A stretch of 64,000 bases of DNA from an uncultured Opitutales bacterium. Its GTDB lineage: Bacteria > Verrucomicrobiota > Verrucomicrobiia > Opitutales > Seribacteraceae. The DNA is taken from NCBI GenBank assembly GCA_943789375.1, contig CALSTX010000014.1, positions 62,001 through 126,000 on the forward strand, given 5' to 3'. The notes below the pieces were generated by a model that ran no database searches, had not been told where the DNA came from, and was given only the letters and a program-made list of their open reading frames with translations. Both the position numbers and the translations under genes were made by a program. How positions within the stretch are numbered: the first letter of the stretch is position 1; every line of letters begins with the position of its first letter. This document shows, one piece after another, positions 1-64,000 of the stretch.

Positions 1-1045
1 TTTCACTAAAAACATAGAGATGTTCTTCCGTGATTAACGGGGAGCTGCTAATCGGCCCTTTAAGGCGCAACCTCCATTTAATTTTCCCCGTCTTGACCGA
101 TGCACAGCTTAATACATTCGCATTATTGATGACATAGAGGGAACCACGATGACAGGAAGGGCTTCCCGTGCCAGGCTTTAATTTGTTGTCCTCCCAAATT
201 TGGCGAAAGTTTTGGAGGTTATCATCAAGCTGAAGAGCGGTGATCCCATTCGATGGAACCAAAATAATTCCTTGTTCTGCCCAGGCACTTGAAGGAATAG
301 TTGAGGCTCCCTCCTGATACTCCCACACGGTTTCTCCAGTCCTGGGTTCTATGGCGGTCATTCCTTCTTTAGACTGTAAGCCTACCAGGGCCTGTCCCTT
401 TTTTGTCATGATTACGGGAGATGTCCAATTGGCACTTTTGGGGCGTTGTTTTTTCCATACAGTTATTCCGTTTGTAAGATCCAAGCCGAAGGTAAAAGAG
501 TCCGCATCATTTTCAACCTGGGCAATGGCTACCCCGTTTACAATCACAGGAGATGAGGACATACCCAGCCCATTGGCAATATTTGGATGGTCAAAAGTAA
601 GGCCCCGCACCCACTTTAAGTTTCCAGCGAGATCGAGACAAAAAATATCATTCGATGAGAATTGAGCAATTATAACCTTCTCATCACTCGCCAGGGTGGA
701 AGCAGCCACACATGTCTTTTTGTGACAAACCGTTCGGCCTGTAGCCTTAAAAGTTCTCTGCCATTGCTGGAGTCCATCGATTGAAGAGTATGCCAGAATG
801 TGCAGGTCTTCTTGGTATGGTCCACTTGAAGCGGTTAGATAGATTGTATCCCCTATGACAATCGGGCTGGATAAGCCTCTGCCCGGAATATCTTGTGCCC
901 AACTCTTTTGTCCCGTGATTTTAAGCTTTGCCGGTATGGAAAGATCTGATGACCCATTTCCCGCACTGCCTCGAAAGCATAACCAATCCGCCTGAGCAGA
1001 CAAAAGGGAGAGGGAAAGAAAAAGTAGATTACATATGATTTTCAT
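1..1045 (-). CDS. PQQ-like beta-propeller repeat protein (secreted), C-terminus truncated by window edge
   Basis: Reverse-strand frame from ATG at 1045 reads MKIICNLLFLSLSLLSAQADWLCFRGSAGNGSSDL... with repeated propeller-like segments (GETVWEYQEG, GNLKWVRG); open to position 1. Confidence 0.8.
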   Translation of the reverse strand, partial: MKIICNLLFLSLSLLSAQADWLCFRGSAGNGSSDLSIPAKLKITGQKSWAQDIPGRGLSSPIVIGDTIYLTASSGPYQEDLHILAYSSIDGLQQWQRTFKATGRTVCHKKTCVAASTLASDEKVIIAQFSSNDIFCLDLAGNLKWVRGLTFDHPNIANGLGMSSSPVIVNGVAIAQVENDADSFTFGLDLTNGITVWKKQRPKSANWTSPVIMTKKGQALVGLQSKEGMTAIEPRTGETVWEYQEGASTIPSSAWAEQGIILVPSNGITALQLDDNLQNFRQIWEDNKLKPGTGSPSCHRGSLYVINNANVLSCASVKTGKIKWRLRLKGPISSSPLITEEHLYVFSE

Positions 1046-1065
1046 GATCCTTTATAGTGATCGGT

Positions 1066-2166
1066 TTAATCGGTTGAGACTTCTTCGATGACTTGCCCGG
1101 ATGAGTCGGTAACCCGAAAGCAAAACTCCCAGTTTTTTGTCCATGGTTGGGTCTGTTCGTTTTGACAGATTTTTAGAAGTATTTGGTTTTCTCCCTTTTG
1201 TAATGTTCCGTCGATAAGGAATTGGTCCACTCGTGTGCCTCCACGGTGATATTCATCCCGCGCAAAAAGTAATTCCTGGTTTACCCATATCTTCCAGGCA
1301 TTTTTGGACCCAAGCCGAAATTGTACTTTTTGATTTTTTGCAGAATAAAAAGAGGTTTTAGCATAGGCTACAACCTCTTTGAGTTCCCCATAGTGTTTAT
1401 TTATATCGAGCAGACCAAGACGATCACTGGAGGAAAAAGAGCTCCATTGGATTTGGCTTTTTTTTCCTTGGTAAGAATCTTTACGGTGGGCTTCGGATTC
1501 GGGCTCGTAGGCTTGGTTGAAACCTTTTCGTTCAGTATTGTCAAAGGGGCCGAGCATATCCCACTTAGTTTTAAAACCTAGCAATGTAACAAGATTTATT
1601 TCCTGCCCACGACTTTTTAGGGCCTCACTTGCTTCTTGGATCTGGTCAACATCCCGGGCATTTTTCAGTGCTTTTTGAAAAAGTAAAACGGCCTGCTTTT
1701 GCAGGGACGAGTTCTCCGCATCTTCGAGGATCACATCAATCGCTTCTCTGCGCAGAGAGGGCTCGGGGTCAGTCAAAAAAGATGAAAGTAAAGACATGGC
1801 AGCAGCGGGACGACTTCTCCGAAGAATTTCAAAGGCGGCACGCCTAGAGCTTCCTTGGTTTTTTTTGTCCTCGATAAAGGCTTTTACTTGATCCTCCGGG
1901 AAAGAAAGGGTGTCAGAAGAATGGATGATTTTTGCGATGGCACCCCGAATCCAATTGTCTCCCACCGGATTTGCTTGGTTCATAGCATGGAGTAATGAGG
2001 GTATCGAATCGGGTCGCAGTTGATCTGACCAATCCATGGCTTGGACAGCTTTGGTGTTTCCTTCACCGTGGGCAGAAACTTTGGAAAAAGCCTCGACGAT
2101 CTTCTTTTCATAATCAGCAAGTACTTGGCTCACGATCCATGTGAAAAAGAAGAAATATACTTTCAT
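1066..2166 (-). CDS. HEAT-repeat-like secreted protein
   Basis: ORF 1066..2295; internal ATG at 2166 gives a signal peptide (MKVYFFFFTWIVSQVLA) followed by helical repeats (PSLRREAIDVILEDA). Confidence 0.65.
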   Translation of the reverse strand: MKVYFFFFTWIVSQVLADYEKKIVEAFSKVSAHGEGNTKAVQAMDWSDQLRPDSIPSLLHAMNQANPVGDNWIRGAIAKIIHSSDTLSFPEDQVKAFIEDKKNQGSSRRAAFEILRRSRPAAAMSLLSSFLTDPEPSLRREAIDVILEDAENSSLQKQAVLLFQKALKNARDVDQIQEASEALKSRGQEINLVTLLGFKTKWDMLGPFDNTERKGFNQAYEPESEAHRKDSYQGKKSQIQWSSFSSSDRLGLLDINKHYGELKEVVAYAKTSFYSAKNQKVQFRLGSKNAWKIWVNQELLFARDEYHRGGTRVDQFLIDGTLQKGENQILLKICQNEQTQPWTKNWEFCFRVTDSSGQVIEEVSTD

Positions 2167-2267
2167 TTTGTATTCCTTGATTAAGTTCCTCACTTCTGCC
2201 AACAAAAAAGAACCAAAAATATCCTTTTTGTTTTGCATGTTCTGCAAGGATTGAAACAAGTAGCGGG

Positions 2268-2633
2268 ATGAAAATACTGAAAGTATTGATTTCAATCCAT
2301 CTATTTATCGCTCAAGCGGTGGCTCAGGATCCGACTGGAATTATTAATCTAGGGTCGGGGGAGGCACCTGATGAAGTTGCAGTCGGAATTGGCAAAGAAA
2401 GAACGAGGTGGTCTTCTGCCGCAAGTGGTAATGTTTTATCCATTCAAAATGTGTCCGTCCCCACACCTTCACTTTTTCCCGCAGAGTTATCCAGGATAAG
2501 GGCATCGGCTGTATTGGTTCGTTCTGGAGATGTCTGTAATATCCCAACCTATGAGCACGAGGCAGCCCTGCAAGATGAACAGCGAGCGGAAGAATGGATG
2601 GGTGCATACTGTTCGATACCCAGCAAACTGTAA
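2268..2633 (+). CDS. Hypothetical small secreted protein
   Basis: 121-aa ORF with signal-peptide-like N-terminus (MKILKVLISIHLFIAQAVAQ); stop lies 5 nt before the next ATG. Confidence 0.45.
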   Translation: MKILKVLISIHLFIAQAVAQDPTGIINLGSGEAPDEVAVGIGKERTRWSSAASGNVLSIQNVSVPTPSLFPAELSRIRASAVLVRSGDVCNIPTYEHEAALQDEQRAEEWMGAYCSIPSKL

Positions 2634-2637
2634 GCCC

Positions 2638-3657
2638 ATGAGAAATCGTACCATTTTATACCAGGATCGAGGAAATCCACTGGAGGTTCTTTCCTTAGAG
2701 GAGTTCCCTATGCCCAAGCCCGGCAAAGGAGAAGTACTTATTCAAATGTTGGCTGCCACCATTCATCCCTCGGATTTTGGCCTGATTAACGGATCCTATG
2801 GAAAGCTTCGAGATCTCCCCGCGGTTGGGGGCAGGGAAGGGGTGGGGAAAGTGATTGAAACGGGGCCCGAGGTGGATGACAAAGTTATCGGTAAATTGGT
2901 GGCGATGCCGGATGCTCAGGGTGCGTGGCAGGAATTTGTGGTGACGCAAACTGATAACTTACTACTCGTTCCTTCTTTAGTACCTGCAGAACAGTTGGCT
3001 GTTGCTATCCTTAATCCCATGACCGCCTGGCGCTTACTGCATGATTTTGAGTATTTAAAAGACGGAGACTTTATCATTCAAAATGCAGGTAATTCTTCAG
3101 TCGGCTTAGCGGTAATCCAATTTGCTAAAATGTTAGGTATAGCTTGCATTAGCCTGGTTCGAACCGAAGAAAGGTTACATCAAATGAAGGAGTTTGGGGC
3201 GGAACATGTTTTGTTGGATGATGATACAGTGCCCAGTCGAGTACAGGAGGTTACCAAGGGGCAAAAATGTGTATTGGGGCTCAATTCCATTGGAGGAAGG
3301 AGTTCTTTGCGTGTTGCCCGATCTCTTCGTTCCAGTGGGGTGCTGGTCACTTTTGGGGCCATGGATAGTTCTCCGATACGTTTCCCTACAAGAGAATTGA
3401 TTTTTGAGGATATTCGGTTTGTGGGGTTTTGGTTGGATCGTTGGAAAAGTAAGCAAACTCCTGCAAGTTTACGAAATGCTATCGAGCATGTGCTTCAACC
3501 TCTCGCTCTTGACCAAGTACGCTACCCGATCGACAAAATATTTCCCTTGGAAGATTTCGAATTGGCCCTGAAGCGGAATACGGAGTCCAGGTGGGGGAAA
3601 GTTTTACTTTCTCCAAACCCAGAAATTTTACTGGAAGCTAGGAAGATATCCTCTTAA
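2638..3657 (+). CDS. Zinc-type alcohol dehydrogenase-like / 2-enoyl-CoA reductase-like MDR family protein
   Basis: MRNRTILYQDRGNPLEVLSLEEFPMPKPGKGEVLIQMLAATIHPSDFGLINGSYG, MDR family pattern; start chosen at 2638 inside ORF 2530..3657. Confidence 0.85.
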   Translation: MRNRTILYQDRGNPLEVLSLEEFPMPKPGKGEVLIQMLAATIHPSDFGLINGSYGKLRDLPAVGGREGVGKVIETGPEVDDKVIGKLVAMPDAQGAWQEFVVTQTDNLLLVPSLVPAEQLAVAILNPMTAWRLLHDFEYLKDGDFIIQNAGNSSVGLAVIQFAKMLGIACISLVRTEERLHQMKEFGAEHVLLDDDTVPSRVQEVTKGQKCVLGLNSIGGRSSLRVARSLRSSGVLVTFGAMDSSPIRFPTRELIFEDIRFVGFWLDRWKSKQTPASLRNAIEHVLQPLALDQVRYPIDKIFPLEDFELALKRNTESRWGKVLLSPNPEILLEARKISS

Positions 3658-4513
3658 TAAGGCTGGGCAAAGAGAAATATTTTCCCGGGCAAACTGTATG
3701 GTTTTTGTGGAGTATTTTATGAGTCGTTACTTGAGAACTCGAAATCTTACACCTTTTCATGAGGTATTCGCACAAGCCTTCGAGGGCAGTCATCTGCTTG
3801 GTGGTTGGAGAGCGAAGTTCAAAGTTTCCAATCAGACAGATACCAATACTTTCCCGATTCCATGACAACCTTTTCATGTGACCACCATCGAGTTGGGCTT
3901 TCCACCGTCCACCCAAATAAACCTCACCGTCATAAGCCTTTCTCGACCCATTTGAAATTACAAAATGATAAGCCAAACCATTTTTCATACCCCTTGCTTT
4001 GTGCACGCGATGCATGTTCATGGCGTCGTCCACCGGGGTCGCAGAGTGATGAATTACTATTCTCTTCCACTTTCCGGATTTTGGTCTGATGGCATTGAGT
4101 GACTTGAGCGTAGATGAGTTTAGCAACTGCGGGGGAGGGGTGTAGGTGCTACCTTTAATCGGGATGACCAATTTTTGGCCAACCTTGATTAAGTCAGGTC
4201 GATCAATTTTGTTAATCAATGCGAGGGTTGATATTTTTACACGAAAACGGCTGGCAATACTCCCCAAACTTTCTCCTTTTTTGACTTGGTAGGTAATTTC
4301 TCTGGATGTTCCCGATGGAATTGTTAATTTTTTTCCGACGTACAGAAGGTTTGGGTTGGAAATTCCGTTGATTGCTTGCAAGGCACTAGTCGAAACTCCA
4401 TATTTACCCGCAATGCCTCCAAGGGTCTCATTTTTTTGCACCACATGTGACTTTTCAGCCACAACTGAAAGAGTCCCAAGTACAAAGACTAAAATTATCC
4501 AAAATTTCCTCAT
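3638..4513 (-). CDS. LysM-domain N-acetylmuramoyl-L-alanine amidase (amidase_2/PGRP-like)
   Basis: Two LysM repeats (HVVQKNETLGGIAGKYGV, YQVKKGESLGSIASRFRV) and amidase motifs (IVIHHSATP, TTHKILHKNHTVCPG). Confidence 0.9.
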   Translation of the reverse strand: MRKFWIILVFVLGTLSVVAEKSHVVQKNETLGGIAGKYGVSTSALQAINGISNPNLLYVGKKLTIPSGTSREITYQVKKGESLGSIASRFRVKISTLALINKIDRPDLIKVGQKLVIPIKGSTYTPPPQLLNSSTLKSLNAIRPKSGKWKRIVIHHSATPVDDAMNMHRVHKARGMKNGLAYHFVISNGSRKAYDGEVYLGGRWKAQLDGGHMKRLSWNRESIGICLIGNFELRSPTTKQMTALEGLCEYLMKRCKISSSQVTTHKILHKNHTVCPGKYFSLPSLIKRISS

Positions 4514-4627
4514 CTACCTTCACCATTTCTTTTCGAAACTTGAAAACTTGGCAACCTATATCTTGTTTGGTGACGGACTATTTACCTTTATAAAGAGATG
4601 TAATCCTAACAATATCTTAAATATTAA

Positions 4628-5032
4628 ATGAAATTAAAAACAAAAATGTGGCTTGTATCCCAAGGTCTGTTGCTTGTCACAGCCATCATCATACAGCTCA
4701 CATTTTATGGAGGCATCAAAGTAGGCCCCATTCTTGGCATGGCAAAACGCCCGTATGTGGATATTATTCAAGGCACCGACCCGGTTGTCCCTGAGTCAAT
4801 TCTGGCTCAAAACCTTCCCCCTGAAGCCTATGACGCTCGTATTCCGATGTCGCGGGAACAGGTGGTGAAGTCAAACTTGGGGGCTTACAGAAAAGCAGCC
4901 CAGCAAGAACACGGTTTACGTACAGCTTTGATTGGTGGGATCTTAGTCAATGTTTTGTACTTTATTGCCTACCACTTGCTTTATATCTTCTTTAAAAGGA
5001 GTATCGAGAGGCATAAAAAGAGAGGAAACTGA
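4628..5032 (+). CDS. Small membrane protein, unknown function
   Basis: 134 aa with N- and C-terminal hydrophobic segments. Confidence 0.65.
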   Translation: MKLKTKMWLVSQGLLLVTAIIIQLTFYGGIKVGPILGMAKRPYVDIIQGTDPVVPESILAQNLPPEAYDARIPMSREQVVKSNLGAYRKAAQQEHGLRTALIGGILVNVLYFIAYHLLYIFFKRSIERHKKRGN

Positions 5033-5110
5033 TAAAGATTTTTTTTTGGGTTGCTTTAAGATAGAATCCTTTTTGCATATAAGATCTATCCACCACCCTA
5101 AAATCAAATT

Positions 5111-6202
5111 ATGTCCAAGACGTTCCCAAGTGTTCTGACAGTTTATTTTTTTGTCCCTGTTTTTTTATTCGGTCAATACGACACAGGCAACCGGTACACC
5201 GCATTGTCTTCCGAAAAACCTGTCACTGACTATTTTGACAATGTAGACGATAAAAGTTTTTACCAACGTCAACGCATTCATGGGATGAAGCGCGAAATCA
5301 ACGACTATTCTGAGAGGCTCCACAACCTGCAATCTCGTTTTGATGAAATTTTCTACGGTCTTTCTCGGGGCAACTCTTTTAGTAAACCCTTTAATACAGA
5401 AATTAATCCAACTCGTCCTGCAAAAAAAGATTTGTATGAGCCCCGTTCCCGTCAAACTTACGAATCTTTAGCTCCGAAAGGCTCACTTCCTCAAGTTTCT
5501 GTTGAACAGGGACAATTTTATTCCCCGCCATCCGATTCCTCTGCCCTTTTTGAACCTCAAGAGCAAAACCCTGTAAACCAGCTTGCATTTCAAGTGGAAG
5601 CACCCGGTACCTACACCGAAGATGGGAAAACGAAAGCATTATTTAATCCCAGTAATCATAGTGGTTCTGGCAAACTTGGGAAGTATTTTATCCTTACCCC
5701 AGGCTATGCAATTCCCTACAAGGTTCACAAACCATCTTCACCCCCGATCAATAAACAACGCTATCGGCGCTATGACCCCGGTGTAAGTGTGACCGTTGCA
5801 GGTGGTTTCGAGAAGAATGATTTTCGCTTTGGCTTGGGGGGAATGTATAAAAGGCATCGCCACCACGAGACCTCTTATGAGTACAACTTAAGTTACCCAG
5901 GACCCCATCACAGGAAATACTTTCAAAATCATGCCGAAACCTTTGCTGGCTTTTTGGACTTGGGGTATGAAACATCATTATGGGGGAATTTAGACGGCTA
6001 TATTGGCTTGGGTCTTGGGTACTATCTTACTTTGGTTGAGGACCCCAGGGAAAGAAAAGACCATGGTTTTTTTGCAACCGGTAATATCGGATTGGCCTAC
6101 AATTTCAACGAGATGATTGCCTTGCGTTTGGGATACCGTTATCTTCATGAAAAAGAAGTCCCCGCCCATGTCGCTGAGCTTGGGTTAGATTTCGAGTTTT
6201 AA
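5111..6202 (+). CDS. Outer-membrane beta-barrel-like protein
   Basis: Signal peptide, C-terminal amphipathic strands ending ...HVAELGLDFEF with terminal F. Confidence 0.7.
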   Translation: MSKTFPSVLTVYFFVPVFLFGQYDTGNRYTALSSEKPVTDYFDNVDDKSFYQRQRIHGMKREINDYSERLHNLQSRFDEIFYGLSRGNSFSKPFNTEINPTRPAKKDLYEPRSRQTYESLAPKGSLPQVSVEQGQFYSPPSDSSALFEPQEQNPVNQLAFQVEAPGTYTEDGKTKALFNPSNHSGSGKLGKYFILTPGYAIPYKVHKPSSPPINKQRYRRYDPGVSVTVAGGFEKNDFRFGLGGMYKRHRHHETSYEYNLSYPGPHHRKYFQNHAETFAGFLDLGYETSLWGNLDGYIGLGLGYYLTLVEDPRERKDHGFFATGNIGLAYNFNEMIALRLGYRYLHEKEVPAHVAELGLDFEF

Positions 6203-6207
6203 TTGTT

Positions 6208-6879
6208 ATGTCACCTGTCCTGCAGGGCAGTACTCCTCGGAAAAAGGGTTTGCTCGTCAAAATTTTTTTGAGCCCCCTGGGGGTAATTTATCGAATTTGG
6301 ACATTATCCATCCGCATGCGATATGCTCCGGAAAATGGCCGTGATGAATTGAGGATGCATCCCGAACCAATTGTGCTTACCCTTTGGCATAATCGGCTTT
6401 TTCTCGCGGGTGAGTGGCACAACCGGTATCGGAAAGATAAAAGAATATACGGTCTCATTAGCGCCAGCAAAGATGGGGCTTGGCTTGAAACCTTTTACGG
6501 GTGGACTGGTATTCGTGCGATTCGAGGTTCTCAAAACCGGCGGGGTATGCAAGCCATCCGAGAACTGGTAAAAGTGATTAATGTGGGTCATAACGATGTA
6601 GGAATTACTCCAGATGGTTCTCGTGGACCCAAGTACCAGGCAAAACCCGGGGCTATGGCAGTCGCGAAGATAACGAAAGCACCGGTTCTTTTGCTTTCCT
6701 TTGAGTATACCCATGCGTTGAGACTAAAATCATGGGATGGCTTTGTGATCCCTTTCCCTTTTTCTTCGGTTAAAGTCACAACGAAACTAATTGGATCTGA
6801 TTTTCTTAGTAAAGATCGCACTTTGGAAGAAGCCGCTCAATTTGTGGAAGACAAACTTAACCGAATAACCAAAGACTGA
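6208..6879 (+). CDS. DUF374-type lysophospholipid acyltransferase family protein
   Basis: ALWHNRLFLA-like (LTLWHNRLFLAGEW), SASKDGAWL, GITPDGSRGPKYQAKPGA. Confidence 0.85.
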   Translation: MSPVLQGSTPRKKGLLVKIFLSPLGVIYRIWTLSIRMRYAPENGRDELRMHPEPIVLTLWHNRLFLAGEWHNRYRKDKRIYGLISASKDGAWLETFYGWTGIRAIRGSQNRRGMQAIRELVKVINVGHNDVGITPDGSRGPKYQAKPGAMAVAKITKAPVLLLSFEYTHALRLKSWDGFVIPFPFSSVKVTTKLIGSDFLSKDRTLEEAAQFVEDKLNRITKD

Positions 6880-6937
6880 TTGCTCTTTGCAAAACTTCCG
6901 CTATGCCTACGGATGCCTGTGTTTATAACCTAATTCC

Positions 6938-7675
6938 TTGAAACCTATTCTCCAAACCCATGCTCTTACCAAAGTTTTTCGTGGTGTAAGTGCCGTGGAT
7001 GATCTCGCCTTTTCTTTGGAGAAGTCATCCATCACCGCTTTATTGGGAGGAAATGGTGCGGGTAAGACGACAACTCTTTCGATGCTCTTGGGTTTATTAC
7101 GCCCGACCTCCGGGAGTATTTATCTTTTTGGCCAAGACTTTATTAAAAACCGTTTTACAGTCTTGAATCGGATGAATTTTTCCTCTCCTTATGTTGATCT
7201 TCCACAAAGGCTGACCGTCCGGGAAAACCTGCTGGTTTATGCAAAGCTTTATGGGGTGGTTAACCCCACAAATCGGGTTGAAGAAGTAGCTGCGTCTTTT
7301 CGCATTGGAAATTTATTAAACCAACGCCTGCGCCGTTTGTCTTCCGGGCAAAAAACAAGGGTATCGCTGGCCAAGGCCTTGATAAATAAGCCCGAGTTTC
7401 TCCTTCTCGATGAGCCAACTGCCAGCTTGGATCCTGATACCACGGCCTGGATCCGAGAGCTTCTTCGTCAATACCGGGACGAACAGGGAGCTACTATTCT
7501 TTTTGCCAGTCATGATATGAGGGAAGTGGAACTCTTATGTGATAAGGCCCTCTTAATGAAAGAAGGCAGGCTCGTGGAAGAGGGTACTCCCAAGGAGCTT
7601 CTGGAAAAATACAACCGCGACAACCTCGAGGATGTTTTTCTCCAAGTAAACCGAAAGAAAAAAAAGGATGACTGA
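6938..7675 (+). CDS. ABC transporter ATP-binding protein (TTG start)
   Basis: Walker A GGNGAGKTT, signature LSSGQKTRVSLA, Walker B LLLDEPTASLDP. Confidence 0.92.
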   Translation: MKPILQTHALTKVFRGVSAVDDLAFSLEKSSITALLGGNGAGKTTTLSMLLGLLRPTSGSIYLFGQDFIKNRFTVLNRMNFSSPYVDLPQRLTVRENLLVYAKLYGVVNPTNRVEEVAASFRIGNLLNQRLRRLSSGQKTRVSLAKALINKPEFLLLDEPTASLDPDTTAWIRELLRQYRDEQGATILFASHDMREVELLCDKALLMKEGRLVEEGTPKELLEKYNRDNLEDVFLQVNRKKKKDD

Positions 7676-8474
7676 GCTTAGAAGTTCTTCCAAGGGGCGC
7701 ATCTTTGCCCTTTTCACTCGCTACTATTTTCTTTTGCGAAGTAGTTGGCCACGGATTATCGAAATCGCATATTGGCCCACCATGCAGATGGTGGTCTGGG
7801 GCTTTGTTTCTAAACACTTTGCTCCCAGTAGCCCCGAGCTTACCGCAGGTGGTGTGCTTATTTCAGTTGTGCTTATTTGGGATACCCTTTTTCGCTCCCA
7901 CATTAGCTACACCCTTTCTTTTTTGGAGGAGATGTGGTCCCGTAATCTTGGAAATCTGTTTGTGGCCCCCCTCCGACCCTGGGAATTAATGCTCGGATTA
8001 GCCTGTATTTCTTTGATTCGTACCTTGATTGGTATGATTCCGGCCGCCTTACTCGCGATTCCATTTTTTGGTGTATCCGTTTTTGATATGGGCCTTCCTC
8101 TGTTTGCCTTTTTCTTCAACCTCGTTCTCACGGGTTGGGCTATGTCCCAATTTGTAACAGCTATTCTTATCCGTTATGGATTGGGTGCTGAAAGCCTGAC
8201 CTGGGTATTGCCTTTTTTGATCGCTCCGTTTTCCTGCATCTATTATCCGCTTTCTACTTTACCCTCGTGGATGCAGGAGATAGCCACTTTTATTCCCACC
8301 ACATATGTCTTTGAGGGTATGCGTGCATTCCTGATCCAAGGAGTATGGCGGCAGGATTTGTTACTGCAGGCATTGGGGTTGAATGCTATATACCTTGGTC
8401 TTGGCATGGGAGCCTTTCTTTTTGCCTTTCGTGCCGCCCGCACCCACGGTCTACTCCTACAGGCAGGTGAATGA
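7668..8474 (+). CDS. ABC-2 type transporter permease
   Basis: Multi-TM protein overlapping the ATPase stop; FLIAPFSCIYYPLSTLPSWMQ pattern. Confidence 0.85.
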   Translation: MTELRSSSKGRIFALFTRYYFLLRSSWPRIIEIAYWPTMQMVVWGFVSKHFAPSSPELTAGGVLISVVLIWDTLFRSHISYTLSFLEEMWSRNLGNLFVAPLRPWELMLGLACISLIRTLIGMIPAALLAIPFFGVSVFDMGLPLFAFFFNLVLTGWAMSQFVTAILIRYGLGAESLTWVLPFLIAPFSCIYYPLSTLPSWMQEIATFIPTTYVFEGMRAFLIQGVWRQDLLLQALGLNAIYLGLGMGAFLFAFRAARTHGLLLQAGE

Positions 8475-8534
8475 AAATTTAAAGCATTCCCATTTGCCAA
8501 AACTCATAATTTTATCATCCTATTTTTTTAAATC

Positions 8535-9758
8535 ATGGCTAGAATCAATCAGAATTACGACAAATTAGCTGCGGGTTATCTTTTCCCTGAGATCGCCAAA
8601 CGCACCCACGCCTTTTCGGAAAGTAATCCGGATGCCCAAGTCCTCCGCCTCGGAATTGGCGATACCACTGAGCCCATTGTTTCTTCGGTGCTCGATGGTC
8701 TGCGTGACGGAGTAAATGCTTTGGGTGCTGAGGAGTCTTATTCCGGTTATGGCCCATCCGAAGGAATTTCTCCGCTCCGGGAGTCCCTGGCAAAATTATA
8801 CGCTGAACGTGGGCTATCCTTGGATCCCAGTGAGTTTTTTGTAAGCGACGGGGCCAAGTCAGACTCCGCTAATATCCAAGGTATATTTTCAGAGGATTGT
8901 GTGGTTGCGGTACAAGATCCCGCTTACCCCGTGTATGTCGATAGCAATGTCATTGCCGGCCGTACCGGGCGGGCCACCCAAGAGGGATATGAGGGATTGG
9001 TTTACATGCCCTGCACGGAGGAAAATGGATTCTTTCCCGAGTTGCCCAAGCAGAAAGTCGACCTTATTTACATCTGTAGCCCTAATAACCCAACCGGTGC
9101 GGTGGCTACCAGGGAACAATTAAAAACATTTGTTGATTATGCCAATCAGCATAGAGCCGTTATCTTTTTTGATTCCGCTTATGCTGCCTTCATTACCGAC
9201 CCGGATCTCCCGCGATCGATCTATGAAATTGAAGGTGCGGAAAAGTGTGCGATAGAATTTAACAGTTTTTCGAAGACTGCTGGTTTTACCGGGGTTCGGT
9301 TAGCTTGGACAATCGTGCCCAAAGCCTGTCAGACCGAGGACTCCGAACCCGGAAAACTTCATGCTTTATGGACGCGTCGGCAAAACACCTTTTTCAATGG
9401 AGCCTCCAATGTCGTCCAGGCAGGCGGGGTTGCAGCCCTTAGCCCAGAGGGTCGTAAGCAAACCGATGAACAGGTTGCATTTTATTTGGAGAATGCAAGA
9501 ATTATCAATGAAGGACTAACTTCTCTGGGTATTACCACCTACGGGAGCGATAACGCTCCCTATGTTTGGCTCAAAACACCCAAAGGGCTATCTTCTTGGG
9601 AATTCTTTGATAAATTGCTTAATGAATGCCATGTGGTGGGTACCCCAGGTTCAGGGTTTGGTCCGGCAGGGGAAGGCTTTTTTCGCCTCAGTGCATTTGG
9701 ACATCGGGGCAATGTGGAAAAAGCGGTTCAGTCGATCAAAGAAAACCTCAAGCTTTAA
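8535..9758 (+). CDS. dapL: LL-diaminopimelate aminotransferase
   Basis: [62 protein letters not shown]. Confidence 0.95.
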
Positions 9759-9887
9759 AGCCAAAAAGAGCTACCATCTCTTCTCTTATTTTTTGAGTAG
9801 GAGGGTTTTTCCCGTGTCCCATTATAAGTTGTGTGTACTGCAAGGATGAAGTTGACCCCATTTCCGTCCATCCCTTAGCATATTGCA

Positions 9888-11240
9888 ATGGTGACCTTTG
9901 CTTCCATTCCCGCATCGGATGTATCCAGTAATTTTTGGCGGGTACTTGTGGGTATCTGTGGACTTTTGTTTATTGCCTTTTGCTTAAGTTCAAACCGAAA
10001 GAAGATTGATCTTCGCGTTGTTTTCGGGGGCTTGGCTCTCCAGTTTGTGATTGCTTATGGCGTGCTGCGGGTATCCTGGATTGAGAGCTTTTTTGGCGGG
10101 GTAGCCCAAATGTTTGCCGTTGCCATGCAAATATCCATCGATGCAGCCGGCTTTGTCTTTGGCCCCTTGTCGAATATCGAATCGATGAATCAGGCCTTCC
10201 AAGGTCAAGGATTTGTTTTCGCCTTCATGGCCCTCCCCACCATTTTATTTTTCTCTGCCCTTTCTTCCCTCCTGTATTATTTTGGGATATTACAAGCTGT
10301 GGTTCGGGTTATGGCATGGGTAATGAGTCGGGTCATGAAGTTATCGGGTGCGGAAAGCCTGTCTGCAGCCGCAAATGTATTTGTTGGGCAAACGGAAGCC
10401 CCGTTATTAGTGAAGCCCTATGTTTCTAAAATGAGTCGTTCTGAATTGCTGGCTTTAATGGTTGGAGGTATGGCTACTATTGCGGGATCTGTGTTCGCGA
10501 TTTATATGGGTATGCTTGGTGGTAGTGACTCTGCATCCCAGCTTGAATTTGGCAAGTTCCTGCTTTGTGCATCTGCTATGAATGCTCCGGCCGCCTTGTT
10601 GATCGCAAAAATACTGATCCCTCAGGAAGGGGAGGTGAGTACAAATTTGGCAGTATCCAAGGAATCAATTGGCCGTAACCCCATCGACGCACTTGCCAAT
10701 GGAACCACCCAAGGGCTTCAACTCGCCCTAAATGTCGGGGCCATGCTTATTGCTTTTTATGCGGTCATAATGTTGGCCAATTACATTTTGGGGTGGGTAG
10801 GTGGTTTTTCCTGGGGCCAGGGAATGTCCATGAATCAATGGATTTTGGAATGGAGCGATCATCAGTTTGATACTCTTAGCCTGCAGGCAATGTTTGGCTT
10901 TTTGTTTGCCCCTCTTGCCTGGCTTGTAGGCGTAGGCAGTGGAGAGGCGCTTGCAGTTGGGCAGCTAATTGGAACCAAGACCTTTGCCACTGAATTTTTT
11001 GCCTACATGGAATTGTCTGCGATGCAGGCTGATGGTCTATCCAGGAAATCTGTATTTCTTGCCACCTTCGCACTCTGTGGTTTTGCCAATTTTATGTCTA
11101 TAGGTATACAGGTTGGAGGCATTGGGGCACTGGCACCGGATAGGCGGTCCGACCTTGCCAGCCTTGGGCTTAAGTCATTGATCGGGGGCACTTTGGCCAG
11201 TTTACTATCCGCTACAATTGCAGGTCTCTTCTTCCAATAG
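9888..11240 (+). CDS. Concentrative nucleoside transporter (NupC/CNT family)
   Basis: NVFVGQTEAPLLVKPYV, GSVFAIYMGML, TFALCGFANFMSIGIQVGGIGALAPDRR. Confidence 0.93.
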   Translation: MVTFASIPASDVSSNFWRVLVGICGLLFIAFCLSSNRKKIDLRVVFGGLALQFVIAYGVLRVSWIESFFGGVAQMFAVAMQISIDAAGFVFGPLSNIESMNQAFQGQGFVFAFMALPTILFFSALSSLLYYFGILQAVVRVMAWVMSRVMKLSGAESLSAAANVFVGQTEAPLLVKPYVSKMSRSELLALMVGGMATIAGSVFAIYMGMLGGSDSASQLEFGKFLLCASAMNAPAALLIAKILIPQEGEVSTNLAVSKESIGRNPIDALANGTTQGLQLALNVGAMLIAFYAVIMLANYILGWVGGFSWGQGMSMNQWILEWSDHQFDTLSLQAMFGFLFAPLAWLVGVGSGEALAVGQLIGTKTFATEFFAYMELSAMQADGLSRKSVFLATFALCGFANFMSIGIQVGGIGALAPDRRSDLASLGLKSLIGGTLASLLSATIAGLFFQ

Positions 11241-11244
11241 TCTT

Positions 11245-11269
11245 CAGGCTTGTTTCGTGAAACAGCCTG
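11245..11269 (+). terminator. Hairpin downstream of the nucleoside transporter, terminator-like
   Basis: CAGGCT-T-GTTTC-GT-GAAAC-AGCCTG inverted repeat with a one-base bulge; weak T-tract follows. Confidence 0.5.
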
Positions 11270-11313
11270 AGTTATTTGTCCTTTGTCCTTAAGTCCACAA
11301 ACTTAGGAGTTAG

Positions 11314-11991
11314 ATGTCAGAAAAAAATATCGAAATTCCCACAAGCCTCCCTGCTATGACCCTTCGCGGGGTGGTTCTTTTTCCCAGTGCCATGATGCCG
11401 CTGCGAATTTTTGAGGAACGATACCGTCAAATGCTTGATGATGTGCTTGTTCAAGATCGTATGTTTGTCATTGCCCGGGAGCGGGAAGATGTCTTGGCGG
11501 AAGAAGTGGATCAGGAACTACCCTATAATATCGCCACGGTTGGCTTGGTTCGTATTTCCAAAAAACATGATGATGGGACCTCCTTTGTTTTACTCCAAGG
11601 CCTCCATCGGGTCAGAATAAATTCTATTTCCCAGGAAGAACCTTATCGAATATTAGACATCGAGCCGCTGGACACGGTGGTTGAAGAAACGGTTTCTGAA
11701 GTCAGAACCCAAATCATAAAAAGCCTGGAAACTAACAGTAAGCTTGGTGGTCTTGCCTCTGAGGAAATTTTGGAAATGCTATCTCCCCTGGATGACCCCT
11801 GCTCCTTTGTAGACATCGCTGCCCATCATATTTGCCGGGACACCGATGATAAGCAGGACATGCTGGAGCAAGAATCGTTACACAAGCGTGCCCAATTATT
11901 ACTGGGTATTATAAACGCAGAAAACGAGAAACTTTCTTTTTTTAACCAGACTCTTGGGGAAAAAGGACAGGATGATATCGACTCCAATTAA
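11314..11991 (+). CDS. Lon N-terminal (substrate-binding) domain protein, stand-alone
   Basis: LPAMTLRGVVLFPSAMMPLRIFEERYRQML. Confidence 0.88.
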   Translation: MSEKNIEIPTSLPAMTLRGVVLFPSAMMPLRIFEERYRQMLDDVLVQDRMFVIAREREDVLAEEVDQELPYNIATVGLVRISKKHDDGTSFVLLQGLHRVRINSISQEEPYRILDIEPLDTVVEETVSEVRTQIIKSLETNSKLGGLASEEILEMLSPLDDPCSFVDIAAHHICRDTDDKQDMLEQESLHKRAQLLLGIINAENEKLSFFNQTLGEKGQDDIDSN

Positions 11992-12011
11992 TTTCTTTTT
12001 ATAGTGCACAT

Positions 12012-12254
12012 ATGGCTGCCCTTACCGACGAACAAAAAGCAAAAAAAGTCACCCATTTTCGGAGAATTATAAAGTACCGTTCTTGGTTTGGATGGATATT
12101 TGCCATTGTGGGTGCAGTCCTTTTCGGAGTGGGGGTAAAAGAAAACCAAAACCCCATGGTTATGCTCAATGGTTTTCTCTTTTTTGGCTACGGCTGCTTC
12201 ATGGTCTGGCAGGCAAAAAGAGCGAGACAAAAGCTGGATGCCAATTCCCTGTAA
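12012..12254 (+). CDS. Small two-TM membrane protein
   Basis: 80 aa, two hydrophobic segments, fits the intergenic space. Confidence 0.6.
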   Translation: MAALTDEQKAKKVTHFRRIIKYRSWFGWIFAIVGAVLFGVGVKENQNPMVMLNGFLFFGYGCFMVWQAKRARQKLDANSL

Positions 12255-12260
12255 CTGAAC

Positions 12261-12605
12261 TCAGTCCATCCACTCCTGCGGGTGGAGCAATTTTTGGTCG
12301 GGGTCTTCATTTTCGGCGAAGTAGATCGCCATTTTTAAGTAGGGGAGGGTCCAGTCCGGCAACTCCGGCTTTATTTTTTTTATTTCCTCGAAAATAGTCT
12401 CGGCGGATCTGCCCTCTAATTCATACAGTTCCCGTATGCCCAAATCAATGAGGTCACGGGCCACGCGAACATCCATGCGGGGGATGCGCATCATTGGAGA
12501 AGCCAAGGCTTCCTTATCTACTTTTTTCTTTTTTTTCCCCGTCGGGGTATCTCCATCCTTTTTACCAAAGAATGCATCGAGGGGAATAATGTCTTCCAAC
12601 GCCAT
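12261..12605 (-). CDS. Helix-hairpin-helix protein, Cdd1 (pathogenicity locus)-like
   Basis: MDVRVARDLIDLGIRELYELEGRSAETIFEEIKK pattern. Confidence 0.7.
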   Translation of the reverse strand: MALEDIIPLDAFFGKKDGDTPTGKKKKKVDKEALASPMMRIPRMDVRVARDLIDLGIRELYELEGRSAETIFEEIKKIKPELPDWTLPYLKMAIYFAENEDPDQKLLHPQEWMD

Positions 12606-12679
12606 GGAAGGGTATCAAGCGGTGAAACCCAAGAAAGGCAAATCCAAAGAACTATTGGGTTGGAAGAGAGGGGATTTAC

Positions 12680-13207
12680 TTAGCCAGAAGTTTCTTTCGG
12701 TGCCCCAGCAGGCTTTTTTCCTATTCTTAGCAGGTACAGGCCAAGAAAAGTAAAAACCATCCCAAAAGCAACCGCCAGCCAGGACATCCCCATTCCTGTC
12801 TTTAGCACACTCTTCTTCGGGTCTTGCGGGTCGTAGAAAACTTTTACCTTTTTCCCCTTCAGCCATGGCTTTTGTGCCTGGTTTGCATCATGCCGACTGT
12901 TGAAGCTTTTATCCCCATAGCCCAGGTTGCTTCCCCGGTGCATTAAATCCCCCACCATGTAGGTGTACTGTACTTCAATAGAATATACGGTTTTCGACCC
13001 TCCGCTTTTTATCGTATTATTTTTTCTGCGCGATTCGATTTTCGAACTTCTAATCACGCCTTCCGCCGCCGGCCAACCCTTAGTGCGTACCCCCTGGTAG
13101 GTTTCATACCCGCCCAGTAGGGTAAATATCAGACCCATAAAGATTAAAAAAACAGCCATGAGTTTAAAAACTCGTACCAGGGATGTAGGGTTATTTTGAG
13201 TAGGCAT
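12680..13207 (-). CDS. DUF3592-type membrane protein
   Basis: Two TM segments flanking a domain with IEVQYTYMVGD and KVFYDPQDPKKSVLKTG. Confidence 0.75.
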   Translation of the reverse strand: MPTQNNPTSLVRVFKLMAVFLIFMGLIFTLLGGYETYQGVRTKGWPAAEGVIRSSKIESRRKNNTIKSGGSKTVYSIEVQYTYMVGDLMHRGSNLGYGDKSFNSRHDANQAQKPWLKGKKVKVFYDPQDPKKSVLKTGMGMSWLAVAFGMVFTFLGLYLLRIGKKPAGAPKETSG

Positions 13208-13383
13208 AAAAGAGAAAAAGGGAGGAGAAGGGTCGTCTTTAATCATTGCTTACAAGATTCTGGGTGTAAAGCTTCTAAGCGAAAGATAGAGACGACAATT
13301 GTTTGTACCCACGGAAGTTTTTTGCATGTACACAATGATTGCTTGGCACTAAGCCAAATCTTTCCTACCGTGGGAAACGAAAT

Positions 13384-13457
13384 GCGGGTGTAGTATATCG
13401 GTAGTACATGAGCTTCCCAAGCTTGGGGGCGGGGTTCGATTCCCCGCACCCGCACCA
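13384..13457 (+). tRNA. tRNA-Gly (anticodon CCC), CCA encoded
   Basis: Acceptor GCGGGTG/CACCCGC, anticodon arm TGAGC-TTCCCAA-GCTTG, T-arm GGGG-TTCGATT-CCCC, 3' ACCA. Confidence 0.95.
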
Positions 13458-13617
13458 TGTTTTTAAAGTGTCACTTGGGTATGTTTTCTAAACCCTTTTG
13501 ATCGGTCCAATTTGATGGTATTAAAAAGATTGGTTCAATCGGGCGTAAAGAGAAGAGAAAAGAAAGAGAAGCAGATTGATCTGTCTGGGGCATCAGGTAT
13601 GTTACTATTTATTCCTT

Positions 13618-13986
13618 ATGAATTTGTCCTATCTTGCCCGTACTAGTTTAAATCGTTGCCCGGCTTGCGGAAAGGGTCGTGTGTTAAAAAACCTATTCTA
13701 CCGACATGAACATTGTGGGGAGTGTGGGTTTGAGTTTAACCGAGAACATGGTTTTTTTATCGGCGGGATCCCTGTCAGTTATGGCTTGATATGCGGGCTT
13801 TGGGTGGTGCCTTTGCTTGTGATGTGGTTTTTGAAATGGATGCCGACTGATTGGTTTGTCGGCCTTTGCCTAGGCGGGGCATTTGGATGGCCAATTGTTT
13901 CTTACCGGTACTGTCAGTCCCTGTGGTTGGGTTTGTATTTCTGTTTTGCGGAAGATGAAATGCCAGAGAAGCACCGAGGGAAATAA
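13618..13986 (+). CDS. DUF983 family protein
   Basis: RCPACGKGRVLKNLFYRHEHCGECGFEFNREHGFFIGGIPVSY; zinc-ribbon CxxC pairs plus two TMs. Confidence 0.85.
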   Translation: MNLSYLARTSLNRCPACGKGRVLKNLFYRHEHCGECGFEFNREHGFFIGGIPVSYGLICGLWVVPLLVMWFLKWMPTDWFVGLCLGGAFGWPIVSYRYCQSLWLGLYFCFAEDEMPEKHRGK

Positions 13987-14077
13987 AAGAAGTTGATCTG
14001 GCTGTTTTTTAATCCCGACCGTTTTGTCTCTGGATTTAAGGCTCGTTTGAAGTCGGGAGCTAAGATAGAAGGAGGGA

Positions 14078-14278
14078 ATGCGATTAAAACAGGGACAGAT
14101 CTGGGTAAAAAAAAATCAATATTTTCGGATAACTGAATGGTCGCGTTTGACGATTCAATACAAGATGTCTTTTTCTTTAAATGGGGCGGAGGAAGAGCTT
14201 GAAGAGGTTTCCAAAAAAGAATTTTGCCGGTTGATTAAGGGGGCTGAATTGTACGAAGAAAACCAGGGCGATTCCTGA
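14078..14278 (+). CDS. Conserved-looking small hypothetical protein
   Basis: 66-aa ORF in the gap upstream of purT, charged and soluble. Confidence 0.5.
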   Translation: MRLKQGQIWVKKNQYFRITEWSRLTIQYKMSFSLNGAEEELEEVSKKEFCRLIKGAELYEENQGDS

Positions 14279-14329
14279 TCTCGCTCTTTTTGCTCGACCT
14301 GTGAGCCTGAAAGATTTCTTCATAGGGGA

Positions 14330-15517
14330 ATGTCAGTTTCTATAGGTACACCTTTTACAGATACAGCGAAAAAAGTCCTCCTTTGTGGCTCCGGAGAATT
14401 GGGTAAAGAGGTGGTGATTGAACTTCAACGTTATGGGGTGGAGGTCATTGCTTTGGATGCCTATGCAGATGCTCCTGCGATGCAGGTAGCCGACCGATCC
14501 CATATTGTCTCGATGCTGGATGCAGAGGAACTGCGAAGGGTTATCAAATTGGAAAAGCCAGATATTGTGGTTCCAGAAGTGGAGGCTATTGCAACAGATG
14601 TATTGGCGGAGTTTGAGCAGGCAAAGGCTTGTACTATTATTCCCACTGCCCGGGCCACCCAGCTTACGATGAACCGGGAGGGGATACGGCGGTTAGCGGC
14701 GGAAGAACTTGGGCTCAAAACTTCCCCTTTTGCATTTGCCGAGACCGAGGTGGAATTTGAGAGAGCGGTTCAAACCATTGGTATGCCTTGCGTGGTAAAG
14801 CCAATCATGAGTTCATCAGGAAAGGGGCAGAGTACGATTCAGTCGGATGAAGATATCAGCAGGGCTTGGGCCTATGCACAGGAAGGCGGGCGTGCCGGAA
14901 AAGGGAAAGTAATTGTCGAGGGCTTTGTCGCATTTGATTACGAAATTACCCAGCTTACGGTTCGCCACTCTGGAGGTACTTCTTTTTGTGATCCGATTGG
15001 GCATGTCCAGGTCTCAGGCGATTACCGGGAATCCTGGCAACCACAACCGATGTCTGAGAAAGCACGGGGGAAAGCGTTGAGATATTCGCAATCGATCACT
15101 GATGCCTTGGGAGGTTGGGGGGTATTTGGAGTGGAATTATTTATTATTGGGGATGAGGTATTATTTAGTGAGGTTTCTCCGCGTCCACATGATACCGGGA
15201 TGGTCACGATGATCTCCCAGGACCTTTCTCAGTTTGCTTTGCATGCCCGGGCCATACTTGGCTTGCCGATTCCTCAAATTAGGCAGGTAGGGCCGTCCGC
15301 GTCCCATGTGATTTTGGTGGAAGGTGATTCAACTGGGGTGAGCTTTGGAAATTTAAATAATGCCCTGGGAGCTCCTGATACTCAACTTCGACTTTTTGGG
15401 AAACCAGGGGTTGCAGGACAGAGAAGAATGGGGGTGGCCTTGGGCAGGGGAGACTCCATCATCGATGCACGAGATAAGGCAAGCCGTGTGAGTGCAGCCG
15501 TTACTGTTTCTATGTAA
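14330..15517 (+). CDS. purT: Formate-dependent phosphoribosylglycinamide formyltransferase
   Basis: ATP-grasp protein: [53 protein letters not shown]. Confidence 0.96.
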
Positions 15518-15530
15518 ATCTTTTTATTAT

Positions 15531-15881
15531 ATGAGTGAAATACAGGAACTACTTTCCCGGCTAGAAGAATTTCGGGATGAGCGGGACTGGGGACAATTCC
15601 ACGATCCGAAAAATTTAGCTTTGGCCTTATCCATTGAATCGGCGGAGTTAAACGAACTTTTTCTCTGGAAAAAGGAAAGTGATCTGAGTCAGGTAGATAT
15701 AGAAAAGCTGAAAGCTGAGCTAGCTGATGTCTTTGCCTATGCCATCATGCTTGCCGGGCATTATGGTTTGGATGTGGCAGATATTGTGAAAAGTAAGATC
15801 GAAAAAAACGCAGCAAAATATCCTGTAGATCTGGCAAAGGGAAATGCGGAGAAATATGACGAGTTGAATAAGGGGAACTAG
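15531..15881 (+). CDS. MazG-like nucleotide pyrophosphohydrolase
   Basis: FHDPKNLALALSIESAELNELFLW, ELADVFAYAIMLA. Confidence 0.88.
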   Translation: MSEIQELLSRLEEFRDERDWGQFHDPKNLALALSIESAELNELFLWKKESDLSQVDIEKLKAELADVFAYAIMLAGHYGLDVADIVKSKIEKNAAKYPVDLAKGNAEKYDELNKGN

Positions 15882-16381
15882 GTACTCTTTTGGAGGTCAA
15901 TCACTTTGGTTCCAGCAAGGCGGTCGTGGAGGCACCTCTGTTCTTTCCCAAAAATAAAGAGGATGTTGCAGATGCTGATGGGGGCTCCAATGACTGGAAT
16001 TTGTGCGATTAAGCTGAAGACAAAATAGCGAATGAAGTACAGTTTTCCCAAGCCTTGCATCTTTCCATCCATCGCCACAATTCGGGTTTTTAGAATAACT
16101 TTACCAATACTCTGCCCCCGAGTATGGAGTAAGTATCCCTGCACGAGAAGAAAGAGAAGCTGTCCGATAATAAATAATTGCAGGGTTTGTTCGAGGTCGA
16201 ATTTTGGTGGTTCTTCAGTAAGCTCCAAGTCTATTAATCCAAGAGGGCGGGCGATGATGATGACAAGAGGGAGGAAAATAATGATATCAATAATCGCAGC
16301 GGCTAATCGTTTTCCCCGAGTGGCCAGTTCCGAGTTATCTTGATTGTTTTCTTGTTCAGTATTTTTAATTTGTTCTTCCAT
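15878..16381 (-). CDS. RDD family membrane protein
   Basis: RLAAAIIDIIIF, RGQSIGKVILKTRIV, CLHDRLAGTKVI. Confidence 0.88.
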   Translation of the reverse strand: MEEQIKNTEQENNQDNSELATRGKRLAAAIIDIIIFLPLVIIIARPLGLIDLELTEEPPKFDLEQTLQLFIIGQLLFLLVQGYLLHTRGQSIGKVILKTRIVAMDGKMQGLGKLYFIRYFVFSLIAQIPVIGAPISICNILFIFGKEQRCLHDRLAGTKVIDLQKST

Positions 16382-16502
16382 ACTCCCTACGTTGGTTGTT
16401 TTTTTGTCGATAGCAATGGGATTATGACCGCATCAAAAACGGAAGGGTGGTTTACTTTTCAAATCCTCGAATAAGGTCGCCATCCTAAGGAATAAAAATA
16501 TA

Positions 16503-17789
16503 ATGATATGGATGTCATTTGATTCCCTCGGTCTTAGGCCTGAAATTTTGCAAGCTATTCAGGAAACAGGGTATACCGACCCAACTCCTATTCAAAGCAC
16601 GGCAATCCCATTAATTCTTGAAGGTAAAGACCTGATCGGAATTGCTCAGACGGGCACGGGTAAAACCGCTGCCTTCACTCTTCCTATGCTCGAAAAGCTA
16701 GTTCAAAGTGCTGGCCAGAGAAAAGGTCGGGGGAGTCGTGCACTGGTATTATCTCCAACACGCGAACTTGTTGTGCAAATTGAGCAAAATGTTAAAACCT
16801 ATGCTAAGCATGTCCCTTTGCGGGTAGCTACAGTCTATGGTGGGGTGGGAGAGACCCCCCAGAAAAAGGCGTTGCGTAGTGGGGTGGATTTAATCATCGC
16901 AACCCCCGGACGTTTAATGGATCTTATGCAACAGGGATGTGCTGATTTTTCAGAATGTGAATTCTTTGTATTAGACGAAGCGGACCGTATGCTTGACATG
17001 GGCTTTCTGCCCAATGTAAGAAAAATTGTTTCTTCGTTACCGAAGAAAAGACAGACGCTTCTCTTTTCCGCGACCCTTTCCAAAGAAATTGAAAAGCTTA
17101 CCCGTGAGTTCCAGCATTCTCCCAAGTTCGTAGAGATTGGCAAGAGAACGAACCCGGCTGATACGGTTGAACAATTCTTATATGAGGTGACCAAGGCTCA
17201 AAAAATTGGCCTGCTTCAACATTTACTGGAAAACAATGAGCTCTACATGGTTCTTGTTTTTACCCGTACTAAGTATGGAGCGGATCGGGTGGCCAAGCAA
17301 TTGGGTAAGTCCGGTATTCATACCGGGGCAATTCATTCAAACCGTACTCAAAACCAAAGAGCTCGTGCCTTGAGTGATTTCAAAGCGGGAAAAATTCGCG
17401 TCTTGGTCGCTACCGATATTGCCGCTCGGGGAATTGATGTGGAGGGGATTACTCATGTGGTGAACCTTGATTTCCCCCCCACGCCGGAGGATTATATCCA
17501 CCGTATTGGGAGAACCGGGCGAGCGAAGTCAGAGGGTGTGGCTATAAGCTTTATTACCGAAGATGACCGTAACCCTTTACGGTCACTTGAAAGATTTATG
17601 AAGAAGTCGATCATTCGACGAAGATCCAAGGAGTTTGTTTGCACGCCTTTACCCTACAATGCAGGTCCCAGTAAGGGCTCTGACCGCGGGGGTGCGAAAG
17701 GCCAAGGGAATAGACCCAGCAATACAAAGCGGAGAAGGTCGAAGCCATACGGCTTGGATCGAAAGAACTTTAAGAAATTTGGGAAGTAA
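16503..17789 (+). CDS. DEAD-box RNA helicase, RhlE-like
   Basis: AQTGTGKTAAFTLP, DEADRMLDMGF, SATLS, HRIGRTGRA. Confidence 0.94.
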   Translation: MIWMSFDSLGLRPEILQAIQETGYTDPTPIQSTAIPLILEGKDLIGIAQTGTGKTAAFTLPMLEKLVQSAGQRKGRGSRALVLSPTRELVVQIEQNVKTYAKHVPLRVATVYGGVGETPQKKALRSGVDLIIATPGRLMDLMQQGCADFSECEFFVLDEADRMLDMGFLPNVRKIVSSLPKKRQTLLFSATLSKEIEKLTREFQHSPKFVEIGKRTNPADTVEQFLYEVTKAQKIGLLQHLLENNELYMVLVFTRTKYGADRVAKQLGKSGIHTGAIHSNRTQNQRARALSDFKAGKIRVLVATDIAARGIDVEGITHVVNLDFPPTPEDYIHRIGRTGRAKSEGVAISFITEDDRNPLRSLERFMKKSIIRRRSKEFVCTPLPYNAGPSKGSDRGGAKGQGNRPSNTKRRRSKPYGLDRKNFKKFGK

Positions 17790-17894
17790 ATTTCCCTGTC
17801 TAAGCAGTTTTAGTAATGGACAAGGGCGGAAAGCCCAATCTGATTTTCAGATATCCGGAAATATTTTAACTGGTTGAAACAGGGAAGATGCTTT

Positions 17895-18347
17895 TTAGCA
17901 GCAGCCTGACTCCGGGCTACAGGAGGAAGAGGAAACAGGTATACTTCCTGGTTCTTCAATTCCACATTTTTCTTTGGCCAAGCAGTCGGTTTTGGTGGGT
18001 ATGAGTAGGAACTGCCCGTTGGTAAAAGATAGATTGTACTTTCCAATAGTTTCAGATTGATACTCCACTTCCAGTTCTGAATCATGGAGGCCCAGTTTTT
18101 CTTCAGCGTCCTTGATGATGCCAAGGGCTTTAGCCGGGGCGAGGCGATGATCAAAATCATCGGCTTTCCAAAGCTGGAAGTTTATTTTGCTCTCTTCACG
18201 ACTTGTACCTCCACAGTCAATGAATTTTTTGGTAAGCGAACCAACTTCGGTGAGGTGAAAGTGGGGAGGAATGTAAGATCCGTTGGGTAGGACAAAAGTA
18301 ATCTCTTCCACACTCGACAAATAGGCTTTGAATTCTGAAATTTTCAT
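17895..18347 (-). CDS. DUF6428-like protein
   Basis: MKISEFKAYLSSVEEITFVLPNGSYIPPHFHLTEVG; Cys-rich C-terminus. Confidence 0.65.
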   Translation of the reverse strand: MKISEFKAYLSSVEEITFVLPNGSYIPPHFHLTEVGSLTKKFIDCGGTSREESKINFQLWKADDFDHRLAPAKALGIIKDAEEKLGLHDSELEVEYQSETIGKYNLSFTNGQFLLIPTKTDCLAKEKCGIEEPGSIPVSSSSCSPESGCC

Positions 18348-18495
18348 AAACCCTCCAGAATGTGGATTTATAGAAAAGATGCAAGGAAACCAAAGCGGAA
18401 TACAAAAAAACCTTCAAGGTTGATTTTTACCCCGATAAGTTCATTATTCAATTTTTGAGTCTAATGTCGCCTTTTCTCTTGAACCCAACTGTCCC

Positions 18496-19671
18496 ATGAA
18501 AAAGTTTTCTCTCTTCATAAGTGTTGTTTTTGTTAGCTCCGTTTTTTCTACATCCTTGATGTTTGCAAAGCCAAAAAATGCACAAGATACAAAGGTTAGT
18601 CCCAAAGAACCGGTTGCCGCCGATAAAAAAAGTAGTTCCCCAGTCAAAAAAGTGGAACCACCCAAAAAAGCTCAACCGGTAGAGATTGCGAAGCCTCAGC
18701 CAACAGCTCCTGTTAAAAAGAAAAATGTGCCTGTGCAAAGTCCACCAGCAGAGGTAGTTGAGCCAAAAGTTGAAAAAGCATCTCCGGTCAAGCCCAAGGC
18801 TGAAGCAAAGCCTAAGCCTGCCGGAAAAGCACAACCAAAAGTAAAAGCGAAAGTTTCGGCCAAAGAGCCAAAGAAGGCTGCTTCTTCAAAAGTGATTGAA
18901 ACCGCTCAAGCGAGTAATGCTGAAAGCAACAGGACTCGAAAACTATCTTCCCTGCCAGCGGTTGCTTCAGTCAATGGGCAGCCTATTGGTGCTTATGCAT
19001 TTGAAGCCTTACTACTTGAACAGTTAAGAAAAGGCACCCGGGATAGCGTCGAACTTCGAAAAAATATCAGAGATGAACTCGTGGTTCAGACTTTACTTAG
19101 TCAATTGGCTATGGAAGAGGGACTTGATGAAGAGAAAGAAGTTGAGTTGGCCTTCGAGTCTGCTCGTAGAACAATCTTGTCCCAGGCATGGCGTCAAAAT
19201 TGGGGGAAGGAAAACCCTGTTAAAGAAACTGAAATCCAAAGTGAATACAACGCCACCGTGAAAAAGCTAGGTGATACCGAATACCAACTTCGGCAGGTAG
19301 TGGTGACCGACGAAACTGCGGCTTTTCTGATCATAGACCAAATGGAAGCAGGTAAAAGTCTAGGAGACTTGGCGAACAGGTACACCATAGAGTCGGGAGG
19401 GAAGAAGAGTAAAGGCTTGTTGCCATGGGTGAGTCCTAGTTTATTACTCCCTCCCCTCGGTGAACTAATCACTCAAGTCAAGGAGGGAGAGGTGCTCTCT
19501 TCTCCAGTGCGTACGCAAGCAGGTTGGCACATTGTAAAAGTGGAAGGGGTCAGGACCCTCAACCCACCTTCCCTAGAGCAGTTACAATCACAGGTAAAAC
19601 AGGGTATATTGCAGAAAAAAATGACCCAGGAAATTCAAAAGCTTTTAGATAAAGCAAAGATTAAATTTTAG
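18496..19671 (+). CDS. Parvulin-type peptidylprolyl isomerase (SurA/PpiC-like) with a Lys/Pro/Ala-rich linker
   Basis: Signal peptide, KP-rich low-complexity region, SurA-N-like part and rotamase domain (YQLRQVVVTDETAAFLIIDQMEAGKSLGDLANRYTIES, GWHIVKVEG). Confidence 0.87.
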   Translation: MKKFSLFISVVFVSSVFSTSLMFAKPKNAQDTKVSPKEPVAADKKSSSPVKKVEPPKKAQPVEIAKPQPTAPVKKKNVPVQSPPAEVVEPKVEKASPVKPKAEAKPKPAGKAQPKVKAKVSAKEPKKAASSKVIETAQASNAESNRTRKLSSLPAVASVNGQPIGAYAFEALLLEQLRKGTRDSVELRKNIRDELVVQTLLSQLAMEEGLDEEKEVELAFESARRTILSQAWRQNWGKENPVKETEIQSEYNATVKKLGDTEYQLRQVVVTDETAAFLIIDQMEAGKSLGDLANRYTIESGGKKSKGLLPWVSPSLLLPPLGELITQVKEGEVLSSPVRTQAGWHIVKVEGVRTLNPPSLEQLQSQVKQGILQKKMTQEIQKLLDKAKIKF

Positions 19672-19834
19672 AATTTAAATTTTTGGCGGCTGCATTTCTG
19701 CAGGTATGGAATTTCTTCTGCACAGACAGATGCCCAGGTGTGTTTAGGGTATCAGCTGCAATAACCAAGCACGGGAGGAGTGCCAGTTATTGATGGATCT
19801 TAAAAAGCAGGGGGGATTACCTCAAAAGTTTTGC

Positions 19835-20209
19835 TCAGAAAACATCGTCTTCCACCCCATCATCATATTCGTCGAAGGTGTCGTAAGATGAACTGTCTGG
19901 TTGGGGGGTATTGGCTGCCGCCCCTTCAATATCTACTTTATAGCCACTAATCGAAGTAAACCATTTGGTTACCCCATCTTTACCCTGCCATTCACGGCCA
20001 TTGATTCGGGCTTCAATGGTTACTTTATTTCCCACCTCAAGGTCTTTACTTTTTTGGATGGTGTCTTTGATGAATTCAACAGGTATGGGGTTGTCCCACC
20101 TTCCGTCGCCTGTCTCCACCACTACCTGGTGCTTTTTGAAGCCGTTGGCCCCGTATTCACGGACTTCATCCACAAATTTTACTTCCCCTTTTATCGTCAC
20201 CTCATTCAT
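19835..20209 (-). CDS. DUF3127 domain protein
   Basis: VKFVDEVREYGANGFKKHQVVVETGDGRWDNPIPVEF, ARINGREWQGKDGVTKWFTSISGYKV. Confidence 0.85.
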   Translation of the reverse strand: MNEVTIKGEVKFVDEVREYGANGFKKHQVVVETGDGRWDNPIPVEFIKDTIQKSKDLEVGNKVTIEARINGREWQGKDGVTKWFTSISGYKVDIEGAAANTPQPDSSSYDTFDEYDDGVEDDVF

Positions 20210-20250
20210 ATATAATTGAATTTATTATAAGCTTGTTGTTATTTTAATCA

Positions 20251-20266
20251 ATGGTCAGCTGACCAT
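20251..20266. promoter_or_regulatory. Perfect 16-nt palindrome upstream of the DUF3127 gene, candidate operator
   Basis: ATGGTCAGCTGACCAT. Confidence 0.4.
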
Positions 20267-20336
20267 GATTATTAGCTATAAACAAAATCATTCGGCTGGC
20301 GATTTTAAAACTTTCACCAGTGCCAGTTCTGGGTGA

Positions 20337-21956
20337 TTATAGAAAGTCGGTGTAGAGAATGTTTTCCATCTCTTTGGCCGCGGATACTAGTTGGGCATTG
20401 AGATCGACTTGATCTTTTGTCCTATGAAAAACTCCCATGGCAGCGGATACATCAAGGTCCTCCGAAGCTCCAACTGCTTCTTCCAACCCAACCTGTTTCT
20501 GTTGGAGTTCCCCCATTTCCGAAAGGATACGTTGCTGCTCTGAAGCATTTTCCGCTCTCGCTTCAATTAAACTGTCCAAAAAACCGTTAAGATCACTTAT
20601 GGAATAAGAACTCAGGTCATAGGTGGGGTCTTCAAAGGTCACTTCAGGCTCAAGAGCGGTCTGAAAGTCCGGGTCGTTATCCACGAGTGATCTGAGTGCA
20701 ATCTCGCTTTGATTTATCCAATCCTCGGCACCAGCCAAAGAAATACCACGGAATATACCCGTGTCACGTGGATCGATGGTTTCTCCTTCTGGATCAGTAT
20801 CAATGTCGACTGCGGCGGCATCGCCAGTGATTAAGTTGTCAGAAGGGAGAATGATCTCCGGGTAATTTGTTTTTACTCTGTCGATAAATGAAAAAAGAGC
20901 TTGATTGATTTCGTTGAAGTACAAAGATCCTGAGTTATCCACAAACAGACCTAATGCATCTGGTAGATTTTCACCATTGTTTGTGATTTCATTAAATTTT
21001 GACCACAGAAAATCCGCTTGATCATTAGGGTCAGGCATGTTTGGTTTTGTGCTAGAGTCAAGGTCGCTGGGTTTAAGAGAAAAGTCTTCTCTTCCCATGC
21101 CCCTGAAGACTTGAGCAAAAGGCTCTAGGTCAGTAGTCTCGTTGTATCCAACCGGCACCACCTCTCCTCCGTCCGCATCGATACCCCCATTTGATTCGGC
21201 AGTCCATACAGATTCAGCAACGATTACCGCAATTTCTGCCTCAACTCCCAGCTCTTCCAGGAAATTATTCCACGATGGTAGTTCTTCATTTTCAAATCTT
21301 TCTTTTGCTGCGATATCCTCATCATCATCCATTCCTCTGTAAGGTTTAAAACCCGCATTACCCTCCGATTCATCGGTAATCGTGATAGCCAAAAGTTTCT
21401 TATTGAGCAATGTGGGCTCGGTTACTCCAGGCTCAAATTGGTAAATACCCCACCTCGATAATTTGAGGGGTGCATCGGCTGCTTTGTCACTGGATTGCTG
21501 GAGCATATCTTCGGTATCCACAGAGGGGCCGAAAAGGGTGCGGGAGTCTTGGGTTGAGAATAAACTGATCCCGTTCCACTTGGATTTTGCGATGGCCCGA
21601 AGTTCATGCTGAAGTTCTTGGAATTCTTCATTGTAGGCTACTTTCGCCTGGTCCCCGGAAACCGGGGAACTGAAAAGTGTTTTCAATTCTGAGGAACGGC
21701 TGAGGATGTCTCCAATGGTGCTGTACATCCCATCCTGAGCTTGCAATAGGGAGAGTGAGTTTTGAAGGTTGCTTTGAATGTTGCGATTTTTGATCAAGTC
21801 CAACTTAGTCTTACCTAATTTGCTCGCTTCGCCGACATCATCAGCCGGGTCCAGGACTCTTTTCCCTGTCTGCAGGTGGCGGTTTATTTTCGCGTGCTTC
21901 TCAAAGGCAGAATTTAAGTTGTTCACGACGGAGCGGGACAGGGATAAGGATTCCAT
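20337..21956 (-). CDS. Flagellin-like protein with a large central vWA-like insertion
   Basis: N-terminus matches flagellin D0/D1 layout (SLSRSVVNNLNSAFEKHAKINRHLQTGKRVLDPADD...SLLQAQDGMYSTIGDILSRSSELKTLFSS...KWNGISLF); C-terminal helix GVFHRTKDQVDLNAQLVSAAKEMENILYTDFL; central LGLFVDNSGSL has DxSxS. Confidence 0.8.
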   Translation of the reverse strand: MESLSLSRSVVNNLNSAFEKHAKINRHLQTGKRVLDPADDVGEASKLGKTKLDLIKNRNIQSNLQNSLSLLQAQDGMYSTIGDILSRSSELKTLFSSPVSGDQAKVAYNEEFQELQHELRAIAKSKWNGISLFSTQDSRTLFGPSVDTEDMLQQSSDKAADAPLKLSRWGIYQFEPGVTEPTLLNKKLLAITITDESEGNAGFKPYRGMDDDEDIAAKERFENEELPSWNNFLEELGVEAEIAVIVAESVWTAESNGGIDADGGEVVPVGYNETTDLEPFAQVFRGMGREDFSLKPSDLDSSTKPNMPDPNDQADFLWSKFNEITNNGENLPDALGLFVDNSGSLYFNEINQALFSFIDRVKTNYPEIILPSDNLITGDAAAVDIDTDPEGETIDPRDTGIFRGISLAGAEDWINQSEIALRSLVDNDPDFQTALEPEVTFEDPTYDLSSYSISDLNGFLDSLIEARAENASEQQRILSEMGELQQKQVGLEEAVGASEDLDVSAAMGVFHRTKDQVDLNAQLVSAAKEMENILYTDFL

Positions 21957-21997
21957 GACGAATAGTGATTAAGGATGATGATAGTTTTACACCCATA

Positions 21998-22024
21998 GAA
22001 TCGACCAAATTGTAGAAAACTTTA
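21998..22024 (-). promoter_or_regulatory. Sigma28 (FliA)-type promoter upstream of the flagellin-like gene
   Basis: Reverse strand reads TAAAGTTT-TCTACAATTTG-GTCGATTC; consensus TAAAGTTT-N11-GCCGATAA gives -35 8/8, spacer 11, -10 6/8; ATG 42 nt downstream. Confidence 0.75.
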
Positions 22025-22154
22025 AAAAATACTTGTAAAGTATGCCCTGGCTTCTCAAACCCTTAGTTCTCCGAAAAATCTAAAGGCATGGAGAATAGGG
22101 GGGGAATATAACTTTCAGTTTGTTATCACTTTGAACTACACACGCTAAATTTCT

Positions 22155-22681
22155 CTATTTTTTGGTGCGTTCTTCTTTATCCCCTTGATCGAGTTTTTGA
22201 ACTTGAGCATATACATTGCTCCCCACAATTCCGATAAATGCAGCAGTAAGTCCGACCCCGGCAACCATTACAAATTGAGCAAAAAACTTTCCCAACTTTA
22301 GATATCGGCACAGCATCGTCATATCCAACTGACCTGAGCGTTACCAGGGTCGACGAAATTGAAACAAACAGAGTACCAAATTTTTCTGGTTGTACATCCC
22401 TTTGGATTTCCCTGATTCCCACAGCACTAAAGAGTACAAAAATATAAACAAGTAAAAGCATGCCGCTGAGATGATACCTTGCAGCCAGTAAAGCTTGCAC
22501 AAAAAATCTCATAGCATGACTTTGACGGTACAATTTGAGTAAGCACAGGATTATCATTGAGCGGACTGATCAAAACCAAAAAAAGGGGTGAAAACCCTAT
22601 CCAAAAGGTAAGAATAGCAATCAGGTCAATACCGCCCAACAAACTGCGGGGGTACCTTCGCCCCCCATAGTCCCATTGCAA
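22155..22681 (-). pseudogene. Degraded voltage-gated K+ channel (Kch-like)
   Basis: Fragments RRYPRSLLGGIDLIAILTFWIGF, LLKLYRQSHAMRFFVQALLAARYHLSGMLLLVYIFVLFSAVGI, altered filter SVGYDD and FAQFVMVAGVGLTAAFIGIVGSNVYAQVQKLDQGDKEERTKK* lie in different frames. Confidence 0.85.
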
Positions 22682-22893
22682 AAATATTCCCCTTTTCGGG
22701 ATAATGGCTACAATTCTTTCTATCCAAAGTCATACATGATGACCTTCAAGGCTATGCTCTTAAACGGCAAACTCCACTTCGAGGATACAAGAAATAACTC
22801 TTACAACCACGATAAGTCGTTCATTCATGCAAGATAAATTCTTGATCTGTAGATTCCGAGTTTAGTCCATATCTTCGGAATCATGTTTTTGGC

Positions 22894-24681
22894 TTATTCG
22901 GTAAGCATTTCCTTCGCGGATTTGCCTTGCGGGATCATAGGGAGAACATGTTCCGTGTACGGTACAATAACTTCGAGGAGATAAGGCTCATCAGCTTCCA
23001 GCATTTCACGCATGGCATCTTGTAAGTCTTCACGCTTGGAAACACGGCGGGCTTTTACGCCAAACCCTTCACACATTTTGATATAATCGGGGTAAATAGC
23101 ATCGAGGTTATCAGGGCCACCAATGTTTTCAGGATCACATAAAATGGTATGTCCCCGAACGGATTCATAAAACCGGTCTTCCCATTGCACCACCATTCCG
23201 AGGTGCTGGTTGTTGAGAAGTAAGCATTTGGCGTTAATTTTTTCTATCTTGGCTGTGGCAAGCTCCTGTACATTCATTAAGAATGATCCATCCCCATCTA
23301 TATCGATGACTTCTTTGTCAGGACGAGCAACCTTGGCACCGATTGCCGCAGGATAACCAAACCCCATGGTACCAAGGCCAAGAGAAGAAATATAAGTGCG
23401 AGGATCTTTGAACCTGTAATACTGGGCTGCCCACATTTGGTGTTGGCCTACACCCGTAGTTATAATCGCTTCTCCTTTAGATTCTTGATAAAGCACATCC
23501 ACAGCCTCCTGGGAGGTGATGTGTTCGCCTTTGTTGTATTTAAATGGATACTCTTCTTTCCAACCTTTGATTGTTGTCATCCATGGGGAAAGGTCAGGCT
23601 TTTCAAAGCCTTTTTCTTTAAAGAGTTCAGACATCCTCTTTAAGGCATATTTGATATCAGTACGAATGGGGAAGTGAGCGTGGACATTCTTATTATGTTC
23701 TGATTTGTCCACATCGAAGTGAATCACATAAGCATCCGGAGCATACTTGCTCACGACTCCGGTGATACGATCATCAAAGCGAGCACCCGCACAAAGGAGC
23801 AGGTCACTTTCACAAACCGCCCAGTTGCCAGCAACCGTTCCATGCATACCGTACCAGTAGAGGGATTGCTCATGTTCTGGGTCGAAAGCCCCAATTCCCA
23901 TTAATGTATGAGTTACAGGAAGTCCGGTCAGTTCTGCAAATTCTTTTAATTCCTTATGTGCCTCCGAAGAAATAATCCCACCTCCTGTGTAAAGCACTGG
24001 CTTTTTTGATTTGGTAATCAGGTTTAGGACCTCAATCAGTTCCTCATCTGATGCTTTGGGCGAATCTAATTTATAGCCTTCAAGTTCCTCAACTTCAGCA
24101 GGGAAAAAAGGCTCAAAAACTTTTTGCTGAACATCTTTGGGTATATCAATCACTACCGGTCCGGGGCGCCCACTTTCGGCAAGATAAAAAGCTTCTTTTA
24201 CAACTTTAGGCAAGTCCTCTGCCGTAAGGACAAGGTAGCTGTGCTTGACGATGGGCAAAGTCATGCCAAAAAAATCAGTTTCCTGAAAGGCAGCTTTTCC
24301 GATGAATTGTTGATAAACTTGACCGGTGATCGCGACCATGGGAATACTGTCCATGAATGCGTCGGCTATACAGGTCACCAAATTCGTTGCTCCTGGGCCT
24401 GATGTGGCCATACAAACCCCAGCTTTTCCAGTAGCCCGGGCATAGCCGTGGGCCATAAACCCCCCCCCTTGTTCTTGTCGGGGTAGGATGGTGCGAATTT
24501 TTTCTGAACGGGTAAGGGCTTGATGTAATTCCATCGAAGCTCCACCGGGGTAGGCAAATACCACATCCACACCCTCACGCTCGAGGGCGTTGACGAGAAC
24601 GTCAGCCCCTTTCATGGCGGGACCTTGCTCGCCTTTTGCTTCAGGATCGGATTGTCGGATGGATTGTGTATTCATAATCAA
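22894..24681 (-). CDS. ilvB: Acetolactate synthase large subunit
   Basis: [71 protein letters not shown]. Confidence 0.95.
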
Positions 24682-24759
24682 TAAGGTGAAAAGTTATTAA
24701 CATGTCAAAGAGACCTGTTCTTATCAAGGGGAAAGGATCAAGCCGAAAGTGAAAAGATC

Positions 24760-27219
24760 TTAGATTAGTTCTCTCAGATCGTTGACTCCAAGCGTAAGGT
24801 TGGCGGCTTCAGATTCTTCAAAGACCTGCTCGAGAAGTTTTCTTTTTCCCTGCTGGAGTTGTAGAACATTTTCTTCGACCGTTCCTGAAGTGATTAATTT
24901 GTAGACGGTTACTTGTTTATCCTGACCGATACGATGAGCCCGATCACTGGCTTGTGCTTCGGCTGCCGGGTTCCACCAGGGATCGAAGTGAACAACAACA
25001 TCCGCTGCGGTTAAGTTTAATCCTGTCCCGCCCGCTTTAAGGGAAATGAGGAATACGGGTATGGTATCATCTTCTTGAAACCTGTCGACTTGCGTCATTC
25101 GGTCCTTGGATGATCCATCGAGGTAGCAAAAACTGAGGCCTGCGGCTTGGAGCTCGGATTTTAAAAGTTGAAGAACTTTTACAAATTGAGAAAAAACCAG
25201 CATGCGGTGACCGCCTTCCAGGCAGGTGTAAAGCAATTCACGAAAGGCATTCAATTTTGCAGATTGATCGGCTGGGAAATCTGGCTCCACTAAGCGGGGA
25301 TCACAGCAGGTTTGGCGTAAGCGAAGCAATTGAGTCAGGGTTTTCATACGCATCGCACCCTCAGATGAACCGGAGTCTGCCATTTTATTGAGTTCATTTT
25401 CCGCGGATTGGCGGACCTTGGTGTAGCACACTTTTTGTTCTTCAGTTAAATCAACATAGAGAACCTGCTCAATTTTTTCAGGTAATTCTGGGGCCACTTC
25501 TTTTTTGCTTCTTCTTAATAAATAGGGTGCAGATTCCTTGAGGATTCGCTGCTCATGCCAAATACGCTCATCACCCCGGGATGCGGGTGGAAGGTTGGGC
25601 CGGGCCCCAGGTAAAAGAAATTCAAGCAGTGATAAAAGGTCGGATACACTGTTTTCAATCGGGGTGCCTGTAAGCAGAACTCTTCCTTCCGAGTGTAAGG
25701 ATGACATCGCCTTGGCGTTGTTAGTTTTACGGTTTTTTAAATGTTGGGCCTCGTCTCCGATGACACAAAGAAAAGGCATGCTTTCAAATATCTCGAGGTC
25801 CCGAACTAAGGTGCCATACGATGTGATAATGAGATCGTGCTTCCCCAGTTCGCTTGCGTCTTCAGTCCGATTACTTCCATGATGAATATAGGTTGAGAAT
25901 TCAGGGCAGAAACGGCCAGCTTCTCTTTTCCAATTTTCCAGCAGGGTGGCTGGGCAAACCACAAGTGAAACCGTTGAAAATCCCCGTTCTTTTCGAAGAG
26001 ATGATAAAAAAGCAAGGGCTTGAAGTGTTTTCCCCAGTCCCATTTCGTCAGCTAAGATACCACCTAACTCGTTGCGGAAAAGGTGGAGGAGCCAGGCCAC
26101 CCCGGTAGTCTGATAGGGGCGGAGAGTCTCCTCTAAAGAATCGTTGAGACTGGGAGGGGGTAGGGTAGAAAGATCCCTTAGAGCGGTGCTTCTTTTTTTC
26201 CACTTAGTTGGAGGTTTAAAGCGGGGGTCGGCTTCGACGAGAAATTCTTCCAAGGCTGGTGCTTGAAATTTTTCTACAGGATGACTTGTGCGACCAAGAA
26301 GAGGGGCATCCGGATTTCCTGAGACTCTTCGTTGTAGAAAGCACGCTTTTTCTTTGAGCTCACGGGTTAGCAAGTAAACTTTTTTCCCGTGGCGAACATG
26401 GTTTTTCCCGGTAGCCAGGGCATGCTCAAGCTCATCTGCCGGAACATTTCCAGCTTCAATACATATCTCCACTTCGGCTAAATCACTTGATTCGCTTGCT
26501 GATGTGCGAATTTCTGCTTTCTGGATCGATGAGGTGAGATTCTTAAAGTTTTGGGTAAATTCTGCCTGGTAATCCAATGCAAGGTCTTCTTGATGTGATG
26601 CAAGGAAGTCGAGTACCGATGAGGGGTCCCGTAACCACCACCAGTGCCGATGGGAACGATCTCGAAGAAAGTTCCACTCTCGTAAGAGACGAAGCACTTC
26701 CTTGTAGCCCGGGTGTTCTGAAGATGGCAGAATAATACGCAAGTACTCTGTCGATCCTTCCACTTCAATCGGTGGTCCCTTGTAGTCAGGAATATCGGGG
26801 GTAGGGGGTGGGTGAAGTGGTTCGATTTCTTCTTTGATTTCCCGAACGGGCCGAGGTCGCTCTCGATGGGGAGGCTCAATGAAATCACTGACTCCTGTTA
26901 GATTACCGTCTTTCCAAATAATTTCAGTTTCAGGGTCATTTGCTGGATAAAAACAGGAGACTTTATGAAGTAATTTTAATAGTTCCCCCATTTGTTCAAG
27001 GTTGAGTTGGAGGAAAGAAGTAAGAGTGCCACCACACCATTGAGAAAGAGCAAAAAGAGCTGACCTTTCTGCGTCGGCTAAATTTGCAAATGCCGAGGAA
27101 GCAACTTTTTCAGGTGGAAACCGGCTCCCGTCTTCCTGTTCAAGTTCAACTTTTGCAGGGATTGCATTACGCTGCACACTGCCCGCCAAGTTTGGCGGAA
27201 GGAGAATTCGTAACCTCAC
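24760..27219 (-). CDS. SNF2-family DEAD/DEAH helicase
   Basis: GGILADEMGLGKTLQALAFLSSL, GDEAQHLKN, GGTGLNLTAADVVVHFDPWWNPAAEAQASDRAHRIGQ. Confidence 0.95.
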   Translation of the reverse strand: MRLRILLPPNLAGSVQRNAIPAKVELEQEDGSRFPPEKVASSAFANLADAERSALFALSQWCGGTLTSFLQLNLEQMGELLKLLHKVSCFYPANDPETEIIWKDGNLTGVSDFIEPPHRERPRPVREIKEEIEPLHPPPTPDIPDYKGPPIEVEGSTEYLRIILPSSEHPGYKEVLRLLREWNFLRDRSHRHWWWLRDPSSVLDFLASHQEDLALDYQAEFTQNFKNLTSSIQKAEIRTSASESSDLAEVEICIEAGNVPADELEHALATGKNHVRHGKKVYLLTRELKEKACFLQRRVSGNPDAPLLGRTSHPVEKFQAPALEEFLVEADPRFKPPTKWKKRSTALRDLSTLPPPSLNDSLEETLRPYQTTGVAWLLHLFRNELGGILADEMGLGKTLQALAFLSSLRKERGFSTVSLVVCPATLLENWKREAGRFCPEFSTYIHHGSNRTEDASELGKHDLIITSYGTLVRDLEIFESMPFLCVIGDEAQHLKNRKTNNAKAMSSLHSEGRVLLTGTPIENSVSDLLSLLEFLLPGARPNLPPASRGDERIWHEQRILKESAPYLLRRSKKEVAPELPEKIEQVLYVDLTEEQKVCYTKVRQSAENELNKMADSGSSEGAMRMKTLTQLLRLRQTCCDPRLVEPDFPADQSAKLNAFRELLYTCLEGGHRMLVFSQFVKVLQLLKSELQAAGLSFCYLDGSSKDRMTQVDRFQEDDTIPVFLISLKAGGTGLNLTAADVVVHFDPWWNPAAEAQASDRAHRIGQDKQVTVYKLITSGTVEENVLQLQQGKRKLLEQVFEESEAANLTLGVNDLRELI

Positions 27220-27226
27220 ACCTCTT

Positions 27227-29902
27227 TTAGCTGAAAGTAATGCTCAAAAGAGCTTCGTTTAGATCATTGGAAGCAGGAGCTCCACCCATCGCAAAATCTG
27301 GCTTGCCTCCTCCCTTTCCGCCTAGCTTTTTTGCAAGTTCGCCAAGGTATTTACCCGCTTGGTGACCAGCATCAATTGCGGATTGTGAGCAGATGCATAC
27401 CATACCGCACTTATCATTGGCTACACTGGCCAAAAGGACGACGGATGGACTTGACCGCTTATTGACTTGGGCAGCGAGGGAACGGAGGTCGTTAGGGCTA
27501 AGCTCAGGGACAACCGATTTAATCATACGGATACCACCTGATTCCACAGCATCTTCAATGAGTTTATCTGCAATACCTGCTTGTCCTTTTTGTTCAAAGG
27601 CACGAAGTTTTTTATCAAGCTCTTTTCCTTTTGCCTGCATCTGGGAAATACGAACTGAAATATCATTCGGCTGGCAAGCAAGTTGATGGCTGAGCTTTTG
27701 GACGAGAGAAATTCGATAATCTGCCCATTTGTGGGCAGCGAAGCCAGCGACAGCCTCAATTCTTCGAGTGCCGGCAGAGATCGCAGATTCGGTAATTATT
27801 CGAAGGGAGCCAATTTCACCTGCGGAGGAAACATGGGTGCCCCCGCAAAGTTCCTGGCTCCACCCACCTAGGTTAACGACTCTTACAACTTCTCCATATT
27901 TATCTCCGAAAAAGGCAATAACTTCGTCTGGTTTTTGAGAAAAAGGAACTTCATAAGCTTCCAGTTTGTCATTAAGCAAAAGCTTTTCATTGGAAATCTT
28001 TTCTATCTCCAGGATCTGTTCAGGTTTTATCCCTTCAAAGTGAGAAAAGTCAAAGCGTAAGCGGTCTGGTTCCACCAAGGAACCAGCTTGACGAATATGA
28101 TCACCGAGGACTTTCCGCAGGGCCCAGTGAAGCACATGGGTTGCGGTGTGATGCCTCTGGATGGATTGACGCCTCTTTACATCAACACTCAGGGATGCCT
28201 TTTCACCTTTTAAATCATGTTTTTTGGGAGAATCTTTGAGTGCATGCAGAAAACGGCCTGAACTGTCTGTAGTGACATTGGTAATTACATGGGTTTCATT
28301 AGCGATGAAAACGCAGCCGGTATCTCCAACCTGACCACCCATTTCAGCATAGAAAGGCGATTGCTTAAAGATCAAGTAGGTAACATCATTTTGAAGAATG
28401 CAGTCGGTGCAAGTGGAGGGGAAATCACCAAGGTTTTCAATATCGTATCCTGCGAATTCAGTCGCATCTGCCCCAGAAGATTCCTCGCTTACTACGATAT
28501 CAACTGACTTATGTGCTTTTCGGGCTCGCTCTTTTTGGGCATCCATTTCAGTTTCAAATGCCTTGGCATCGACTGAAAGATTAGATTCTCGGGCCATGAG
28601 TTCGGTGAGGTCAAAAGGGAAACCGTAAGTATCATAGAGCTTGAAGGCGAAAGAACCTGCCAGTTCATTACCAGGTTCTAAAGATTTGATTTCCCGGTTA
28701 AAAAGTTCAATCCCCCGATCCAAGGTTTTATTAAAAGATTCTTCTTCAGACTGGAGCGTTTTAAGGATGAGATCTTTTCGATTAGTAAGTTCCGGAAAGA
28801 ATTCGCCCATCTGGTCGATCAGGGTTGGAGCAAGAAGGTGAAAGAAAGGTCGTTCAAACCCTAAAGTTCGACCGTAGCGTATGCCTCTTCTTAAAATTCG
28901 TCTTACAACATAATTGCGATCACCGTTACCGGGGAGTATTCCGTCTGCAATAGAAAAGCAAAGTGCTCGTAGATGATCTCCAATAACCCGAAAAGCCACA
29001 TCCACTTCCTCCTGTTTATTTTTGGGTTTTCCATCTTTGGGCAAGGTCGAGGAGTAAACCATACCGGACAAAGAGCTTAGTTTCTCAAAAATTGGAGAAA
29101 ATACATCGGTATCATAGTTTGAGGTTGGCTTGGAGAAATCAGTGAACCCTTGCGTGGACTGCATAACTGCCGCTACTCGCTCAAACCCCATGCCTGTATC
29201 TACGTGTTGTGAGGCAAGAGGAGAAAATGTACCATTTCTGTCGGCGTTAAACTGAATAAATACAAGATTCCAAATCTCAATGCAAAGGTGGGAGTCTGCA
29301 TTGACTAATTTTCCCTGAGAATTGCCTTCAGGAGTGAGATCGAAGTGAAGTTCGCTACAGGGGCCGCAAGGACCGGTTTCACCCATCATCCAAAAATTAT
29401 CTTTCTTTCCACCCGTTACAACATGAATCTCAGGATCAAGCCCGGCGGCTTTAAAAATATTGGACCATAGCTCGTGAGCTTCTTGGTCAAAATCAGCTGG
29501 GTCGCCTTCCCCGGGTTTATACACGCTGGCAAATAAACGATCAGGGGGGAACTTCCAGACATCAACCAACAGTTCCCACGCCCACTCAATCGCTTCTTTC
29601 TTGAAGTAATTGCCAAAAGACCAGTTTCCAAGCATTTCAAAAAATGTATGGTGGTAGGTATCAAAACCTACATCTTCGAGATCGTTATGCTTACCTCCGG
29701 CACGAATACATTTCTGCGTGTCGGTAGCCCGTGAAAAGGGTGCTTGTTGATCCCCCAGGAAGTAGGGGACAAATTGATTCATTCCTGCGTTGGTGAAAAG
29801 CAGGTTGGGTGATTCGGGTAATAAAGGAGCCGAAGCTACAAATTGGTGTTCTTTGGACTTAAAAAAGTCGATAAAAGATTGTCGTATAGCTTCGGCTTTC
29901 AT
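27227..29902 (-). CDS. alaS: Alanyl-tRNA synthetase
   Basis: [55 protein letters not shown]; 891 aa. Confidence 0.97.
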   Translation of the reverse strand: MKAEAIRQSFIDFFKSKEHQFVASAPLLPESPNLLFTNAGMNQFVPYFLGDQQAPFSRATDTQKCIRAGGKHNDLEDVGFDTYHHTFFEMLGNWSFGNYFKKEAIEWAWELLVDVWKFPPDRLFASVYKPGEGDPADFDQEAHELWSNIFKAAGLDPEIHVVTGGKKDNFWMMGETGPCGPCSELHFDLTPEGNSQGKLVNADSHLCIEIWNLVFIQFNADRNGTFSPLASQHVDTGMGFERVAAVMQSTQGFTDFSKPTSNYDTDVFSPIFEKLSSLSGMVYSSTLPKDGKPKNKQEEVDVAFRVIGDHLRALCFSIADGILPGNGDRNYVVRRILRRGIRYGRTLGFERPFFHLLAPTLIDQMGEFFPELTNRKDLILKTLQSEEESFNKTLDRGIELFNREIKSLEPGNELAGSFAFKLYDTYGFPFDLTELMARESNLSVDAKAFETEMDAQKERARKAHKSVDIVVSEESSGADATEFAGYDIENLGDFPSTCTDCILQNDVTYLIFKQSPFYAEMGGQVGDTGCVFIANETHVITNVTTDSSGRFLHALKDSPKKHDLKGEKASLSVDVKRRQSIQRHHTATHVLHWALRKVLGDHIRQAGSLVEPDRLRFDFSHFEGIKPEQILEIEKISNEKLLLNDKLEAYEVPFSQKPDEVIAFFGDKYGEVVRVVNLGGWSQELCGGTHVSSAGEIGSLRIITESAISAGTRRIEAVAGFAAHKWADYRISLVQKLSHQLACQPNDISVRISQMQAKGKELDKKLRAFEQKGQAGIADKLIEDAVESGGIRMIKSVVPELSPNDLRSLAAQVNKRSSPSVVLLASVANDKCGMVCICSQSAIDAGHQAGKYLGELAKKLGGKGGGKPDFAMGGAPASNDLNEALLSITFS

Positions 29903-29944
29903 TCTCGTTCTTTAAAAAGAAAATATGATTATATTCGCAAACCT

Positions 29945-31048
29945 TTAGCTAAGGTGTTGGATAATAGCATCACCCATTTCTTTGGTTCCAACAGCACTCT
30001 CGCCTTGGGTAATATCACCGGTGCGGAGACCAGACCGAATGGTTTCTTTGACCGCATTTTCAATAGATGTGGCTTCTGCTTCCATGCCAAAACTGTAGCG
30101 AAGCATGAGGGCCGCACTAAGAACTTGGGCACAAGGGTTAGCCAACCCCATGCCAGCAATGTCAGGAGCGGTACCTCCTGCTGGTTCGTATAAACCAAAG
30201 GGGAGGTCAAGGCTGTTTTTTCCAGTTCCCAAACTGGCGGAAGCAAGCATGCCAAGCGATCCGCAGATCACTGCAAGTTCATCGGATAAGATATCTCCAA
30301 ACATATTTTCGGTAACCAAAACATCAAACTGGTTAGGGTCGCGAACGAGTTGCATGGCTGCATTATCCACATACATGTGGGAAAGTTCGATAGAGGGATC
30401 AAGTTGCTGGACACAATCAGACACAACTTTTCTCCACAACACAGAGGTTTCCAGCACATTTGCTTTGTCAACAGAGCAAATACGACCATCCCGGAGTGAA
30501 GCAGCTTTGACCGCAACTTCTACAATTCGCTCAATTTCACTCGTTTTGTAAATCATGGTATCAATCGCTTCCTTTTCTCCGTTATCCAATGTTTTGGTGC
30601 TTTTGGGCTGGCCAAAATAAATGCCACCGGTGAGCTCTCGCACGCAGAGCACATCAATTCCATTAGCTACGGTTTCAGTACGAAGGGGAGATAAGTCAGC
30701 TAATTCTGGATATAAATTCCCCGGCCGAAGGTTAGCAAATAGTTGAAATGCTTTGCGGATAGGCAGAAGAGCTGCCCTTTCGGGTTGCTCCTTGGGAGGC
30801 AAATTCTCCCATTTGGGCCCACCTACGGAGCCAAAAAGAATGGCGTCAGCCTCCCTGCAAGCCAGTAGAGTTGACTCGGGTAGGGCATTGCCGTGGTTGT
30901 CTATTCCGATACCCCCCACGTCGTGGGACGATGAGTCGATAGTGAAATTCTTTTTCTCACCAAGGGCTTTAAGTACATCCAGAGCGATATCCATGACTTC
31001 AGGACCAATGCCATCGCCGGGTAGGGTTGTGAAGCGTAATTTATTCAT
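29945..31048 (-). CDS. leuB: 3-isopropylmalate dehydrogenase
   Basis: LPGDGIGPEVMDIALDVL, GSVGGPKWENLP, NMFGDILSDELAVICGSLGMLASASLG. Confidence 0.97.
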   Translation of the reverse strand: MNKLRFTTLPGDGIGPEVMDIALDVLKALGEKKNFTIDSSSHDVGGIGIDNHGNALPESTLLACREADAILFGSVGGPKWENLPPKEQPERAALLPIRKAFQLFANLRPGNLYPELADLSPLRTETVANGIDVLCVRELTGGIYFGQPKSTKTLDNGEKEAIDTMIYKTSEIERIVEVAVKAASLRDGRICSVDKANVLETSVLWRKVVSDCVQQLDPSIELSHMYVDNAAMQLVRDPNQFDVLVTENMFGDILSDELAVICGSLGMLASASLGTGKNSLDLPFGLYEPAGGTAPDIAGMGLANPCAQVLSAALMLRYSFGMEAEATSIENAVKETIRSGLRTGDITQGESAVGTKEMGDAIIQHLS

Positions 31049-31126
31049 GAAGGTTTAGAATCCATAAGCCTTTGAGTCTGCTCTGCAATGCTGAAAAGAT
31101 AAATCTTTATCTCCCGTAGGTATGAA

Positions 31127-31155
31127 TTGACATTTTGGTCAGGAAACCATAAAAA
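31127..31155 (+). promoter_or_regulatory. Sigma70-like promoter for nusA
   Basis: TTGACA-N17-TAAAAA. Confidence 0.55.
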
Positions 31156-31183
31156 GAATTATTTACAGTCTAATCTAGAAGAT

Positions 31184-31207
31184 AGGCGGGCCATGCTCGC
31201 CTTTTTT
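31184..31207 (+). terminator. Intrinsic terminator in the nusA leader (candidate attenuator)
   Basis: AGGCGGGC-CAT-GCTCGCCT forms an 8-bp stem (one G.U) with a 3-nt loop, followed by a T-tract; 37 nt before the nusA ATG. Confidence 0.75.
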
Positions 31208-31244
31208 ATTCTTATTTTCCAAAACCCAAAAACAATCAATCACT

Positions 31245-32510
31245 ATGAGTAGCGAAATTCTCGCAGTTCTCGAATACATGGAGAAAGAGAAAGGTATCAG
31301 CCGTGAGGACATGATTGCCACGATTGAAGGTGCCGTCAAGGCAGCAGCGGAAAGAGGGGTCAATTCCTCCAGTGACGTCCGGGTAGAAATCAATGCCAAA
31401 AACGGGGCGATGCAGGCTTGGACCCAGTTGGAAGTCGTTGAGTCTGTTTCTGATACAGCCCGGGAAATTCATGTGGATAAAGCAAGACTTTACGCTGAAA
31501 ACCCTCAAGTTGGAGACATGGTGGAACGTGAAATGGATCCTTCTTACTTAGGCCGAATCGCTGCCAAAACCGCGGAGCAGGCTATTAAGCAAAGGCTTCG
31601 CCAATTTGAAAAGGAACATATTTATGACGAATTCCGTGACCAAGTTGGAAACCTAGTCACAGGTATTGTTCGCCGTAAAGAGCGGGGTGATTTAATTGTC
31701 GAAGTTGGAAAAGCAGAAGCTCTACTACCTTGGAGAGAACGAGTTCCGGGTGAAGACTGGGTGCCGGGTGAACGTATTCGTTGCTTATTGAACAAACTCG
31801 AGCAACATGGTCGTGGCCCAGAACTGATTTTAAGCAGGTCCAGCCTAAACTTTGTTCGCAAATTATTTGAAATGGAAGTTGCAGAAATTGCAGATGGTAC
31901 AGTTTCGCTTGCGGCAATGGCTCGCGAACCCGGCTATCGTACAAAAGTCTGCGTTAAAAGTACCGATCCAAAAGTTGACCCTGTCGGTGCTTGTGTCGGA
32001 GCCCGAGGTTCACGGGTCAAAAGCATAGTTCGGGAAATGAATGGCGAGAAAGTTGATATTGTTCGTTGGTTCGAAGACCCAATTGAACAACTTGCAGAGG
32101 CTTTAAAGCCAGCCGTTCCACAAAATGTAACCTTAGACAGGGATAAGCGAAGAATGTACTTTGAGGTGGTGGAAGACGATCTTTCCGTTGCCATCGGTCG
32201 AAAAGGTATCAATGCAAGGCTGACTTCTCGGTTACTTGGCTGGAAGCTTGATATTGGAAAAGTCGTTGTTAAACAAGTCGGCTTTGATGAAAGAAAGCTT
32301 AAGGCTGCCGAAGCCCTAACCTCTGTAGGAATTGAATTTGAAGTAGCTGACCGCTTGGTTGCTTTTGGCCTTGTCAGCCCTGATGCTTTTGAGGGGGTAA
32401 CTTCTGACGACTTGGTAGGATTAGGTTTCGAATCCGAAACAGCCGATATTATCTTAACAAAAGTTTCAGAGGGCCAAACTCAAGCGGCCCAAGAAACAAC
32501 GGAATCTTAA
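31245..32510 (+). CDS. nusA: Transcription termination/antitermination protein NusA
   Basis: [31 protein letters not shown]1 layout, C-terminal HhH-like region. Confidence 0.96.
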
Positions 32511-32526
32511 TCAATATTTATAGCTT

Positions 32527-34875
32527 ATGAGTGTTCGTATCCACGCAATTGCAAAGGAAATTAACAAAACCAGTAAAGAGGTCTTGGAAATCCTTTCGAA
32601 AAGAGGATACGATTTAAAAAGTGCATCTTCAACGATTGACAATATCTCAGCTCAGTCCCTGATCGAGGAATTCTCTGCTCAATCCGGATCGGACGACCCT
32701 GCTAATAACGCAACGACTAAAGCAGTTGCTGTTGATGATAAACCAAAAGGCAAGGGTGAAAAAAAAGCACCAATCGTTCGAACAAAAGCTGATTTAGACA
32801 AGGAAAAGCTGGAGAAAGACGAGGCTGAGAAAGCCAAAAAAGAGGAACAACTTAAATCCGAACAGGATGTTTCTCCGAAAGTGAAGCAAGAGGAAATAAC
32901 CAAGGGTGATACAGTACCAGAAGTTAAATCTCCCACTATGGCGCCCCCTCCACCCATGAAACGTGCTTCAGCTCCACCACCCCCACCCGGGGCAGGTAAG
33001 TCTGTAATTCCATCCCCGCCTGCTGCAGTCACTGTAAAAGATGAAGGTAAGGCCGTTGATGAAAGTAATGGAGTTGTTGAAGGAAACCTCATTATGGTGA
33101 AACCGCCCATTGTCGTACGTGACTTTGCTGGTTTTATTGGTCTGAAACCATTCCAATTAATTTCAGAGCTCATGGAAATGGGCATTTTTGCCTCAATGAA
33201 TCAATCGATTGAGGAAGAAGTTGCCCGTCGCGTAGCAAAATCTAAAGGTTTTGAGCTCGAGATTAAGCATCGGGGAGAAAAGGCTGAAACCGTTGCCAAG
33301 AAGAAAGTGGTCATTGATGAGAATGATGAAAAATTCCTTAAGCCTCGCCCTCCAGTTGTCTGTATTTTAGGGCATGTTGATCACGGTAAAACCACTCTCT
33401 TGGATACCATCAGAAAAGCCAATGTGGTTTCTGGTGAAGCCGGCGGGATTACTCAGCATGTTGGCGCCTATCAGATTTCTCACAATAATAACAAAATTAC
33501 TTTCCTTGACACTCCCGGTCATGCTGCTTTCTCAAAAATAAGGGAAAGAGGAGCCAACCTGACGGATGTGGCCGTTTTAGTTGTAGCAGCTGACGATGGT
33601 TTTATGCCTCAAACTGATGAAGCTCTTAAGTTTGCTCAACGAGCACAAGGTACCTTGGTCGTTGCCATAAACAAAATGGATTCTAAAGGGGCAGATGCGG
33701 ACAAAGTGAAAACCCAAATGCAGGAACGCTCTATACCCCCAGAAGATTGGGGTGGGGATGTTGTGACTGTTCCTATCTCGGCTCTGAAAGGGGACAATAT
33801 TGAGGATTTGCTTGAAATGATACTCCTGCAGTCCGAACTCATGGAGCTGAAAGCAAACCCAGACGCAAATTCTGAAGGTGTTATCGTCGAAGCAAGGCAA
33901 GAAGTTGGACGTGGGCCAACCGCTACAATTATTGTGCAAAAAGGCACTTTAAAGATCGGGGATGCCATTCAATCTGGTGCTGTTCACTGTAAGGTGAAAG
34001 CAATGATTGATGATCAAGGGAATAAGCTAAAAGCTGCTCCTCCATCCACCCCCGTTAATATCCTTGGTTGGTCGGGAGTGCCTGACGCAGGCGCACCCTA
34101 CAAAAAATTTAAGAACGAAAGGGAAGCAAGGCGAGAAGCTGAGGAATTTGAAAACCTTACTAAGTTTGCAGCACCCCTTGTTGAAGATGCTGATCCAGAG
34201 AGCGAAAGTGCAGAAGCAACAGGAGTTGACGCCTTATTTGCTGCTATTTCCAAGAGCAAAGCTACCACTTATAAAGTTATACTTAAAGCTGATGTCAGGG
34301 GTTCACTTGAAGCACTGAAAGGTTCCTTAGAGATGATTAAGAGCGACAAAGTTTTACTTGAAGTCCTACAATCTGAAGTTGGTCAAATTACAAAAAATGA
34401 TGTAAAAATGGCGAGCACATCCGGTGCTGATGTACTTGGTTTTAATGTTAAGCCTGAAAATGGTGTTATGGGCGAAGCCAAACATTTAGATGTAAATGTT
34501 TTCCAGAACAGCATAATTTATGAAATCATTGACCTTGCTAAAGAAAATATGGCCAACCTCCTTGAACCTGAGCTCGTTGAGAAAAAGACAGGCCGTGCTG
34601 AAATTCGACAAATTTTCCGTGTGAGCAAAGGCCGAGTGGTTGCTGGCTCTATGGTCATGGAGGGTTCTATTGGGCGTAACAAAGTTGCCCGCTTGATGCG
34701 AGGAGGTGAACTCATTGCAGAAGGCAAAGTAGAAACTTTGAAAAGGTTTAAAGACGATGTAACCGAAGTCAAAGCTGGCTTTGAGTGCGGAATACGGTTG
34801 GATGCCTTTGATAAATATGAGGAGGGAGATTTTATTGAAACTTTTGAGGTCGATAAAATTACTCCGAGTCTTTGA
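32527..34875 (+). CDS. infB: Translation initiation factor IF-2
   Basis: GHVDHGKTTLLDTIR, GGITQHVGAYQI, DTPGHAAFSKIRERGA, NKMD. Confidence 0.98.
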   Translation: MSVRIHAIAKEINKTSKEVLEILSKRGYDLKSASSTIDNISAQSLIEEFSAQSGSDDPANNATTKAVAVDDKPKGKGEKKAPIVRTKADLDKEKLEKDEAEKAKKEEQLKSEQDVSPKVKQEEITKGDTVPEVKSPTMAPPPPMKRASAPPPPPGAGKSVIPSPPAAVTVKDEGKAVDESNGVVEGNLIMVKPPIVVRDFAGFIGLKPFQLISELMEMGIFASMNQSIEEEVARRVAKSKGFELEIKHRGEKAETVAKKKVVIDENDEKFLKPRPPVVCILGHVDHGKTTLLDTIRKANVVSGEAGGITQHVGAYQISHNNNKITFLDTPGHAAFSKIRERGANLTDVAVLVVAADDGFMPQTDEALKFAQRAQGTLVVAINKMDSKGADADKVKTQMQERSIPPEDWGGDVVTVPISALKGDNIEDLLEMILLQSELMELKANPDANSEGVIVEARQEVGRGPTATIIVQKGTLKIGDAIQSGAVHCKVKAMIDDQGNKLKAAPPSTPVNILGWSGVPDAGAPYKKFKNEREARREAEEFENLTKFAAPLVEDADPESESAEATGVDALFAAISKSKATTYKVILKADVRGSLEALKGSLEMIKSDKVLLEVLQSEVGQITKNDVKMASTSGADVLGFNVKPENGVMGEAKHLDVNVFQNSIIYEIIDLAKENMANLLEPELVEKKTGRAEIRQIFRVSKGRVVAGSMVMEGSIGRNKVARLMRGGELIAEGKVETLKRFKDDVTEVKAGFECGIRLDAFDKYEEGDFIETFEVDKITPSL

Positions 34876-34881
34876 TTTTTA

Positions 34882-35253
34882 ATGAGTCTTCGGATCACTC
34901 GCGTTAACGAGTTAATAAAAAGGGAGATAGCCAACTACCTAAGTCAAAAATATAGAGCCGAAGCTGTCCGTTGGACAATTACATCGGTTGAAACATCTCC
35001 AGATTTACGAAATGCTACGGTTGCTTATTCGGTCATTGGCGATGACAAGCATGCCAGGGAAGCTCAGCTATTCTTTCGCAAACATGCTGGTGAAATTCGT
35101 AAAGAAGTGAGTCGATTTGTAATCCTGAAATATTCACCTCGGCTTCAATTTGTAAGAGATTTTGGTATCGAACGGGGTAATCGTGTCATGGAGATATTGG
35201 ACGAACTAGAAGACCAAGATCCGAAGGATGACACATATGATGAGTCACAATAG
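34882..35253 (+). CDS. rbfA: 30S ribosome-binding factor RbfA
   Basis: RITRVNELIKREIANYLSQKY...TITSVETSPDLRNATVAYSV; position after infB. Confidence 0.93.
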   Translation: MSLRITRVNELIKREIANYLSQKYRAEAVRWTITSVETSPDLRNATVAYSVIGDDKHAREAQLFFRKHAGEIRKEVSRFVILKYSPRLQFVRDFGIERGNRVMEILDELEDQDPKDDTYDESQ

Positions 35254-35400
35254 TAGTACACTGTGACAATATGACTTGCTTCTGTCTCGCTTTGATCCTG
35301 AGATCACTCCTTTATTCAATAAATATATTTTATAAATAGTTGCTTTTTAGGGATTTAAGTTAAATTCGATTTAAGGCATAAATGTTGCATTATAAATCGC

Positions 35401-37365
35401 GTGAGTAAAATAATAGGCATAGATCTCGGCACAAGCAATTCGTGCATGGCAGTAATGGAGGCAGGTGAGCCCAAGGTAATTCCCAATTCTGAGGGGAATC
35501 GTACCACACCTTCTATCGTCGCTTTTAGTAGCAATGGTGAACGTTTAGTTGGCCAATCAGCCAAGCGACAAGCTGTAACCAATCCACAAAATACAATTTT
35601 TTCAGCCAAAAGACTCATAGGTCGTAAGTATTCTGAAATTAAAGACGAAATTTCTACTGTTCCTTTTAAGGTTGCCGAAGGTAAGAACGGTGCAGCAGTC
35701 ATTGAATGCGAAATTGATGGCAAAACAGAAACTTACATGCCTGAACAAATCGCTTCTATGGTTTTAGCCAAGTTAAAAGCGGATGCGGAAGCGTATTTGG
35801 GAGAACCGGTGACCAAGGCTGTTATCACTGTACCTGCTTATTTTAATGATGATCAGCGGAAAGCGACTAAAGATGCCGGTCTGATTGCCGGTTTAGAAGT
35901 TGAGCGAATTATCAATGAACCTACTGCAGCATCCCTTGCTTACGGACTGGATAAAAAAGGGGAGGAGACCATCGCTGTGTACGATTTGGGAGGTGGTACT
36001 TTTGATATTAGTGTGCTAGAAATAGCTGAAGGTGTTTTTGAAGTAAAAGCCACCAATGGCGATACTCAACTCGGAGGTGATAACTGGGATGAGAAAATAA
36101 TTCATTGGCTGATCGATGAATTTAAAAATGATCAGGGGATCGATTTGACTGGTGATCCTATGGCTATGCAAAGGCTTAAAGAAGAGGCTGAAAAAGCTAA
36201 AATGGCTCTTTCATCCTCCCAATCCACCGACATAAACCTGCCTTTCATCACAGCCGATGCTTCAGGTCCCAAGCACTTAAATATCACCCTGTCGCGGGCC
36301 AAGCTTGAGCAAGTTTGCGACGACTTGTACGCACGAACAAAGGCTCCTTTTGAGGCATGCCTTAAGGATGCTGGGATTGATTTGGGAAGCGTTGGCAATC
36401 TTGTTCTTGTTGGAGGAATGACTCGCAGTCCTAAAATTGTAGAGCTTGCCAAAGAGCTCGGTGGTAAGGACGCAAATCAAGGGGTTAACCCAGACGAAGT
36501 AGTTGCGATTGGGGCAGCGGTCCAAGGTGCGGTTTTACAAGGTGATGTGAATGATGTTCTATTGTTAGATGTCACTCCATTAACTCTCGGCATCGAGACC
36601 GCAGGAGGTGTTTCTACACCCATGATTGAGCGTAATACCACTATCCCCACCAAAAAATCACAAGTGTTTTCTACGGCAGCAGATAACCAACCTGCAGTTG
36701 ACATTGTTGTTTTACAAGGTGAACGGGCTATGTCTCAGGACAACAAAACTTTGGGTACCTTCAAGCTTGATGGAATTTCCGCAGCACCAAGAGGTACTCC
36801 TCAAATTGATGTCACCTTTGATATTGATGCAAATGGTATTTTGAATGTTTCCGCCAAAGATCAGGGAACAGGCAAAGACCAAAAGATTACAATATCTGGT
36901 TCTTCAAGCATGGATGAGGCCGAAGTTGAACGCCTAAAGCAAGAGGCTGAAAAGTTTGCAGAGGAAGACAAGGAAAAGAAAGAATCGATCCAAGTTCGGA
37001 ATGAACTCGACTCAATGGTTTATCAAAGCGAGAAGCAACTTGCCGATTTGAATGATAAAGCCCCGGACGATCTAAAGGATAAAATTAATGAACTTTTGAA
37101 GGATGTGAAAAAAGTTCTCGAAAAACCTGATAGTACTGTAGCAGAGCTTACTGAAGCGAAAGATAAAATGCAGAAGAATTTTGAAGAACTCGGTAAAGAA
37201 GCTATGAAATATGCGAGCCCTGCTGGTGCAGATACCTCAACCGCTGAAAGCGATGCTTCTCCTGATTCTAAAAAGGATGCAAATGGTAAAGACGATGACA
37301 TTGTCGATGCAGATTTTGAAGTCGTTGATGAAGAAAACGAACAAGAAGAGAAAGCTGAGAAGTAA
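35401..37365 (+). CDS. dnaK: Molecular chaperone DnaK (GTG start)
   Basis: [52 protein letters not shown]. Confidence 0.98.
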
Positions 37366-37415
37366 AATTTGAACTCTAACAGATTATTAATCTAACAAAC
37401 CCAAAACAATAGAAT

Positions 37416-37712
37416 ATGAGTAAACCAAAAATCACTCCGTTGGGAGATCGCGTCTTGGTCAAGCAAGTCGATGAAGACGAGCAAGTCAAAGGCGGGATTA
37501 TTATCCCCGACTCCGCAAAGGAAAAGCCACAAGAAGCTGAAGTAGTAGCTCTTGGAACAGGAAAAAAAGACGAAGACGGTAATGTCATTCCTTTCCAAGT
37601 AAAAAAAGGAGACAAAGTACTCATCAGTAAATATGGTGGAACTGAGGTCAAGCTTGACGATGTTGAATATCAACTAATTCGTGAAGATGACATTCTCGGA
37701 GTCATCGGATAA
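37416..37712 (+). CDS. groES: Co-chaperonin GroES
   Basis: [42 protein letters not shown]. Confidence 0.97.
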
Positions 37713-37747
37713 GGCACTTTTGCACTTAACTAATTAACCAAAAATAA

Positions 37748-39385
<1,638 letters not shown>

Positions 39386-39413
39386 GATAACTTTTTCTTA
39401 CTTTAAAATATGG

Positions 39414-39439
39414 AGGGCGTACACTTCGGTGTACGCCCT
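39414..39439 (+). terminator. Intrinsic terminator after groEL with UUCG tetraloop
   Basis: AGGGCGTACAC-TTCG-GTGTACGCCCT, perfect 11-bp stem. Confidence 0.85.
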
Positions 39440-39560
39440 TCATCTGTTTACGGATAACAACCAGTAAAATACCTGATTTTTAAAAAACCGAAGAGTACGA
39501 GAGTTTAAAGCGAAGAGTTTCTCCCGAAGTTCAAAATCTTAGCGAGGGAGGCTGAAAATG

Positions 39561-40448
39561 TTAGGCTGTAACTTTTTGATCTTTCGCAAAACGAGCAGAT
39601 TGCTCTTCTGCGTGATAAGATGATCTTACCAGTGGACCAGATTCTACTATCTTGATACCTAATTTGTGAGATTCCTCTTTCCAGTGTGCAAACTCTTCGG
39701 GCGTTGCCCACCTGTCAATAGGTGTATAGTCAGCACTCGGTTGTAAATATTGTCCCAAGGTTAAAATATCCAAGCCAATGGCAGCAAGGTCTTGGAGGGC
39801 AACGAGGATCTCATCTTCTTTCTCGCCAAGCCCAAGCATGATACCAGATTTGATGCGGAAGCCCCGTTTTTTGGCATGATCGAGTACATTCAGGCTTCTT
39901 TGGTAGCTTGCAGTCCGGCGTATCGGCCGTTGTAAGCGTTCCACTGTCTCTAGGTTATGGTTGAAAATATTTGGTGTTGCGTCCAAGACTAAATCCAAAT
40001 TTTCAAAATCACCTTGAAAGTCAGGAACCAGTACCTCGATAGCTGTATCAGGGTTACGATGGCGTACGGCACGAATGGTTGCCGCCCATACTTTAGCCCC
40101 GCCATCTGGCAAATCATCCCGAGCAACAGAAGTGAGCACGCAATGTTTTAAATTCATTTTTGCAACTGCATCTGCGACTCGAGGAGGTTCCGCAAGGTCA
40201 AGCTCGGTTGGCTTTCCCGTTTGTACGGCACAGAAAGTGCATGCACGGGTGCATACATTACCAAGAATCATTAATGTTGCTGTGCCTCTTGACCAGCATT
40301 CACCCATGTTTGGGCATTGAGCACTTTGGCAAACTGTATGAAGCTGATTTTTATCAACAATATCACGAACTTCGTTGTAAGCTGGTCCAGAAGGTAACTT
40401 GGCCCTTAACCAATTGGGTTTTCTATCTTTGGTGACGGACGAACTCAT
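39561..40448 (-). CDS. lipA: Lipoyl synthase
   Basis: CPNMGECWSRGTATLMILGNVCTRACTFCAV, NHNLETVERLQRPIR. Confidence 0.97.
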   Translation of the reverse strand: MSSSVTKDRKPNWLRAKLPSGPAYNEVRDIVDKNQLHTVCQSAQCPNMGECWSRGTATLMILGNVCTRACTFCAVQTGKPTELDLAEPPRVADAVAKMNLKHCVLTSVARDDLPDGGAKVWAATIRAVRHRNPDTAIEVLVPDFQGDFENLDLVLDATPNIFNHNLETVERLQRPIRRTASYQRSLNVLDHAKKRGFRIKSGIMLGLGEKEDEILVALQDLAAIGLDILTLGQYLQPSADYTPIDRWATPEEFAHWKEESHKLGIKIVESGPLVRSSYHAEEQSARFAKDQKVTA

Positions 40449-40452
40449 AGGT

Positions 40453-40746
40453 CTAAGATTCTATCATCGGAGGGCCATCATTACCAGCCGTTCTGTGGTA
40501 AGAATGGTCTGCATCTGCTTTTTCGTATTTAGTAAAGCCATGCTTCGCAAGATTTTGGTCAGAAAGAACTGATTTTTCTCTTTGATCTGAGTGTTTGAGA
40601 GAAATAGAGGCAGCAGAAACTAATTTTCGAACTGGTTCTCCGGTTATGGGGTGTTTTCTTAGTAATGGGTCTCCAAGGTTCTGTTCAACCTCAAAGCGTT
40701 CGTAAGGCTCACACCCAATCAGAACTTCATACATGTAAAGCGGCAT
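40453..40746 (-). CDS. FmdB-like small protein lacking zinc-ribbon cysteines
   Basis: MPLYMYEVLIGCEPYERFEVEQNLGDPLLRKHPITGEPVRKLVSAASI follows the FmdB layout without the CxxC pairs. Confidence 0.65.
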   Translation of the reverse strand: MPLYMYEVLIGCEPYERFEVEQNLGDPLLRKHPITGEPVRKLVSAASISLKHSDQREKSVLSDQNLAKHGFTKYEKADADHSYHRTAGNDGPPMIES

Positions 40747-40752
40747 AATGCT

Positions 40753-43212
40753 TTATGCAGTTTTCTTTTTTCTCGGAGGGAATTCGAACCCAATGCCTCC
40801 ATTGTCTTTCAAGATTAAGTTGGCATCAAAAGGTCTTTTCGTTCTTCGGGATACGAAGCCTTTTATGAGCCCGGTCTTCTTCTCATTCACCAACTTTTGA
40901 AATTCCTCAAGTGGAATTTCTTTATCGAGTAATTTTCTGGTTATGCGAAAAGTACATTCTCCATCTGAAATTTTCTTATTTGTAACACAAACATAGGAAA
41001 GGCCCGTTTGCTTAATATCATTTTGGCAAACTGGACACTTTGCCACAACAGGGGCATCTTTAAGTAATTCTATTTCCTCAGATTCTTGATCATCTGAATT
41101 ATTATCAAATATGAAACTGACTTTATAGTCGTCTTCCAGTTTTAACATAGCTGAAAATCTTTTTCCGGCTTTGGATATAAAGTCATCGAGAGGACCAATC
41201 CTTTTTTCTTTCAAAAGCAGTTCCACCTCTTCAATTTCCAACCTCCTTCCCGCAATACTTTTAGAAATTTTAAATTCACCTTCCATGTCTTGGTAAAAAC
41301 TAAGGGCTTCGTAGAGGGGTTTACCGTCCACAGGTGACTTGAGAGTAGTGTCTTTAAAATTATCCGCAGTTTCGGTGAAACCAGTGGTCTTGGATACGAA
41401 ATCTTGAGTGAGAGAACTTATCTCCTGCATGAATTCATCTCTCGACATTTCGCCATTTTCAATTTTGCGTAATTTGTGCTCCCATTCTCCTGTCATAGTG
41501 GGACTGGTTAGTACGTTTACATCGGCAGCATGAAGAAATTGAAAAAGGTCTTCCGCCTTGAGGGATGGGTGAAGCTGGGTACCCTCCCTTCGAATGTATT
41601 TTTCTTTGATTAAGTGCTCAATTGTTGCCGCTCTGGTTGCAGGTGTTCCCAATCCCTTTTCTTTCATTGCTTCCGCAAGCTCCTCATCATCGATTAACTT
41701 ACCTGCACTTTCCATAGCTGAAAGTAAAGTAGCTTCTGAGTAACGGGGAGGGGGCTTGGTTTGATCTGTTTCGATAGTAGGGTTAGAGCAAATAGCAGAT
41801 TCATTATCTTCTGGTAAGAGCGCCACAAGTGAGTCACTTGGCTGGTTATCTTTTCCATAAATAGCTAACCAAGAAGCTTCCGCAAGAACACGGCCTTCGG
41901 TTTTGAAGGAGTGTTCCCCGATTAGGCTTCTCCGTGTAGTCACATCCCATTGAGCAGGAGGATAAAAAGCTGCGATAAACCGTTTCGCGATTAAGCTGTA
42001 AATTTTAGACTCATTGGCATCCAACCCAGATGGTGGAGTATTGGTAGGAATGATCGCAAAGTGATCACTAATCTGCTTATTATTAAAAATTTTCTTATTT
42101 TTTGGGTCGACCCAGTTTTGAGACAGGGCCTTTTGGGCATGAGTGGCAAGAGATCCACCTAGTGCGCCAAGGACTTCCGTACAATTAGGCCCGTAGTCTT
42201 CAGGGAGAGCCTTGGAGTCCGTACGAGGGTAAGTGATTGCTTTGTGCCTTTCATATAAAGACTGAGCAAGTTGGAGTGTTCGACTGGCAGGAAAATGGTG
42301 AAGGCGGTTAGCTTCCCGTTGTAAGGAGGTGAGGTCGTACAATTTGTTGGCAGCCTGGGGAGATCGCCTTTTAACTTCAGTGACTTGAGCAGTAGTTGCC
42401 TGGTTGAGACTTTCAAGGATGTCTTTCGCCACTTGCTCGTCCCAAAGTCGATCTACTTTTTGGTGTTTATCGTTAGGATCTTTTTTAAAGTCCGGTTTTT
42501 GATACAGTCCGGTGTATTTCCCTTCTTTCACTTCAAAGTCCGCCGAAATTTTGTGAAATGTTTTGGGGACAAAAGATTGGATTTCGTGCTCTCGAGATAT
42601 CACGAGTGATAGAGTAGGGGTTTGCACCCTTCCCACGGTAGAAACTTGTCGAGACCGCCCGCGACTCCTTTTGATCGTAACCGCTCTGGTTCCATTGATA
42701 CCAATCAACCAATCAGATTCAGATCTACATCTAGCGGCATCTTGTAAGGGCTTAAGCTGATCTCCGTCGCGGAGGTTTGAGAAAGCCTCATTGATAGAGC
42801 TGTCTGTCATGGACGACATCCACAGCCTTTTAGCAGGATGCTTGCAGCCGGCTAATTCGTAAACATAAGTAAAAATTAGCTCACCTTCCCGGCCTGCGTC
42901 ACAGGCATTGACTACATAGTCAATATCCTTACGCTTGAGTTGTTTCTTAAGTTGTTGAAATTTCTTTTTGTTTGCTGCAATTGGTTTAAGCTTGAACTCT
43001 GGAGGAATGATGGGCAGGTTCGCCAACTTCCATGCTTTTAACTTCTTATCGAAGTCGTCAGGCATAAAAAGTTCGACAAGGTGACCCACTGCACAGTCAA
43101 TGACCCACTCATCGTTCTCGTAATAGTCTTCTTTTTTCGGAACTTTACCGAGTACCCGGGCCAAATCCCTGGCTACACTTGGTTTTTCTGCAATTACGAG
43201 TTTTTTCATCAA
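40753..43212 (-). CDS. topB: Type IA DNA topoisomerase III
   Basis: KLVIAEKPSVARDLARVLG, NACDAGREGELIFTYVYELAG, YPRTDSKALPED. Confidence 0.94.
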   Translation of the reverse strand: MMKKLVIAEKPSVARDLARVLGKVPKKEDYYENDEWVIDCAVGHLVELFMPDDFDKKLKAWKLANLPIIPPEFKLKPIAANKKKFQQLKKQLKRKDIDYVVNACDAGREGELIFTYVYELAGCKHPAKRLWMSSMTDSSINEAFSNLRDGDQLKPLQDAARCRSESDWLIGINGTRAVTIKRSRGRSRQVSTVGRVQTPTLSLVISREHEIQSFVPKTFHKISADFEVKEGKYTGLYQKPDFKKDPNDKHQKVDRLWDEQVAKDILESLNQATTAQVTEVKRRSPQAANKLYDLTSLQREANRLHHFPASRTLQLAQSLYERHKAITYPRTDSKALPEDYGPNCTEVLGALGGSLATHAQKALSQNWVDPKNKKIFNNKQISDHFAIIPTNTPPSGLDANESKIYSLIAKRFIAAFYPPAQWDVTTRRSLIGEHSFKTEGRVLAEASWLAIYGKDNQPSDSLVALLPEDNESAICSNPTIETDQTKPPPRYSEATLLSAMESAGKLIDDEELAEAMKEKGLGTPATRAATIEHLIKEKYIRREGTQLHPSLKAEDLFQFLHAADVNVLTSPTMTGEWEHKLRKIENGEMSRDEFMQEISSLTQDFVSKTTGFTETADNFKDTTLKSPVDGKPLYEALSFYQDMEGEFKISKSIAGRRLEIEEVELLLKEKRIGPLDDFISKAGKRFSAMLKLEDDYKVSFIFDNNSDDQESEEIELLKDAPVVAKCPVCQNDIKQTGLSYVCVTNKKISDGECTFRITRKLLDKEIPLEEFQKLVNEKKTGLIKGFVSRRTKRPFDANLILKDNGGIGFEFPPRKKKTA

Positions 43213-43232
43213 TGAGGGGAGAATTTTAAGTG

Positions 43233-44318
43233 TTAGGACGGGAGAAAACGATCAATAATAGCATCCATTTGACTGAGCAGAAACGCAATCGTTTCTGCAT
43301 TTTCGTTACCCATGTTTGATATCCGAAAAGTTTTACCTTTGATTTTACCATAACCGCCGTCTATGGATAATTTCTTTTCTTCCTTAAGGGCTTTAACAAA
43401 ACCAGCCACATCCATATCGAGGTTATTTTTGACACAACTTAAAGATTTGGAAGCATACTTTTTCTGAGGAAGTAGCTCAAAGCCCTTAGCCTCTATCCAT
43501 TTGTGAACTTGGGCATTTAAGTCTGCATGTCTTTTAAAGCGATTCTGTACTCCTTCTTCGAAAATATGCTCAAGGGTATACAGAAGACCGTGAATAAGTG
43601 GGATAACGGGTGTACTGGGAGTCATTCCCTTTTCGTGATTTTTTAAGAACTCTATAAAGTCGAAGTAGTATCCGCGGCCTTCTATTTGTTTTGCTCTTTC
43701 AAAAGCACGGGAAGAAACTGACAGCAGGGCTAGACCAGGGGGGAGCGCTAGGGCTTTTTGTGAACCCGTAAGCAGGACATCGATGCCAAGTTCGTCCTTG
43801 GGGATTGATACGACCGAAAAAGAACTCACGGAATCGACGACGGAAAGAACATCAGGGTATTTCGCCAAAACCTGCATGATTTCCTTAAGAGGGTTCATCA
43901 TTCCGCAAGATGTTTCATTATGCACTAAAGTTACAAGGTCATACTCTCCGGTTGATAGACGCTTGTCTAATTCTACTGGATCGATGTGTTGGCCCCATTC
44001 AACGCTGAGAGCATCTCCACTTTTTCCGCATCTTTTGACCACATCAATCCATTTATCAGAGAAAGCACCACAAGTGCAGCAGAGTGTTTTTTTTCTAGTT
44101 AAGTTACGAACGGCACCTTCCATGACACCCCAGGCACTAGAAGTAGATAAGAAAACGGGGTCTTGAGTTTGGAAAAGTGTTTGGAGCAAAGGCTGGCACT
44201 GGTTATACAAGTCGACAAAGTCGGGGCTTCTATGACCCATTACTGGGGTAGTGAGTGCTTTGTAAGCCCCTTCAGACACATTAACGGGGCCAGGTATGTG
44301 TAATTTGTAATCAATCAT
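43233..44318 (-). CDS. Alanine-glyoxylate aminotransferase family (class V, PLP)
   Basis: IPGPVNVSEGAYKALTTPVMGHRSPDF, GSQKALALPPGLALLSVS. Confidence 0.88.
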   Translation of the reverse strand: MIDYKLHIPGPVNVSEGAYKALTTPVMGHRSPDFVDLYNQCQPLLQTLFQTQDPVFLSTSSAWGVMEGAVRNLTRKKTLCCTCGAFSDKWIDVVKRCGKSGDALSVEWGQHIDPVELDKRLSTGEYDLVTLVHNETSCGMMNPLKEIMQVLAKYPDVLSVVDSVSSFSVVSIPKDELGIDVLLTGSQKALALPPGLALLSVSSRAFERAKQIEGRGYYFDFIEFLKNHEKGMTPSTPVIPLIHGLLYTLEHIFEEGVQNRFKRHADLNAQVHKWIEAKGFELLPQKKYASKSLSCVKNNLDMDVAGFVKALKEEKKLSIDGGYGKIKGKTFRISNMGNENAETIAFLLSQMDAIIDRFLPS

Positions 44319-44319
44319 A

Positions 44320-44694
44320 TTAGTCAGTTGTTGGCAGGGGAATGATTTCGTGAGACAGATTATCTTTACCTACCAAAATTAGTCGCGGTTCCCAAACCGC
44401 AGCTTCTTCTGGATCCAGAGAAACAAAAGATAAAATGACTAATAAATCTCCTGGTTTCCCTTTGTGGGCAGCGGCTCCGTTTAAAGCGATTTCTCCAGAG
44501 CCCGAAGGAGCGGGTATACAGTAGGTTTCAAACCTTTCCCCGTTGGTTATGTTTCCAACCAGGATTTTTTCGTGATGGAGAAAGCCCGCAGCATCCAATA
44601 GGTCACGATCTATGGATAAACTGCCAGAATAATCAGGGGCAACGGAAGTAACAGAAGCCCGGTGAAGTTTGGATTTTAATAAGGTAACTTGCAT
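44320..44694 (-). CDS. panD: Aspartate 1-decarboxylase
   Basis: LLKSKLHRASVTSVAPDYSGSLSIDRDLLDAAGF, YCIPAPSGSGEIALNGAAAHKGKPGDLLVI. Confidence 0.95.
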   Translation of the reverse strand: MQVTLLKSKLHRASVTSVAPDYSGSLSIDRDLLDAAGFLHHEKILVGNITNGERFETYCIPAPSGSGEIALNGAAAHKGKPGDLLVILSFVSLDPEEAAVWEPRLILVGKDNLSHEIIPLPTTD

Positions 44695-44813
44695 CAGTGA
44701 TTTACGAGAAAATAGACATCAAAGCTTTCTTGTAGGCAAAGTCAATCGATCAAAAGGGGAATTATTTAATTCGGATTGAAAGAAATGACAAAGTAGGTAA
44801 CAAATACAGACTT

Positions 44814-46028
44814 ATGTCTACAGACAAGCAAACTTGGTTACAAAAACTATTTAACAGCTTTGAGGGATTTGTTGAAGGTGTTATTTACGATCGTGATTTA
44901 TCGGTATCGGCTCGTTTATTTGGCTTATTTCTTCATCCATTTTCATATCTTTTTTCAATCATTGTTAGAACCAGAGTATTTTTATATGCAAGAAATTGGT
45001 TTTTCAAGCATACCTCCTTGGATTGTTTTGTCCTTGTCGTTGGAAATTTAACCGTAGGGGGAACGGGGAAAACCCCTGTTGTTGAGAGATTTGCGAAGGA
45101 ACTTGTCTCTCGGGGGCTAAAAGTTGCCATTTTGAGTCGTGGATACAAGAGTAAACAAGATTTGGAAGACAGCTCTTTTGGTAATATTTTTCGAAAGCGT
45201 AAGCAGTATCCTCCAAAAGTTGTAAGTGATGGGAATAGATTGTTGATGGATTCTGAGGAAGCAGGAGATGAACCTTTTATGTTGGCCAAAAATCTTCCCG
45301 GTGTGGTCGTGATTACTGGACGAGACCGGGTGAAATCGGGAAAATTTGCGATTAAAAAGTTTCAAGCGGATGCTTTAATTTTGGACGATGGCTTTCAATA
45401 CCTACCGATCAAGGGAAAGATGAACCTCTTGCTCGTCGACCAGACTAACCCATTTGGTAACCGATGCCTGCTACCGCGTGGAATTTTAAGAGAACCGGTG
45501 AGTCATCTAAAGCGTGCTTCCTATGTTTTTCTTACAAAATCTGAGTCTGAGCCTGATTTAAACCTCTTGGAGACAGTCCGTGAATACAACAAGAGTGCAG
45601 AGATTATTAGGTGTGTTCACAAGCCTAAGTACTTCCAGGAAGTGAATGGTACTCAGCAAAGAGGCTTAAGTTTCCTGCACGAATCATTTGTGGGCGTTTT
45701 TTGTGGAATTGCATCCCCACGTGGCTTTGAAAATATAATCAATCGAATGTCGGGAGAGCTTCGCTATAAAAAAAGATTTTTAGACCACCATCGCTATGAG
45801 ACTGAAGAGTTAGATCACATGTTTCAGCAAGCTAAAAATAGTGGTGCAGATGTCATGGTCACAACGGAAAAAGATGCCGTGCGTATCCCTTCAGCTTACA
45901 ACCCCGTAATTCCATTATATTACATTCGTATGGAAATTGAAATTATTGAGGGCTTTGAGGATTTTGAAGAGGCTGTAGCTGGAATTTGTTTTCCAGCTAA
46001 CAAGCAACAAGAAATATCACCGACATAA
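44814..46028 (+). CDS. lpxK: Tetraacyldisaccharide 4'-kinase
   Basis: VVGNLTVGGTGKTPVVERFAKEL, ALILDDGFQ, LLPRGILREP. Confidence 0.94.
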   Translation: MSTDKQTWLQKLFNSFEGFVEGVIYDRDLSVSARLFGLFLHPFSYLFSIIVRTRVFLYARNWFFKHTSLDCFVLVVGNLTVGGTGKTPVVERFAKELVSRGLKVAILSRGYKSKQDLEDSSFGNIFRKRKQYPPKVVSDGNRLLMDSEEAGDEPFMLAKNLPGVVVITGRDRVKSGKFAIKKFQADALILDDGFQYLPIKGKMNLLLVDQTNPFGNRCLLPRGILREPVSHLKRASYVFLTKSESEPDLNLLETVREYNKSAEIIRCVHKPKYFQEVNGTQQRGLSFLHESFVGVFCGIASPRGFENIINRMSGELRYKKRFLDHHRYETEELDHMFQQAKNSGADVMVTTEKDAVRIPSAYNPVIPLYYIRMEIEIIEGFEDFEEAVAGICFPANKQQEISPT

Positions 46029-46034
46029 ACTCCC

Positions 46035-47090
46035 TTATGTCTGGTTTCCTGAAAAATTCCGGGTCGTTTGTACCAGGGCATCCATGCACTCAATCTTCGC
46101 TGTGGGTCTTATACCATGCCCGAGGTTGAGAATATGGCCAGCGTCTCCATTCATTTGTGAAAGTAGTTTGTGGGTTTCCCGTTGAACTTGATCCGCGTTC
46201 GATTCCATAAGTTCAGGTGCCAGATTCCCCTGCAGTGCAAGTGGAAGGGGTAAAGCCTGTCTCGCAAATAGCAAGTCGTTTCCTTGATCTACACTGAGTC
46301 CTTGCACTCCCGTACTGGCTAATAGTTTCAGGCGATCAGAGGGAGATTTTGCATACAGGATCAGTGCCAGTTCGGAAGGAGCTTCCTGTACAATTGTATG
46401 AATCCAGGATAAAGACCACTCCCAAGCCTTATCAGTAGGGCAGAGGGAGTGCCAACTGTCAAATATTTGCAAGGCATCAATCCCAGCTTCAGACTGCATT
46501 CGGATATAATCGATAATAACTTTGGTGATTTTCTCCATCAAGTGCCCAAAAAGAACGGGCTCTTCTTTTGCCATTTTAACAGTTTTCGGGAATCCGTCGG
46601 ATGATCCACCATCGATCATATAGCAGGCAAGTGTCCACGGGGATCCGCAAAATCCTAGTAGGGCTTTATCAACCCCCAACTTTCCTCGGAGAATCTTAAG
46701 GGCATTCTCTACATAAGAGAGTGCAGATTGTACATCCACCTCCTTCAATCTCTTCAGATCCGATGCAGATTGAACTGAAAATTCCATGGCAATACCACCC
46801 TTTTCACGAAAATGGTATCCCTGCCCCATAGCTTCAGGAATAACAAGGATATCACTAAAAAGAATGGCGGCATCGAGCTCAAATCGAGCCAAGGGTTGCA
46901 AGGTGACCTCAACCGCTAATTCGGGCGTTTTGACCATGGTTAGAAAATCGTACTTCTCCTTAAGAGCTCGGTATTCAGGGAGATATCTGCCTGCTTGCCT
47001 CATCACCCACAGTGGTGGCCGACCAGTATTTCTGCCAGATAAGGCAAGGGTAAACCTTTCTCTGTCCAGTAAAGAATTAGGGGTTTTCAT
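46035..47090 (-). CDS. hemE: Uroporphyrinogen decarboxylase
   Basis: PPLWVMRQAGRYLPEYRALKEKYDFLTM, GFCGSPWTLACYMIDGGSS. Confidence 0.97.
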   Translation of the reverse strand: MKTPNSLLDRERFTLALSGRNTGRPPLWVMRQAGRYLPEYRALKEKYDFLTMVKTPELAVEVTLQPLARFELDAAILFSDILVIPEAMGQGYHFREKGGIAMEFSVQSASDLKRLKEVDVQSALSYVENALKILRGKLGVDKALLGFCGSPWTLACYMIDGGSSDGFPKTVKMAKEEPVLFGHLMEKITKVIIDYIRMQSEAGIDALQIFDSWHSLCPTDKAWEWSLSWIHTIVQEAPSELALILYAKSPSDRLKLLASTGVQGLSVDQGNDLLFARQALPLPLALQGNLAPELMESNADQVQRETHKLLSQMNGDAGHILNLGHGIRPTAKIECMDALVQTTRNFSGNQT

Positions 47091-47994
47091 TAAGCCAGTC
47101 TCTTGGTTTTAAATAATGTAGATAAAGATTATGTTCTTCTGTCCCTTCTTTGGGAGACCAATCATAAGACCATTCTGCTGTTGGAGGCATGGACATTAAT
47201 ATTGATTCTGTCCTACCATTTGATTGGAGTCCGAAATGAGTACCTCGATCATAAACTAAGTTAAATTCTACATACCGTCCACGACGATATTGTTGGAAGG
47301 ACTTTTGTTTATGATCAAATTCCTTATCTCTTCGTTTATCAGCAATCTCAAAAAATGCATCCTTAAAGGTATCTCCAACAGAGTTTATAAACTCCAAGGA
47401 TCGATCAAAGCCTCCTTGATTATAATCATCAAAAAAGATACCACCGATGCCTCGCGTTTCTTTTCGGTGGGGAAGGTAAAAGTATTGATCGCACCACTCC
47501 TTAAATTTAGGGTAGAGATTTGTTCCATAAGGTTCACACGCATCACGGGCGGATTTGTGCCAAAATACAGCATCTTCAAGAACAGGGTAATAAGGAGTCA
47601 TGTCAAAACCTCCACCAAACCACCAAACCTTTTTATTTTCAGGAGTAATGGCTTCGAAGTACCTCACATTTGCATGGGCTGTGGGTACATGCGGGTTATC
47701 AGGGTGGAAAACGACGGATACCCCCATGGCCCTGAAAGTTGACCCAGTTAGCTCTGGACGATTTTGGGTGGCAGCCTCAGGTAGCTGGTTTCCTCTTACA
47801 TCTGAGAAATTAATTCCTCCTTTTTCGATCAAGTCCCCATTTTTTACCGCCCAGGTTTTGCCCCCGCCACCTTCTTCCCTTTTCCATTCATCTTCTGTGA
47901 TTTGAATGTTTGGATCCTTTTGTAATAAGGAGGAAGTAAGGCGGTTATGCAATGCGATGAGAGTCTCACGAGCTCTTGTGGCCTCGTTCATCAT
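47077..47994 (-). CDS. hemF: Oxygen-dependent coproporphyrinogen III oxidase
   Basis: WWFGGGFDMTPYYP, RGIGGIFFDDYNQGGFDRSLEF, GRYVEFNLVYDRGTHFGLQSNGRTESILMSMPP. Confidence 0.97.
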   Translation of the reverse strand: MMNEATRARETLIALHNRLTSSLLQKDPNIQITEDEWKREEGGGGKTWAVKNGDLIEKGGINFSDVRGNQLPEAATQNRPELTGSTFRAMGVSVVFHPDNPHVPTAHANVRYFEAITPENKKVWWFGGGFDMTPYYPVLEDAVFWHKSARDACEPYGTNLYPKFKEWCDQYFYLPHRKETRGIGGIFFDDYNQGGFDRSLEFINSVGDTFKDAFFEIADKRRDKEFDHKQKSFQQYRRGRYVEFNLVYDRGTHFGLQSNGRTESILMSMPPTAEWSYDWSPKEGTEEHNLYLHYLKPRDWLNENP

Positions 47995-48038
47995 CTGGAA
48001 AGGGTCGGGGGGGGATTCAAGGAATGAAAATACAGAAC

Positions 48039-49184
48039 TTACTCGTCATCATCTTCACTCGGTGGGCGAGCAAGAGATTCTTTGGCTTGTTCAAAGTCAT
48101 CGCAGATAATCCATTCTTCACAACCATCCAAGTTATTCCACATTTCTGCATCTTCACCCGTTGCGACAATAGCACCGCGAATCGGAAGCTTCATATCTTC
48201 TATTTTTTCGGCAAATTCACCAACAACTTCGATCGCTTCTTCCCCGACTTCTTCCAATTCAGATACATCAATGATAAGTTTAAGAATACCCTCATTGATG
48301 GTGTTACGGATGCGGGTATCCATATTTTCTTTAATGTCGTTTATGACAAAATTGGATAATTCAGGAGGAAGTTTGAAGAAGAGGTGATCGTCAATGAGTT
48401 TAAAGTACCGAGCAGATGAATCTAGGTTCATCATTTTGTACATCAGTGCTTCCGTCTTGTTTTGATCAAAAGGTTTGCTAATGCAATCGGCAAAGCCCGA
48501 GTTGAGAGCTTTTTTCTGTGCGTGTTCATCTCCCATTACTATCATACCAATAACAGGGGTATTGAGAACATTGTGATTTGTCTTCAATTTCCGTCTCAAA
48601 TCAACAGCAGTTTCACCCGGGAGAGCCATACTGATAAGAATCGCAGAATACCCACTATATTCGCAGGCCTTGAGTGCAGATGCTTCATCTGTTGCCGATT
48701 CTACATTCCACTCACTTTTAGCAAACATTTCACTTAATTGCTTTGCAATAGCTGGTTTATCATCGACAACCAAAATTTTGACTTGGTCTACGCTACCATC
48801 CTCATCTTCAGCATTATTTGCTTTTTTAAAAATATTGTTTTCGTTATCACCCCGGGTGGCGATTTGGTTCATTCGGTAAAGACGCCGTCCCAAAGTTCTG
48901 ATTAATTTAATCGCTACTTTAGGATTTTTGGTGACGATTTCAGCAATACTTTCCTCAACATGGCGAACGGTTGCATCGGTTTTTGCCTGGATGGTTGCAT
49001 CTCGCTTCATTCCAAGGATTTCACTGAGCTCACCGAAAATCGAGCCAACAATATCTATTTCACTTAAAACCTTATTTTCTCTAATAACTTCAAGTGTACC
49101 ACTTTCTAGTATACAAAAGCCTTTACCAAGTTCACCACTAGGTAATACGACATCACCTGCTCTATATTGTTGTTGTCTTATCAT
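48039..49184 (-). CDS. Cyclic-nucleotide-binding - receiver - STAS-like three-domain protein
   Basis: cNMP-like GDVVLPSGELGKGFCILESGTLEV; REC-like VKILVVDDKPAIAKQLSEMF...CISKPFD; STAS-like LKLIIDVSELEEVGEEAIEVVG. Confidence 0.8.
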   Translation of the reverse strand: MIRQQQYRAGDVVLPSGELGKGFCILESGTLEVIRENKVLSEIDIVGSIFGELSEILGMKRDATIQAKTDATVRHVEESIAEIVTKNPKVAIKLIRTLGRRLYRMNQIATRGDNENNIFKKANNAEDEDGSVDQVKILVVDDKPAIAKQLSEMFAKSEWNVESATDEASALKACEYSGYSAILISMALPGETAVDLRRKLKTNHNVLNTPVIGMIVMGDEHAQKKALNSGFADCISKPFDQNKTEALMYKMMNLDSSARYFKLIDDHLFFKLPPELSNFVINDIKENMDTRIRNTINEGILKLIIDVSELEEVGEEAIEVVGEFAEKIEDMKLPIRGAIVATGEDAEMWNNLDGCEEWIICDDFEQAKESLARPPSEDDDE

Positions 49185-49282
49185 TTGTGAGGGAATCTTT
49201 TATCATTTCGAAAAAAAAGACTTAATCAAATAAATTCGTTTATTAAAATTTTAATTTTGATTAGGTTTTAGCGTTAGATTTT

Positions 49283-50677
49283 ATGAATGTGGTAAAAAAA
49301 TTTGATTTAATTGTGTTGGGTGGAGGTAGTGCTGGTTATGCCGCTGCTCGGACTGCCCATGAAAAAAATGCGCGAGTTGCTGTTGTGGATGGAGCTCAAG
49401 ACTTAGGTGGACTTTGTATTCTTCGTGGCTGTATGCCGTCCAAAACCCTTATTTACTCAGCGGAAATGCTTCATGCGGCAGGGCAGGGAAATGTTTTTGG
49501 ATTTGATCGAGCATCGCCAAAAGCAAACTTGAAGTTGATGCAGGAAAGAAAGCAGAAGGTCATAGGAGAATTTGCCAATTACCGCCAAGAGCAATTAGCG
49601 GATGGTCGCTTTTCTTTATTCCGTAAACAGGGAATTCTCCAAGGTGTTAATGAGGTAAGGCTTGAAAGCGGAGAAATTTTGGAAGGTGAAAAAATTTTAA
49701 TGAGCACTGGCTCAAAGGTGAGCGTACCTCCAATTCCTGGATTAAGTACTGTTGGCTTTAAAACGAGCGATGATGTCCTGAATCTTGATTATATTCCAAC
49801 TGAGTGCATCGTTCTAGGAGGAGGGGTCGTTGCCTGTGAACTTGCTCAGTTTTTAGGTAGGATCGGGAGTAGAGTTACCATTCTTCAAAGAAGCAGTCGG
49901 CTTTTAAAAGAATTACCCCCTGAGGCATCTGCTGCATTACGCGCTCAATTAACAGAAGAAGGAATTGAAGTATTAACAGAAGTAAATCTTCAAGAATTTA
50001 AATCTGACAAGGCAGGGGGAATTAAAGTTTTCTTCGATCATGGAGGTAAAGTATGCAAGAGGGACACTACTTTTCTTTTCTTGGGTCTTGGTAGAAGCCC
50101 CAATGTTGATGAGAATTCGTTGGGGGATTTGGGAATTCAATTAAAACCAAGTGGTCATATCCAAACCAATCATTTTCAGCAAACAAGTGTGCCCTCCATC
50201 TATGCGGCAGGTGATTGTGCAGGTCCACATGAAATTGTTCATATTGCGGTAAAGCAAGGAGAGACTGCAGCCCTCCATGCACTCGGGTTCGCAGTACCTC
50301 CTGTGGAGTATGATAATTTATTAAGCGTGGTCTTCACAGATCCACAGATTGCAAAGGTAGGACTTTCAACGGAAGAACTGAAAAACCGAGACATTAACTT
50401 TATCTCTGCATCTTATCCATTTGATGATCATGGCAAATCTATTCTCATGGAAGCGAAGAAAGGATATGTCGCTGTCCATGCTGAAAAATCATCGGGCATT
50501 ATTTTGGGAGCCGAGTGTGCCGGCAAAGACGCTGGAGAATTGATCCACTCTTTATCTGTAGCAGTTTCGCTCCAGGCAACGGTTCATCAATTACTCAAGG
50601 TAGACTGGTATCACCCCACTCTTTCTGAGATTTGGACATATCCTCTGGAGGATATTGCCGAAGAAATACCAGTTTAA
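49283..50677 (+). CDS. Dihydrolipoamide dehydrogenase-like pyridine nucleotide-disulfide oxidoreductase
   Basis: DLIVLGGGSAGYAAARTA, GGLCILRGCMPSKTL, IYAAGDCAG. Confidence 0.92.
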   Translation: MNVVKKFDLIVLGGGSAGYAAARTAHEKNARVAVVDGAQDLGGLCILRGCMPSKTLIYSAEMLHAAGQGNVFGFDRASPKANLKLMQERKQKVIGEFANYRQEQLADGRFSLFRKQGILQGVNEVRLESGEILEGEKILMSTGSKVSVPPIPGLSTVGFKTSDDVLNLDYIPTECIVLGGGVVACELAQFLGRIGSRVTILQRSSRLLKELPPEASAALRAQLTEEGIEVLTEVNLQEFKSDKAGGIKVFFDHGGKVCKRDTTFLFLGLGRSPNVDENSLGDLGIQLKPSGHIQTNHFQQTSVPSIYAAGDCAGPHEIVHIAVKQGETAALHALGFAVPPVEYDNLLSVVFTDPQIAKVGLSTEELKNRDINFISASYPFDDHGKSILMEAKKGYVAVHAEKSSGIILGAECAGKDAGELIHSLSVAVSLQATVHQLLKVDWYHPTLSEIWTYPLEDIAEEIPV

Positions 50678-51202
50678 TAAAATGAGAAGAGCATGAAGAT
50701 TGCACAAGCTGCGAGCAAACCCGCCCACAACTGATCTTCTTTGATGATAGGAGTAGCTGTTGCCTGAGCCTTCTGTTTAATTTTTTTCATTAACTGACCA
50801 GCAGTTTGTTGCCCGCTCAAAACCTGGGATGGCATATTAAATAACCAGGTGCCGTTCGGATTTCTCCCACGCCATGGTGTAATTCCCTGTCATAACACTG
50901 TAACGAGTGGGAGCACATACGGCGGCTGGTGTATGGGCATCGGTGAAAGTAATTCCTGCTGCAGCTAATTTTTCTAAATTGGGCATCGATACCTTGCTGT
51001 TCTTATTGTAAACCCGTGAATCTCCAATACCCATATCGTCCATTAGGAAAACAAGAATGTTGGGTGGTGCCATTATTCCTCCCAATGCAAAAGAACAGAC
51101 AACAGGAAGTAAGCTGATTATTAGACAGACCGTGCTATGAAACATAATTAAAAGTGGAACCGAAATTGAGAAAGCCCGGTATCGTTCATTTGCAAACACC
51201 AT
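50674..51202 (-). pseudogene. Sulfatase remnant, frameshifted and truncated
   Basis: N-terminal ...PPNILVFLMDDMGIGDS...AVCAPTRYSVMTGNY in one frame, continuing in another as PWRGRNPNGTWLFNMPSQVLSGQQTAGQLMKK, then a short non-sulfatase tail. Confidence 0.85.
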
Positions 51203-51224
51203 GCTTTTATAAATTATAATGCCC

Positions 51225-51448
51225 CTACTTTACGGGCTTAACCGATGCAATGTAAGTCATCATCTTTAGTGCCTTTATTGAAAGCATAATATTTTTCTTA
51301 TTTTTATCATCTGTAAAGACAAGGGCGCCTTTTCATTTTTGGTAAAGGTACCAGCGGCTTGAAGTTTTACTACTTCTTATGCCGCAAAGCCGAAGTTTGA
51401 GAAAAAAGCACCCAGAGTAAGAAGAGATAATAGTGTAATACGATTCAT
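51225..51448 (-). pseudogene. Broken small secreted-protein gene
   Basis: MNRITLLSLLTLGAFFSNFGFAA*EVVKLQAAGTFTKNEKAP / LVFTDDKNKKNIMLSIKALKMMTYIASVKPVK*: in-frame stop at codon 24 plus a 1-nt frameshift. Confidence 0.6.
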
Positions 51449-51574
51449 TTGGAATAGTTTTAATGGTTTAATTATTTTGTTTTTTTAAGTCTATGGAATT
51501 CGGGCCAGGTAAGTTTTCCTTCTTTATTACTGTCCGCAGTCGGATTCTTTTTTAAGTATGAGTTTTTCCAATGT

Positions 51575-53311
51575 TCATTTTGTAGGATTTTTTTTTCCCT
51601 CTTCGGTCATTTTTCTATGGGCTGTGAGTTCGGCCCATGACAGAGTTCTGTCCGCATTCGTATCAGCAGATGGATTTTTCTTAAAGTATTGGTCCTTCCA
51701 GTACTCATTACTCTTTGTTTTTTCTGGAATACTTTCAGGAATGATTGATAAAAGTTGCTTACGAAATCCGGTTAATTTTTTCTCAAATTTTGAATTCTGA
51801 GCCAAGTTGTTCCATTCGTGATCATCTTTGGCAGTGTGATAAAGTTCTTCCTTTCCATTCTCGTAGCGAATATATCGCCAATCCTTGAAGCGAAGGGAAT
51901 AATTCTGAAAAGCAGGATCATAGTACTGTGCCCATTTGTAAAGAGCAGTAATGGCATAGTCTGGTCCTTTCCATTTTCCATTTTTAGGATCTTTGAGGAA
52001 TGGTTTCATTGAAAAACCGTCTAAAGGACGACCCTTGTCATTTTTCATGGTATTGTCGGATAACCCACACAAGTCGAGTAGGGTGGGGTATAAATCGACC
52101 AGTGAAACAGGTTGTTCGCATTCCTTATCTTCCTTAGACACACCTGGTGCTCTTATAATAAGCGGTACGCGAGTACTTTCCTGCCAAAGTGAGTTTTTAT
52201 AGAGGTAATCTTTCTCACCATTTCCCCAACCGTGATCACTGGTGAATATCACAATGGTGTTCTTGTCTAGACCTGTTTCGTTCAGAGTTTCCAAAATCTC
52301 TCCCACTAAATCATCGACTGATGCGACCGATGCAAGATAGGCCTGGATAAATTTTTTTAAGGCCAATTCACGGTCTCCACCGTAAGATGCAATAAGGCTG
52401 TCATACATTTTGGTTCCCCGATCCCCACTGCGATCATCTTCCTTTGAGGTTACAGTATTTTTAAAAGTATCTTCTACATCTGCTTTAAGAATTTTTGGCA
52501 GTTTAATAGATTCTATGGGGAATAGGTTAAAGTACTTTTGAGGTACAATTAAAGGAGTGTGTGGCCGCACAAAACCAACACCCATGAAGAAGGGTTTTTC
52601 CTCTTTCGATATGGCAAGTTCATTGAGTCGTTTTACTGCCCACTGGGCATTAAGTTCATCACCAGTTGGATCACGGTCCTCGTCTGAATTATATTTCATT
52701 TCGCGTTGCTTTTTCCAACCACCAGTAATCCATCTGTAGTTTTTTCCGGTATCGGATGATTTTTTATTCGTTACATTTTCCAATGGTCCGAAGTTTCCAT
52801 CGATAATACCAAAGTCATCCCTGAATGGTTTGGGCACACTTAGATTGGGAATCTTATCCTTGCCGTTAAAAAGAAAAGGACCGTAGTCGGACGGATGTCC
52901 ATACTCCTTCCATTCTTGCCGATCCCGGCTATGCATCACTTTTCCGGTACCTAGGGTATGGTAGCCATTTTCTCCGAAATGAACCATCATAGTCCTTGAA
53001 TTTTTAAGAATTTCATTCTTATCCCAGTCCTCAAAACCGAATTGTTGAGAAGTGTGTGGGTAAATTCCTGTGGCAAAACTTGCACGGGAAGGATTACAGA
53101 TTGGAATGTTGCAGTGTGCCTGCGTAAAGGTAACACCGCTTTCAATTAGCTTTCGAATGTGGGGTGTCCTTGCTTGCGGGTGCCCCCCCATGGTTTCAAT
53201 GAAGTCGTTAAGATCGTCGCAAACAATCAGTAAGACATTTGGTTTTTTCATGGAAAAAGAACAGGGCATTGTGAAGAGGCTTACTAAAAAAATAACACAA
53301 GCTTGTTTCAT
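51575..53311 (-). CDS. Type I sulfatase (iduronate-2-sulfatase-like), secreted
   Basis: NVLLIVCDDLNDFIETMGGHPQARTPHIRKL, CNPSRASFATG (formylglycine C-x-P-S-R), TSDHGWGNGEK. Confidence 0.93.
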   Translation of the reverse strand: MKQACVIFLVSLFTMPCSFSMKKPNVLLIVCDDLNDFIETMGGHPQARTPHIRKLIESGVTFTQAHCNIPICNPSRASFATGIYPHTSQQFGFEDWDKNEILKNSRTMMVHFGENGYHTLGTGKVMHSRDRQEWKEYGHPSDYGPFLFNGKDKIPNLSVPKPFRDDFGIIDGNFGPLENVTNKKSSDTGKNYRWITGGWKKQREMKYNSDEDRDPTGDELNAQWAVKRLNELAISKEEKPFFMGVGFVRPHTPLIVPQKYFNLFPIESIKLPKILKADVEDTFKNTVTSKEDDRSGDRGTKMYDSLIASYGGDRELALKKFIQAYLASVASVDDLVGEILETLNETGLDKNTIVIFTSDHGWGNGEKDYLYKNSLWQESTRVPLIIRAPGVSKEDKECEQPVSLVDLYPTLLDLCGLSDNTMKNDKGRPLDGFSMKPFLKDPKNGKWKGPDYAITALYKWAQYYDPAFQNYSLRFKDWRYIRYENGKEELYHTAKDDHEWNNLAQNSKFEKKLTGFRKQLLSIIPESIPEKTKSNEYWKDQYFKKNPSADTNADRTLSWAELTAHRKMTEEGKKNPTK

Positions 53312-53393
53312 ATTTTCTGAGAAAAGTATTAAATACTACCATATGCAATTTTATCTCAGAACCAAGGATAAAGCAGCCAGTCACTCAATCCTT

Positions 53394-54710
53394 TTAGTTG
53401 GTGGCCCTTTTTTGATTCCGTATTTTTTTCCAATGGGCCAATCGCTTAGCTATGAGAGATTCCGCACCTTCATCTTTCGGGTGGTACAGATTTAATTCCT
53501 TTTCCAAATAGGATTGGCCAGAAATGTTATCAGGATAATCGTGACTGTATTGATACCCGGTCGTCTCACTCTTTTGGTACTTCTTATTGCGTCCATGGCG
53601 GTCGCGAATGGATGGAGGAATTGATTGAACGGGATCACTTTGAATCGCCTGTCTGGCCGCGGCAAGGGCGAGGGTGGCACTGTTACTTTTGGGGCAGGTG
53701 GCAAGGAAGATAACGCAATGAGAGAGGGTCAGTTCGCATTCCGGGATGCCAATAGTTTCACAGGCACGAAAGGTGGCGTCAGCTATCAATAAGGCCCTGG
53801 AGTCCGCTAGTCCCACATCTTCGGATGCGAAAATGACAAGCCTACGGGCGATAAACCGGGGATCTTCTCCACCCACCAGCATTTTGGCCAGCCAATAAAG
53901 AGCGGCATCAGGGTCATTTCCCCGCATGCTTTTTATCAAGGCTGATGCCGTGTCGTAGTGCTCGTCTTCATCCCGGTCATAGCGTATGCTTCTCTCCTGG
54001 GCAAAAAGAGTCACTTCATCTTCCGTAAGCTCTCCTTTATCCGCCAAACCCTCCGCCACAGTTTCCAGGATATTGTAGGCTTTACGCAAATCTCCTTCTG
54101 CGATTTTTGCTACCTGTAGAATGGCTTTCTTTTGGGCTTTTAATTTTCGTTTCCCCAGGCCGTACTCTTCATCTTTTACGCAGGCAAGAAGGGCATCCTT
54201 TACCTGGTCAACGGAGATTGGTTTGAGGGTGAAGAGTTGGCTTCTGCTCAAAAGGGGGTCATTTACATAATACCTCGGGTTGTGAGTGGTGGCTCCTATC
54301 AAGCGGGCCTCTCCCGTTTCGATGTCCGGTAGAAGCAGGTCTTGTTGGGCTTTGTTAAAACGGTGGATTTCATCCACAAATAAGAAGCACTTGCCGGCAC
54401 CATAATACTTGGCCAGTTTGAGGGATTCCCGCAATTCGGTCACATTCGAGGTGACCGCATTTAGTTTGATTAACTTACATCCGCTTTCCTCGGCAATCAC
54501 TGTGGCTAAGGTGGTTTTCCCCGTGCCAGGTGGTCCGGCAAGTATGAGGTTGCCCACCCGGTTTTCCCGAATCAGTTTTGGCAGGAGGCATTCTTTCCCG
54601 AGCAGGTGCTCCTGACCTCTTACATCCTCTATTCTTTTGGGGCGCATGCGTTCCGCCAAAGGTCTTAAGTTTCCTGTAGTTTGCGAACTGCTGGTGTTGG
54701 GAGAATTCAT
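53394..54710 (-). CDS. rarA: Replication-associated recombination protein A (RarA/MgsA)
   Basis: [59 protein letters not shown]. Confidence 0.95.
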
Positions 54711-54878
54711 GACTGGCTACCTTTTATGTCCAAACAAAGAATCATAATGTGTCAAATTTTTGAATCTTTCTTTTTCGTTACTACCAACCTTTGAAACTAG
54801 CATCATGGTGTTCTTTTTACATTGATTTTCGAGTAATGCGAGCAGGTAAGAATAGCTTCGTGAAATTTAGAAAAAAAA

Positions 54879-54904
54879 GGGCGTGGTTTGCCCAAACCAC
54901 GCCC
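54879..54904 (-). terminator. Intrinsic terminator reading on the minus strand
   Basis: GGGCGTGGTTTG-CC-CAAACCACGCCC inverted repeat with A8 on its 5' side (T8 downstream on minus strand). Confidence 0.75.
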
Positions 54905-55060
54905 ACCTAAACAAGATAATTTATTTCAATATTATGAATAATTCTTATCTTTTGCCTTAAGTTATTAATGTACATCAATAAAATCATATTCTTTCACCAT
55001 AAGTGTACCTTTTTTGTACCACTTGGTATAAATGATTACCAAGACTCATGTCCCAAAAAA

Positions 55061-57684
55061 TTAGCGGAAAGCGAGATAGGAAAAATTCATGATGCCACCA
55101 GTGCTTCCCGGTTTGACAAACCGTACATAGATATCGCCTTTTTCATTTGTCGACTGGATCGAGATCTTTTGTTCTTCAAACTGGTTCCAGCTTCCATTTG
55201 GTAACACGGTAGTTATACCCAGAAGTTTTCCTTTTTGGCCGTGTAGACGAATCTCAATATCTCCACCGGTGCCAGCACTGGTTACGCCTAAGGCAATTTG
55301 GTTTATCCCCGAAAGGTTTATATTTTCATAACACAAAAACGCATCGTGCCTGATATGAGTGACAGCTTTTTCACCTATTTTTAGACCTTGGTGACGATTC
55401 GCGGCATTGCCCTTGAGCAGGGTAGGGCGAAGGCGGATCAAATCTGACCCATGGAGTGGGCCAAGAGGCAAACGACCATTGTCGAGGTAACTGGCTTCCA
55501 CAAGTAATGTTGAGGGGGTGCCCGGGGAGTATCCTTTGGGTTCATGAATGGTGAAATCTCCTTCTTCTCCGGAAAGGGAATCATCCTGGGCTTTGGATAA
55601 GGAGAAAATCCAGTTCACCATTTCTTTGGCTTCGGCAGGGAATGCTGAGGGTGTGGCATCATTGGAATCTGTCCCCAAACCCCGGAGGATCCTTTGAGGA
55701 TTCTTTGGGCCGCTTCCGACTTTGCTTTTTTACTATCCTTGTATTTTTCAGAAATGGCCGTAAAGGTTGGCCCAACCAGGACCTTGTTCACGGCGTGGCA
55801 GTTGAAGCAGTCGCTGGCTTTCATTAGGCTAAGCCCCGGATGGCTTCCCGCGGATAACCCCAGCGAATCAAGTTTTCCTGAAACCGTTTCATTGACCAGT
55901 TTGGTGGCGATGGAGATACGGGTTGGATCAATGTTTTGATCTTCATGGTCGGTAACGGCAACTTTCCATTTGATGGGTTGATTAAAATGGAAAAAGTCTC
56001 CGTCCCTGGGGGATACAAAAGAGACATCAGGCTTTTCATTTCCCACAGACAGGGAAATACTTGATTGATGCGAGGCACCCTTGAGGTCTTTTACGGTCAG
56101 GGTAACCTGAATAGTACCAAAATCATTAAAAATCAGGGTGGGGTTGGCTTCTTCGGATAAAATACTTCCATCACCCGGGGTTTTTCTCCACTCGTATGAC
56201 AGGCTGTCCCCTGGGTCGGGGTCGGTGGACCCCTTGCTGGAAAATTTTACGGTCAGCGGTGCCTTGCCCGCGTTTTGACTTGCGGAAATTTTTCCTACGG
56301 GTGGGCGGTTGCCTCGGATGTAATCTACCCGTATGAGTTTGCAGTTTTCATTTTTACCCCAGGTGGTCCCGTATTCAATGAGGTAGAGGGCTCCATCAGG
56401 GCCGAAATTCAAATCGATGGGGCGGATGAAGTTGTACTCAGGCATGAAGGGTTCCAGTTGGACCAACTTTTCATTTTCATCCAGGTGTGCGGTAAAGATC
56501 CAGTTTCGGGTCCACTCATAGATAAAGAGACAATTGTCAAAGTGCGGGTGAAGCTGGGTCTTGCTTGGCAATTTTGGTTGGTGGTGAAATACAGGCCCCG
56601 CACACGCAGTTCTTCCCCCGGTGCCTAATACTTTAAATTCCGGTGTTCCTTTGGTCCGGTACCAGATAAAAGCGGGCTCTGCCGGAGGGAGGATCACTTT
56701 TTTATCCACATACCTGGAGTTGTTTACAGGGGCTTCCCGGTTTTGCGGTGGGTAGAGGGTCGAGGTGTTGAAATCCCGCATCGGGTAGGCAAAATTATTG
56801 CCAACAAAATAAGGCCAACCAAAATTGCCCGCTTTCTTCGCCTGGTTGATTTCATCATGGCCCGCGGGGCCATGGTCGCTCTCTTCATAGGCATCCGGGC
56901 CGACATCTCCCCAGTACAGGCTTCCGGTCTTTTGGTTTACACTTATACGCCACGGGTTTCGGCATCCCATGATAAAGATTTCAGGCAGGCCCTGGGAGCC
57001 GTCTTTGGGGAAGAGGTTGCCGTCAGGGATTTCCAAGCTCCCATTGGCTAGGGGGCGAATTCGAAGAATTTTACCATTGTGATTGAATGGATTGGCTGAT
57101 GATTTTTCTGCACTGTAGGAAAGTCTTCCGGGCCGGTCGTCGATCGGGGCATAGCCCTTGGAGTCACCGTGGGGTACAGTGTTGTCACCCGTGGAAATAA
57201 AAAGGCATCCGTCTGGGGCAAATTCCAGGGATCCGGCGTGATGGGCTCCGGTGCCGTTAGGCTCATGGAATACAAGCAATTTTTTTTCGCTGCCCTCGAC
57301 CAGTTTGTTACCTGACAGAGTAAAACGGGATGTCCGTTGGGAGGTCATCCCGGGCGGAGAATACTGTAAATAAACCCAGTTGTTTTCTGTGAAGTTTGGG
57401 TCAAGGGCCAACCCGATCAATCCAACCTCCCCTTTACGGGCCACTTCAAACTTTTTAATTTCGGTAAGTTCCTGTGTCTTGGGGGAATACACCTGAAAGC
57501 TACCGTCAAGTTCGATCAAAAAGATGCGACCGTCTGGGGCCACTTCAAATTCCATCGGGCGGTTTAACCCACTGATAACTGTGGTGGGGGTCAGTCTACC
57601 TGGATCATAATCCTCACTGGCAACAACAGCAGCAGTAGTGGTGAACAATAAGGTGAAAAGAGCTAAAACACGCGAGGGCAACAT
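55061..57684 (-). CDS. Frameshifted glucose/sorbosone dehydrogenase-PKD-cytochrome c-C-terminal ligand-binding-like protein (two ORFs: 55615..57684 and 55061..55678)
   Basis: ORF1: ISGLNRPMEFEVAPDGRIFLIE..., PKD domain, heme site CFNCH, GSSGVWGQIPMMPHPQHS; ORF2 resumes cytochrome c end PAEAKEMVNWIFSL. Adding 1 nt near 55638-55640 restores one 874-codon ORF. Confidence 0.85.
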
Positions 57685-57990
57685 AATGGTAGCAAGGAGG
57701 CGGTAATAATTTTTAAGTGAAAAAAAATCTCAAACTAATCCTTGTGGAAGGTGTAGCAAATCGTAATTTGCGAAAAAAACTTGTTAATTTACGACACAGA
57801 GGAGGGCACGTTCGTGAAGTCGGTCTAGCTTGTTATGCGTTGAAAAGAATGTATCTGCCTCAGCCGTTGTGACTCTATAAATTGGATCTACTTTTTATCC
57901 AATGCGGGTGATTGCCGAAGACTTTGCGTTTTATTCCTATCCCATTGCCCCAAGGGGGAGTTTCGTTTATCGTGCCATAATCAAACTCAC

Positions 57991-59397
57991 TTACTCTAAG
58001 TTTCGTTTAATCGAAGCAATGGTATCAGATAACGCTGCGATGTCATTTTTTCTTCGGAGGTAGATGAGCTTGCCATCTTCTGGGCATCCAAAAGATGAAA
58101 CCCAGCCCAACCCTTTTTGTTCATGGATCAGGTGGACTGATTGAAGCCAAGATTTAATTCTTTCTAAATTTACTAACATACGGTTTCCTTCTTCGGGAAT
58201 TTTCAAATGCTGGACATGAGGAACCCGGCGGGTAACTTTGCCAGATTTGTCTTTGTGCTCAAACCATGTGATTTCAGCGGTTTGGCAAGTGCTCCAAAAA
58301 GAAAGTTTGGAGAAATCAATGCAACCTTCCACAATGGCATGAGCCATGGCTTCAATTTCAGGCATGGCAGCTTCAGCAAAGCTTATATTTTGCTCGGATG
58401 AAAACACTTTTTCTGCATCGATCAAAATCTGTGCTTTCTCATCAATAGACTGAGCAATTGCCTCAATCATTGAATATTTCATTTGTGCCTTGAGGTTCCC
58501 CTGCAGCATCAGGTCCATTGCGCTGAATGCAGGAGTTTTCAGGTTCTGGCCATGAGTGGTGTCTGCTGAGGGAGACTGGGGGTCAATCAGATCAGGGTCT
58601 TCTTCTGTCCCTGACCATTCTTGGATGATAGCAGGGGCTCCTCGATGAGTACCAGTAAGGATAAATTTATCTCCTTCAGATAAGATTTTTGTTTTACTTT
58701 TATTTTCACTTGCGAACTCGACTTTTCCTTCGGTTACTTTTGTGAGAACGGTGGTTTGGCGTTCAAGGTTTTTGATGATCACTTCAAATCGAGTGCCTAA
58801 GTCAATGAATTCCCCAACTGGAGTAAGCAGGGAAAAACTTCTTGGTTTGCCTTGGTGCGCAATGTCAACCTTGCCTTCGATGACTTCTAATGTCTGGTCG
58901 TCTATGACTTGAAAATAGGCAGGCCCTTCGATGTTGGCGAAAGTGTTGGAAGGAAACTTCAATTTAATCTTTCCATTTTTCAAATAGAGAGGTTGGGAAG
59001 GTACAGTATCCCCCATAGAAAGTTGGGTTCCTCGCCATTCAGGGTGTTCAGTCGAAGATATTGCAACCTGAGAAGGCTTTGTAGGAGCTAAGCCAAAGTA
59101 GGCAAAAACTAAAACCGCGGCTGCCCACCCCAACCAAGCTGGCGGTCTTGGTTTCTTTTCTTGTTGAACTGAGGGGAAGGGAAGGGGATTTCTTTCTGGT
59201 CTGGTATAGCTGGAAAGGACCGCATGGGTTTCGAGGCAATCCTGATAATATTTCCTGAGGTCCTTGGATTTTAAAAAAGATTCCTGTAATTTGTGAAAAT
59301 CTGATTTGGAGATGTCTCGATCGATCAGTTTCCACACAAGTTGTTCTTCTGGTTTCATACTTAGGCGGGGTTGGATTTTAAATTTTCCTGAATGCAA
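57991..59397 (-). CDS. FecR-like anti-sigma/regulatory protein with an unrecognised C-terminal domain
   Basis: Single TM (WLGWAAAVLVFAYFGLAP), FecR motif (VGEFIDLGTRFEVII), partner sigma gene upstream. Confidence 0.8.
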   Translation of the reverse strand: MHSGKFKIQPRLSMKPEEQLVWKLIDRDISKSDFHKLQESFLKSKDLRKYYQDCLETHAVLSSYTRPERNPLPFPSVQQEKKPRPPAWLGWAAAVLVFAYFGLAPTKPSQVAISSTEHPEWRGTQLSMGDTVPSQPLYLKNGKIKLKFPSNTFANIEGPAYFQVIDDQTLEVIEGKVDIAHQGKPRSFSLLTPVGEFIDLGTRFEVIIKNLERQTTVLTKVTEGKVEFASENKSKTKILSEGDKFILTGTHRGAPAIIQEWSGTEEDPDLIDPQSPSADTTHGQNLKTPAFSAMDLMLQGNLKAQMKYSMIEAIAQSIDEKAQILIDAEKVFSSEQNISFAEAAMPEIEAMAHAIVEGCIDFSKLSFWSTCQTAEITWFEHKDKSGKVTRRVPHVQHLKIPEEGNRMLVNLERIKSWLQSVHLIHEQKGLGWVSSFGCPEDGKLIYLRRKNDIAALSDTIASIKRNLE

Positions 59398-59882
59398 TGT
59401 TGAAGTTTATAACGAAGGCGTAATAGTTTCTGGGACAGTGCATTAGCAGTGACTCCTTCTTTTTCCGCCATTTGCTCAACACTTAGATTGTTGCGGTATC
59501 TTTCGAGCAATATTTCACGGTTTGGTTCCTTCAGCTTGGATAAGCACTGTTCCATGGCTACCTCTCTTTCTGAGTGGGTATGTTCATCCGGGTTTTCTTG
59601 TCCCATCATTTCAATGAGCTCTGGGTTAAAAAGTAATCTTTCCCTGCTTTTATCCCTACAGTAAGCCATCGCTTGAAAATAGCACACCCGGTAGGCCCAT
59701 TTAAGGAAGATTGTATTGGTGTCCCAGTCTGTTCGCTTAATCCACAGTAGTTTATTGCACTCTTGGAGCACATCGTCTGTGGATGGAGAGTTTGCCAATA
59801 ACTTGGCGACATATCCACGCATTTTTGGCTGAGCTTTAGTCAGTTCATTTACAAAAATACTATAATCTTCGTTTTCTTTCAT
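59361..59882 (-). CDS. ECF-type sigma-70 family RNA polymerase sigma factor
   Basis: LLANSPSTDDVLQECNKLLWIK, LSVEQMAEKEGVTANALSQKLLRLRYKLQHCI. Confidence 0.9.
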   Translation of the reverse strand: MKENEDYSIFVNELTKAQPKMRGYVAKLLANSPSTDDVLQECNKLLWIKRTDWDTNTIFLKWAYRVCYFQAMAYCRDKSRERLLFNPELIEMMGQENPDEHTHSEREVAMEQCLSKLKEPNREILLERYRNNLSVEQMAEKEGVTANALSQKLLRLRYKLQHCIQENLKSNPA

Positions 59883-59979
59883 AGGTGGACATTACTTATA
59901 CCACAACTAGGAAGAATATGACCTTACTTTTTTCCCGAAAAAAAGAAATCAAGGTTTCCAAAGGAAACCGTAGTCCAGG

Positions 59980-61068
59980 TTATTTATCGAGAGTTATCGT
60001 TTGCCCCTTTCGGAACGAATCATCCGCTGCTAAAACAATTTCACTCGCCCTGATTGCACTGTCCTGGTGTTCGGTAAGGTCGGTTTTTTGAAGTACCCCA
60101 TCGAGAAAGAAAAGCTGTTCCCTTCTGCATAGTTCGTCATGATCAGGTTCATCTTCCAAATCAATATATTCATCGTCCTGCTCCCATTCTCCTTGTTCAT
60201 TTTTTTGGCTGCGATGAACCAAAATTCGTTCTGTTTTTGTATGGGCATCAACCGAAGATGAGCTTCCCCGGGATCCTGCATCGGCTGCCACAATGCTCGC
60301 ACTTCCAAGTGGTCCCACCACATCCTTTATAAAGAACGCAGTTTCACTCATCATCGGGCCCCAACCTGCTTCATACCAGCCAATACTGCCATCCTCAAAA
60401 GTTACCTGGAGATGACCGTAATTAATCTTACCTGCCGGAAGTTCATCACTGAGCTGAGCCCCTAAACCAGAAACCCGGGTTGGGATAGCACCAGTCATCT
60501 GGCACATTACATCCACATAATGTACGCCACAGTCAACGATCGGAGAAATTGAGGAAAGGAGACTTTTATGCGTTTCCCAGTTTTTTCCGTAAGACTGTTG
60601 GTTCAGATTCATTCTCATCACCAGCGGTTTACCGAGAGACTTAGCCACTTCCACAAATTTGATCCAGCTTGGGTGCTGACGGAGAATATAGCCCACAACC
60701 AAGGCCTTTTTCTTTTCCCGGGCTAGTTCCACAAGTTCCTTGCACTGGGCAGTATTTTCGGCGAGGGGTTTTTCTGTGAAAACATGACAGCCAGCGTTAA
60801 GGGCTAAGCGAGCAAAAGGATAGTGGGTATCCGGGTAGGTTGAAATACAGACAGCATCTGGCTTGAGCTCCACTAATGCTTTTTCGTAGTCATTCACCTC
60901 AGCGGTGCCTGTTGGCAGTTCAGCCATTAGGCTTGCCCGAGATTCTGGAGTCCTTGTACAGACCGCAGCAATTTCAAACTCGGGGATTGAAGCATAAGCC
61001 AGGGCGTGAGATCGGCCCATATTTCCTGCACCCACGACAAGGACACGAATTTTAGAGGAATCTGTCAT
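59980..61068 (-). CDS. Gfo/Idh/MocA family oxidoreductase
   Basis: RVLVVGAGNMGRSHALAYASIPEFEIAAVCTRTPE, HVFTEKPLAENTAQCKELV. Confidence 0.93.
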   Translation of the reverse strand: MTDSSKIRVLVVGAGNMGRSHALAYASIPEFEIAAVCTRTPESRASLMAELPTGTAEVNDYEKALVELKPDAVCISTYPDTHYPFARLALNAGCHVFTEKPLAENTAQCKELVELAREKKKALVVGYILRQHPSWIKFVEVAKSLGKPLVMRMNLNQQSYGKNWETHKSLLSSISPIVDCGVHYVDVMCQMTGAIPTRVSGLGAQLSDELPAGKINYGHLQVTFEDGSIGWYEAGWGPMMSETAFFIKDVVGPLGSASIVAADAGSRGSSSSVDAHTKTERILVHRSQKNEQGEWEQDDEYIDLEDEPDHDELCRREQLFFLDGVLQKTDLTEHQDSAIRASEIVLAADDSFRKGQTITLDK

Positions 61069-61080
61069 TGATCTTTTTGG

Positions 61081-61890
61081 TTATCGACGGACCCAATCAG
61101 AAGGACTGTGTTTTTCAGTCAGTTGCTCCTGCATTTTTCCAACAAATTGGTAATAGTCTCGAAGCTGCAATTTAGAGGCGGCGGCCTCATCGATTAAAAT
61201 GGTGGTGCGTTGGTGCAGTTGCAGGGCGGAAGCTGGGCAAAAAGCAGAGAGAGGACCTTCCACCATATCGCGAACCGCATCTGCCTTGTTTTCACCTTGG
61301 GCAACAAGGATGACACGCCTCGCGTCTAAAATCGTTTTAATTCCCATAGTAATCGCCAGCTTTGGCTGAAATTCATCGGCCGTGAAAAAGCGCGAATTAT
61401 CCTCAAAGGTTTGCTCCGTTAAGGTTTTGACACGAGTCACCGATCCGAGGCTGGAAGTGGGCTCATTGAACCCGATATGTCCATCTGTCCCCACACCCAA
61501 TACCTGAAGGTCGATACCCCCCGCTTCTTCAATCTTTTGCTCATAAGCAGGACCTGTCTCTAAAGGGTTTTCTGCCATGCCATTGGGGACATGGGTATTG
61601 CCGAGGTCGATATCGATATGCTTGAACAAATGCTTGTTCATAAAAGTTCGATAACTTTGAGGATGATCATCTGGTATCCCCACATATTCATCGAGATTAA
61701 AAGTTTTGACTTTGGCAAAGCTCAACCCCTGCTCTTGGTGTCGCCTGCAAAGTTCTTGGTACAGGCCAAGTGGGCTTGATCCAGTGGCAAGGCCGATAAC
61801 CGAATCTCGGAAGGTTGTAATTTGAGATTCAACAAGATCTGCACTTTTGCGATCGAGAGATTGAGAGTCTGGGAAAATGAGAACTTCCAT
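61081..61890 (-). CDS. nagB: Glucosamine-6-phosphate deaminase
   Basis: VIGLATGSSPLGLYQELCR, FNLDEYVGIPDDHPQSYRTFMNKHLF, GVGTDGHIGFNEP. Confidence 0.93.
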   Translation of the reverse strand: MEVLIFPDSQSLDRKSADLVESQITTFRDSVIGLATGSSPLGLYQELCRRHQEQGLSFAKVKTFNLDEYVGIPDDHPQSYRTFMNKHLFKHIDIDLGNTHVPNGMAENPLETGPAYEQKIEEAGGIDLQVLGVGTDGHIGFNEPTSSLGSVTRVKTLTEQTFEDNSRFFTADEFQPKLAITMGIKTILDARRVILVAQGENKADAVRDMVEGPLSAFCPASALQLHQRTTILIDEAAASKLQLRDYYQFVGKMQEQLTEKHSPSDWVRR

Positions 61891-61939
61891 AAAAAAAAGG
61901 GGCGTTAGAGAGGCGAACTTTTACAATTCAAAATAATGA

Positions 61940-63223
61940 TCAGATAAATTTGGTCAACCCAGGTTTAGGCACATCGGTAACTGGAATTGAACTTTCCATA
62001 CTCAAGTTTGCAGGCATCAATGATTCCTTAGATTGCAGAGCTTGCTCAAAAGTTAAGCGCTTTCCGGTGTAGGCCACCATGCGCCCCATAATCGCAACCA
62101 TTGTACTATTGGCGGCACGCTCGCCATCATTGATCGGGTTTCCTTTTCGTATCGATGAAATCAGTTCCTCATGTTCAGTTTTGTACATATCGTTTTTAGG
62201 ACCGGAATAGCGCCATCCGGAGTCACCACTTATAATCGAGTGTCTGTTTTTGGCACTGCAAAACCCTTTTTTACCAAAGATTTCAACCTCATAGCTACCA
62301 ACCGTGCCTTTTTGTTGCCTCGAGAAATGATAACCCCTGGCTCCATTGCCCCATTGGTAGACCACTGCAAAATGATCGTAGATATTACCGTATCTATCAG
62401 GGTCATCGGGGTAAACCTGGCGTCCACCTGTCCCTTCCGCGGATGTGGGCAGTTCCTCCCCCATCGCCCATTGCATCATATCGATGGAGTGAACAGCTTG
62501 CTCGACGATCGAATCTCCAGATAGCCAAAGATGCTTGGGCCAATTTCTTGATTGGCTGTCCAGGTCACTTTGGGATTTAGATCTGCCACGGTTTCCTCCA
62601 ACTTCTCCAGTGTTGTAGGTGCTGTAAAGGGCATTGATTTCGCCAACTGCACCGTCCAGCACTCGAGAGAATACTTCGCGCTTTGGAAAATTGTAGCGCC
62701 AGCAGAAGCCAGACATGAAACCAAGATTTTTTTCTTTGGCTTTTTTGGATAAGGCGATGACCTTACGAATACCCGGTGCATCCACGGCTACTGGTTTTTC
62801 AAAAAAACAATGAATGCCTTTTTCCACGGCATATTCTAAATGAGATGGTCTGTAAACCGGAGGAGATGTCAAAATTACATAATCCACACCCGCATCTATA
62901 ACACCTTTGTAGGAATCCAAACCTACAAAAATGTTCTCTTCTTCCACCTTGTACCGCTCCTTACAAGCTTTTCGCAGGTACTGAGCCCGTTGATTTATCC
63001 GGTCTCCTAGCAAATCACCAATAGCTACAAGTTCAACATTCGGGTCTGCATCCAGGGCATTTTTAACCGCTCCGCATCCTCGTCCCCCGCATCCTACAAG
63101 ACCGATTTTGATAGGCTTTGTATCACTAAATGCTTTGGATATGTGCGGTACAGTTATGGCACCAACGGTAAGTAAGCTGCTTGATTTAACAAAAGTTCTA
63201 CGGGCTAGGTTTGTATGTATCAT
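61940..63223 (-). CDS. Gfo/Idh/MocA family oxidoreductase with Tat-like signal
   Basis: ARRTFVKSSSLLTVGAITVPHISKAF, KIGLVGCGGRGCGAVKNAL, HCFFEKPVAVDAPGIRKVI. Confidence 0.92.
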   Translation of the reverse strand: MIHTNLARRTFVKSSSLLTVGAITVPHISKAFSDTKPIKIGLVGCGGRGCGAVKNALDADPNVELVAIGDLLGDRINQRAQYLRKACKERYKVEEENIFVGLDSYKGVIDAGVDYVILTSPPVYRPSHLEYAVEKGIHCFFEKPVAVDAPGIRKVIALSKKAKEKNLGFMSGFCWRYNFPKREVFSRVLDGAVGEINALYSTYNTGEVGGNRGRSKSQSDLDSQSRNWPKHLWLSGDSIVEQAVHSIDMMQWAMGEELPTSAEGTGGRQVYPDDPDRYGNIYDHFAVVYQWGNGARGYHFSRQQKGTVGSYEVEIFGKKGFCSAKNRHSIISGDSGWRYSGPKNDMYKTEHEELISSIRKGNPINDGERAANSTMVAIMGRMVAYTGKRLTFEQALQSKESLMPANLSMESSIPVTDVPKPGLTKFI

Positions 63224-63361
63224 TTTGGGCGGGTTTGCTGATTAATATAAACTTCCATCATATCACAATTTCCCAAAACTTCATCCGCTCTATTGTTAAA
63301 AATATATCATTTATTGCAGTTTATGCTTTCATTATTGAATTAGAATATCAAAAATAGGGAA

Positions 63362-64000
63362 ATGAGAGCCAGTTTTGAACCCCTTCCACTTCGGAGTTTC
63401 AGTTCCTTTCGTTTTATTGAAATTGATCAAAATGAAGGGTTTGACGGGCATTGGCACTATCACCCTGAAGTGGAACTAAAATGGGTAACCAGTGGGACGG
63501 GGAGAAGGATTGTTGGCGATAAAATCCAGCCCTTTGGACCATCAGACTTAGTTTTACTTGGTACCAACCTTCCTCATTGCTGGCGAACGGATACGAGCTG
63601 CCTTGATTCTTCCACCGCGTCCGTTGTTCAGTTCCGGCAGGAATCGTTGGAGCAAAAACCAGAATTAGTTTCTCTTCACAGCATGATCAACTCTGCGGAT
63701 ACAGGTTTATATTTCCCCTTAGATGAAAAGCACCAAAGGGAGGCACTGGTGGAACGCTTTTCGTGCCTTAATCAAGCCTCGCCTGGATCATGGAAGGCTT
63801 ATGTCGCATGGATGGACTTGCTTGGATTGGTCAGTACTTTTCCCCGCGAGATCATTTCTTCCAAGCCTGTCACCATGAAAAAGCTTAAAGACGATCGATT
63901 GGCGAAAGTGATTAATTTTATTTTGGACAGATTAGATGAGCCTTTTGACTCAGGGTTATTTGTTGAGGCTTCCCAACTGGTTGCTATGAGCCCCTCTGCT
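63362..64000 (+). CDS. AraC family transcriptional regulator (cupin N-terminus), truncated by window edge
   Basis: MRASFEPLPLRSFSSFRFIEIDQNEGFDGHWHYHPEVELKWVTSGTGRRIVGDKIQPFGPSDLVLLGTNLPHCW; HTH begins at window end (LFVEASQLVAMSPSA). Confidence 0.85.
   Translation, partial: MRASFEPLPLRSFSSFRFIEIDQNEGFDGHWHYHPEVELKWVTSGTGRRIVGDKIQPFGPSDLVLLGTNLPHCWRTDTSCLDSSTASVVQFRQESLEQKPELVSLHSMINSADTGLYFPLDEKHQREALVERFSCLNQASPGSWKAYVAWMDLLGLVSTFPREIISSKPVTMKKLKDDRLAKVINFILDRLDEPFDSGLFVEASQLVAMSPSA

Follow-up and report, generated by a model that had tools for sequence, protein, structure and literature searches.

The gene at positions 20337-21956 (minus strand) of the window, the 64,000-nucleotide stretch of marine Opitutales DNA analysed here, is best read, with moderate confidence, as encoding a minor flagellin that is unlinked to the other flagellar genes, is driven by FliA and displays a phage-type alpha/beta domain on the filament for binding. 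The protein has a flagellin scaffold and a conserved middle domain, a sigma-28-type site precedes the gene, and the genome contains FliA and a flagellar cluster. In the proposed mechanism the gene is probably transcribed by FliA (sigma-28), alongside the late flagellar genes. The product would then be exported via the flagellar secretion system and incorporated into the filament as a minor subunit, through its D0/D1 helices. The variable region would be replaced by an alpha/beta domain with the ordered motifs TDE...P...R[DE]...DNSGS...E[DE]WI. This middle would project outward, in many copies along the filament, and most likely functions as a binding domain for adhesion or ligand recognition.

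The open reading frame (ORF) codes for 539 aa, its coordinates including the stop codon, and contains all the peptides quoted in the preliminary description, which had recognized flagellin-type helices at both ends. These ends were corroborated. The N-terminal scaffold (D0/D1 helices, residues 1-140; 21537-21956, minus strand) matches Flagellin_N (PF00669) over residues 6-135 with 33.1 bits, above the Pfam cut-off of 26.6, and a low-confidence structure model predicts helices at residues 37-95 and 102-127. The C-terminal scaffold (residues 453-539; 20340-20600, minus strand) matches Flagellin_C (PF00700) at residues 465-533 with 17.9 bits in the window protein, under the cut-off of 23, and the signal is clear in the G011 and G013 orthologs, whose C domain is over this cut-off at 35 bits.

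Helical ends of the flagellin type are shared with FlgL, the hook-filament junction protein, and the best NCBIfam model of the window protein is FlgL TIGR02550 (52.4 bits). The gene would in that case encode a second FlgL and not a filament flagellin. This is very unlikely, as the score lies far under the cut-off of 127.2 and the match is not discriminating, since the canonical flagellins of relatives also match TIGR02550, with 77-89 bits. The genome's own FlgL, a 1327-aa protein encoded after FlgK in the flagellar cluster, passes the cut-off (128.8 bits). In addition, the gene groups with the flagellins in the scaffold tree, in which a single FlgL was included.

The earlier view of an orphan locus is qualified by the genome that contains the window, G000 (27 contigs totalling 2.73 Mb; 92.5% complete). 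No other flagellar gene was seen on inspection by eye of the ORFs of at least 150 aa in the 64-kb window, where the term holds. It does not hold for the genome, whose contig C5 has an extensive cluster of flagellar genes at 29-63 kb. FliF, FlgK and FlgL of this cluster are over their model cut-offs and MotA is marginally below its own. The flhA gene lies in two overlapping frames (contig C5:43732-45964), either by assembly error or by a real frameshift or lesion. The whole genome has only two Flagellin_N matches, namely FlgL and the window gene, and searches of this 92.5% complete assembly turned up no FliD and no canonical flagellin. These two gaps and the split flhA weigh against the main reading. 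The gaps may stem from incomplete assembly, because in G032, the nearest relative, a single contig carries both genes.

A sigma-28 (FliA)-type promoter, TAAAGTTT-N11-GTCGATTC, is predicted at 21998-22024 (minus strand), with 13 of 16 positions agreeing with the consensus and 68 nt between the first box and the start codon of the flagellin-like gene. When the upstream region was shuffled, 2 of 1000 randomized sequences reached its score, and the pattern has one match in 64 kb against 0.06 expected. The G032 promoter, TAAAGTTT-N11-GCCGATTC, keeps the boxes and an equal distance, and its spacer has diverged. Similar sites precede the G011 ortholog (TAAAGCTT-N11-GCCGATTA) and the G036 sister flagellin (TAAAGTTT-N11-GCCGATCA); upstream of the G022 ortholog no clear sigma-28-type site was found. 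The FliA/WhiG factor of G000 scores 202.7 bits (cut-off 189.6). This factor and the site conserved in G032 assign the gene, as judged from sequence, to the putative control of the flagellar sigma factor. The window also contains an ion-channel-like gene (22177-22681, minus strand) that is broken over two frames and reads SVGYDD, where the intact 251-aa copy of G032 has SVGYGD; a tblastn search with this gene gave no match.

The promoter and the scaffold also bear on the proposal that the protein is a secreted flagellin homolog acting outside the filament, free or in a biofilm. A protein of this kind, with a free or biofilm role, is reported for Vibrio (PMC6692518). The unlinked locus, the weak Flagellin_C match and the low similarity to canonical flagellins are in line with this proposal. 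On the other hand, the conservation of both helical ends across genera and the flagellar-type promoter fit incorporation into the filament equally well or better, and a secreted role is considered unlikely.

Orthologs were searched in 42 genomes of the host's bacterial family. The middle domain is present in six genomes, all from one bacterial family. Full-length orthologs are 87% (G032) and 53% (G011 and G013) identical to the window protein. G022 has a more distant ortholog, the G031 gene is split over two contig ends and G017 retains an N-terminal fragment. A scan of genome contigs also retrieved a G032-like copy in a record labelled 'Opitutales bacterium'. Outside the host's family, the middle (profiles A3 and A5) had no significant match in the overlapping sets of 373 order, 388 phylum and 384 class genomes, and tblastn against plasmids and phages gave no matches at E<=1.

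The surroundings of the locus differ among G032, G011 and G022, and the G031 copy comes after a canonical flagellin gene within a flagellin array. In the tree of the helical ends the gene is placed among the flagellins and the domain-bearing flagellins form one clade, with the G031 fragment just outside it. The sisters of this clade (G036, G019 and G016) have unrelated middles, which therefore point to an exchange of middles among flagellins by domain swapping.

The central domain (residues 141-452, about 270-310 aa; 20601-21536, minus strand) has no Pfam match. Its landmarks are DESEG at the end of a predicted strand (residues 195-199; 21360-21374), with D and E invariant in the family, DNSGS (residues 340-344; 20925-20939) and EDWI (residues 411-414; 20715-20726), all on the minus strand. 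TDE, DNSGSL and E[DE]WI show no variation among the sequences covering each motif (6 of 6). DNSGS corresponds to the DxSxS of the preliminary description, which had proposed its conservation in homologs as a test, and the motif passed. A lone DxSxS match says little, because many unrelated flagellins of the survey contain one. Identity between genera is 51-52% in the middle and 54-57% at the N and C ends. Identity to the G022 ortholog is 33% in the middle and 54% at the N end, and thus the middle changes faster than the N end at this distance. The dN/dS of the middle is 0.21 and 0.05 in two close pairs.

These values bear out the claim that the middle is not a typical flagellin variable region, and by the sequence comparisons it is a conserved domain under purifying selection and not a drifting segment. 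The opposite reading, an ordinary hypervariable region devoid of a special fold and with coincidental motifs, can appeal to the high diversity of flagellin variable regions and to the chance DxSxS of many flagellins. It is very unlikely given an identity across genera near that of the scaffold, the low dN/dS and motifs invariant in six sequences. The dS against L009 is 0.51 in the middle (window 20601-21536) and 2.02 at the N end, and the G011/G013 pair follows the same trend (0.24 in the middle, 0.47 at the N end). From the lower dS of the middle, its recombination is possible.

The preliminary description had interpreted DxSxS as the metal site (MIDAS) of a von Willebrand A (vWA) domain. The DxSGS-type motif is placed behind a hydrophobic strand and is invariant in homologs, and vWFA domains are on record in 21 flagellins (PMC5595980, Table 1). 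A profile built from 53 vWA domains of relatives aligns to the middle with a score of 24.8, above all 120 shuffles (maximum 19.8), at a probability of 5.6%. No vWA Pfam model matched any of the 7 family members at E<=10, and at this threshold Pfam returned nothing for the family members besides the flagellin tail and one chance match. In the reference vWA domains the distance from DxSxS to the TDG strand is at least 95 residues in 53 of 53 (95-117), and the median from DxSxS to the domain end is 178 residues (n=53). The window protein has about 110 residues between DxSxS and the C-terminal flagellin helix, and no TDG-type strand. The candidate MIDAS threonine, T399, is missing in G022 and G031. 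By the order of the elements, the strand due to bear DxSxS ends instead in TDE[SA]xG/D. A canonical vWA/MIDAS domain with its metal site at DNSGS, as first proposed, is unlikely because of the absent Pfam match, the 5.6% probability, the too few residues after DxSxS and the lack of conservation of the threonine.

The two AlphaFold models are of low confidence (mean pLDDT 54.7 and 52.7). They show an alternation of strands and helices, and Foldseek searches with them (P0001 and the compact G022 middle) returned no match at E<=0.001. The middle may be a Rossmann-like or permuted relative of vWA. A circularly permuted vWA domain found no support, as the permuted profile scores no better than the natural order (24.1 vs 24.8). 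The N-half alone gave no signal against vWA, and no internal repeat between the two halves of the middle was detected. An EF-hand was also considered, from a weak ALG-2 match (E 0.5) in a profile search of solved structures. This reading was discarded because phenylalanine replaces the first aspartate of the loop, family members have E, N or H at position 12, and the segment before the loop is modelled as a strand.

The best match of the middle is PHROG 29022, a virion structural protein. Proteins that presumably join DNSGSM to E[DN]WI were the lead for a pattern scan of viral contigs, in which these two motifs were the search key and DE, P and R[DE] were outside it. The scan yielded 44 loci, 42 of them with an identical span of 119 bases, and the loci match PHROG 29022. 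With the viral member L182 as query, tblastn retrieved cyanophage genomes, in which the protein is annotated as a virion structural protein, and also Pseudomonas phages, mainly through another part of the query. Viral contigs scanned with the flagellin family's own patterns gave no confirmed locus.

The flagellin middle and PHROG 29022 (cyanophage S-PM2 and others) have in common the ordered motifs DE, P, R[DE], DNSGS[ML] and ExWI, and the tetrapeptide type of EDWI also ends the viral domain. The middle carries the series DE...R[DE]...DNSGS...ExWI, in which the search key covered DNSGS and ExWI but not DE and R[DE]. The alignment of a compact flagellin member to 20 full-length viral domains is co-linear, spans 142 columns and has a probability of 93.7%, a value inflated by the search-key motifs; the headline E-values and probability for PHROG 29022 are biased because these motifs served as the key. 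Outside the key, the aligned residues are DE, P and R[DE]. When everything but the motifs was shuffled, the real score was reached in 1 of 200 and 3 of 200 cases, and no shuffle produced an alignment of at least 120 columns; shuffles of the N-half alone reach it in 10 of 200. The resemblance beyond the two motifs is modest (shuffle p about 0.005-0.02). Masking the motifs takes the score below significance, though the same register is recovered, and 29022 was absent from a PHROGs scan of 5 flagellin members at E<=10. The phage proteins differ in being virion components and not flagellins, in a shorter DNSGS-ExWI spacing and in the weak similarity outside the two motifs. Taken together, common descent of the middle and the PHROG 29022 domain is likely but not proven from these alignments.

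Flagellins with foreign domains are a known kind of protein, because Eckhard et al. 2017 (PMC5595980) catalogued the domains of flagellin variable regions (61 families, vWFA with the sequences mentioned above among them) and demonstrated active proteolytic flagella. As far as the tools reach, the domain type, the phage link and the lineage described here are new. The vWFA flagellins of that catalogue likewise carry a foreign surface domain between the flagellin N and C ends and a vWA-type motif. Their domain assignments came from NCBI's conserved domain database, whereas the window protein has no vWA model match and its element order is not canonical, a distinction based on their published description. 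Flagellinolysin (gluzincin/M9; PMC5595980, PMC7643111) similarly bears a functional domain within the flagellin variable region, and genuine M9 flagellins exist in the host's bacterial family. The window protein differs by having neither HExxH nor an M9 match, and no enzyme activity is predicted for it.

Three flagellins of this Opitutales family exceed the Pfam cut-off for Peptidase_M9 (L079:42-1766 in G031, L076:1650-3395 in G011 and L068:7409-9115, minus strand, in G022). All carry HEMVHLMQAQ and are of the flagellinolysin type. A C-type-lectin-like middle (NWGGGEPNDSGGEDYLQI) is present in flagellins of G013 (L074:826-2091) and G011 (L070:4486-5751), with a sub-cut-off Lectin_C match (E about 0.04). 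In G032, a 1010-aa flagellin adjoining FliD (L071:4496-7525) has three weak, sub-cut-off CBM_5_12 (carbohydrate-binding) stretches. The flagellin arrays are very large in G022, G031, G017, G019 and others, with up to 33 Flagellin_N matches per genome and proteins of about 300-2300 aa.

A broader reading, offered tentatively and with the odds somewhat against it, is that the flagella of the family are modular display filaments, whose many flagellin paralogs have helical ends in common but carry swapped M9 peptidase, lectin-like or beta-rich middles, and to which the window protein would add a phage-shared, possibly permuted vWA-like adhesion domain. Display of the domain, if real, would turn the filament into a repeated binding surface, with which swimming cells could hold particles, polymers or other cells. 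The kinship with a phage virion domain, if true, would indicate a surface-recognition module common to marine phages and bacteria. The flagellin arrays of the family, with their swapped domains, constitute a natural set in which the roles of such domains may be tested.
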